DNA from: Clostridia bacterium
GTDB lineage: Bacteria > Bacillota > Clostridia > Lachnospirales > Lachnospiraceae
DNA length: 41,286 nt
Reading direction: 5' to 3'
Assembly (NCBI GenBank): GCA_026000945.1
Contig: BNZI01000001.1
Span: 122,501-163,786, forward strand
The notes below the pieces were generated by a model, which saw only the letters and a program-made list of their open reading frames with translations, was not told the origin of the DNA and made no database searches. A program made the translations under genes and the position numbers. Positions 1-41,286 of this stretch are shown here, one piece after another. The number at the start of each line of letters is the position of its first letter. Position 1 is the stretch's first letter.

Positions 1-125
1 TAAATGCTGCTTTGCTTGCTGCACAAATTTTATCACTTTCGGACGAAAAAATACATAAAAAATTAGAAGAGCGACGAGAAAAAGTTAAAGCAAATACTTT
101 GGAAAGCAGTGCAAGTCTTGAGTAG
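1..125 (+). CDS. purE: PurE, N5-carboxyaminoimidazole ribonucleotide mutase (C-terminal fragment)
   Basis: Only the last 40 codons lie in the window (frame starts at base 3, TAG stop at 123-125). The fragment begins NAALLAAQIL, the conserved C-terminal helix of class I PurE, followed by a charged tail (LEERREKVKANTLESS). PurE moves the carboxyl group of N5-CAIR to C4, giving CAIR. The next gene, purK, makes N5-CAIR, which fits a class I PurE. The purK GTG start lies 17 bases inside this gene, so the two are probably translationally coupled. The start and promoter of the operon are outside the window. Confidence 0.9.
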   Translation, partial: NAALLAAQILSLSDEKIHKKLEERREKVKANTLESSASLE

Positions 126-1245
126 AGATATACTAGAACCAAATTCTACAATTGGCATTATTGGGGGCGGACAGCTGGGGCGCATGATGGCTTTGGCGGC
201 CAAGTTTATGGGTTATCGCATTGTTGTATTAGATCCTAGTCCAGATTCTCCTTGTGGACAAGTTGCTGATCAAAAAATAATTGCTAATTATACAGATGGG
301 CAAGCTTTGAAGAAATTAGCAGAAATGGCGGATGTTCTGACGTATGAATTTGAAAATGTGAATGTTAAGGCCTTGCAAAAAATTGAAAATCAAGTGAATG
401 TGCCTCAAGGTTCGCGTTTGCTAGAGATTACACAAGACCGTATTTTGGAAAAACAGTATCTTTCTTCTTGCCAAGTCAAGCTTGCTCCTTATGTGGTGGT
501 AAACGATCAGACGGACTTACTTCAAGCAATTTGCAGCCTAGACTATCCGGTAATTCTGAAAACAGTAAGAGGTGGATATGATGGAAAAGGACAAGTACTG
601 CTTCGTAGTGAAGAGGATCTTGAGCAAGCATTAAATTTATTTCAACAGGGTATTTGTGTGTTAGAGAAGCAAATTGCTTTAGAAAAGGAAATTTCTGTTG
701 TCGTAACAGGGAATAGGAACGGACAAATTGAGGTTTTTCCGGTCAGTGAAAATATTCATCAAAATCATATTTTACACCAAAGTATCGTACCTGCTAGAAT
801 TTCTTCAACACTTGCCGAGAAGGTAGAAAATTTGGCAAAAAAAATTGCAGAGTCTTTATCATTGCAAGGAAATTTAGCAATTGAAATGTTTGTGTCAAAA
901 GCTGGAGAGTTATTGGTCAATGAATTAGCGCCCAGACCTCATAATTCAGGTCATTATACGATAGAAGCATGTAATATTTCACAATTTGCACAGCATATTC
1001 GGGCAATAGTCGGTTTACCTTTATTGAAACCTAAGTTAAATACAGCGGTAGTTATGGTGAATATTTTGGGTCAGCATGTGCAGGAAGTATTAGAACAAAG
1101 AGGAAAAAATCCACATTGGTTTGTACATTTTTATGGAAAAAAAGAAAGAAAAGAAAACCGAAAGATGGGTCATCTGACGATATTGACTGAAGACGTTGAA
1201 AAAGTGCAAGAGGAACTAGAAAAAACGAAAATCTGGAATAAGTGA
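109..1245 (+). CDS. purK: PurK, N5-carboxyaminoimidazole ribonucleotide synthase
   Basis: 378 aa, the normal length for PurK. It uses ATP and bicarbonate to carboxylate AIR to N5-CAIR in de novo purine synthesis. The N-terminus carries the nucleotide-binding loop IGIIGGGQLGRMM. The ATP-grasp part shows LKTVRGGYDGKGQ, and NELAPRPHNSGHYTIEAC is a PurK signature in the C-terminal third. The GTG start at 109 overlaps purE by 17 bases and has GGAAAG upstream. A TTG at 118 is the alternative start; neither changes the domain content. purC follows after 10 bases. Confidence 0.95.
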   Translation: MQVLSRDILEPNSTIGIIGGGQLGRMMALAAKFMGYRIVVLDPSPDSPCGQVADQKIIANYTDGQALKKLAEMADVLTYEFENVNVKALQKIENQVNVPQGSRLLEITQDRILEKQYLSSCQVKLAPYVVVNDQTDLLQAICSLDYPVILKTVRGGYDGKGQVLLRSEEDLEQALNLFQQGICVLEKQIALEKEISVVVTGNRNGQIEVFPVSENIHQNHILHQSIVPARISSTLAEKVENLAKKIAESLSLQGNLAIEMFVSKAGELLVNELAPRPHNSGHYTIEACNISQFAQHIRAIVGLPLLKPKLNTAVVMVNILGQHVQEVLEQRGKNPHWFVHFYGKKERKENRKMGHLTILTEDVEKVQEELEKTKIWNK

Positions 1246-1255
1246 GGGAACTTTA

Positions 1256-1963
1256 TTGGAAAATGAATTAATTTATGAGGGGAAAGCAAAAAAATTATTC
1301 AGCACTTCGGAGCCTAATGTCTTACGTATCGAATATAAAGATGCTGCGACAGCATTAAATGGAAAGCGTAAGGAAAGTTTTGCTGGGAAAGGTGTGTTGA
1401 ATAATCAAATCAGTAGTAAGCTTTTTCGGCATTTGCAGTCTGTAGGGATAAACAGTCATTTTATTCAACAAATTTCGGAAAATGAGCAACTTGTACAAGA
1501 AATTTCGATGATTCCGCTAGAAGTCGTTGTACGGAATGTGATGGCGGGAAGTTTGGCAAAAAAATTAGGCTGTGAAGAGGGAATAGAAATTCCAGAGGCA
1601 ATTGTAGAATTTTATTATAAAGATGATGCGCTAGATGATCCTTTTATTAATGAAGATCATATCCATTTTTTGCAGATTGTATCTCAGGCAGAGCTGACGG
1701 TGTTAAAAGATCTAGCAAGGAAAATTAATCAAGTGCTTATTCCTTTTTTTGATCAAATAGGAATTACTTTGGTTGATTTTAAATTGGAATTTGGCAGGGG
1801 AAAAGACGGAGAGATTCTTTTGGCGGATGAAATTTCGCCGGATACATGCAGACTTTGGGACAAAAAAACAAAGGAAAAATTAGATAAAGATGTTTTTCGC
1901 CGTAATTTAGGGGATTTACTGCCTGTTTATCAAGAAGTAGCAAAACGTCTGGAAGGGGTTTAA
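1256..1963 (+). CDS. purC: PurC, SAICAR synthetase
   Basis: 235 aa, the usual bacterial length. It condenses CAIR with aspartate using ATP to form SAICAR. The N-terminus ENELIYEGKAKKLF is the PurC signature. Further conserved blocks are the EVVVRNVMAGSL region (about residue 95) and the C-terminal LADEISPDTCRLWD. I chose the TTG start at 1256 because GAGGGA lies at 1244-1249 and the protein then begins exactly where PurC proteins begin. purS follows after three bases. Confidence 0.96.
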   Translation: MENELIYEGKAKKLFSTSEPNVLRIEYKDAATALNGKRKESFAGKGVLNNQISSKLFRHLQSVGINSHFIQQISENEQLVQEISMIPLEVVVRNVMAGSLAKKLGCEEGIEIPEAIVEFYYKDDALDDPFINEDHIHFLQIVSQAELTVLKDLARKINQVLIPFFDQIGITLVDFKLEFGRGKDGEILLADEISPDTCRLWDKKTKEKLDKDVFRRNLGDLLPVYQEVAKRLEGV

Positions 1964-1966
1964 ATC

Positions 1967-2212
1967 ATGCATAGAGTAAAGATTTATATCACATTGAAAA
2001 AAAGTGTGCTGGATCCTCAAGGAGAAGCTGTGAAAAATGCCGCAAAAAGTTTGGGTTATTCGGAACTTGCTAATGTCAGAATAGGAAAATATATGGAATT
2101 AGAATGGGAAGGATCCGATCAGGATATACAGGAAAGATTAGACAAACTTTGTGACCAACTTTTAGCTAATCCTGTCATGGAAGAGTATCATTATGAAATG
2201 GAGAAGCTTTAA
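1967..2212 (+). CDS. purS: PurS, FGAM synthase small subunit
   Basis: 81 aa, matching the small PurS family. PurS bridges PurL and PurQ in the three-part FGAM synthase of Gram-positive bacteria and archaea. The sequence has the expected pattern: VKIYITLKKSVLDPQGEAV at the start, a central VRIGKYMELE, and a C-terminal CDQLLANPVMEEYHYE. Its presence predicts a short PurL and a separate PurQ, and both follow. A 63-base gap containing a hairpin separates it from purQ. Confidence 0.95.
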   Translation: MHRVKIYITLKKSVLDPQGEAVKNAAKSLGYSELANVRIGKYMELEWEGSDQDIQERLDKLCDQLLANPVMEEYHYEMEKL

Positions 2213-2216
2213 GAGT

Positions 2217-2265
2217 CTGCTTTAATTCTTGGAATAAGAAGAATGTAAACAGCTTTTTAAAGCAG
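2217..2265 (+). promoter_or_regulatory. hairpin in the purS-purQ gap, next to the purQ RBS
   Basis: CTGCTTTAA at 2217-2225 is perfectly repeated in inverted form as TTAAAGCAG at 2257-2265, enclosing 31 bases. The 3' arm runs into the purQ Shine-Dalgarno AGGAGG (2264-2269). The hairpin could tune purQ translation or protect an mRNA end. There is no U-tract, so it is not a standard terminator. The function is inference. Confidence 0.45.
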
Positions 2266-2275
2266 GAGGAATAAA

Positions 2276-2965
2276 ATGAGGTTTGCTGTAATCCAATTTC
2301 CGGGTTCCAATTGTGATGTGGATATGTACTGTGCAATTGCTGATGTGTTGGGAGAAGAAGTCAGCTATGTTTGGCACGGAGAGAAGTCCTTAGAGGGTTT
2401 TGATGCTGTTTTATTGCCGGGAGGTTTTTCTTACGGTGATTATTTACGTACGGGAGCTATCGCAAAGTTTGCCAATATCATGCCGGAGGTCGTGCGTTTT
2501 GCTCAGGAGGGGAAGTCAGTCTTAGGTATTTGTAATGGTTTTCAAATCTTAACGGAAAGTGGACTTTTACCCGGGGTGCTTCTGCGTAATCATAAACTCC
2601 ATTTCGTTTGCCAAACGGTAGAGTTAAAAGTGGAAAATCATCAGACGATGTTTAGCAACTTGTATCAAAAAGGAGAAATTCTCCGTATTCCGATTGCTCA
2701 TGGTGAGGGGAACTATTATTGTGATGAAAAAACCTTGCAATCTCTAGAAGAAAACCGTCAGATTGTTTTTCGTTATGTAACGGAGAATCCCAATGGTAGC
2801 GTAGCGGATATTGCGGGGATTATCAACGAAAAAGGGAATGTTTTAGGCATGATGCCACATCCGGAACGTGCGGTTGAGAACTTGATTGGCGGCTGTGATG
2901 GCTTACGTCTGTTTCAGTCCATTTTGTCGTTTTGGAAGGAGGGAATACAAGTTGCCCAATCATGA
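2276..2965 (+). CDS. purQ: PurQ, FGAM synthase glutaminase subunit
   Basis: 229 aa class I glutamine amidotransferase that supplies ammonia from glutamine to PurL. The start [14 protein letters not shown] is typical of PurQ. The nucleophile is Cys86 in [10 protein letters not shown], and the catalytic His-Glu pair lies in [10 protein letters not shown] near residue 195. A strong AGGAGG RBS sits at 2264-2269. Its end overlaps the purL start by 14 bases, which suggests coupled production of the two subunits. Confidence 0.96.
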
Positions 2966-5180
2966 GCCAACTAAGGAACAGATCCAGGAACAAGGATTAT
3001 ATCGGGAAATGGGTTTATTGGATCAAGAATATGAAGCGATTTGCAAAATTTTAGGTCGTTTGCCCAATTATACAGAAACAGGAATTTTTTCTGTGATGTG
3101 GTCGGAACATTGCAGTTATAAAAATTCCAAACGTTTGTTGAAAAAGTTTCCTACTTCCGGTTCACAGGTTTTGCAAGGACCGGGAGAAGGGGCTGGTATT
3201 GTAGACATTGGTGATGGCTTGGGCATTGCTTTCAAAATAGAGAGTCATAATCATCCTTCTTTTGTAGAACCTTATCAAGGCGCAGCAACAGGGGTCGGTG
3301 GAATTATTCGAGATGTTTTCTCCATGGGCGCAAGACCGATTGCGTTGCTTAATTCTCTACGCTTTGGAGAATTAAGCGAAGAAAAAACCAAATATTTATT
3401 TCAAGAAATTATAGCAGGAATTGCAGGATATGGAAATTCAATTGGCATACCGACAGTAGGCGGGGAAATTCAGTTTGAAGATTGTTATGCAAAAAATCCT
3501 TTGGTGAATGCGATGTGTGTAGGGCTGATTGAAACGCAAGATATCCAAAAAGGACAAGCCATAGGAGTTGGCAATCCGGTAATGTATGTAGGCGCAAAAA
3601 CCGGGCGGGATGGCATCCATGGCGCTACTTTTGCTTCAGTGGAATTTAGCGAAGAGGGAGAACAACAACGTTCGGCCGTGCAAGTAGGAGATCCATTTCG
3701 TGAAAAACTTTTACTAGAAGCTTGTTTAGAAATTATTCAAAATCATGCAGATATTCTGATAGGAATGCAGGATATGGGAGCTGCTGGACTAGTAAGCTCT
3801 AGCTCGGAGATGGCAGGCAAAGCAGGTTCTGGTTTGCTGTTGATGATTGATGATGTTCCCCAACGTGAAGCGGGGATGTCGGCTTATGAAGTGCTTCTTT
3901 CGGAATCACAAGAACGTATGCTTCTTTGTGTAAAAAAAGGACATGAGCAGGAAATCAAGCATATTGTCGAACATTATGGATTGGAAGCTTTTGTTGTGGG
4001 AAAAGTGACAGACGATCGGCAATATACCGTAATGCAACATGGAGAAATTGTTGCACAGATACCAGTTGCTGCTTTAACAGAGGATGTACTTGCTGTCCCC
4101 AAAGCATCTAAACAGCCTGAGCGTTATTTAAGCTTTCAAACAGAAAAAGCTTTTATTCCGGAAAATATCAATAGTAAAGAAATTTGGGAAAGATTGCTTG
4201 CTCAACCTACGATTGCAAGTAAGCAAGTGGTTTATCAGCAATATGATTATCAAGTTAGGACAAATACAGTAGTTACGCCCGGTTCGGATGCCGCTGTAGT
4301 ACGTATTCGAAATACGGACAAAGCAATTGCGATGACTACCGATTGCAACTCTCGTTATTTGTATTTAGATCCTGAAATTGGGGGAGCGATAGCGGTGGCT
4401 GAAGCTGCTAGAAATATTGTTTGCGCTGGAGCTAAGCCTTTAGCCATTACAGACGGATTGAATTTTGGCAGTCCTGAAAAACCGGAAGTAGTTTGGGAAA
4501 TGGAAAAAACAGTAGATGGTATTGCACAGGCTTGTGAAAAATTATCTGTTCCTGTCATTTCCGGAAATGTGTCCTTGTATAACGAAACAGACAGCAAGGG
4601 AATTTATCCAACGCCTGTCATTGGTATGGTTGGTTTAATTGAGCATACAAAAGCCATTACTACGCAAGAGTTTAAGGCAGAAGGAGATAAAATTTTTTTA
4701 CTGGGAGAAACAAAACCTGAATTTAATGGTTCAGAGTTGCAAAAGTTGCTGCAAGATAAAATTTCAGGCATACCGCCTAGTTTAGATTGGGAATCAGAGG
4801 AAAATTTACAAGAGGAATTATGGCAAGCGATTCAGCAAAATTTAATCGAAAGTGCGCATGATTTATCAGAAGGCGGTCTGGCAGTAGCGTTAAGTGAAGC
4901 TGCCTTTCCAAGAAAAGTCGGTCTGTCTCTTGAAGTACCCTTTTTGTTAAGAGACCTATTTAGTGAATCTCAATCTAGGATTTTGGTTTCTGTAAAAATG
5001 GAAAATGTAGAGTTATTTCAAAAAGTCATGAAAAAAACACCAGTTTTTGCGTTGGGTGAAGTAACAAATGGGTCTTGCCTTGAGGTCAGGGGAAGGGATG
5101 GCATAGTTTCTTTGGAAAGAGAAAAATTAGAGAAAATTTGGAGAGAAGCTATACAATGTTTGCTGAAATCAAAGGGTTAA
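2952..5180 (+). CDS. purL: PurL, FGAM synthase large subunit
   Basis: Starting at TTG 2952 the protein is 742 aa, the length of Bacillus-type PurL that works with PurS and PurQ. It converts FGAR to FGAM with ATP. Key blocks are the N-terminal [20 protein letters not shown], the ATP-binding [38 protein letters not shown], and in the second half [15 protein letters not shown]. The frame stays open upstream to 2886, but the TTG is preferred. It has a near-perfect GGAGGG RBS at 2938-2943, and the protein then begins just before [18 protein letters not shown], as in the family. It overlaps purQ by 14 and purF by 25 bases. Confidence 0.95.
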
Positions 5181-6574
5181 ATGAAGAATGTGGGATTTTT
5201 GGGATTTGGAATCACTCTCAGGCAGCTGAAATGACTTATTATGGGCTACATAGCTTGCAGCATAGGGGGCAAGAGGGAGCAGGAATCGTATCGACAGATG
5301 GCATCAAATTAAAAGGTCATCGAAATTTAGGCTTGTTGGCAGATGTGTTTAAACATGGTGAATTGAAAAACTTACAAGGGAAGGGAGCAATTGGACACGT
5401 CCGTTATTCTACAACGGGAGAAAAAGACTTAAATAATGTACAGCCGTTTTTGTTCCATTTTCAGCAATCTTCTTTCGCTCTTGCGCACAATGGCAATTTG
5501 ATTAATGCTGTTTCTTTGCGTCGTGAATTAGAAGCTTCGGGAGCAATTTTTCAAACCAGTTCCGATACAGAAGTATTAGCACATTTAATCAAAAAAAGCC
5601 AAACAGGTAATTTTTGGGATGATTGTAAAATGGCCTTAAAACGTGTTCAAGGCGGTTTTGCCTACTTGCTTTTAACAGAAAATGCCTTAATTGCCGCCTT
5701 AGACCCGAATGGTTTTCGTCCTCTTTCTATTGGAAAAGTGGGAGATAGCTATGTTGTTGCTTCGGAAACTTGTGCCTTTGAAACAGTCGGAGCAGAATTT
5801 GTCAGGGATGTAGAACCGGGAGAAATACTTTGTATTGATGAAAAAGGTTTACATATTGAACACTTTACTAAAGATACCAGACATTCTATATGCAGTATGG
5901 AATATATTTATTTTGCTCGTCCTGATTCCAATATTGCAGGAATTAATGTGCATTCGGCACGAAAAAGAAGCGGGAAAATGTTGGCAGAGGAAGCCTTTAT
6001 CCAAGCAGATATTGTGACGGGAGTACCGGATTCTAGCATTTCTGCAGCCATTGGCTATGCTGAAGAATCAGGTATTCCCTATGAATTGGGTTTGATTAAA
6101 AACCGTTATGTGGCTAGGACATTCATTCAACCTTCCCAAGCACTTCGTGAACAAGGTGTGCGGATGAAACTTTCAGCGGTAAGCGGAGTTATCAAGAATA
6201 AAAAAGTGGTGATGGTTGATGATTCCATTGTGCGAGGAACAACCAGCAAAAGAATTGTTCAATTACTCCGTGATGCGGGTGCAAGTGAAGTACACGTTCG
6301 TATTGCTTCTCCTCCTTTGATTTATCCTTGCTTTTATGGGATCAATATCCAACAACAAAGTGAATTGATTGCAGCCAACTATACTAAAGAAGAAATCTGT
6401 CAGATGATTGCTGCGGATTCTTTGGAATATTTAAGTATTGATGGATTGGTAGAAGCGATTGGAAGACCCTATCCTGATGAACCTTATGGAGGGCTGTGTA
6501 TGGCGTATTTTAACGGGGACTATCCAACACCCTTGTGTGATTATGAAAACGGATATGTGTTCAATCGTAAATGA
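5156..6574 (+). CDS. purF: PurF, amidophosphoribosyltransferase
   Basis: 472 aa; catalyses the first committed step, PRPP + glutamine to phosphoribosylamine. The ATG at 5156 (GGAGAG at 5140-5145) gives an 11-residue propeptide, [11 protein letters not shown], before Cys12. This is the same arrangement as Bacillus subtilis PurF, where Cys becomes the N-terminal nucleophile after processing. The PRPP motif [14 protein letters not shown] is intact. Of the four cysteines that bind the 4Fe-4S cluster in the B. subtilis enzyme, three are present: Cys246 in SICSMEY, Cys392 in PCFYG and Cys448. The fourth position is Tyr451 (codon TAT at 6506-6508) in [11 protein letters not shown]. Cluster loss or replacement of the ligand is therefore possible. 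The gene overlaps purL. Confidence 0.96.
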
Positions 6575-6608
6575 TTGGATAAATAAAAGGAGCATAAAAG
6601 AAAAATCA

Positions 6609-7661
6609 ATGGAAAAAAAAGAAAAAAAAGCTTATGTTCAAGCCGGAGTGGATGTAAAAGCGGGCTATGAAGCAGTAGAGAGAATGCGTCAGCATGTAGA
6701 TGCCACCAAACAAAAGGGAGTTATGGGTTCGATTGGTTCTTTTGGGGGATTGTTTGATTTAAGTCAAAGCTCTCTTTTGGAGCCTGTATTGGTTTCTGGA
6801 ACAGATGGTGTGGGGACAAAATTGCTCATTGCCCAAATGATGGACAAGCATGACACAATTGGTATAGATTGTGTGGCGATGTGCGTAAATGACATTCTAG
6901 CACAGGGAGCGAAACCCTTATTTTTTTTGGATTATATTGCAACGGGAAAGACGAAGCCTGAACAAATTGAACAAATTGTAAAAGGCATTGCCCAAGGCTG
7001 TATACAGGCAGGCTGTGCGCTGATTGGTGGAGAAACGGCGGAAATGCCGGATATGTATCCGGAAGATGCTTATGATTTGGCTGGTTTTGCCGTGGGAGCT
7101 GCGGAAAAATCTGCTTTAATTCACAAAGGATTAGTAAAAGAGGGGGATGTTTTGCTTGGACTTCCTTCTAGCGGAATACATAGTAACGGATATTCGCTTG
7201 TCCGTAAAATTTTCCTTAAAGACCAAAAATTTTCTTTAGATCAGCAACTATCGGAGTTGGATTGTTTGTTAGGTGAAGAACTGTTAAAACCTACGAGAAT
7301 CTATGCTCAAGTCGTATTAAAGGTACTGGAAAAAAGCAAAGTTCATGGCATATCTCATATTACGGGAGGCGGATTTATTGAAAACTTGCCCCGTATTGTG
7401 CCTGAAGATTTAGCCATAGAAATCACAGCAGATACATGGCCGATTTTACCTATTTTCCATTGTTTGAAAGAATACGGAAATCTTGATGATAGGGAAATGT
7501 TTAATATTTTTAATATGGGAATTGGTTTAGTCTTGGCAGTTCCTGAACAAGAAGTGAAAAACATTCAGCAATCCTTACAAGAAAATCAGGAGGCAAGTTA
7601 CGTAATTGGACGGGTGATTCAACGTCAAGAAAAAGAAATTGTATTTGTGGGTATGGAATAG
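6609..7661 (+). CDS. purM: PurM, AIR synthetase
   Basis: 350 aa, the usual PurM length. It closes FGAM to AIR using ATP. Visible family blocks are [18 protein letters not shown] at the N-terminus, [10 protein letters not shown] (about residue 60), [44 protein letters not shown] and [14 protein letters not shown] chose the ATG at 6609 because the protein then starts as other PurMs do. The nearest GGAG (6589-6592) is rather far upstream, about 16 bases away, so initiation may be weak or coupled to purF, which ends 34 bases earlier. The frame is open further upstream inside purF but shows no PurM homology there. Confidence 0.95.
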
Positions 7662-7699
7662 CAAGTTGTCTGTGGGGTTTAGGTCTATGGAGGAATGCA

Positions 7700-8284
7700 A
7701 TGAATAACATCGCTATTTTCGCTTCAGGAACAGGAAGTAATTTTCAGGCATTGATTAATGATCCCAAAATCCGTCCGGCGGTTCGCTTGTTGGTATGTGA
7801 CCAAGAAAATGCACAGGTCATCAGTCGTGCAGAAAGAGAAAATATCCCTGTATTTGTCTGCTTGGCAAAAGATCATGTAAATAAGGCTAGTTTTGAAGAA
7901 AAAATTCTAACAAAATTAAAAGGACATCAAATCAATTTTTGTGTTTTGGCAGGCTATATGAGAATGATAGGAAATACCTTATTAGCCGCTTATCCAAAAC
8001 GAATAATCAATTTACACCCGTCTTTCTTACCAGAATTTCCTGGAAAAGATGCAATCGGACAGGCTTTTCGGGCAGGGGTAGCACAGACAGGAATTACTGC
8101 TCATTTTGTGGATAGCGGTGTAGATACAGGTCCGATTATTGCTCAAGAAAGGATTTCCATTCTCCAAGGAGAGTCAGAAGAAGAATTAACACAAAAAATC
8201 CATCAAGCGGAGCATCGCTTTTATCCGACTATTGTGTGTGACTTGATTTTGGGTAATGTAGCTTGTGAAAGAAAGGAAGGTTAA
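7700..8284 (+). CDS. purN: PurN, GAR formyltransferase
   Basis: 194 aa; transfers a formyl group from 10-formyltetrahydrofolate to GAR. The start IAIFASGTGSNFQALI carries the phosphate-binding loop. The catalytic Asn-x-His lies in IINLHPSFLPEFPG (about residue 105), and the catalytic Asp in HFVDSGVDTGPII (about residue 145). ATG at 7700 is preceded by TGGAGGAAT (7688-7696), a good RBS. Three bases separate it from purH. Confidence 0.96.
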   Translation: MNNIAIFASGTGSNFQALINDPKIRPAVRLLVCDQENAQVISRAERENIPVFVCLAKDHVNKASFEEKILTKLKGHQINFCVLAGYMRMIGNTLLAAYPKRIINLHPSFLPEFPGKDAIGQAFRAGVAQTGITAHFVDSGVDTGPIIAQERISILQGESEEELTQKIHQAEHRFYPTIVCDLILGNVACERKEG

Positions 8285-8287
8285 AAA

Positions 8288-9817
8288 ATGAAAAGGGCAT
8301 TAATCAGCGTATCGGATAAAACAGGAATTGTTGATTTTGCTAAAGAGCTTCTTCGTTTAGGAATTGAAATTATTTCCACAGGAGGAACAAAAAGGGTCTT
8401 ACAAGAGGCTGGATTATCCATTCAGAGTGTGGAAGATATTACAGGATTCCCAGAAATTTTAGACGGACGGGTAAAAACCTTACACCCTCGTATTCATGCG
8501 GGTATATTAGCTGAGCGAGAAATTCCTAAACATCAAGAAACGCTTAGGCAGTATGAAATAGAGCCAATTGATCTCGTCTGTGTTAACTTATACCCTTTTC
8601 AGGAAATCATTGAACAAAAAGAAGCTTTGTTTGAACAAGCCATTGAAAATATTGATATTGGAGGACCATCTATGCTGCGTTCCGCTGCCAAAAATTATAC
8701 AGCGGTTACCGCAGTGATTGACCCTATAGATTACGAGTTTGTATTGAATGAGCTGAGAGCAAAGGGAGATACCTGTCTAGAAACAAAGAAAAAATTATCT
8801 GCTAAAGTTTTCCGTTACACAGCCCAATATGATGCTTTAATCGCCCAATATTTAACAGAAAATATAGGAGAACAGTTTCCAGAAAAAATCACCTTAAGTT
8901 ACAATAAACAACAATCTTTACGCTATGGAGAAAATCCCCATCAGGAAGCAGCTTTTTACCGGGAACCAATATTGCGGGCAAATACAATCAGTGTAGCGAA
9001 GCAGTTGCATGGCAAAGCCTTGAGTTATAACAATTTGCGAGATGCGGATGCTGCATTTAAATTGGTTGGGGAATTTACAGAGCCTACAGCTGTCGTGGTA
9101 AAGCATATGAATCCCTGCGGTGTAGGTTGTGGAAAAACCATACAAGAAGCTTATGTGAAAGCTTACGAAGCAGATAAAACTTCTATTTTTGGCGGAATTA
9201 TTGCCTTAAATCGAGAAGTGGATAAAGAAACTGCGGAACTGATGAATAAAATTTTTCTGGAAATTGTGTTAGCACCTGCTTTTTCTGAAGAAGCTTTTGC
9301 TATCCTTTGTACGAAAAAAAATATTCGTTTGCTAACCTTACCATTTGGAGAAAACAGACCTTCTTTAGAGAATGTTTCTGTTGGTGGAGGGATTCTTTTT
9401 CAAGCTCAGGATAGACAAGAGGAAAACGAGGATTTTTTTGAAGTCATTACAGAAAGAAAACCTACAAAAGAAGAATGGAAAGCCTTGCTTATGCAGTGGA
9501 AAGTAGTAAAACATGTAAAGTCCAATGCAATCGTGGTAGGAAATGCACAGCAGACATTTGGAGTGGGAGCAGGTCAAATGAATCGTATTGGGGCGGCAGA
9601 AATTGCGTTAAGTCAAGCAGGGGAAAAAGCAAAGGGAACAGTGTTAGCATCTGATGCTTTTTTTCCTCAGAATGATACAGTAGAAGCGGCTGCAAAAGCA
9701 GGAATTAGCGCAATTATCCAGCCGGGAGGTTCAATTAAAGATCAAGATTCTATTGATATGGCAAATCGTTATCAAATCGCAATGGTCATGACCCATGTTC
9801 GGCATTTTAAGCACTAA
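8288..9817 (+). CDS. purH: PurH, bifunctional AICAR transformylase / IMP cyclohydrolase
   Basis: 509 aa, the standard length; performs the last two steps to IMP. The N-terminal MGS-like cyclohydrolase domain (about 1-190) has ALISVSDKTGIVDFAKEL, STGGTKRVL and GRVKTLHPRIHAGIL. The C-terminal transformylase domain has LRYGENPHQEAAFY, GKALSYNNLRDADAA and VVKHMNPCGVG. It ends with SDAFFPQNDTVEAAAKAGI and HVRHFKH, typical of PurH. AAGGAAGG lies upstream of the ATG. purD follows after 12 bases. Confidence 0.97.
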   Translation: MKRALISVSDKTGIVDFAKELLRLGIEIISTGGTKRVLQEAGLSIQSVEDITGFPEILDGRVKTLHPRIHAGILAEREIPKHQETLRQYEIEPIDLVCVNLYPFQEIIEQKEALFEQAIENIDIGGPSMLRSAAKNYTAVTAVIDPIDYEFVLNELRAKGDTCLETKKKLSAKVFRYTAQYDALIAQYLTENIGEQFPEKITLSYNKQQSLRYGENPHQEAAFYREPILRANTISVAKQLHGKALSYNNLRDADAAFKLVGEFTEPTAVVVKHMNPCGVGCGKTIQEAYVKAYEADKTSIFGGIIALNREVDKETAELMNKIFLEIVLAPAFSEEAFAILCTKKNIRLLTLPFGENRPSLENVSVGGGILFQAQDRQEENEDFFEVITERKPTKEEWKALLMQWKVVKHVKSNAIVVGNAQQTFGVGAGQMNRIGAAEIALSQAGEKAKGTVLASDAFFPQNDTVEAAAKAGISAIIQPGGSIKDQDSIDMANRYQIAMVMTHVRHFKH

Positions 9818-9829
9818 GAGGAGTGAAAA

Positions 9830-11098
9830 ATGAATATTTTAGTTGTGGGAAGCGGTGGACGTGAACATAGTATTAGCCGTAAGCTTTTAGAATCCAAACA
9901 TACAACACAGGTTTTTGTAGCTCCTGGTAATGATGGGATGTGTTTGGATGAAGGAATTTTCACTGTAGCGATTCAGGAAACGGATCATCAGGCACTGCTT
10001 GCTTTTGCCAAAGAAAAAAAAATAGAATTAGTCATTATTGGATCAGAACTTCCTTTGCTAAACGGTTTGGCGGATGATTTTCAGAAAAATCAAATACTTG
10101 TGTTCGGCCCGTCAAAAAAAGCAGCTTTAATTGAAGGAAGTAAAGATTTTGCGAAACAATTCATGCAAAAATATCAAATTCCTACGGCAGCTTTTCAAAC
10201 TTTTTCCGAATATGACCTTGCTTGTGCATACATAGAAGAAAAAGGAGCGCCTATTGTGATCAAAGCCGACGGTTTGGCAGCCGGAAAAGGGGTTACTGTA
10301 GCGATGACGATAGAGGACGCACGATTGGCCTTAGAAGAGATTATGCAGGAAGAAAAATTTGGAAAATATTCAAAAAAAGTGGTAATTGAAGAGTACTTAG
10401 AGGGAGAAGAAATTTCTTTGATGGCCTTTGTTGATGGTGAAAACGTCTATCCGATGGAAATTGCTCAAGACCATAAACGTGCGTATGACGGAGAACAAGG
10501 TCCGAATACCGGTGGAATGGGTGCTTATTCACCAGTTCAACATATTTCGAGGAAATATGTTGAAGAAGCAGTGGAAAAAATTCTAAAACCGACTGCAAAA
10601 GGATTAGTGGCAGAAGGGCGGGCGTTTTCCGGAATTTTATATGCTGGTTTAATGTTAACAAAAGATGGTGTAAAGACAGTGGAATTTAATGCAAGGTTTG
10701 GGGACCCTGAAACACAGGTTGTTTTACCACGCTTAGAAAGTGATTTAGTAGAAATTATCTTGGATGTATTGCAACATCGCAAGCCGACAATACATTTTTG
10801 CCAAGAAGGTATAGACTTAGGAGTTGTATTGGCAAGTTGTGGTTATCCCGAGAAACCTCATCTAGGTGAACAAGTTACTGGATTGGAAAATCTTTCGTCC
10901 AATACACAGGTTTACTATGCCGGAGTCAAGAAGGATAATCAGGAGAAATTTGTATCCCAGGGTGGGCGAGTGCTTTTATTGCATATGAGAGGAAAAGATA
11001 TGCAGATGGCACGAGAGAAATTATATACTGAAATGAAAAAATTAGATAATCCTGCATTTTTTTATCGAAAAGATATCGGGGAAAAAGCTCAGCGTTAA
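9830..11098 (+). CDS. purD: PurD, GAR synthetase
   Basis: 422 aa ATP-grasp ligase joining phosphoribosylamine and glycine. It starts MNILVVGSGGREHSISRKL, the PurD signature. ATP-grasp blocks include IVIKADGLAAGKGV (about residue 140), GPNTGGMGAYSPV and the metal-binding VEFNARFGDPETQVVLPRL. GAGGAG at 9817-9822 serves as RBS. This is the last gene of the pur cluster, and no clear terminator follows in the 262 bases before the nucleotidase. Readthrough into that gene is possible. Confidence 0.97.
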   Translation: MNILVVGSGGREHSISRKLLESKHTTQVFVAPGNDGMCLDEGIFTVAIQETDHQALLAFAKEKKIELVIIGSELPLLNGLADDFQKNQILVFGPSKKAALIEGSKDFAKQFMQKYQIPTAAFQTFSEYDLACAYIEEKGAPIVIKADGLAAGKGVTVAMTIEDARLALEEIMQEEKFGKYSKKVVIEEYLEGEEISLMAFVDGENVYPMEIAQDHKRAYDGEQGPNTGGMGAYSPVQHISRKYVEEAVEKILKPTAKGLVAEGRAFSGILYAGLMLTKDGVKTVEFNARFGDPETQVVLPRLESDLVEIILDVLQHRKPTIHFCQEGIDLGVVLASCGYPEKPHLGEQVTGLENLSSNTQVYYAGVKKDNQEKFVSQGGRVLLLHMRGKDMQMAREKLYTEMKKLDNPAFFYRKDIGEKAQR

Positions 11099-11360
11099 AA
11101 GCTTGAGGGGTATCTGTAAATGAAGAGAATTTTTTGTATCGTTTCTTTTTCAATCAATAGATAGCGTAGACATAGGGGAGGTACTTTAAAGGAAGTTTGA
11201 TACGATAAAAAAATTTTAAACAAGTGATATGGATATCAACATTTGATCATACGCATGATTTTGAAAATCGTATGAATTTAGTATTGCTAGAAATAGAAAA
11301 GTCTATTGCTTACTAGAAAAAATAGAATTTGTTTTGCAAGAAAGTGAGGGGATAGAAAAG

Positions 11361-13061
11361 ATGAGGATCAAGAAAAATTATATTGTGTCGCAAGTGATCA
11401 TGTTATTTGTGATGTTGTTTGTTTTGCCTATCAATGCTTCTGCACAAGTGCAAACAGAACAAAAAATTACGATTTTACACACCAATGATGTTCATGCTAG
11501 AACAACAGGAGAAACTTATTTAGCCAGTTTAGTGGAACAAAAGAAAGCACAGCAGGAAAATGTGTTGGTTTTTTCAGCAGGGGATGTTTTACATGGTCAA
11601 CCATTTGCCAGTATTTCCAAAGGGGAAAGTATGGTAGATATCATGAATTTAGTCGGATATGATGCAATGACAGCAGGTAATCATGATTTTCAGTATGGCT
11701 TGGAACGTTTACAAGAATTATGTGCAAAAATGAATTTTCCTTTATTAGTAGCAAATATTGTAAGAAAAACAGATCAAAAAAATGTGTTTGAAAAAAATTA
11801 TCTCATCAAAGAAATAGAGGGAATTAAAATTGGTGTTTTTGGTTTAATTACTCCGGAAACGGAGACAAAAACAGATCCAAGAAATGTAAGTCAAATAGAA
11901 TTTTTGCCACCGATAGATGCGGCAAAACAGGCAGTAAAACAATTAAAAGCAGAGGGAGTACAAGTGATTATTGCTTTAACTCACCTTGGCGTAGATGAAG
12001 AAAGTTTGGCAGTAAATCGTTCAGATAATCTTGCTAAAGAAGTGCCGGAAATTGATTTGATTATTGATGGACATAGCCATACTGTTTTACCAGAAGGGCT
12101 TTTGGTAGGGAATACTTTAATTGCGCAAACAGGAGCGCATGGTGAAAATATTGGTGAAGTGGAATTAACTTTTCAAAATGGAGTACTCGTACAAAAAAAA
12201 GCTACTCTAATTGGTGATTTAACAAAAAGCGAAATAAAAGAGAATGAAGAAATTAAGCAATATCTAGAACAAATGAAGCAAGAAAACCAAACTGTACTTA
12301 ATCAAGTTGTTGGCAATACACCTGTGGAGTTAAAAGGTGAGAGAGAATTAGTTAGAACGCAAGAAACAAATTTGACAAATTTAATCGCAGATGCTTTACG
12401 ATATTATACGCAGGCAGATTTGGTTATATTCAATGGAGGCGCTGTGCGCAGCAGTATACCAAAAGGAGATATACGGATAGAGAACGTATTTAATGTGCTG
12501 CCTTTTGGAAATATGGTAGTGACAAAAGAAATCTCAGGAGCTAATTTTCTCTTAGCGGTAGAACATGGACTCTCCGTTTATCCAAATGAACTAGGAGGTT
12601 TTGCACAAATTGGAGGGATGAAAATTAGTTTTGATCCAACACAGCCACCAGGTAGTCGTGTTGGCCATGTAGAGATGGAAGATGGTACGGCTTTTGATAG
12701 GAACAAGAAATATATCGTAGCAATGAATGACTTTTTATCTTTCGGTGGAGATAGCTATACTATGCTTCAATCGAAAGAAAAATATTGGGAATATGGTTCT
12801 ATAGATGATGCTTTATTTGCTTATTTAAAAACAAATCCTGTCATTACAGATGAGGTGAAAGGCAGTTTAAAGGCAGAAAAAAGCTTAGATATACAGCAAG
12901 AAAATTCGACACAAAAGGTACAAAAATATGAAGTGAAAATAAACGATAATTTGACTAAAATTGCAAAAAAATTTGGGACGACATGGCAGAAAATAGCGCA
13001 ATATAATCAGTTAAAAAATCCTAATTTGATTTTTCCTAAACAAATTTTGTTGATTCCGTAG
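11361..13061 (+). CDS. secreted 5'-nucleotidase family metallophosphatase with C-terminal LysM domain
   Basis: 566 aa from the ATG at 11361 (GTGAGGGG at 11344-11351); a longer in-frame start at 11334 is less likely because it would precede the signal peptide. Residues 1-28 form a signal peptide (MRIKK, hydrophobic core, NASAQ). The metallophosphatase domain carries ILHTNDVHAR, SAGDVLHG, AGNHDF, LTHLGVDEE and DGHSHT. The 5'-nucleotidase C-terminal domain has FNGGAVRSSIPKGDI and NDFLSFGGDSY. The last ~45 residues are a LysM repeat (YEVKINDNLTKIAKKFGTTW), which should hold the enzyme to peptidoglycan. The protein probably dephosphorylates external nucleotides. Its position after the pur operon suggests a purine-supply role, but substrate and co-regulation are inference. 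Confidence 0.9.
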   Translation: MRIKKNYIVSQVIMLFVMLFVLPINASAQVQTEQKITILHTNDVHARTTGETYLASLVEQKKAQQENVLVFSAGDVLHGQPFASISKGESMVDIMNLVGYDAMTAGNHDFQYGLERLQELCAKMNFPLLVANIVRKTDQKNVFEKNYLIKEIEGIKIGVFGLITPETETKTDPRNVSQIEFLPPIDAAKQAVKQLKAEGVQVIIALTHLGVDEESLAVNRSDNLAKEVPEIDLIIDGHSHTVLPEGLLVGNTLIAQTGAHGENIGEVELTFQNGVLVQKKATLIGDLTKSEIKENEEIKQYLEQMKQENQTVLNQVVGNTPVELKGERELVRTQETNLTNLIADALRYYTQADLVIFNGGAVRSSIPKGDIRIENVFNVLPFGNMVVTKEISGANFLLAVEHGLSVYPNELGGFAQIGGMKISFDPTQPPGSRVGHVEMEDGTAFDRNKKYIVAMNDFLSFGGDSYTMLQSKEKYWEYGSIDDALFAYLKTNPVITDEVKGSLKAEKSLDIQQENSTQKVQKYEVKINDNLTKIAKKFGTTWQKIAQYNQLKNPNLIFPKQILLIP

Positions 13062-13064
13062 TTG

Positions 13065-13108
13065 ATAAACTTAGAGATGAGAAAGCGAAAAATCATCTCT
13101 AAGTTTAT
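13065..13108 (+). terminator. strong hairpin terminator after the 5'-nucleotidase gene
   Basis: ATAAACTTAGAGATGA at 13065-13080 pairs perfectly (16 bp) with TCATCTCTAAGTTTAT at 13093-13108 across a 12-base loop, four bases after the nucleotidase stop. A weak T-rich stretch follows (TCGTTTTG). It separates the metabolic genes from the rRNA unit. Confidence 0.85.
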
Positions 13109-13307
13109 TCGTTTTGAAATGGGTGAGATGCTATCGTTAAGAGGTTCACCAAAATGCCTGATTGAAAAAGCCTGAAAGAAACAAATCCGTCTCTTATGTT
13201 TTGGCTATATCTTTATCAGTTTGTTTATATTTTAGCTCCTTCTGCGTCTAGGTATGAGGCGTTTTAGAGCATTTATTAAAATAAGCAATTTAGTCGATGA
13301 GAAATGC

Positions 13308-13336
13308 TTGACAAATGGGGCAGAGAATGATAAAGT
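13308..13336 (+). promoter_or_regulatory. sigma-A promoter of the 5S-23S rRNA unit
   Basis: A perfect -35 TTGACA (13308-13313), a 17-base spacer, and TAAAGT (13331-13336) as -10 lie about 45 bases before the 5S gene. The stretch 13109-13307 upstream shows no gene and no trace of 16S rRNA. The promoter therefore seems to serve a unit that begins with 5S. Confidence 0.7.
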
Positions 13337-13381
13337 ATTAAAGCGTAAAAAAACCGTTCGTGGTCAGATAAATACACTATA

Positions 13382-13498
13382 GCCGGTGATGATGCGAGAC
13401 AGGGAAATACACGTTCCCATCCCGAACACGTTCGTCAAGCCTGACTCGGTCGATGATACTCTACTGGAGACGGTAGGGGAAAGTAGAAGGTTGCCGGC
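13382..13498 (+). rRNA. 5S ribosomal RNA
   Basis: About 117 bases with the 5S core: GCCGGTGATGATG at the 5' end, GTTCCCATCCCGAACACG in the middle, AAGTAGAAGGTTGCCGGC at the 3' end. The first and last bases (GCCGG / CCGGC) form the terminal helix. Unusually, it lies upstream of 23S instead of downstream, and no 16S precedes it. Confidence 0.92.
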
Positions 13499-13862
13499 TT
13501 TTGATGCAAGCTATTTTTCTAAAGTAAGGAAATGTGCTTTGTATAAATAAGAGGATTAGTCCTCCCAAATAACATCATAGTGTTGTGCAAATGGATAAGA
13601 GAGATCGTTTTGTTTTGTACAAGCAAAATTGACGCACATGAGGGTAATTGTTGATTCGTAAAGACAAATAAGATCATCCGCTTAGGATGTCTGCATAGTG
13701 GGAAGTATTGGCTAGAAACTTCACGAAATGGAGTAAGAGAGATTTCTTTTTCCTATGCATGTAAGCTTTACTAGTTAGCCATTGACTAAAAGATGGTGTC
13801 TCATGTGATCTATGATGATGTTGTGTAGCAATGAATTGTCGGTTAAGCACGAAGAACAAAAC
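13499..13862 (+). other. spacer between 5S rRNA and tRNA-Ile
   Basis: 364 bases with no convincing gene. Only small hairpins are visible, for example GAGGA-TTAG-TCCTC at 13551-13564. In an ordinary operon the 16S gene would precede the tRNA-Ile/tRNA-Ala pair. No 16S 3' end (anti-Shine-Dalgarno region) is recognisable here. Confidence 0.6.
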
Positions 13863-13936
<74 letters not shown>

Positions 13937-13964
13937 GGAATCAAAATCAGGAGAAATCCACTAT

Positions 13965-14037
13965 GGGGGTATAGCTCAGTTGGGAGAGCACCTGCCTTGC
14001 AAGCAGGGGGTCAAGAGTTCGAATCTCTTTATCTCCA
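13965..14037 (+). tRNA. tRNA-Ala (TGC)
   Basis: 73 bases. Acceptor GGGGGTA pairs with TATCTCC using two G-U pairs. The anticodon loop CTTGCAA gives TGC, and the T-arm is AGTTCGAATCT. CCA is not encoded. It lies 28 bases after tRNA-Ile and just before the 23S processing stalk. Confidence 0.95.
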
Positions 14038-14060
14038 CGACCTAGAGAAATCTAGGAAAG

Positions 14061-14105
14061 AACGTACATTGAAAAGTGCATAGTGAAAGTAGAAAAGAAA
14101 ACAAA

Positions 14106-14106
<1 letters not shown>
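14061..14106 (+). other. 5' arm of the 23S rRNA processing stalk
   Basis: The stretch from AACGTACATTGAAAAG through AGTGAA to GAAAACAAAA is complementary, with few mismatches, to 16977-17020 downstream of 23S. There, TTTTGTTTTCC, TTCTTCACTATGCGC and TTTTCA face it. Such a long helix enclosing 23S is the usual RNase III substrate. It shows that the 23S transcript is a self-contained unit. Confidence 0.75.
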
Positions 14107-16976
<2,870 letters not shown>

Positions 16977-16980
<4 letters not shown>

Positions 16981-17020
16981 GTTTTCCTTTTCTTCACTAT
17001 GCGCTTTTCAGTGTATGTTT
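16977..17020 (+). other. 3' arm of the 23S rRNA processing stalk
   Basis: This segment pairs with 14061-14106 to close the 23S stem. A diverged copy of it (ATTTTATTTCTCTTTTC, then TTTACCGTGCGC) occurs at about 18235-18270 in the duplicated block, where no matching 5' arm was seen. Confidence 0.7.
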
Positions 17021-17022
17021 TT

Positions 17023-17093
17023 AGGGGTATAGTTCAATGGTAGAGCAGCGGTCTCCAAAACCGTAAATAGGGGTTCAAATCCTCTTACCCCTG
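17023..17093 (+). tRNA. tRNA-Trp (CCA)
   Basis: 71 bases. Acceptor AGGGGTA pairs perfectly with TACCCCT, and the discriminator is G. The anticodon loop CTCCAAA gives CCA. The D-arm is short and the T-arm is GGGTTCAAATCC. It lies directly after the 23S stalk and probably belongs to the same transcript. A decayed copy lies 1260 bases downstream. Confidence 0.95.
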
Positions 17094-17165
17094 TTTGAAT
17101 TTAGAATAAGTTTGCATTTTGTTCATTTTTTGATGAAATGCAGACTTCTTTGATTTTTACTGGAA

Positions 17166-17221
17166 AACGAGATATCCTCATTTGAGTAAGACCTTTAGTA
17201 GACGACTAGGTTGCTAGAAGG
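17166..17221 (+). repeat. duplicated fragment of the 23S rRNA 3' region
   Basis: This 56-base stretch (CGAGATATCC, then TTTGAGTAAGACC, then TAGTAGACGACTAGGTTG) is nearly identical to 16871-16927 inside 23S. It lies between tRNA-Trp and the first short-chain dehydrogenase. The corresponding place before the second dehydrogenase (about 18410) lacks it, and there TTTTTACT joins AAAAAAAGGAAG directly. It is an rRNA remnant left by recombination, either inserted in copy 1 or lost from copy 2. Confidence 0.85.
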
Positions 17222-17237
17222 AAAAGGAAGTGTATGA

Positions 17238-18029
17238 ATGAAACACATTGCCATTGTTACGGGAGCTTCTTCAGGTATAGGTCGTCATTTTGTTTATCGA
17301 TTAGCAAAGGATAAAACATATAGCCAGTTAGAAGAAATTTGGATTATTGCACGTAGAAAAGACAGATTACAACAATTAAAGCAAAAAATCAGTCAACATT
17401 CTTCAGTTTTAATTAAAGTTTTTGCTTTAGATTTGCAGGATAAAGAAAGTATTATACAATTTAAAAAAGAACTAGAAAAAAGTAAAGTTGTGGTTAGTTA
17501 TTTAATTAATTCTGCGGGTTATGGGAAATTAGGTAGTTTTTTTAGCGGAGATTTCGAGGAACAAATGGGCATGATTCGCCTGAATGTGGAGGCTTTGTCT
17601 GCTTTAACACATATTGTTTTACCTTATTGTATTGGTGGTAGTCATATTCTTCAAATTTCTTCTTCAGCAGCTTTTGTGCCGCAGCCTCATTTTTCTATAT
17701 ATGGAGCTACGAAATCTTTTGTAGTTTCTTTTTCCAGAGCATTACATCAGGAGTTACGTAAAAAAAAGATTTGGGTGACTGCGGTTTGTCCTGGTCCTGT
17801 TCAGACAGAATTTTTTCAGATGGCGCTCTCGAATCCTTCTAAAAAATTTGATGCTTCAAAGATAGGTGCTTCAGCTTCTTCTATCGTAAAAAAGGCTTTA
17901 TCAGATGCCAACAAGTGTAAAGAATTCTCTATTTACTCGCCTTTAATGCAAATTTTTTATGTGCTATCTAAGCTTGTACCCCATCGTTTTTTATTGAGCG
18001 TATTTTATTATTTTAATCAAAGGATATGA
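17238..18029 (+). CDS. short-chain dehydrogenase/reductase, copy 1
   Basis: 263 aa SDR-family oxidoreductase, probably NAD(P)-dependent. The Rossmann signature is IVTGASSGIGRHF (residues 6-18). The middle NAG-type motif reads INSAGYGKLG. The active site has ISSSAAF followed by YGATKSF (Tyr-x-x-x-Lys), and VCPGPVQTEF follows. It resembles the DltE/YqjQ-like group, but no substrate can be given. ATG at 17238 has AAAAGGAAG upstream. It is roughly 80% identical to the gene at 18429. It lies in a tandem duplication with rRNA and tRNA remnants and may depend on readthrough from the rRNA unit. Confidence 0.88.
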   Translation: MKHIAIVTGASSGIGRHFVYRLAKDKTYSQLEEIWIIARRKDRLQQLKQKISQHSSVLIKVFALDLQDKESIIQFKKELEKSKVVVSYLINSAGYGKLGSFFSGDFEEQMGMIRLNVEALSALTHIVLPYCIGGSHILQISSSAAFVPQPHFSIYGATKSFVVSFSRALHQELRKKKIWVTAVCPGPVQTEFFQMALSNPSKKFDASKIGASASSIVKKALSDANKCKEFSIYSPLMQIFYVLSKLVPHRFLLSVFYYFNQRI

Positions 18030-18175
18030 GCTCCTTATATTAAGCCATAGAAAGTATTAATAAAGCAGGTTAATCGCTAAACAAGGAAAATAAAGAAAAG
18101 GAATACTTAAAAGGATGAGCAGTTGCTATACCTTGAAAGTCCTTCTGGTGAAAATGAAAATCAATCGAATGGTTT

Positions 18176-18282
18176 AATGGGAGGTAGCTATATACTGGAT
18201 AAGCAGTTTAGCTGTCTCTTATTCGTTGATTGAGAGATTTTATTTCTCTTTTCTTTACCGTGCGCTTTTGGCGTACGTTTTC
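18176..18282 (+). repeat. degenerate second copy of the 23S 3' end and stalk
   Basis: GGGAGGTAGCTATATACTGG, then AGCAGTTTAGCTG, then GTGCGCTTTTGGCGTACG match 16917-17022 (GGAGGTAGGTGTACGCTGGG, ACCAGTTTAGCTG, ATGCGCTTTTCAGTGTATG) with many substitutions. It runs straight into a decayed tRNA-Trp, in the same order as the intact locus. The match shows that the duplicated unit includes the end of the rRNA operon. Confidence 0.85.
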
Positions 18283-18349
18283 AGAGGTATATAGGGTAAA
18301 GCAGCGCTTTCCAAAACTGTAAATGAGGCTTTCAATCCTCTTACCCATG
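18283..18349 (+). pseudogene. tRNA-Trp pseudogene
   Basis: Aligned with the intact tRNA-Trp at 17023, this copy keeps AGCAGCG, the anticodon region TTTCCAAAACTGTAAAT and CAATCCTCTTACCC. The acceptor arms (AGAGGTA against TACCCAT) no longer pair fully, and the D-arm has lost its GTTCAATGGT loop. It cannot fold as a normal tRNA. Together with the neighbouring rRNA remnant and SDR copy, it marks an old tandem duplication. Confidence 0.85.
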
Positions 18350-18428
18350 TGGAATAAGTTTGTATTTTGTGTATTTCTTTAACAAATGCAGACTTATTTG
18401 ATTTTTACTAAAAAAAGGAAGTGTATTC

Positions 18429-19220
18429 ATGAAACATATTGCAATTGTTACAGGGGCTTCTTCAGGAATAGGTCGTCATTTTGTTTATCAATTAGTAAAG
18501 GATAAAAAATGTAGTCAGGTAGAAGAAATTTGGATCATCGCACGTAGACGAGAAAGATTGCAACAATTAAAGCAAAAGATTAATCAACATTCTTCAGTTT
18601 CAATAAAAATTTTTGCTTTAGACTTGCAAAATAAAGAAAGTATTGTACAATTAAAAAAGGAACTAGAAAAAAGTGAAGCTGTGGTTAGTTATTTGATTAA
18701 TGCTGCGGGTTATGGAAAATTAGGCAGCTTTTTTAGTGGAGATTTTGAGGAACAGATAGGTATGATTGATTTGAATGTGAAGGCTTTGTCTTCTCTAACG
18801 CATATCGTTTTACCCTACTGTATTTGTGGTAGTCATATTCTTCAAATTTCTTCAGCGGTAGCTTTTTTACCACAACCTAATTTTTCTGTATATTCAGCCA
18901 CGAAATCTTTTGTATTTTCTTTTTCCAGAGCATTACGTCAAGAGTTACGTAAGAAAAATATTTGGGTGACTGTGGTTTGTCCCGGTCCTGTCAATACAGA
19001 ATTTTTTCAGAGGGCGCAATGGAATCCTTCTAAGAAATTTTATCCTCCAATAATACGTGCTTCAGCTACTTCTATCGTAAAAAAGGCTTTATCAGATGCT
19101 CATCATTGTAAAGAATTGTCTATTTGTCCACCTTTGATGCAATTTTTTTATGTGCTGTCTAAGCTTGTGCCACATCGTTTTGTACTGAACACATTTTATC
19201 ATTTTAATCAAAGGGCTTGA
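18429..19220 (+). CDS. short-chain dehydrogenase/reductase, copy 2
   Basis: 263 aa, the same length as the gene at 17238 and about 80% identical by eye. The cofactor motif IVTGASSGIGRHF and the catalytic YSATKSF (Tyr-x-x-x-Lys) are intact, so it is probably functional. Differences lie mainly in the C-terminal substrate-binding part (for example NTEFFQRAQWNP against QTEFFQMALSNP), which could mean changed specificity. The RBS AAAAAGGAAG is followed by ATG at 18429. The gene is kept whole although the linked tRNA copy has decayed, which suggests selection. Confidence 0.87.
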   Translation: MKHIAIVTGASSGIGRHFVYQLVKDKKCSQVEEIWIIARRRERLQQLKQKINQHSSVSIKIFALDLQNKESIVQLKKELEKSEAVVSYLINAAGYGKLGSFFSGDFEEQIGMIDLNVKALSSLTHIVLPYCICGSHILQISSAVAFLPQPNFSVYSATKSFVFSFSRALRQELRKKNIWVTVVCPGPVNTEFFQRAQWNPSKKFYPPIIRASATSIVKKALSDAHHCKELSICPPLMQFFYVLSKLVPHRFVLNTFYHFNQRA

Positions 19221-19233
19221 AATTATCGATAGA

Positions 19234-19294
19234 CGAGTATACATTTGCACATGTGGATTTTGTGATTGAAACACATCCATGTGCAATATACTCG
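19234..19294 (+). other. long imperfect hairpin after the second SDR gene
   Basis: CGAGTATA at 19234-19241 faces TATACTCG at 19287-19294. Inside, TTGCACATG pairs with CATGTGCAA with small bulges, and the inner GGATTTTGTG can face CACATCC. It starts 14 bases after the SDR stop, so it may act as a terminator or mRNA-end stem, although no clear T-run follows. The rest of the gap to 19473 shows no gene. Near 19376-19440 there is a weak resemblance to the 23S end (GCGACTAAGTTG and GCGGTAGGTGTAAGTGCTGGG). Confidence 0.55.
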
Positions 19295-19473
19295 CAACCA
19301 AGATTTGCGAACGATTGTCTGTCTAACTCTAAACACATTAAACGGTGGTTACATGGGATTAGCTTCGTGTATTGACGAGCGACTAAGTTGTCTTGAGTAG
19401 AAGCTCCATTCATTTTTTAGCGGTAGGTGTAAGTGCTGGGAGTATGTCACAGAGAGTAAGAAAGTGATAAACG

Positions 19474-20640
19474 GTGAAAAAAAAGAATATTTCTTATCAG
19501 GAAGCAGGGCAAAATTTACTGAAATTTTCACAAAAAGTATTGCCGTTGGCACCGCAAAGTTTTCTTTATCGTATGTTGCGGAAAAAAAATATAGTATTGA
19601 ATGAAAAGAAGGCTTCTGGTAAAGAGACTCTAGAAGAAGGAGATGAAATTACTTTTTTTTTATCGGATACTACGATAAGCAAATTTCAGCATCTTTCAGT
19701 AAATGTTACTTCCTTTGATATAAAAAGAAACAAAGAAAAAGAATCCGGCATATTCAATGATTTTAAAAGCTATATTATATATGAAGATTTAGAGCTATTA
19801 GTTTTTAATAAACCTCCGGGTGTCTTGGTGCAAAAATCGCAGGAAAAAGACTTTGCTTTAAACGAAATGTTGAAACAATACTTAGATGATCAGACACAAT
19901 TTGAAGATCTCCATTTTTCTAGTCAACTGACGAAAAATGATAGAAAAAAAATGCTTTTAGAGGATGAAGAAAAATTTGTTATTCAGCGTTCTTCTGGTCA
20001 ATTTGTAGAAAACAGTAAAAGAAATTTTATTTTAGAAGCAGATGTTAGCTTGAATGTAAGTAAAAATACTTTTGTACCGGCTTTTGTACATCGTTTAGAT
20101 CGCAATACAAGTGGTTTACTGCTAGCAGGAAAAACATTACGAGCTTTACAAACGCTTTCTTTGTGGATGAAGCAGCAAAGCTTGAATAAAAAATATCTTT
20201 GTTTAGTTTTAGGTCAATGGGAAGTTGACTGCTTATTTCAAGCATACTGGTATAAAAAAGAGAATGAAAATTTAGTCTGTATTTTGAAAACTGAACAAAA
20301 AGGGTATAGTCCGATTCAAACTGCGGTAAAAACAATATCCAGTAATAAAAGCTATACCTTATTGGAAGTTGGGTTATTGACAGGTAGATCACATCAAATT
20401 CGAGCGCATTTAGCTTTTTTAGGTTATCCTGTTGTTGGGGATCAAAAATATGGAAAATTATCATCCAATACTTATTTTCAAAAACAATATGGATTAAACA
20501 GACAGTTTCTCCATGCTTATCAAGTTACTTTTCCGCAAACAAAAGAGGTTTTTTCTACTTGTTCACAAAAAACATTTCAAGCAAAGCTGCCTCAGGACTT
20601 GCAAATGATTTTACAAAAGTTAAAAATAAGTTTGCCATAG
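19474..20640 (+). CDS. RluA/RluD-family RNA pseudouridine synthase with an insertion
   Basis: 388 aa, longer than the usual ~300-aa RluD-type enzymes. The N-terminus (about 1-65) looks like an S4 RNA-binding domain (FLYRMLRKKNIVLNEKK, EEGDEITFF). The catalytic domain begins with IIYEDLELLVFNKPPGVLVQ. The catalytic Asp is residue 209 in HRLDRNTSGLL, and the C-terminal motif is GRSHQIRAHLAFLGYPVVGD. Between about residues 140 and 200 lies an extra, lysine- and acid-rich stretch absent from typical members. The start is GTG at 19474 with only a weak RBS, so the start is less certain. The target uridine (rRNA or tRNA) cannot be told. Confidence 0.88.
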   Translation: MKKKNISYQEAGQNLLKFSQKVLPLAPQSFLYRMLRKKNIVLNEKKASGKETLEEGDEITFFLSDTTISKFQHLSVNVTSFDIKRNKEKESGIFNDFKSYIIYEDLELLVFNKPPGVLVQKSQEKDFALNEMLKQYLDDQTQFEDLHFSSQLTKNDRKKMLLEDEEKFVIQRSSGQFVENSKRNFILEADVSLNVSKNTFVPAFVHRLDRNTSGLLLAGKTLRALQTLSLWMKQQSLNKKYLCLVLGQWEVDCLFQAYWYKKENENLVCILKTEQKGYSPIQTAVKTISSNKSYTLLEVGLLTGRSHQIRAHLAFLGYPVVGDQKYGKLSSNTYFQKQYGLNRQFLHAYQVTFPQTKEVFSTCSQKTFQAKLPQDLQMILQKLKISLP

Positions 20641-20685
20641 AAGTCACTTTTAGGTTAAATATTTTCAAGCTGATTAGGCAAAACA

Positions 20686-20714
20686 TTGACTATCGCAAGT
20701 GAAAATTCTATAGA
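20686..20714 (+). promoter_or_regulatory. possible promoter before recU, resembling a repeat end
   Basis: TTGACT (20686-20691), a 17-base spacer and TATAGA (20709-20714). The -35 and following ATCGCAAGTGAAAATTC resemble 22949-22971 in the intergenic repeat before sdaAB. A start point near 20721 would fall almost on the recU RBS, so the promoter assignment is weak. Confidence 0.4.
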
Positions 20715-20731
20715 TTCTAAAGGGAGTAATT

Positions 20732-21262
20732 ATGCCATTTCGTACTAGAGGTCTTCGGGGTTGTGTTTTAGAAGAATGGATTACACGAACGAACCTAGTT
20801 TATCAAGAGGAGTCCTTGGCCTTAGTGCAAAAAATTCCTACCCCGATAAAACCAATGGAAATTAATCCAATAAAACGCAATATTACCTTAGCATATTTTG
20901 AACAAAAAAGTACGGTAGATTATTTGGGAGTGGTACAGGGCGTACCGATATGCTTTGATGCAAAGGAAAGCAAGTCTTTAACCTATATGTTAGGAAATGT
21001 GCATGCTCATCAAATGGATTTTATGACTCAATTTGAAGAACAAAAGGGAATTTCTTTTATCTTATTGCGATATACAGAAAAAGAAGAAATGTATTATCTT
21101 CCTTTTACTTTTTTGAAAAAAGTTTGGGATAGGATGCAAACGGGTGGAAGAAAAAGTTTTACTTATGAGGAATTGGATGTAAACTATCGAGTATATACCA
21201 AGGGTAGATATTTAGTTCATTATCTGGAAAATTTACAAAGGGATTTAGAAAATAGAGAATAA
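20732..21262 (+). CDS. recU: RecU-type Holliday junction resolvase
   Basis: 176 aa. RecU cleaves four-way DNA junctions in recombination and chromosome separation in Firmicutes. The core ITLAYFEQKSTVDYLG, then PICFDAKESKS, matches the RecU nuclease motif (Asp63, Asp76, Lys78). The second acid is Asp where Bacillus has Glu. HQMDFMTQFEEQKGISFILL and the aromatic YYLPFTFL follow as in the family. It is shorter at the N-terminus than B. subtilis RecU. GGGAG lies 8 bases before the ATG. No ponA/pbp neighbour is present, unlike in Bacillus. Confidence 0.85.
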   Translation: MPFRTRGLRGCVLEEWITRTNLVYQEESLALVQKIPTPIKPMEINPIKRNITLAYFEQKSTVDYLGVVQGVPICFDAKESKSLTYMLGNVHAHQMDFMTQFEEQKGISFILLRYTEKEEMYYLPFTFLKKVWDRMQTGGRKSFTYEELDVNYRVYTKGRYLVHYLENLQRDLENRE

Positions 21263-21274
21263 GAATTTGTTTTA

Positions 21275-21430
21275 AGTATCTCAAAACGAGAAGAAGTTTG
21301 CGTAGTATTTTTCTCTTTTACACGAAGAGGTGACGCAGGAATACTGAATGTATTTCAAGAAATTCAGGCACTGTAGGAGGAAAAGTAGGCCATAAATTCT
21401 CCTGCAAGTGAGATACTAAACAGGTTCTAA
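21275..21430 (+). repeat. intergenic repeat, inner module (copy R1)
   Basis: This non-coding stretch between recU and the alcohol dehydrogenase gene matches 35176-35360. Shared blocks are TTTTTCTC, ACACRAAGAGGT, CAGGA, GTATTTCAAGRAAT, CACTGTAGGAGG/CATTGTAGGAGG and CTTAAACAGG/ACTAAACAGG. It can form nested stems: TTTTACA (21316-21322) with TGTAGGA (21372-21378), and CTGAAT with ATTCAG around a GTATTTCAAG loop. The paired bases differ between copies while pairing is kept. It lacks the outer inverted repeats of the larger copy. Confidence 0.7.
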
Positions 21431-21470
21431 GATAGCTTGGATATGCTTTATATAGCAGAAAGGGAAGATA

Positions 21471-22649
21471 GTGAAAAATTTTGTTTATCATACACCAACC
21501 AAAGTAGTATTTGGCAAGAATACAGAAACACAAGTGGGGGAATTGATTAAAGAAGAATCTGGTAAGAAAGTTTTAGTACATTATGGAAGTGAAAGTGCAA
21601 AAAAATCAGGATTACTAGACAGAGTATGTGATTCTTTGAAAAAGTCTGGTGTAGATTATATATCTTTGGGGGGCGTAGTAGCTAATCCAAGATTATCTAA
21701 GGTTTATGAAGGAATTGATTTATGCAAAAAAGAAGGTGTAGATTTTATTCTAGCAGTAGGCGGTGGAAGTGTTATTGATTCTGCCAAAGCAATTTCCTAT
21801 GGGGTTGCCAATCCGGGAGATGTTTGGGATTTTTTTGAATGGACAAGAGAAGTAGAGGCTGCTTTACCTGTAGCTTGTATTTTAACGATTGCAGCGGCAG
21901 GTAGTGAAATGAGTAATTCTGCGGTTATTACAAATGAAGAAAAGCAGTTAAAACGAGGTGTTAGTACACCATTTGGACGTTGCCGTTTTTCTATTTTGAA
22001 TCCTGAATTGACTTATACTTTACCTGATTATCAAGTACAGTGTGGCGTGACGGATATGATGATGCATACGATGGAGCGTTATTTTTCTTCGGTGAAGACG
22101 ATGCAAGTGACAGATGCTTTAGCAGAGTCTCTACTGAAAACAATCATGAAAAATGCTTTGCTTGCTAAAAAAAATCCGAATGATTACGAGGCGAAGGCAG
22201 AATTGATGTGGGCAGGAACTTTGGCACATAATGGATTGACGGGATGCGGAGGCGGTGGAGATTGGGCTACCCATTCTTTGCAGCATGAATTAGGTGCTTT
22301 ATTTGATGTTGCTCATGGAGCAGGTTTGGCAGCAATTTGGGGTAGTTGGGCAAGATATGTATATAAAAAGGATGTCAATCGTTTTGTACAATTTGCTGTA
22401 AATGTGATGGATGTGGAAAATGATCCAAGTGATCCAGAAAAGACGGCTTTGGCAGGTATTGAGGCAATGGAGAAATTTTATCAAGCGATAGGTATGCCTA
22501 TTCGTATAAAAGACTTTGGTATTGATATTACGGAAGAACAAATTCAAACAATGGCAAAAAAATGTAGTATGGACGATAGTCGTGATGTAGGAGATTTTTA
22601 TTCGCTAAAAATGGCAGATATGATTAAGATTTATACTGCTGCGAAATAA
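21471..22649 (+). CDS. iron-containing alcohol dehydrogenase, butanol dehydrogenase type
   Basis: 392 aa, family III (iron-dependent) alcohol dehydrogenase, close to the NAD(P)H-dependent butanol dehydrogenases (BdhA/YugJ). N-terminal YHTPTKVVFGKNTE and VLVHYGSESAKKSG are characteristic. The cofactor loop is GGGSVIDSAKAI (about residue 98). The metal ligands are expected in CGVTDMMMHTMERYF and in the HELGALFDVAHGAGLA region (His residues). It reduces short-chain aldehydes or oxidises alcohols in fermentative redox balance. GTG at 21471 has AGGGAAG upstream. It stands alone, with non-coding DNA on both sides. Confidence 0.92.
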   Translation: MKNFVYHTPTKVVFGKNTETQVGELIKEESGKKVLVHYGSESAKKSGLLDRVCDSLKKSGVDYISLGGVVANPRLSKVYEGIDLCKKEGVDFILAVGGGSVIDSAKAISYGVANPGDVWDFFEWTREVEAALPVACILTIAAAGSEMSNSAVITNEEKQLKRGVSTPFGRCRFSILNPELTYTLPDYQVQCGVTDMMMHTMERYFSSVKTMQVTDALAESLLKTIMKNALLAKKNPNDYEAKAELMWAGTLAHNGLTGCGGGGDWATHSLQHELGALFDVAHGAGLAAIWGSWARYVYKKDVNRFVQFAVNVMDVENDPSDPEKTALAGIEAMEKFYQAIGMPIRIKDFGIDITEEQIQTMAKKCSMDDSRDVGDFYSLKMADMIKIYTAAK

Positions 22650-22706
22650 TAAGATAAAAGCGTATCGTATGATTAATGTGAAAAATTACCCAGTATGTTG
22701 TAAAGC

Positions 22707-22812
22707 TTCTCGCATTCGTTATGGAGAGCTCAGATGAAGAGAGCATTCAAACCTCTATTACCTGATCAAGCGAAAGATGTATACTGCTTATCTATCATGA
22801 GACATGCGAGAA
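22707..22812. other. inverted repeat in the gap before sdaAB
   Basis: TTCTCGCAT (22707-22715) is perfectly inverted as ATGCGAGAA (22804-22812), enclosing 88 bases without a gene. Its right arm overlaps the edge of the repeat element at 22790-22976. It could close a structured RNA; no family was recognised. Confidence 0.35.
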
Positions 22813-22976
22813 TCTAGGATGTGTTTACTCGATCACTGGCACCTATATTTTAGTAGGTTTCGTTTGTGCTGGTCTACATTAATTTTCTTGAAATACACAG
22901 GTATATTTACAGAAAATTGATCTGTGAGGCGAAAAATCTACTCAATATTTGACTATTGCAGATAGTGTGAACATAC
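22790..22976 (-). repeat. intergenic inverted-repeat element (copy R3)
   Basis: Read on the minus strand, TGTTCACACTATCTGC, then AATATTGAGTAGATTTTTCG, then GTGTATTTCAAGAAAAT matches 35096-35200. It continues directly into AAACCTACT-AAAATATAGGT-GCC, CGAGTA, CCTAG and ATGATAGAT, matching 35373-35430. The inner ~165 bases of the larger copy are missing. The ends are imperfect inverted repeats of each other, a layout like a miniature non-autonomous element. No coding potential is seen. Confidence 0.7.
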
Positions 22977-22977
22977 T
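22949..22977 (+). promoter_or_regulatory. promoter-like sequence in the repeat end upstream of sdaAB
   Basis: TTGACT (22949-22954), 17 bases, CATACT (22972-22977), pointing out of the repeat toward sdaAB 117 bases away. This fits a sigma-A promoter (5/6 and 4/6 matches). If used, sdaAB transcription would start from the repeat. Confidence 0.45.
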
Positions 22978-23093
22978 CTAGGTAAGACGATTGTTTTTTT
23001 GATTACAACGTATGGTAAAACAAGGATTCTTGCTTTTAGACTCGAGGGATATACCGATTGACAAAATTCTAACGAATGAAATGGGGGGTCAAG

Positions 23094-23762
23094 ATGGTCT
23101 ATAGCATGTTTGATATTATTGGTCCAAATATGATTGGACCGTCTAGTTCTCATACTGCAGGAGCTTTAAAAATTGCATTGTTAGCCTATAAAATGATGAA
23201 GCATCCGATTAAAAAAGTAAAATTTATTTTATATGGATCTTTTGCCAGAACTTATCAAGGACATGGTACAGATCGAGCACTTTTAAGTGGAATTTTAGGA
23301 TTTAGGGAAGATGATGCCCGGATTCGGGATTCTTTTGAATGGGCGAAAAAAACAAAAATAGAATATGAATTTCAAATCAATACAGATAGAAACGATTTTC
23401 ATCCCAATACAGTGGAAATTTTTGTTTGGGACGAGCAAGAAAAAAAGATGGTAATTAGGGGAGAATCTATCGGCGGCGGAGCAGCTAGGATTGTGCAGAT
23501 CAATCAAGTAGATGTTGCTTTGACGGGAGATTATCCTACTTTATTGATTCAACAAAAAGATGAACCCGGAGTATTGGCTTATATTACGCAATGTTTGAAT
23601 AAATTTCATATTAACATTGCTACGGTAAAATTATATCGAGAGAATAAAGGAAAAATGGCCTATACAATTATTGAAACGGATGAAAAAATACCAGAAGATG
23701 CTTTGATTTTATTGGAACAATGTTCACAAATTGCTACTGTTCAGTTTTTAACTGTATCTTAA
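23094..23762 (+). CDS. sdaAB: L-serine dehydratase, beta subunit
   Basis: 222 aa. With SdaAA it deaminates L-serine to pyruvate and ammonia, using an oxygen-sensitive 4Fe-4S cluster. The start MVYSMFDIIGPNMIGPSSSHTAGALK is the family signature. GRGESIGGGAARI-type sequence (RGESIGGGAARI) lies near residue 130. An ACT domain ends the protein (PGVLAYITQCLNKFHINIATVKL). ATG 23094 is preferred over ATG 23076 because GGGGGG (23083-23088) gives correct spacing and the protein starts as the family does. A 382-base gap separates it from sdaAA, wider than usual. Confidence 0.94.
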   Translation: MVYSMFDIIGPNMIGPSSSHTAGALKIALLAYKMMKHPIKKVKFILYGSFARTYQGHGTDRALLSGILGFREDDARIRDSFEWAKKTKIEYEFQINTDRNDFHPNTVEIFVWDEQEKKMVIRGESIGGGAARIVQINQVDVALTGDYPTLLIQQKDEPGVLAYITQCLNKFHINIATVKLYRENKGKMAYTIIETDEKIPEDALILLEQCSQIATVQFLTVS

Positions 23763-24144
23763 TATAGCTTAGTAAAAAATTTTCTTGTATTAGCCGAGAT
23801 CGTTAGATGTCAAAATATCAGAAGATATTCAGCGATGGAATAATGATCTTGAGCGAGAATTTCATACTTTAAATGGCAAATAAGCAAAAGGTAAGTGGGG
23901 AGTGCTGAAATCCTCAATGCTATATGAGTTTATGCACAGAATTTGACAAGGCAGTTCATGTGCATGCCAAAGCACATTCAAATTGGTGCGACCATGGTTT
24001 GATCACGCTTCGTTAAGTGTAAGAGTGACTAAGATACAGGATTGGCTTCGTTTCGTTAAATAATTAAGTTAAAAAATAGAATACAAAATTCAGGGCGACT
24101 TTCAAGCCTTTTTGTATAAATAAACATATTGAAGGTAGGATAAA
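23763..24144 (+). other. non-coding gap between sdaAB and sdaAA
   Basis: 382 bases without a convincing gene. Visible are a small hairpin ATGTGC / GCACAT (23958-23963 with 23972-23977) and AAGTGTAAGAGTGACTAAG-ATACAGG near 24015-24041. The latter resembles the end of the intergenic repeat module at 35331-35353 (AAGTGTAAGTGAGAACTTAAACAGG). An RBS-like GAAGGTAGG lies just before sdaAA. Confidence 0.5.
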
Positions 24145-25029
24145 ATGGATTTTACTAATGGACAGGAATTATTAGCTTTATGCGAAGAGCAAGAAGGTTC
24201 AATTTCTCAAATTATGCAAAAAAGAGAAAATTTTCTTTTTCCTGCTCAAGTGGAATTCAGTGATGAAAAATTAGAAAAAGCATATCATGTGATGAAAGAC
24301 GCTGCAAAAGCAGCTATTATTCAGCCTAGAGTTTCCATGGGAGAACTGTTAGGAGGAGAAGCACAAAAGCTATTTACTCACTTAAAAAGCTCCTTATGTG
24401 GGAATCTAATCAGCAAAGCTGTAATGTATGCGATGGGAACTTTGGAAGTGAATACTTCTATGGGTTTGATCGTGGCAGCCCCTACAGCAGGTGCTTCCGG
24501 AGTATTACCTGGAGTACTTTTGTCTTTAGAAGAAGAAAAAAATATAGAAAAAAAAGTAATTTTAAATGGTTTGAGAAATGCCTCTGCGATTGGTTACCTC
24601 ATTGCGAGGAATGCTTCAGTTTCTGGAGCGCAAGGAGGATGTCAGGCAGAAGTAGGTTCTGCCTCTGCTATGGCGGCTTCTGCTATTGTAGAAATTTTAG
24701 GGGGAAGTCCGGCAGATTGTTTGTCGGCGGCAGCTACAGCATTAATGAATATTATGGGGCTAATTTGTGACCCGATAGGTGGCCTAGTAGAAGTACCTTG
24801 TCAAAAACGAAACGCTATGGGTGTAAGCAACGCTTTTGTTAGTGCGGAAATTACTTTAGCAGGAATTTCTTCTATTATTCCTTTTGATGAAGTAGTGGAG
24901 GCAATGAAGCAAGTGGGTGATCATTTGCCGTATCAATATAAAGAAACCGCTTTAGGCGGTGTGGCAATTAGTCCTACGGCTTGTCAGTTAAAAAAATCCG
25001 GAAGATGTGTTACCACGAGAATAGATTAA
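24145..25029 (+). CDS. sdaAA: L-serine dehydratase, alpha subunit
   Basis: 294 aa, the usual length for the separate alpha subunit. It carries the catalytic site and the Fe-S cluster cysteines. These are expected in GAQGGCQAEVGSASAM, in LICDPIGGLVEVPCQKRN, and possibly in the C-terminal TACQLKKSGRC. The glycine-rich AAPTAGASGVLPGVLLS is also characteristic. GAAGGTAGG precedes the ATG. The VanW-like gene follows after 22 bases, so the two may share a transcript. Confidence 0.95.
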   Translation: MDFTNGQELLALCEEQEGSISQIMQKRENFLFPAQVEFSDEKLEKAYHVMKDAAKAAIIQPRVSMGELLGGEAQKLFTHLKSSLCGNLISKAVMYAMGTLEVNTSMGLIVAAPTAGASGVLPGVLLSLEEEKNIEKKVILNGLRNASAIGYLIARNASVSGAQGGCQAEVGSASAMAASAIVEILGGSPADCLSAAATALMNIMGLICDPIGGLVEVPCQKRNAMGVSNAFVSAEITLAGISSIIPFDEVVEAMKQVGDHLPYQYKETALGGVAISPTACQLKKSGRCVTTRID

Positions 25030-25051
25030 AAGAAATGGGAGGGTGGACAAT

Positions 25052-26608
25052 ATGAACGCTGATCAGAAGAACCGAAAAATGGATACTGTATCTACAAGCC
25101 AACCTCTTGGTAGAGAAAAAAAGAAAAAAAAGATACAATTATATTATATACGAATATTCGCAATTTTGCTCATTGCAGCAACTGCTGTTTTTGGTATTTA
25201 TCTCTTGAGTTTAACGAATTTTGGTTCTGTTATCTCTAAGAGTAGTCTTTCGATTAATGGGATCAATCTACAAGGAATGGGCAGAGAAGAAGCCAAACTT
25301 ACTGTCATGGAAGAAATGGCATGGAATCTTCGAGTTAGCTATTTAGGTAAAGAGTATCCTGTTAGTAATTTGTTTGAACAGATTTTGGATAAAAAGTTAG
25401 ATGAAATCTATGCTGCTGAAGAGCAAAAGGCTTATGTGTTGGAAGTAAAGGAAATTCAAAATTACATAGAACGAGAAGTAACTTACCTTGCTGCCTTATG
25501 GGATGTTCCGGCAAAAAATGCGGGCTTAGAGAGCTATGATCCTACAACAAACAAGTTTATTATTGGAAAAGAACAGCCAGGAGTAATACTAGATCAATTA
25601 GCTCTTGCAAAAGATATTGAAAATGTTTTGCTGGCTAAAGATTATCAAGCGATAATTGAAGCAAAAGAAGTGGACGTTTCTCCTGAATTTACGAAAGAAG
25701 AAGTAGAGAAGAAATATCAAATTATTGGTACTTTTACGACAAAAACAACAAAAAATTCTGATCGTAATGAAAATATTTCTTTGGCTTCTAAAGCAATTAA
25801 TGGAAAAATAATAGAAAAAGGTGAATCATTTTCTATTAATGAGGCTACAGGGGAAAGAACGCCTGAAAAAGGTTATAAACCAGCGGGGGCCTATGTCAAT
25901 GGCGTATTAGTAGAAGAACCGGGCGGAGGAGTGTGCCAAGTTTCTTCTACACTTTATAATGCTTTGATTTTTGGAGGAATAAAGACAGTAGAACGCCATG
26001 CGCATAGTTTTGAACCAAGTTATGTAATTCCTGGAGAAGATGCTATGATCAGCTATCCGGATTTAGATATGATTTTTGAAAATAATACCATAGATTCCTT
26101 AGGAATTTTGGCTTCGTTGCAGGGAACAACATTGACCATTTCACTTTATGGTATACCTTTGTTAGAAGAGGGTGTAACTCGGGAAATGTATACGGAATTG
26201 CGTAGTAAATATCCAGAACCGAAACCTACTTATATTGAAAATTCATCTTTATCTTACGGAGAACAAAAAGTAAAAAGTAAAGGTACAGAAGGTACGGCAT
26301 ATATTACGTATTTAATTGAAAAAAAAGATGGAGAAGTTATTTCTAAACAAGAACTTCATAATAGCATTTATAAAGGAAAAGCAGCTGTGATTTATCGAAA
26401 TACGAAGGCACCAGCACCAGCTACTACATCTCCACAGGTCAAGACATCTGAAGCGTTTGCTACAACAGATCCTACGAAGGTAACACAAAATCAAAATGAA
26501 TCTTCATCTGAAAATACAGTACCTCCTACTAGTGCTGTGACGATAGATACACAAGCTGTTGCTTCGCAAGTGCAACCTCCTGCATCTTCTGAGGTAGCTG
26601 AGGAATAG
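25052..26608 (+). CDS. VanW-family membrane-anchored cell-envelope protein with G5-like domain
   Basis: 518 aa. A basic N-terminus (GREKKKKK) is followed by one membrane helix (about residues 30-52), so the body is outside the cell. Residues about 65-200 fit peptidoglycan-binding-4 type repeats (SSLSINGINLQGMGREEA). The VanW domain spans about 230-370 with EKGESFSINEATGERTPEKG and GGGVCQVSSTLYNAL. A G5-like domain follows (YGEQKVKSKGTEGTAYITY), then a Pro/Thr/Ser-rich tail. ATG 25052 is chosen for its GGGAGGG RBS (25037-25043). The role is probably envelope remodelling. VanW domains are widespread, so this is not evidence of vancomycin resistance. Confidence 0.85.
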   Translation: MNADQKNRKMDTVSTSQPLGREKKKKKIQLYYIRIFAILLIAATAVFGIYLLSLTNFGSVISKSSLSINGINLQGMGREEAKLTVMEEMAWNLRVSYLGKEYPVSNLFEQILDKKLDEIYAAEEQKAYVLEVKEIQNYIEREVTYLAALWDVPAKNAGLESYDPTTNKFIIGKEQPGVILDQLALAKDIENVLLAKDYQAIIEAKEVDVSPEFTKEEVEKKYQIIGTFTTKTTKNSDRNENISLASKAINGKIIEKGESFSINEATGERTPEKGYKPAGAYVNGVLVEEPGGGVCQVSSTLYNALIFGGIKTVERHAHSFEPSYVIPGEDAMISYPDLDMIFENNTIDSLGILASLQGTTLTISLYGIPLLEEGVTREMYTELRSKYPEPKPTYIENSSLSYGEQKVKSKGTEGTAYITYLIEKKDGEVISKQELHNSIYKGKAAVIYRNTKAPAPATTSPQVKTSEAFATTDPTKVTQNQNESSSENTVPPTSAVTIDTQAVASQVQPPASSEVAEE

Positions 26609-28372
26609 TTAATTCTTGATTGTCAATGAGTTTGAACCGTATTGTTTTTGATATAAATCATGATAATAACTGCGGTTTTGTAGTAACTCTTGATGGGTTC
26701 CTTTTTCAATAATTTCTCCTTTTTTCATGACTAAGATTTGATTTGCTTGCTCAATAGTAGATAAACGGTGTGCAACGATAAAACTCATTCTACCTTGCAT
26801 GAGTTTGTAAAAAGCGAGTTGCACCCGTTTTTCGGTGTAAGCATCTAAAGAACTGGTTGCTTCATCTAGAATTAAAACTGCTGGATTTTTCATCATAACA
26901 CGGGCTAAGCAAAGAAGCTGTTTTTCTCCCGCTGATAAGTTGTTTCCGAATGAGGATAATTTTGTATCATATTTTTGCGGAAGGTGTTCTATCCATTCAT
27001 GTATATTCATTATATTCGCTATTTTTTTCACTTCGGGTAATGTTGCCTCAGGGTTTCCGTAAGCAATATTTTCAAAAATTGTACCTTCAAAAATCCAGCT
27101 ATCTTGTAGAACTACACCAAAAAAATGATACAGTTGCGTTTTGGGTATTTGCCTAATATTGATTCCATTGAGGGCGATTTCCCCTTTTTGAACTTCATAA
27201 AATCTTAATATGAGAGAAAGTAGAGTACTTTTTCCGCATCCTGTTTCTCCTACAATAGCAATTTTTTCTGTACCTTGTGCTTGAAAATGAATATCTTTTA
27301 AAAAAGGTTCCTCGGGACTATAGGAAAAATGGACTTTTTGAAAAGAGAGTGAAGAAATTTTTGTGGAGGGTGCTAAAAGAGGGCAGTAATCTTGTTTATC
27401 TTCTTCTTTTTCTGCTAACAAAGCGAAGACTCTTTTTCCACTGGCTAGTGTGTTTTGTAGTTCACTAAATATTTCTGCTATTTCGTTAAAAGGTTTGGTA
27501 TACTGTTTGGTGTAAGCCAAAAGGCTAGATAGTTGTCCTATGCTAAGCAGACCGTTGAAGGCATGTATTCCTCCAAATAAAACGATGACGGCATAAAGTA
27601 GAGCATTGATGAAACGAGTAACAGGGTTCGTCAAGGAAGAATAAAATTGAGCATTTAGACCAATTTCATGGAGGACTTGGTTTTTTTGTTCAAAAAGATT
27701 TTGGCATTGTGTTTCATAAGAAAATAATTTCACGATATGATGGTTGCTGATCATTTCTTCTAGATAAGCACTCATTTCACCATAACTTTGAGCTTGTTTT
27801 TGGAAATGGTGAGATGTTTTTTTGCTGATCCATGAAGCAGAAAACAAAGGCAGAGGACTAAGAATACAAAACAAGAATATCGCTGGCGGATAAATATCAG
27901 CTAAAAAAAACAAAATACCTAAGATAGTCATGCACGCAGAAAAAGCACCAGATAACCCTTGTGAGATACCTTGAGAAATTTGGTTCATGTCTTGCGTGAT
28001 TCTATTGATTAAATCACCATAGGATTTTTGCTGGATAATAGATAAAGGCAGATGTAAGTAGTGCTTAAATAAATGTGAGCGTAAATGGAAGGTAATCTGA
28101 TAACTTAACTGCTGGACACATAAAGAGAGCAAATGTTGAAAAAAAAAGGATAAGGAAAACAAGAGGAATAACATCTGAGCTATTTTTTGCAAAGAAAGAA
28201 AATCAACTTTTTGTGCTTCTTTCATCAAATCAATCGCTTGTCCGATTTGTAGAGGAATGGATAACTGGCATAAAGTAGACAAAGCGGAAAAAAGAAAAAT
28301 TAAAAGTATAAATAAAAAATTTTTTCTGGGATAAAAAAAGAGAGAAAACCAATTTTTAGGTGAGGATATCAT
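26609..28372 (-). CDS. ABC exporter, fused permease and ATPase (MsbA/MdlB-like)
   Basis: 587 aa half-transporter. About six membrane helices fill residues 15-310. The ATPase domain has Walker A GETGCGKST (about 375), the signature LSAGEKQLLCLAR, Walker B AVLILDEATSSLD and the switch AHRLST. Such proteins export drugs, lipids or peptides as dimers; this one stands alone, so it would act as a homodimer or with a partner elsewhere. The Q-loop region reads FGVVLQDSWIFEGTIFENIA. The start has a GAGGG RBS and a very good promoter upstream. Its stop codon directly abuts the stop codon of the VanW-like gene, leaving no room for a separate terminator. Confidence 0.93.
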   Translation of the reverse strand: MISSPKNWFSLFFYPRKNFLFILLIFLFSALSTLCQLSIPLQIGQAIDLMKEAQKVDFLSLQKIAQMLFLLFSLSFFFQHLLSLCVQQLSYQITFHLRSHLFKHYLHLPLSIIQQKSYGDLINRITQDMNQISQGISQGLSGAFSACMTILGILFFLADIYPPAIFLFCILSPLPLFSASWISKKTSHHFQKQAQSYGEMSAYLEEMISNHHIVKLFSYETQCQNLFEQKNQVLHEIGLNAQFYSSLTNPVTRFINALLYAVIVLFGGIHAFNGLLSIGQLSSLLAYTKQYTKPFNEIAEIFSELQNTLASGKRVFALLAEKEEDKQDYCPLLAPSTKISSLSFQKVHFSYSPEEPFLKDIHFQAQGTEKIAIVGETGCGKSTLLSLILRFYEVQKGEIALNGINIRQIPKTQLYHFFGVVLQDSWIFEGTIFENIAYGNPEATLPEVKKIANIMNIHEWIEHLPQKYDTKLSSFGNNLSAGEKQLLCLARVMMKNPAVLILDEATSSLDAYTEKRVQLAFYKLMQGRMSFIVAHRLSTIEQANQILVMKKGEIIEKGTHQELLQNRSYYHDLYQKQYGSNSLTIKN

Positions 28373-28438
28373 CTGTTTAGCCCTCTTGAATAGGAATGAA
28401 TGAATTTAGTGGGATGATAGATATTTTTTGTATTTCTT

Positions 28439-28467
28439 ACTATAACAAACAAAATTGTTTTCGTCAA
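28439..28467 (-). promoter_or_regulatory. sigma-A promoter of the ABC exporter
   Basis: On the minus strand, TTGACG (28467-28462), a 17-base spacer and TATAGT (28444-28439), each 5/6 to consensus, lie about 67 bases before the start codon. The intervening leader is short and shows no riboswitch. Confidence 0.75.
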
Positions 28468-28548
28468 GGCTTTATGAAAAAAGTGGTTTCTAAATTCGGT
28501 AAAATGATATACAATACACTTTTAGGATTATTTATCGTTTAACTTGAA

Positions 28549-28554
28549 TATAAT
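28549..28554 (+). promoter_or_regulatory. -10 box of the dnaG-rpoD promoter
   Basis: A perfect TATAAT with TG four bases upstream (TTGAATATAAT), 59 bases before dnaG. No good -35 lies at the right distance, so it may act as an extended -10 type promoter. This is tentative. Confidence 0.45.
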
Positions 28555-28613
28555 ATAGGTACAAGATTACCGTTGACTTCAGGGATCTGTTTTCCTAATG
28601 AGGATGAATGAAA

Positions 28614-30368
28614 ATGCGTTATTCCGCAGAATTAATTGAAGAAATTCGTGTGAAAAGTGATATTGTCCAGGTGATTTCGTCCTATGTTAATCTAACAAAA
28701 AAAGGAAGAGAATATGTGGGCCTTTGTCCTTTTCACCAAGAAAAATCTCCTTCGTTTTCAGTATCTGAACAAAAGCAAATGTTTTATTGTTTTGGCTGTG
28801 GTGCGGGGGGAAATGTTTACAGTTTTTTGATGGCATATGAAAACTATTCTTTTGTGGAAAGTTTACAGGCATTAGCACAAAGAACGGGAATAGCTTTACC
28901 GGAAGAATCAGAGCAAGGTCAAAAACAGCTGGAAGAAAAAGAGATTCTTTTCACTTTGAATAAGATAGCGGCGAGATATTTTCACTTTCAATTAAAATCT
29001 CAAAGTGGACAAGTTGCCTTGTCTTATTTAGAAAATCGTGGTTTGACTGCAGAAACGATCGTCCAATTTGGTTTGGGATATTCCTTGAAGTATAAAGAAG
29101 ATTTATATGTTTATTTGAAGAGACAAGGTTTTGATGATGCAATTTTAAAAGAAAGCGGATTAGTTGAAATTAGGGAAACAGGTTCGATAGACAAATTTTG
29201 GAATCGTATTATGTTTCCGATTATGGATATACATCGTAAGGTAATTGGCTTTGGTGCAAGAAGTTTAGGAGAAGCTCAGCCAAAATACTTAAATTCAAAG
29301 GAAACAAAGTTATTTGACAAAAGTCGCAATCTGTATGGTTTACATCAAGCAAAAAACACAAAGGAAGATTACCTCATTCTTTGTGAAGGATATATGGATG
29401 TGATTACTTTAAGTCAAGCGGGTTTTTCACATGCTGTGGCATCACTAGGTACAGCTTTGACCATAGGGCAGGCAAATTTGCTCAAACGCTATACGAATCA
29501 GATAGTGATTGCTTATGACAGTGATACGGCAGGTGTGAAAGCAAGTTTACGGGCTATTCCTCTTTTGCAGGAAGTAGGTTTATCGGTGCGAGTAGTGGAT
29601 TTATCTCCTTTTAAAGACCCGGATGAACTAATCAAAGCGAAAGGATCTGATTTTTTTTTACATTGTATACAAGAAGCAGTTTCTTCTTTTTTATTTGAAA
29701 TACGTACCAAAAAGAAAGAATATGCTTTAGACGATCCGGAACAAAAAACACAATTTTATCAATTTATTGCACAGAAATTAGTGAGTTTTCGCGAAAAGCT
29801 GGAAAGACAAATTTATTTGGAAGCTGTAGCGAAAGATCAGGAAATTTCTTTAGTAGATTTAGAAAGTTTTGTCAATCGATTCGGTAATGAAATTAGGTTT
29901 ATTCCGGCAAAACGAGAGAAAAAAGTTGATAAAAAAAATGAAAAAGAAGAAAGTGAAGATAAGCCACAACGTTTATTATTAATTTACTTATTAGAACATC
30001 CACAATGGATTGAAAAAATTTCTTTTGTTCTTTTGCCAACAGATTTTATCAATCCTTTCTATCGGGAAATAGCAGAAGTCTTATTTGCAAAATGGCAAGA
30101 AGGAATCAGAAATCCTGCACAAATATTAAATTATCTTTTACAAAGGGAAGAAAAAGAGAAAGAGATTACTGCTTTATTTAAGAATAAGATAGAAGACAGT
30201 ATTTCAATGAAAGAACAAGAAAAGAGTTTTGTCGAATTAGTAAAAAAAGTTAAAAAACAGCATTTAGAAATCATAGGCAAAGAAGTTAAAAATATGGAGG
30301 AATTACAAGAAATCATGCAAGCACAGGCGGATTTAGATAAATTGCATATTTCTTTGGAACAGGGGTAA
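28614..30368 (+). CDS. dnaG: DNA primase
   Basis: 584 aa from ATG 28614; an in-frame ATG at 28608 is closer to GAGG (28600-28603) and would add two residues. Primase makes RNA primers for replication. The zinc-binding domain has CPFHQEKSPSF and CFGCGAGG (Cys-His-Cys-Cys). The catalytic TOPRIM fold shows YLILCEGYMDVI and VIAYDSDTAG, plus DPDELIK. The C-terminal helicase-interacting domain is present. rpoD follows after 32 bases, the conserved macromolecular-synthesis arrangement. Confidence 0.96.
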   Translation: MRYSAELIEEIRVKSDIVQVISSYVNLTKKGREYVGLCPFHQEKSPSFSVSEQKQMFYCFGCGAGGNVYSFLMAYENYSFVESLQALAQRTGIALPEESEQGQKQLEEKEILFTLNKIAARYFHFQLKSQSGQVALSYLENRGLTAETIVQFGLGYSLKYKEDLYVYLKRQGFDDAILKESGLVEIRETGSIDKFWNRIMFPIMDIHRKVIGFGARSLGEAQPKYLNSKETKLFDKSRNLYGLHQAKNTKEDYLILCEGYMDVITLSQAGFSHAVASLGTALTIGQANLLKRYTNQIVIAYDSDTAGVKASLRAIPLLQEVGLSVRVVDLSPFKDPDELIKAKGSDFFLHCIQEAVSSFLFEIRTKKKEYALDDPEQKTQFYQFIAQKLVSFREKLERQIYLEAVAKDQEISLVDLESFVNRFGNEIRFIPAKREKKVDKKNEKEESEDKPQRLLLIYLLEHPQWIEKISFVLLPTDFINPFYREIAEVLFAKWQEGIRNPAQILNYLLQREEKEKEITALFKNKIEDSISMKEQEKSFVELVKKVKKQHLEIIGKEVKNMEELQEIMQAQADLDKLHISLEQG

Positions 30369-30400
30369 ACTAATAGACAAGCTAGGGAGGATGGAATGAT

Positions 30401-31519
30401 ATGGACGAAAAAACAATACAGTTGGATGAGCAAATAGTTAGATTGCTAGAGCTTGCAAAAAATAGAAAAAATGTCTTAGAATATCAAGAGATTTTAGATT
30501 TTTTTGGTGAAACAGTACCAGATGCAGAAAAATTAGATTATATTTTACAAGTTCTAGAAAACCATCGAATTGATGTATTGGCTCCTATAGAAGCACGAGA
30601 TGATGATATACAAGAAGATATCTTGTTGGATTTAGATGCAGAAGAAGAGTTAGACTTTGACCAGTTAGATTTATCTATTCCAGAGGGAATAGGAATGGAA
30701 GATCCTGTGCGTATGTATCTAAAAGAAATCGGAAAAGTTTCTCTTTTGTCCTTAGAAGAAGAAATAGAATTGGCAAAAAAAATGGAAACAGGAGATAATG
30801 AGGCAAAAAAGCGTTTAGCAGAATCTAACTTGCGTTTAGTAGTCAGTATTGCTAAACGTTATGTGGGTAGGGGAATGCAATTTCTGGACTTGATTCAAGA
30901 AGGCAATTTAGGTTTGATCAAAGCAGTCGAAAAATTTGATTATCGAAAAGGTTATAAATTTAGTACTTATGCCACATGGTGGATTCGTCAAGCGATTACT
31001 AGAGCAATTGCCGATCAAGCTCGAACGATTCGTATTCCTGTGCACATGGTCGAAACGATCAATAAGATTCTACGTATTTCTCGGCAAATGTTGCAGGATT
31101 TGGGTAGAGAACCTCAATTAGAAGAGATTGCTGAAGCAATGGAAATGCCAGTAGATCGAGTAAGGGAAATTTTGAAAATTTCGCAAGAACCCGTATCATT
31201 AGAGACACCTATTGGTGAGGAAGATGATAGCCATTTGGGAGATTTTATTCAAGATGAACACGTGGCTGTACCTGCTGATGTGGCTACTTTTCGTTTATTG
31301 CGGGAGCAATTAATGGATGTTTTGGAAACATTAACAGATAGGGAGCAAAAAGTGCTTTGTTTGCGTTTTGGTTTGACAGATGGACGAGCAAGAACTTTAG
31401 AAGAAGTCGGAAAAGAATTTAATGTGACGAGAGAACGTATTCGTCAAATTGAGGCAAAAGCGTTAAGGAAATTGCGTCATCCCAGCAGAAGTAAAAAATT
31501 AAAAGATTATTTGGATTAA
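30401..31519 (+). CDS. rpoD: RNA polymerase primary sigma factor (SigA/RpoD)
   Basis: 372 aa, like B. subtilis SigA. Region 1.1 is at the N-terminus. Region 2 has [30 protein letters not shown], with the -10-recognition part [18 protein letters not shown]. Region 3 follows with [14 protein letters not shown]. Region 4 ends with the helix-turn-helix [24 protein letters not shown], which reads the -35 box. GGGAGG (30385-30390) precedes ATG by 10 bases. It probably shares a transcript with dnaG and trmK. Confidence 0.97.
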
Positions 31520-31524
31520 ACCTC

Positions 31525-32238
31525 ATGAAAGAAAGAACTTTGCTTATCTCAAAACGACTGCAAGAAATCGCCACTTTTGTCAGTCAAGGAAATACAGTAA
31601 TTGATGTAGGATGTGATCATGCTTATCTGCCTATATTTTTGATACAAAAGAAAATTTCTCCTAAGGTTTTTGCTTTTGACTCCAGACAAGGTCCCTTAAA
31701 ACAAGCTAAGGAACATATTTTAGATTATGAAGTAGACAAACAAGTGGAACTACGGCTAAGTGACGGTTTAGAGGCTTTGCAGGGTAAAGAAGGGCAAACA
31801 GTTATTTTATCCGGTTTAGGAAGAAAAGTAATCCAAAAAATTGTAGAGGATCGTTGGACTGAAACAGGACATATTCAAGAATGGATTTTTTCTCCGCAGT
31901 CAGAATGGGAGTTATTTTATTCGTTCTTAAATCAATATGCATTTGTACTAGAAGATGAGAGAATGATAAAAGAAAAAGAAAAATATTATTTAATTATAAA
32001 AGCAAAAAGACGAAATTTATATCCTTTGCGTCCGCAAAAATTTACATATGGAACAATTTTGATACAAAGGAAAGATAAAATTTTTCAGGAATATTTAGAA
32101 AAGAAAAGAGCAGAATTAGAAGAATTGGAAAAAACAATCAGTGGAAAATCATCATCTACTGTTTTAATTCGCTTAAATGAACTAAAAGCGAAAAAACAAC
32201 AAACACAAGTTTTAATTGACTGCATTAGTAAAAAATGA
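31525..32238 (+). CDS. trmK: tRNA (adenine-N1)-methyltransferase TrmK
   Basis: 237 aa. TrmK methylates A22 of tRNA using S-adenosylmethionine. Motif I reads VIDVGCDHAYLPIF, the hallmark of the family. SGLGRKVIQKIV replaces the common AGMGG motif, and the later SPQSEWELF matches the QP(N/Q)-type motif only loosely. The C-terminal part (about 185-237) is a charged coiled coil, as in the family. It sits five bases after rpoD, its usual place in Firmicutes. Confidence 0.85.
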   Translation: MKERTLLISKRLQEIATFVSQGNTVIDVGCDHAYLPIFLIQKKISPKVFAFDSRQGPLKQAKEHILDYEVDKQVELRLSDGLEALQGKEGQTVILSGLGRKVIQKIVEDRWTETGHIQEWIFSPQSEWELFYSFLNQYAFVLEDERMIKEKEKYYLIIKAKRRNLYPLRPQKFTYGTILIQRKDKIFQEYLEKKRAELEELEKTISGKSSSTVLIRLNELKAKKQQTQVLIDCISKK

Positions 32239-32244
32239 GATAAT
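32216..32244 (+). promoter_or_regulatory. sigma-A promoter of pckA
   Basis: TTGACT (32216-32221), 17 bases, GATAAT (32239-32244), each 5/6. The -35 lies inside the end of trmK. Start of transcription would be near 32251, giving a short leader with AAGGAGA before the pckA ATG. Confidence 0.75.
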
Positions 32245-32279
32245 GACAAAAATGTATTTCAAGTTAAGGAGAAAAGATT

Positions 32280-33935
32280 ATGGCAACAAAAGCGTATTTT
32301 AAGCGTTCAGAAATTGGTAAAGATAAACCAGGTTTTTCCACTACTCGTTCTATTGTTGAAGCAGCGTTTTATGGAAATAATGTCGTTAAAGTGAATACAT
32401 TGAAAGAAGCCTATGCACTAGCAAAAGATTCTTATGGCACAATTGTGACAGATATGCCTGTGTATCGTGGCGAAGAATTTGGCTTGGAAAAAGATGCAAA
32501 AGTATTGTTATTTAATGACGGTTCTGTAACCGGACGTTGTGCAGCTGCCAGAAGAATCACTGGTTCAAAAGGGGTAGATACGGCAGATTTAGATAAAAAA
32601 TTAATGGATGCCGTTTATCATATGCGTTACTCTACTTTATATCATGCAGAAGTTTACATTGGTCTAGATCCGGATTTTATGGTAAAAGCACATTTGTTGA
32701 TTCCTGAAGGAGAAGAAAATATTTTATATTCTTGGATGTTGAATTTTCAATATATGTCGGAACAATATGTGAAAATGTATAAAGAATCAAAATTGATGGA
32801 AGATGAATGTGATATTTATATCGTTTCTAATCCACAATGGGAGCATGAAGAGCATCCTTTAGGTTTGACGTACTTTAATACACAAAGTAATTGTGCAGCA
32901 CTTTTAGGTATGAAGTACTTTGGTGAACATAAAAAAGGAACATTGACTATCGCTTGGGCTATTGCAAATCGTCAGGGCTATGCTTCTTGTCATGGTGGAC
33001 AAAAACGTTATAATTTAAGTGGGGGAAAAAGTTATGTTGCATCGGTTTTTGGTCTTTCAGGTTCTGGAAAATCGACCATTACTCATGCAAAACATGGGAA
33101 TAAATATGATGTAACTGTTTTACATGATGATGCTTTTATCATTAATTTAGAAACAGGCTCAAGTGTCGCTTTAGAACCTACTTATTTTGATAAAACAGCA
33201 GACTACCCAACAAATTGTGAGGACAATCGTTATTTACTAACTGCACAAAACTGTTCCGCCACTTTAGACGAAGAGGGAAAAGTGGTGTTGGTTACCGAAG
33301 ATATACGAAATGGTAATGGTAGAGCGATTAAATCTAAATTATGGTCGCCAAACCGTGTAGATAAGATAGATGAAGCAGTAAATGCTATTTTTTGGATTAT
33401 GAAAGATCCTACTTTGCCCCCGATTTTAAAAATTAAAGGTGCTGAATTGGCTTCAGTTATGGGAGCTACTTTAGCCACAAAAAGAAGCAGTGCTGAACGT
33501 CTAGCTCCAGGGGTAGATCCAGATGCTTTGGTAGTTGAACCGTATGCAAATCCGTTTCGTACATATCCATTGGCAAGTGATTACCATAATTTCAAAAGTC
33601 TAGTAGCAAATAAACAGGTAGATTGTTATATTTTAAATACCGGAGATTTTATGGGTAAAAAAGTACAACCTGCGGATACCTTGGGAATTTTAGAAAAAAT
33701 TGTAGAGAATAAAGCAGAATTTAAGCAATGGGGAAATTTCAGCAATATTGAAATTATGGAATGGGATGGTTTTGTACCTGATTTACAAGATCAAAATTAT
33801 ATTGCTGCTTTGAAAGCCAGAATGCAGGATAGAGTTCATTTTATTCAATCCAGAGAAACAGATAAAGGCGGATATGACCGTTTGCCTAGTGATGCTTTAG
33901 CAGCAATTGAAGCAGTGGTAAAAGAAATTCATTAA
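32280..33935 (+). CDS. pckA: phosphoenolpyruvate carboxykinase (ATP)
   Basis: 551 aa. It interconverts oxaloacetate + ATP with PEP + CO2 + ADP, in gluconeogenesis or, in fermenters, in the CO2-fixing direction. The substrate loop SVTGRCAAARR corresponds to GRSPKDK of the E. coli enzyme. GMKYFGEHKKGTLTIA holds the Lys/His metal site, and the P-loop is GLSGSGKST followed by VLHDDAF (kinase-2 type). These are shifted from the best-known enzymes (GTGKTT, GDDEH), so this is a divergent branch. It has its own promoter. The preceding AAGGAG is a good RBS. Confidence 0.88.
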   Translation: MATKAYFKRSEIGKDKPGFSTTRSIVEAAFYGNNVVKVNTLKEAYALAKDSYGTIVTDMPVYRGEEFGLEKDAKVLLFNDGSVTGRCAAARRITGSKGVDTADLDKKLMDAVYHMRYSTLYHAEVYIGLDPDFMVKAHLLIPEGEENILYSWMLNFQYMSEQYVKMYKESKLMEDECDIYIVSNPQWEHEEHPLGLTYFNTQSNCAALLGMKYFGEHKKGTLTIAWAIANRQGYASCHGGQKRYNLSGGKSYVASVFGLSGSGKSTITHAKHGNKYDVTVLHDDAFIINLETGSSVALEPTYFDKTADYPTNCEDNRYLLTAQNCSATLDEEGKVVLVTEDIRNGNGRAIKSKLWSPNRVDKIDEAVNAIFWIMKDPTLPPILKIKGAELASVMGATLATKRSSAERLAPGVDPDALVVEPYANPFRTYPLASDYHNFKSLVANKQVDCYILNTGDFMGKKVQPADTLGILEKIVENKAEFKQWGNFSNIEIMEWDGFVPDLQDQNYIAALKARMQDRVHFIQSRETDKGGYDRLPSDALAAIEAVVKEIH

Positions 33936-33983
33936 AGTTGAAAAAGATCAAAATAAATCTTTGCTTTACAAATGAAATAAGTT

Positions 33984-34110
33984 ATGTTACAATTTGTAAA
34001 TAATTGTATAATATCCTTTATCAAAAGCCTGCTTGCAGTGATTGGTGAAGTCGAGGTGGCAGCAGTAAAAACCACTTCGAAGTTTGTAGCCTATTTTGAG
34101 AAGGGTAAAC
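33984..34110 (+). promoter_or_regulatory. promoter and structured leader upstream of the 6S-like RNA
   Basis: TATAAT (34007-34012) with a weak -35 (GTTACA/TGTTAC, 33985-33991) would start a transcript near 34019. The following bases form a clear hairpin: TCGAGGTGG (34050-34058) with CCACTTCGA (34071-34079) around a GCAGCAGTAAAAA-like loop. No known riboswitch was recognised. It may be the 5' part of the 6S precursor or an independent small RNA. Confidence 0.4.
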
Positions 34111-34122
34111 CTGTTGACTTTT

Positions 34123-34298
34123 ATTTCCTGGGATGTACGATACCCTTGCCATTTTGAACCTACATCGTGACTTATGGGATTCCTATATCTTCATGTGGAT
34201 GTCAAGTCTGCACCGACAGAAAGGCAGAAGGATGAATGCGGTTGCCCACCTAGCAATTGCTAGGCGTCAAAAGGTAAGACCGGCATCTTGGGAGTAAG
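34123..34298 (+). ncRNA. ssrS: probable 6S RNA
   Basis: The ends match the 6S design. TTTCCTGGGATGTACG at the 5' end pairs with CCGGCATCTTGGGAG at the 3' end. E. coli 6S has the closely similar TTTCTCTGAGATGTTCG and GCGGCATCTCGGAGAT. Next inside, CTTGCC (34146-34151) can pair with GGTAAG (34273-34278). The 3' half carries the small hairpin CCTAGCAATTGCTAGG. 6S RNA binds the sigma-A RNA polymerase holoenzyme and damps transcription in stationary phase. Ends are approximate. Confidence 0.6.
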
Positions 34299-34320
34299 TA
34301 TCAGATGAGGTAGAGCATAA

Positions 34321-35088
34321 ATGAAATTGATAATTGAAAAAAATTCTGAACGGGCAAGTCAAGTTGCCGCAGATCTTTTGTTCGGAAAAATGTTAAGCAA
34401 TAGGCGTGTGAACCTTTCGATTACGGCAGGGGCAACGCCTATTTGTACATATAAAATTTTAACAGAAAAAATCAAGGACAGGTCTTATTTGGATCATGTA
34501 CATTATTATAATTTTGATGAAATTCCTTTAAGAGGAAAAGATCAAGAAGATGGAATTACGATGTCTATGTTAAGGAAGTTATTCTTTGATCCTGCTAATA
34601 TCTCAGAAAAACAGATAGAAAAATTAACAGGAGCTAATTATCAGGAACAAGATGAGCGTATTCAAAAAGCAGGAGGCTTGGATCTCATTTTTATGGGCAT
34701 TGGGGCAGACGGTCATTTTTGCGGAAATTTGCCTAAGCTTGCTCATTTTGATGAATGGACAGTAAAGAAAACTGCGGAAGATTGCGTGAAAATTCAACCA
34801 AATTTTTTAGATATGATGCTTGCTGAAACAATCAATGCTGGTTTTTCTCCAGAGCAAAGTGGAGATTATTACGTAACGATGGGAACAAAAAGTGTATTGC
34901 AGGCAAAAGAATTGCTGATGATGGCCACAGGAAAGGCAAAGGCCAATATCGTGAAACAGGCATTTTGGGGAAAAGTAACAGAGGATATTCCTTCTTCTGT
35001 TTTACGTTTGCATCCAAATTTTATTTTGCTTTTAGATGAAGAGGCAGCCTGTGCATTAAATGATGAGGAAAGAAATATATTATACTAA
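34321..35088 (+). CDS. glucosamine-6-phosphate deaminase-like protein (YieK type)
   Basis: 255 aa, NagB/6-phosphogluconolactonase superfamily. It closely resembles E. coli YieK as I recall it: RVNLSITAGATP, YYNFDEIPLRG, GGLDLIFMGIGADGHFCGNLP and YVTMGTKSVLQAKEL. True NagB has GxDGHIAFNEP, whereas here the loop is GADGHFCGNLP, so a different sugar phosphate may be used. ATG 34321 has GAGG ten bases upstream. It directly follows the 6S-like RNA and could be read from the same promoter. Confidence 0.82.
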   Translation: MKLIIEKNSERASQVAADLLFGKMLSNRRVNLSITAGATPICTYKILTEKIKDRSYLDHVHYYNFDEIPLRGKDQEDGITMSMLRKLFFDPANISEKQIEKLTGANYQEQDERIQKAGGLDLIFMGIGADGHFCGNLPKLAHFDEWTVKKTAEDCVKIQPNFLDMMLAETINAGFSPEQSGDYYVTMGTKSVLQAKELLMMATGKAKANIVKQAFWGKVTEDIPSSVLRLHPNFILLLDEEAACALNDEERNILY

Positions 35089-35092
35089 GGCG

Positions 35093-35430
35093 TGTTCACA
35101 CTACTGCGGAGCTTCATATTTTGAGTAGATTTCCCGTTCTGCAAGGCAAACACTTTTCCAGACATAAGGTGAGTAGTATTTCAAGGAAATGAAGAGCTTG
35201 TGCAGTATTTTAGAGCAAAAGAATTTATGTATCGTTTTTCTCCTACACAAAGAGGTACACAGGATTACGGAAGGTATTTCAAGGAATCTTCGTCATTGTA
35301 GGAGGGGAAATAAATCAATATTCTACCGTAAGTGTAAGTGAGAACTTAAACAGGCTCTAAACGCAGATCAGCGGAAAACCTACTCAAAAGATAGGTAGCC
35401 TGCGAGTACACCCTAGGGACATTATGATAG
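35093..35430 (+). repeat. intergenic inverted-repeat element, full copy (R2)
   Basis: This 338-base non-coding block starts five bases after a stop codon. Its ends are imperfect inverted repeats: TGTTCACACTACTGCGG with CATATTTTGAGTAGATTTCC at the left faces GGAAAACCTACTCAAAAGAT with CCTGCGAGTACACCC at the right. The centre (35176-35360) matches 21275-21430. The outer parts match 22790-22976 in reverse orientation. GTATTTCAAGGAA occurs twice, each time in a hairpin-loop setting. No protein is encoded. It looks like a miniature mobile or structured RNA element. Confidence 0.7.
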
Positions 35431-35458
35431 ATCAAAAAAACTAAGTAGGAGTTGTGGC

Positions 35459-37726
35459 ATGAAGAAAAAGTACATTTACTTGTGCTTGATATTTAGTTTC
35501 TGTTTGCTTGGTTTTGTTGGAATATTTTTCTTTTCTATGCGAGAAAGTTTCGTACAAAAAGCAAATCATTATGTGTTGAAATCACAAGTAGCGAAAAGCA
35601 TGGCACTTAGTTTAGCTACCAAAAACGAGATAGAAAATAATAGTCAAAAAAGTTTTTTCCCTCCTTCTACACAAAATCCATGGTATGTAAAATATATGAA
35701 TTATTTATATCAGAAGGGTTTGTGGGACATTAAATTATCAAAACCCAAAATTAAAGAGGCGGAAGGATATTTTACTTATCAAGAATTGGCTTATTTAGTG
35801 CAAAATATAGGTATTTCTCATCCAATTACGAAATTTATGAAAACAATTTTTCTTCCGGAATATGAGCAAAAATATGTACCCGGAAATGTTTGGTGGGAAG
35901 TCTATTATATTTTAATTCAAGATAGTCCAGTAAGAGATACGATTCACCAAAAAGAAATTCTTCTTTATGGTACAGCGGCAAATTTAGAAGATGTCGCTCC
36001 TGGGCAACTCTATACAGAAAGAGAAGTCTTGAATTTTGAGGGTATGGATCTGGATCATTATTTAGATCAGAAAGTAGAAGTTCTGGTTCAGGATAAAGAA
36101 ATTTTAGCTTTATTTGCTATACTGGATCAACATATTTCTTATGAAAATGTCTGGATTACAGAAAATACGAATAAATCAATCACCGTATTTTTTAATCATC
36201 ACATTCGTACATTTCCATCTAATTCATTAAATCAAGATTACAAAGAAACCTTAGCAGATTTGCAATTAGAAAACGGAAAAATCATTTCTTTAAATTTAAA
36301 AAAAGATACCATTAAAGGAAAAGTACTATTGGTAGATGAAACTGGTATAGAAATAGAAGGTTATGGGTATATTCCTTTCTCAGAACAATTTCATGTATAC
36401 CGTACATATGGAAAATTACAAGAACAACAGTTACATAATATTTTTGTCGGCTATTCGGTACAAGAATTTATTGTCGCAGATGGTAAACTTTGTGGAGGAA
36501 TTACGCAACAAGAGGTAGACGCACAAACCATTCGTGTTTTACTTAGTACATCTAAGTTTAAATCTATTTTCCATTCTACAGTGCAAATTACGGCGAATGA
36601 AGATTTTATGCTGTCTTATGGGGAACAAACTGATCAATATACAGCAAATTCTTCTGTGTTATTAGACCAAAATAATCCCGCATTTGCTTTAGGACGTATA
36701 AAAATAGAGGCAAAAAATGGGGGAGAAGTGCAAGTTTCATCCATTAGCCGCACTTTAGGTACACCGTCTTATGAGGGGGTATTGGAGGTATCTTTGCATG
36801 AACAAGGAATATTAGTGGTCAATGAATTGCCGGTAGAATCTTATTTGAAAAAAGTAGTTCCCAGTGAAATGCCAATTAGTTATGGATTAGAAGCGTTAAA
36901 AGCACAGGCAGTGTGTGCTAGAAGCTATGTTTATCAGCAAATTCAAGCCAATAGTTATAGCTCTTTAGGAGCTCATGTCGACGATAGTACAAAATTTCAG
37001 GTATATAATAACATTGCAAGGAATGCATTATCCGATCAAGCAATTGAAGAAACATCTAAAGAAGTTTTGATTTATAATAGCGAGGTAGTTCGGGCATACT
37101 ATTTTGCATCTTCTCCTGGTGTGACAACGAATACTGGAATTTGGGGAAATAATCCGGATGTTTATCCCTATTTATCGGGAGCAATTTTGACGAGTGCAAA
37201 TATCGATATTGATTTATCTAATGAAAAAAATTTCTTAGATTTTATCAAAAATCCAGCGTATGTTTCTTTTGATCAGAAATCGGAATGGTATCGTTGGAAT
37301 ACTTATCTTTCTTTAGATACTTTAGAAAATAAAATTTCTAATATAGGGAAAATTCGTTCATTAGAAATTACGAAGAGAGGAAAGAATGGAATTGTATCGC
37401 AAATTTTAGTACACGGAGAAAAAAAGGATTATGTCATTAATAGTCAAGGAGAAGTGAGAAGTTTTTTAGGGAATGTTCATTCGGTGATTCACACCAATGA
37501 CCAAGCAACAAGAAGTGGATGGTCTACGTTGCCCAGTGCTTTTATTTCTCTAGAGGCGCATTATCAAGAGAATGAAATTGTAGGTTATCAAATTTATGGA
37601 GGAGGCTTTGGGCATGGTGTGGGAATGAGTCAAACTGCGGCTTCTTATATGGGAAATATGGGTATGGACTATCGGACGATTCTGCGTTTTTTTTATGAGG
37701 GGACGGAAATTAGCTCCATGCAATAA
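35459..37726 (+). CDS. SpoIID/LytB-domain membrane protein
   Basis: 755 aa, much longer than SpoIID itself (~340 aa). One N-terminal membrane helix (about 5-27) puts the rest outside. The first ~400 residues are not recognised. The C-terminal SpoIID/LytB domain starts near residue 430: GVLEVSLHEQGILVVNELPVE and ESYLKKVVPSEMP, then ALKAQAVCARSYVYQQ. It ends with YGGGFGHGVGMSQTAASYMG. SpoIID is a lytic transglycosylase that cuts denuded glycan strands; here the domain probably acts on the cell wall, in sporulation or otherwise. AGGAG lies 9 bases before the ATG. I do not call it spoIID itself because of the long N-terminal extension. Confidence 0.85.
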   Translation: MKKKYIYLCLIFSFCLLGFVGIFFFSMRESFVQKANHYVLKSQVAKSMALSLATKNEIENNSQKSFFPPSTQNPWYVKYMNYLYQKGLWDIKLSKPKIKEAEGYFTYQELAYLVQNIGISHPITKFMKTIFLPEYEQKYVPGNVWWEVYYILIQDSPVRDTIHQKEILLYGTAANLEDVAPGQLYTEREVLNFEGMDLDHYLDQKVEVLVQDKEILALFAILDQHISYENVWITENTNKSITVFFNHHIRTFPSNSLNQDYKETLADLQLENGKIISLNLKKDTIKGKVLLVDETGIEIEGYGYIPFSEQFHVYRTYGKLQEQQLHNIFVGYSVQEFIVADGKLCGGITQQEVDAQTIRVLLSTSKFKSIFHSTVQITANEDFMLSYGEQTDQYTANSSVLLDQNNPAFALGRIKIEAKNGGEVQVSSISRTLGTPSYEGVLEVSLHEQGILVVNELPVESYLKKVVPSEMPISYGLEALKAQAVCARSYVYQQIQANSYSSLGAHVDDSTKFQVYNNIARNALSDQAIEETSKEVLIYNSEVVRAYYFASSPGVTTNTGIWGNNPDVYPYLSGAILTSANIDIDLSNEKNFLDFIKNPAYVSFDQKSEWYRWNTYLSLDTLENKISNIGKIRSLEITKRGKNGIVSQILVHGEKKDYVINSQGEVRSFLGNVHSVIHTNDQATRSGWSTLPSAFISLEAHYQENEIVGYQIYGGGFGHGVGMSQTAASYMGNMGMDYRTILRFFYEGTEISSMQ

Positions 37727-37829
37727 ATAGCTAGATTTTTATACTCTTGCCCTATAAATTCATTGTAAAAAGATATGAAAGAGGGGAAAGTTATTTTTTA
37801 GATATGCCGTAGTAAGAATACAAGGAGAG

Positions 37830-37863
37830 CAAAGAAGCAGAAAGTTACCTTTCTGCTTCTTTG
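37830..37863 (-). terminator. 15-bp hairpin holding the stop codon of the small gene
   Basis: CAAAGAAGCAGAAAG (37830-37844), loop TTAC, CTTTCTGCTTCTTTG (37849-37863). On the minus strand the small gene's TAA lies in the loop, so the gene's last codons form one arm. It probably ends that transcript and may also stop readthrough from the SpoIID-domain gene (an ATTTTT run follows on the plus strand). Confidence 0.75.
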
Positions 37864-37994
37864 ACAATTTTTCCGAGGATTTGTACAAGGTCTTGTAATG
37901 TATAAATTTTTACATCACGAGATAGGATTTGGTCTTGAAGGTTGACAGATAAAGTGTCGAATTTTTCTTGGATCTGAGGTGCAATATAAGACAT
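37845..37994 (-). CDS. small conserved-type protein, 49 aa
   Basis: Encodes 49 residues starting MSYIAPQIQEKFDTLSVNLQ and ending GKIVKEAER. GGAG lies nine bases before the ATG, an ideal spacing; an in-frame ATG nine bases earlier overlaps that RBS. Short proteins of this shape, (M-x-Y-x-x-P-x-x-x-x-K-F-x-x-L-S) then L-x-x-x-I-L then a terminal amphipathic helix, are common in Clostridia and sometimes carry an unsupported chaperone label. It is predicted to be cytoplasmic and helical. Function is unknown. It faces the SpoIID-domain gene and ends in a hairpin. Confidence 0.75.
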   Translation of the reverse strand: MSYIAPQIQEKFDTLSVNLQDQILSRDVKIYTLQDLVQILGKIVKEAER

Positions 37995-38169
37995 CGCTTT
38001 CATCTCCTAACATGAAAGAAGACATATGCTGTTCACATTAAGCATTGGCGCAACCGGGATTGTTTTACAATTCTAGTCTGTGCGATCACACTTATTATGA
38101 GGAAAACAGCAAAAATTATACCGATATCCTACTATTTGTCTAAGATTTTTTTAAGGTTTTGATTAAGTC

Positions 38170-38198
38170 TTGTAACAACTGTAAAAAACTGATATGAT
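38170..38198 (+). promoter_or_regulatory. sigma-A promoter of the DUF1266-like gene
   Basis: TTGTAA (38170-38175), 17 bases, TATGAT (38193-38198), 28 bases before the ATG, with AAGGAGGAA as RBS in between. The gap 37995-38169 before it shows nothing else recognisable. Confidence 0.7.
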
Positions 38199-38225
38199 TT
38201 AATCTGCATTTAAGGAGGAATTGCT

Positions 38226-39659
38226 ATGGCGAAAAATAAAAGAAAATTGAAAAAGCCTTCTATTTTAGAAGAAGAGTCGAAAGAAAATCAAAAAACAGAA
38301 GATCCAATTCGTGAGGAAAGTGTGAAACCAATAGAAAATCTTAATAGAAAAGATGCAATAAACAATCAAAATTTAACTGAACCACCGATGCCAGAAATGC
38401 AAGAGGGACCTCAAGCAAGCCCTTTGTTTACCATTAAGCAATATTTAAATAAGAAAAAAGAAGAATGGTCAGCCCAAGAAAAAAAATATTACCAGGATCA
38501 TACTCCTTGTACAAGAGAAGAATTTTTAACTTTATTAGGTGCAGTGGCTAGTTTGATGTCGAAACATTCTTCATTTACTACTATTTCAGTAGGTGAGGAA
38601 GCTACACCAGACGATATCCGCCAATATTTGCAAACAAGGTTTCGTGTTACGGATAAAAATAGTTTTCTTCGTTCTGTTCGTGTACAATTGATGGATGGCG
38701 CACAAAGTGAATATTTACAATTTTTGAAATTGTGGAATAAAACAGGAACCATTAAAGAAGAAGATATGGATGAGGATTCAAGAGAAGTTTTTGCAGAGTG
38801 TCAAAGCTTTGCTGAACAATTTTATCCGGTTATTCAAGAAGATGGATTTTATGCATGGGATTTAGGTGAAACTGTAGAACGGGTGCGCTTAGCGTTTTCT
38901 TGTGGTCTTATTGAAGAAAGTTTAGCTGATGCGATTTTAGAAGATGTGGGAAATCGAGCAATTGCTGGCTTTAAATCATGGACAAATTATGCCATCAGTT
39001 ATGTTTGCGGGGGGGCATACTTTATGTTTCGTGCGAATGATCGCAATGAAGAAGAGGGTATGCGCATGTTGGAGCAATTAATGGAAAAAGTTCCGCTCTT
39101 ATTTTCTGATAGTGATCTAGGATATTGGGCAAAATATCCATGGATTTATCAGCAAACCTTAAAAAGTGCATCTGTGATTGAATTACTTCCTGAAGAGGAA
39201 AAAAAGCAGTATGAACAAGCCTTAGCTTTATATCAGCAAGGACAGGTATCTGAAGATGTTAATGAAACCATTGCTTTTTATGAAAAAGCAGTGGAAGCCA
39301 TGCCTGCGTCTTTACAAGGAGACACAGAAGCAGTGGGAGAAATCATCAAAGCGTTAGGAAAAGTATACTTAAATCAACAAAACTATGTACAAGGTCTCAT
39401 TCAATTTACACAGCAAATGCGTTGCCATTCCGCCCAAAATACAGAATATGCTTTAGCAGCTTTACATGCAGGTATTTGTGCGTACGAATTAGGTTCGGAA
39501 AAAGATGCTTTGCATTATTTCGAGTTAGCTCATTCTGTTAGTGGAAATAAAATATTCCATCATCAAGAAGAAAAGTATAAGCTACTATGGGAAAACAGTC
39601 AAAAGGGTCAATCAGAGGAACAAATGCAAGAAAAAAAGAGTACACAAAAAAGAAAATAA
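38226..39659 (+). CDS. DUF1266-like protein with TPR-like C-terminus
   Basis: 477 aa, no signal peptide or membrane helix. The first ~75 residues are charged and low-complexity (KKPSILEEESKENQKTED). The middle (about 200-280) fits DUF1266: YAWDLGETVERVRLAFSCGLI, then AGFKSWTNYAISYVCGGAYFMF. The C-terminal ~130 residues look like tetratricopeptide-type helices (ALALYQQGQVSEDVNETIAFYEKAVEAM and ALHAGICAYELGSEKDALHYFELA), suggesting protein binding. Biochemical role unknown. It is a single-gene unit with its own promoter and terminator. Confidence 0.75.
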   Translation: MAKNKRKLKKPSILEEESKENQKTEDPIREESVKPIENLNRKDAINNQNLTEPPMPEMQEGPQASPLFTIKQYLNKKKEEWSAQEKKYYQDHTPCTREEFLTLLGAVASLMSKHSSFTTISVGEEATPDDIRQYLQTRFRVTDKNSFLRSVRVQLMDGAQSEYLQFLKLWNKTGTIKEEDMDEDSREVFAECQSFAEQFYPVIQEDGFYAWDLGETVERVRLAFSCGLIEESLADAILEDVGNRAIAGFKSWTNYAISYVCGGAYFMFRANDRNEEEGMRMLEQLMEKVPLLFSDSDLGYWAKYPWIYQQTLKSASVIELLPEEEKKQYEQALALYQQGQVSEDVNETIAFYEKAVEAMPASLQGDTEAVGEIIKALGKVYLNQQNYVQGLIQFTQQMRCHSAQNTEYALAALHAGICAYELGSEKDALHYFELAHSVSGNKIFHHQEEKYKLLWENSQKGQSEEQMQEKKSTQKRK

Positions 39660-39667
39660 ACAAAAAG

Positions 39668-39715
39668 AAGACAAGTTTGCACTTGAAAAAATCAAAAGCA
39701 GGCTTGTCTTTTTTT
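39668..39715. terminator. bidirectional terminator between convergent genes
   Basis: AAGACAAG (39668-39675) pairs with CTTGTCTT (39703-39710), with a T-run 39709-39715 on the plus strand and an A-run mirrored on the other side. It ends the DUF1266-like gene and lies one base beyond the stop codon of the opposing EFR1-type gene. Confidence 0.8.
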
Positions 39716-39716
39716 A

Positions 39717-40487
39717 TTAATGGATTTGGTTGTTGGCAGCCACAATTTCTCCTAGTTTGACTTCTGGGTGTATCCAACGTTTACTACTTTTCTCGTTTTT
39801 TAAATGAATGGCATTATGAGGACAAAGATGTAAGCAAGCAAAGCAAGATTCACAATTGTTGCCGAACTCTACGTGTTCTTTTACTTGGATATTTGCCGTA
39901 GGGCATACTTTTTCACAAATCAGACATTTTACGCATTGACTATTGACTTGAAAAGACTTTGCTTGCCCTCGATTTAATCGGTATGTTACCTTTCGTTTGC
40001 TAAAAAAGGAGCGTATTTTATCTGCAAAGGAAATCGTTTTTGGAGCTGTTTCTACCCGTTGATCAATATCATCTAAAATTTTTTCTAAATTTTCTTCTAT
40101 ATGTTTTTTTGGAATTTTTTTAATTTCATCTTCCATTGCAAAACTAGGTAAATAATTTTCTACCATTAATAAGGTTTTTAGATAATGAAAATGTTTTCCG
40201 TTACTTTCCATCTCTTTTTGAAATTGCTGTAGAGTGAATTGGTCTGAATTACCGTAAGTAGCAATAGCAAAGCTATATTCCGCTTTCCAATTTACTTTTT
40301 TAAGAAAATCTTGTACCATTTGGGGAGGTGAAAACGCATAAATGGGAAAAACCACTCCAATGATATCATCTTCAAAAAAATTTAAGTTGGGCGCATGAAT
40401 TAAATGTGGTATGGACATTAACCTTCCCCCTATGCGTTTGGCAACGGTAAGGCAGTTTCCGGTAGCGGTAAAATAAAAGATTGTCAT
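39717..40487 (-). CDS. EFR1-family flavodoxin/ferredoxin protein
   Basis: 256 aa. The N-terminal half is flavodoxin-like with the FMN phosphate loop YFTATGNCLTVAKRIG (residues 5-20) and VVFPIYAFSPP. The C-terminal part holds two 4Fe-4S clusters of the ferredoxin type: CVKCLICEKVCP and CESCFACLHLCP. Proteins of this EFR1 type are common in anaerobic Firmicutes and are thought to shuttle electrons; the partners are unknown. The gene stands alone. Its stop lies next to the shared terminator. Confidence 0.88.
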   Translation of the reverse strand: MTIFYFTATGNCLTVAKRIGGRLMSIPHLIHAPNLNFFEDDIIGVVFPIYAFSPPQMVQDFLKKVNWKAEYSFAIATYGNSDQFTLQQFQKEMESNGKHFHYLKTLLMVENYLPSFAMEDEIKKIPKKHIEENLEKILDDIDQRVETAPKTISFADKIRSFFSKRKVTYRLNRGQAKSFQVNSQCVKCLICEKVCPTANIQVKEHVEFGNNCESCFACLHLCPHNAIHLKNEKSSKRWIHPEVKLGEIVAANNQIH

Positions 40488-40679
40488 GGCTAATCCTTTC
40501 CGTAAAAAAATCAGTATTTTTTATTTTTATTATGCCATGTTATAAAGTATTTAGTCTATAAGATATATCATCAATAGAAATAGGAAAACGAGATAAGTAT
40601 TCATGAAACAAAATTTTAAGTATATAAGTTATAAATAAAATTTCATATAAAAAATAAATTTTTAAAATAATTAAATGAA

Positions 40680-40708
40680 TAGACAATAAATATTTAATAT
40701 GTTATACT
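40680..40708 (+). promoter_or_regulatory. sigma-A promoter of the small-peptide unit
   Basis: TAGACA (40680-40685, 5/6), 17 bases, TATACT (40703-40708, 5/6). Transcription would start near 40715, 24 bases before the peptide ATG. The region 40488-40679 upstream is very AT-rich and shows no gene. Confidence 0.65.
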
Positions 40709-40738
40709 TAAACATATTATACAAATAAAGGAGACAAA

Positions 40739-40867
40739 ATGAAAAAAAATATTACTTCCATGATTTCAGGGGTGTTATTTTTTAGTGTAATATCTATCTC
40801 AATACCTGTATATGCCACAGTAGTGAGTCAATTTAGTAAAGGAAAAACTTCCGCTATCTTTTGGTAA
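40739..40867 (+). CDS. small secreted peptide, 42 aa, function unknown
   Basis: A 42-codon frame with an excellent RBS (AAAGGAG, 40727-40733). Residues 1-26 look like a Sec signal peptide: MKKN, a hydrophobic core and IPVYA before the predicted cut. Cleavage would release a 16-residue peptide, TVVSQFSKGKTSAIFW, with two lysines, a net charge of about +2 and an aromatic C-terminus. It is followed within a few bases by a two-helix membrane protein. It could be a peptide signal, a bacteriocin-like peptide, or the truncated start of a lost exported protein. I do not recognise a family. Confidence 0.55.
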   Translation: MKKNITSMISGVLFFSVISISIPVYATVVSQFSKGKTSAIFW

Positions 40868-40873
40868 TGATTG

Positions 40874-41062
40874 ATGAAAAGAAAATTAGCTTTAATCGTT
40901 TTTATTTTATGTACAATTTTTTTATTCACTTATCCCACTCTACTCTTGAAGGATGGTATAGATGAGTTTACCATCGTACATGTTGTACCTATTTGTACTG
41001 CTTTATTGTCCATTAATCTTTTTTGTGTATTTAGTATATTTTTAGGGAAAAATAAAGAATAA
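40874..41062 (+). CDS. small two-helix membrane protein, 62 aa
   Basis: 62 aa from ATG 40874; TTG 40871 is an alternative. It starts MKRKLALIVFILCTIFLF, has one helix at about 5-25, an outside loop KDGIDEFTIVHVV, a second helix at about 37-57 and a charged end GKNKE. Topology would be both ends inside. It begins six bases after the stop of the secreted peptide, with no clear RBS of its own, so translation is probably coupled. As a partner of a secreted peptide it could be an immunity, export or sensing protein; this is inference only. Confidence 0.55.
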   Translation: MKRKLALIVFILCTIFLFTYPTLLLKDGIDEFTIVHVVPICTALLSINLFCVFSIFLGKNKE

Positions 41063-41099
41063 ATATAAAATGTTTGTTTTTTTATTTTAAAAAGTGATT

Positions 41100-41140
41100 G
41101 TAGAAAAAAACCGGTGGAATTTTCACCGGTTTTTTTCTAC
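41100..41140. terminator. strong symmetrical terminator
   Basis: GTAGAAAAAAACCGGTG (41100-41116), loop GAATTTT, CACCGGTTTTTTTCTAC (41124-41140). The 17-bp perfect stem with a GC-rich tip and A/T runs on both sides works in either direction. It closes the peptide unit 38 bases after the membrane-protein stop. The remaining 41141-41286 shows only a possible -10 (GATAAAAT near 41238) and no gene. Confidence 0.9.
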
Positions 41141-41286
41141 TCATAAGAAAGATAAAATGAAAATAATCTGGGTTTATTCTTTATCTTTTCTTCAAAAGTG
41201 AAAGTAAAATTTTATTGGTTCTATTTGTCGTTTTATGATAAAATAACTTTTAATAGAAAATTTATCTCAATTTACGTCCGGTTTTA

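Follow-up and report, generated by a model that had tools for sequence, protein, structure and literature searches.

Some bacteriocins are exported by Sec, among them the class IIa bacteriocins bacteriocin 31, enterocin P, and hiracin JM79, whose further genes are given as unknown in excerpts of a review (PMC3546714). According to the same excerpts, the immunity genes of some other bacteriocins, e.g., the class IIa bacteriocin leucocin A, are located directly downstream of the peptide gene (PMC3546714). DUF4280 is assigned to the PAAR class in an excerpted account (PMC8651086). The locus presented in this study pairs a predicted secreted peptide (ORF1) with a small predicted membrane protein (ORF2) near the right end of the window, i.e., the whole stretch of 41,286 nucleotides that was analysed, which covers bases 122501-163786 of contig C1 (163,786 bp) and ends where the contig ends. 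The locus is organised like a small operon, an arrangement that is hard to obtain by chance, and ORF1-ORF2 is somewhat likely to be a working operon of some kind. As a fuller statement, we tentatively propose a lineage-restricted bicistronic operon, most likely for a bacteriocin-like membrane-active peptide and a membrane immunity protein. The pair may encode an antimicrobial and the corresponding protector, or it may be an orphan that does not work; no known family accommodates it.

The assembly of the source genome comprises 1.22 Mb in 125 contigs and is 67.6% complete, and the genome is the only member of its genus among the genomes compared. In the best 80 of 590 loci for PEP carboxykinase (72-83% overall), Anaerocolumna is nearest (83%), and other Lachnospiraceae and Herbinix are at approximately 80%, which makes Lachnospiraceae the probable family of the source bacterium. 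The left neighbour of the pair is a divergent flavodoxin/ferredoxin-like gene (39717-40487), and the remaining tail of the window (40488-41286) has a GC content of 23% versus 36% in coding DNA, the lowest of 13 stretches compared (next lowest, 29%). Elsewhere in the window, two tandem duplicated 263-aa genes (17238-18029 and 18429-19220) are short-chain-dehydrogenase-like by eye and share 79% DNA identity over 1119 bp (16905-18023 versus 18166-19214); by coordinates, the start of the stretch 16905-18023 falls inside the 23S end.

Anatomy of the two-gene unit

The unit and the adjoining repeat contain the following features.

40680..40708, + strand: promoter-like site, TAGACA (40680-40685), 17-nt spacer, TATACT (40703-40708), 10/12 matches
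40695..40719, unstranded: operator-like dyad TAATATGTT-N7-AACATATTA, 9-nt arms, 100%, overlapping the -10 box
40727..40733, + strand: Shine-Dalgarno AAAGGAG, 7-base match, 5 nt before ATG 40739
40739..40867, + strand: ORF1, 42 aa, signal peptide MKKNITSMISGVLFFSVISISIPVYA and predicted mature 16-mer TVVSQFSKGKTSAIFW
40868..40873, + strand: junction TGA TTG, second in-frame stop and junction codon
40874..41062, + strand: ORF2, 62 aa, two hydrophobic helices, 2-26 and 31-60 in the model
41100..41140, unstranded: hairpin terminator, 20-nt arms, 95% complementary
41156..41286, + strand: dispersed repeat of 131 bp at the contig end, outside the two-gene unit

The two ORFs, the Shine-Dalgarno sequence, the common reading frame, and the terminator hairpin are established as sequence, and ORF1 and ORF2 are the only two ATG-started ORFs of at least 35 aa on either strand of 40488-41150. 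The preliminary description had claimed one short unit that encodes an exported peptide next to a small membrane protein, with the TAGACA-17-TATACT promoter, a strong ribosome-binding site, a 42-aa signal-peptide ORF yielding a cationic, aromatic-ended 16-mer, an adjacent 62-aa two-helix membrane ORF, and a perfect terminator. This layout holds, with every element in its place; the terminator hairpin is likewise present, but the incomplete complementarity of its arms means that it is not perfect. The common frame and the lack of a separate Shine-Dalgarno sequence for ORF2 had been missed, and the description was silent on the in-frame double stop, the contig end, and the adjoining toxin-island repeat.

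The promoter-like site carries an upstream TG before TATACT, and 39600-41286 holds 9 such sites versus 8.1 (sd 2.6) in shuffles, i.e., a count at chance level. The dyad over the -10 box possibly serves as an operator that gates the promoter. When the 80 bp of the promoter stretch were shuffled 1000 times, a comparable dyad arose in 2.9% of the cases. The 8-nt-arm pattern of the dyad has no second copy in the source genome with 0 or 1 mismatches; allowing as many as 3 gives 36 matches per strand versus 32 in the control, which is not an excess.

The predicted signal peptide of ORF1 consists of 26 residues ending in VYA, with the cleavage site placed by eye, and is classed as a Sec signal peptide of a small peptide by a simple rule rather than a dedicated predictor. 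The predicted mature 16-mer has two lysines, no acidic residue, and an aromatic C-end, and the YGNGV/L motif of class IIa bacteriocins is absent from it. ORF2 is 62 aa long from ATG 40874, or 63 aa from TTG 40871. It is predicted by single-sequence AlphaFold2 to form a two-helix hairpin (mean pLDDT 77.3, pTM 0.52), as expected for two membrane helices.

The two ORFs are joined as FW-TAA-TGA-TTG-ATG-AAA-AGA, and ORF2 starts 6 nt past the first stop of ORF1. No Shine-Dalgarno sequence is seen before the ORF2 ATG, which implies coupling or re-initiation. The same frame, the 6-nt gap, and the missing ribosome site of ORF2 would also suit a leader peptide, i.e., an ORF1 whose translation or export arrest controls ORF2 as the sole functional product. 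Of 100 shuffled versions, 99 fold less well than the complete transcript (z -3.66), but this advantage vanishes once the terminator is removed (z 0.41), which speaks against structured RNA; with no unusual fold besides the final terminator, a leader peptide is very unlikely.

The terminator is called by the scanner on the - strand only, and the + strand shows the same stem with T7 by eye, so that the hairpin can serve both directions. One terminator-like site is present in 39600-41286 versus 0.7 (sd 0.8) in shuffles, which is again the chance level. Together with its immediate flanks (41097-41157, 61 bp), the hairpin shares 89% identity with C2:5188-5248, located just after a toxin-cassette array. 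No Rfam family reaches the gathering level in 40488-41286; the best match, rli61 (43.7 of 50 bits, E 1.9e-6, 41099-41190, - strand), lies over the terminator and is probably a composition effect.

Searches for relatives and tests against chance

No homologue of either ORF was found in 397 genomes of the family, 373 genomes at the order level (a sample that overlaps the former in shared genomes), 5.8 billion proteins, contigs, phages, plasmids, and four libraries. For ORF2, 8 of the 397 family genomes match at E<=0.01, and the 7 besides the source genome (1e-36) have per-genome E values of 5e-4 to 8e-3; for ORF1, 20 match at E<=0.1, including the source genome, and the other 19 lie at 0.016-0.092. 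These weak matches are about what chance would give, and no such ORF pair is present at the 10 of the 27 matched loci outside the source genome whose frames were read. At the order level, the source genome is the only match for ORF2 at E<=0.001 and for ORF1 at E<=0.01 (1 of 373 in both cases). In a set of loci picked for likeness (L001-L050), the best matches outside the source genome are at E 4.5e-5 for ORF2 (L006, 30% over 53 aa) and at E 5.5e-5 for ORF1 (L013, the N-terminus of a 301-aa frame).

Among the 5.8 billion proteins, each ORF matches only itself. GTDB contigs, IMG/VR, plasmids, and phages gave no match except that of ORF2 with Plasmavirus L2 (E 0.5). Pfam and NCBIfam gave no match above the cut-off, PADLOC gave none, and the best E value in PHROGs was 0.2, all with profiles that are weak at such length. 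The claim that neither protein is recognised was thus borne out, and none of the searched relatives among the 397 and 373 genomes carries either frame. A distant relative could be missed, since the protein search requires shared 5-residue words and like length and the contig scans require 8-residue patterns; the public scans may omit records of the source genome. Nothing in the family genomes, the public contigs, or the protein database indicates that ORF1 is the truncated beginning of a longer exported protein, although the protein search is blind to much longer relatives. As no homologue of either protein was found, there is no sign of selection.

The common frame, expected in 1 of 3 cases by chance, could mean that a single membrane protein was once encoded here and that the double stop cut it into ORF1 and ORF2. 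However, ORF2 has its own start (MKRK), and the joint frame with X at both stops matched only ORF2 itself in the protein database and has no longer relative there, in GTDB contigs, or in IMG/VR; a split protein is highly improbable.

For the flavodoxin/ferredoxin-like neighbour, 57 of the 397 family genomes give matches at E<=1e-20. Twenty loci of this gene were taken, one of them the copy of the source genome, and the far side was read in three (L032-L034); there, glutathione-peroxidase-like, TetR-like, and MATE-like genes, named by eye, are present and the two-gene unit is absent.

The 799-bp tail (40488-41286) was subjected to 3000 dinucleotide-preserving shuffles, in which an ORF1-like frame was defined by ATG, a Shine-Dalgarno match of at least 5, the signal-peptide rule, and 35-60 aa, and an ORF2-like frame by ATG, at least 50 aa, and two hydrophobic stretches. 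ORF1-like frames arose in 0/3000, ORF2-like frames in 8/3000, and the adjacent pair in 0/3000; because these thresholds were fitted after the case had been seen, the counts serve as a guide and not as a P value. In a survey of 100,369 bases of the source genome (the window and loci L064-L069), 26 frames of 25-90 codons start with ATG and have a Shine-Dalgarno match of at least 5; ORF1 alone among them passes the signal-peptide rule. The operon reading is based on these two results, on the tandem arrangement of the ORFs, with a promoter-like site before and a terminator hairpin after them, and on the modelled hairpin of ORF2. Against it stand the lack of homologues, the background-like codons of ORF2, the promoter and terminator counts at shuffle level, and the GC content of 23%.

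In its choice among synonymous codons, ORF2 resembles background (P 0.44) and fits the genes of the genome poorly (P 0.010), ORF1 is undecided (P 0.10 for background and P 0.22 for the genome's genes), and the two combined give P 0.16 and P 0.013, respectively. When ranked by codon log-odds among pieces of real genes, ORF1 falls in the 5th-25th percentile range and ORF2 in the 1st-5th. Five pieces of the ABC exporter gene served as controls of the synonymous-codon test, and one of them scored nearly as low (0.34; 0.034), so that this test is weak at such length.

These observations bear on a further explanation, i.e., that the tail is orphan or decaying DNA in which the frames are chance products or remnants in a very AT-rich, repeat-bordered stretch next to a toxin island and yield no functional product. 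The absence of relatives for either ORF, the codon use of ORF2, the GC content (the lowest of the 13 stretches), the adjoining dispersed repeat, and the occurrence of an ATG ORF of at least 62 aa in 4.9% of shuffles all agree with it, whereas a Shine-Dalgarno-led signal-peptide ORF with an adjacent two-helix ORF is never reproduced by shuffling. Orphan DNA is a real possibility and the chief rival of the operon reading; given the lack of relatives and the background-like codons of ORF2, non-function is about as likely as any single functional reading.

The contig end and the DUF4280 island

The dispersed repeat begins 93 bp after the ORF2 stop. C1:1-127 matches the last 127 window bases exactly; the two may be one and the same copy. 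The exact overlap of the contig ends looks like an assembler k-mer overlap. At the end of C9, 125/127 bases agree with C1:1-127, and there are other copies or parts on C1 (113879-114117), C21 (two sites), and C8 (a piece of 37 bp). By locus, the copies and the island are distributed as follows.

L064 1-127: repeat copy
L065 5880-5966 and 6067-6118: repeat
L066 5814-5944: repeat copy
L067 8094-8167, 8268-8319, and 8680-8770: repeat
L064 178-1629, L065 6183-8364, and L068 1-5084: DUF4280 island with exchangeable C-termini and immunity genes

The copies on L065 and L067 show an insert of approximately 100 bp between repeated 12-bp ends, MITE-like by eye, which also occurs inverted at L066 5283-5409.

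A DUF4280 gene lies downstream of the repeat at the C1 start, at C1:114k, and on C21, and DUF4280 matches over the cut-off number 5 in the source genome versus 0 in 14 control genomes. The proteins encoded at the C1 start and at C1:114k are long and differ in their ends, and small genes follow each of the two genes. One of these ends is Ntox15, a Tdi1-type immunity protein comes next, and C2 carries further toxin cassettes (EndoU and deaminase). This region is a polymorphic-toxin island, and the right neighbour of the two-gene unit is probably a toxin gene of the DUF4280 kind. The DUF4280 gene of C21 (L067 8434-8676) is cut short, has one in-frame TAG, and lies between two repeat copies; on C10 (L160 from 1483), the DUF4280 match opens a 1740-aa frame that is RHS-repeat-like by eye. 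The phage-sheath gene PF04984 was not found in the source genome, which is incomplete.

ORF2, with or without ORF1, could be an orphan immunity gene stranded from this island, as the repeat precedes DUF4280 genes at the C1 start (which may be the same copy), at C1:114k, and on C21, and the terminator has its sister just after the toxin-cassette array. However, no similar small pair precedes the repeat at C1:113.9k, the C9 end, or C21 (ORFs of at least 40 aa and sequence), or the DUF4280 matches of C10 and C3 within 1.5 kb. The candidate immunity genes of the island are 108-209 aa long and follow a toxin gene or cassette, and the signal peptide of ORF1 has no role in such a model. An immunity gene of a polymorphic toxin would be expected directly downstream of the toxin gene, but the gene upstream of ORF1-ORF2 is the divergent flavodoxin/ferredoxin-like one. 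We regard a stranded immunity gene as unlikely.

The flanks also bear on a peptide signal, in which the 16-mer would be an exported pheromone and ORF2 would aid its processing or sensing. Small size and a Sec-type signal agree with this, and lineage-restricted peptides are common in signalling. However, the left side holds the flavodoxin/ferredoxin-like gene and no receptor, kinase, or regulator gene, and the right side, up to the contig end, starts with the toxin-island repeat; a pheromone is unlikely.

Proposed mechanism and comparison with known systems

In the bicistronic operon that we tentatively favour, transcription would start at the single promoter, perhaps under control of the dyad over the -10 box, and give a short mRNA. 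ORF1 would be translated strongly and exported by Sec, and cleavage after VYA would release a cationic, aromatic-ended peptide of approximately 16 residues. ORF2, which lies in frame 6 nt behind the first stop and has no ribosome site of its own, would be made by coupled re-initiation, and its product would stay in the membrane as a two-helix hairpin. We infer as the most likely use a membrane-active, bacteriocin-like activity of the exported peptide, with ORF2 as its membrane immunity protein. A 16-mer is short for a Sec-exported bacteriocin, which counts against this reading. A bolder version, i.e., a new micro-bacteriocin family in which a Sec-exported, cationic, aromatic-ended 16-mer is translationally coupled to a 62-aa immunity protein with two membrane helices as part of a fast-changing weapon locus bordering the DUF4280 island, appears quite improbable. 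The peptide-signal, bacteriocin/immunity, and toxin/protector readings are drawn by analogy, and no homologue backs any of them. If the pair is functional, an exported membrane-active peptide with its immunity protein would be the simplest mechanism by analogy with the bacteriocin loci described in the review excerpts (PMC3546714). A working pair would be a complete secreted-peptide/immunity operon in approximately 460 bp that is invisible to homology searches; a non-working one would be a fair example of the gene-like pairs produced by AT-rich repeat borders.

ORF1 can be compared with the small secreted peptide signals of streptococci. The exported product is very short in both, as far as the excerpted source describes these signals (PMC6563777); unlike in those systems, no receptor or regulator gene is seen beside ORF1-ORF2 within the contig. 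Compared with DUF4280 (PAAR-type) polymorphic-toxin islands, as described in excerpts (PMC8651086), neither ORF matches a toxin or immunity family, whereas the adjoining repeat belongs to such loci and the toxin/immunity logic is alike. ORF1 differs from the class IIa bacteriocins of the review excerpts (PMC3546714) in its lack of the YGNGV motif and in a predicted mature part of only 16 aa, and no sequence relation was found; it shares with the Sec-dependent members a hydrophobic Sec-type leader on a small peptide. In the leucocin A locus, as described there, the immunity gene is directly downstream of the peptide gene, and ORF2, a putative immunity gene, occupies the same position.
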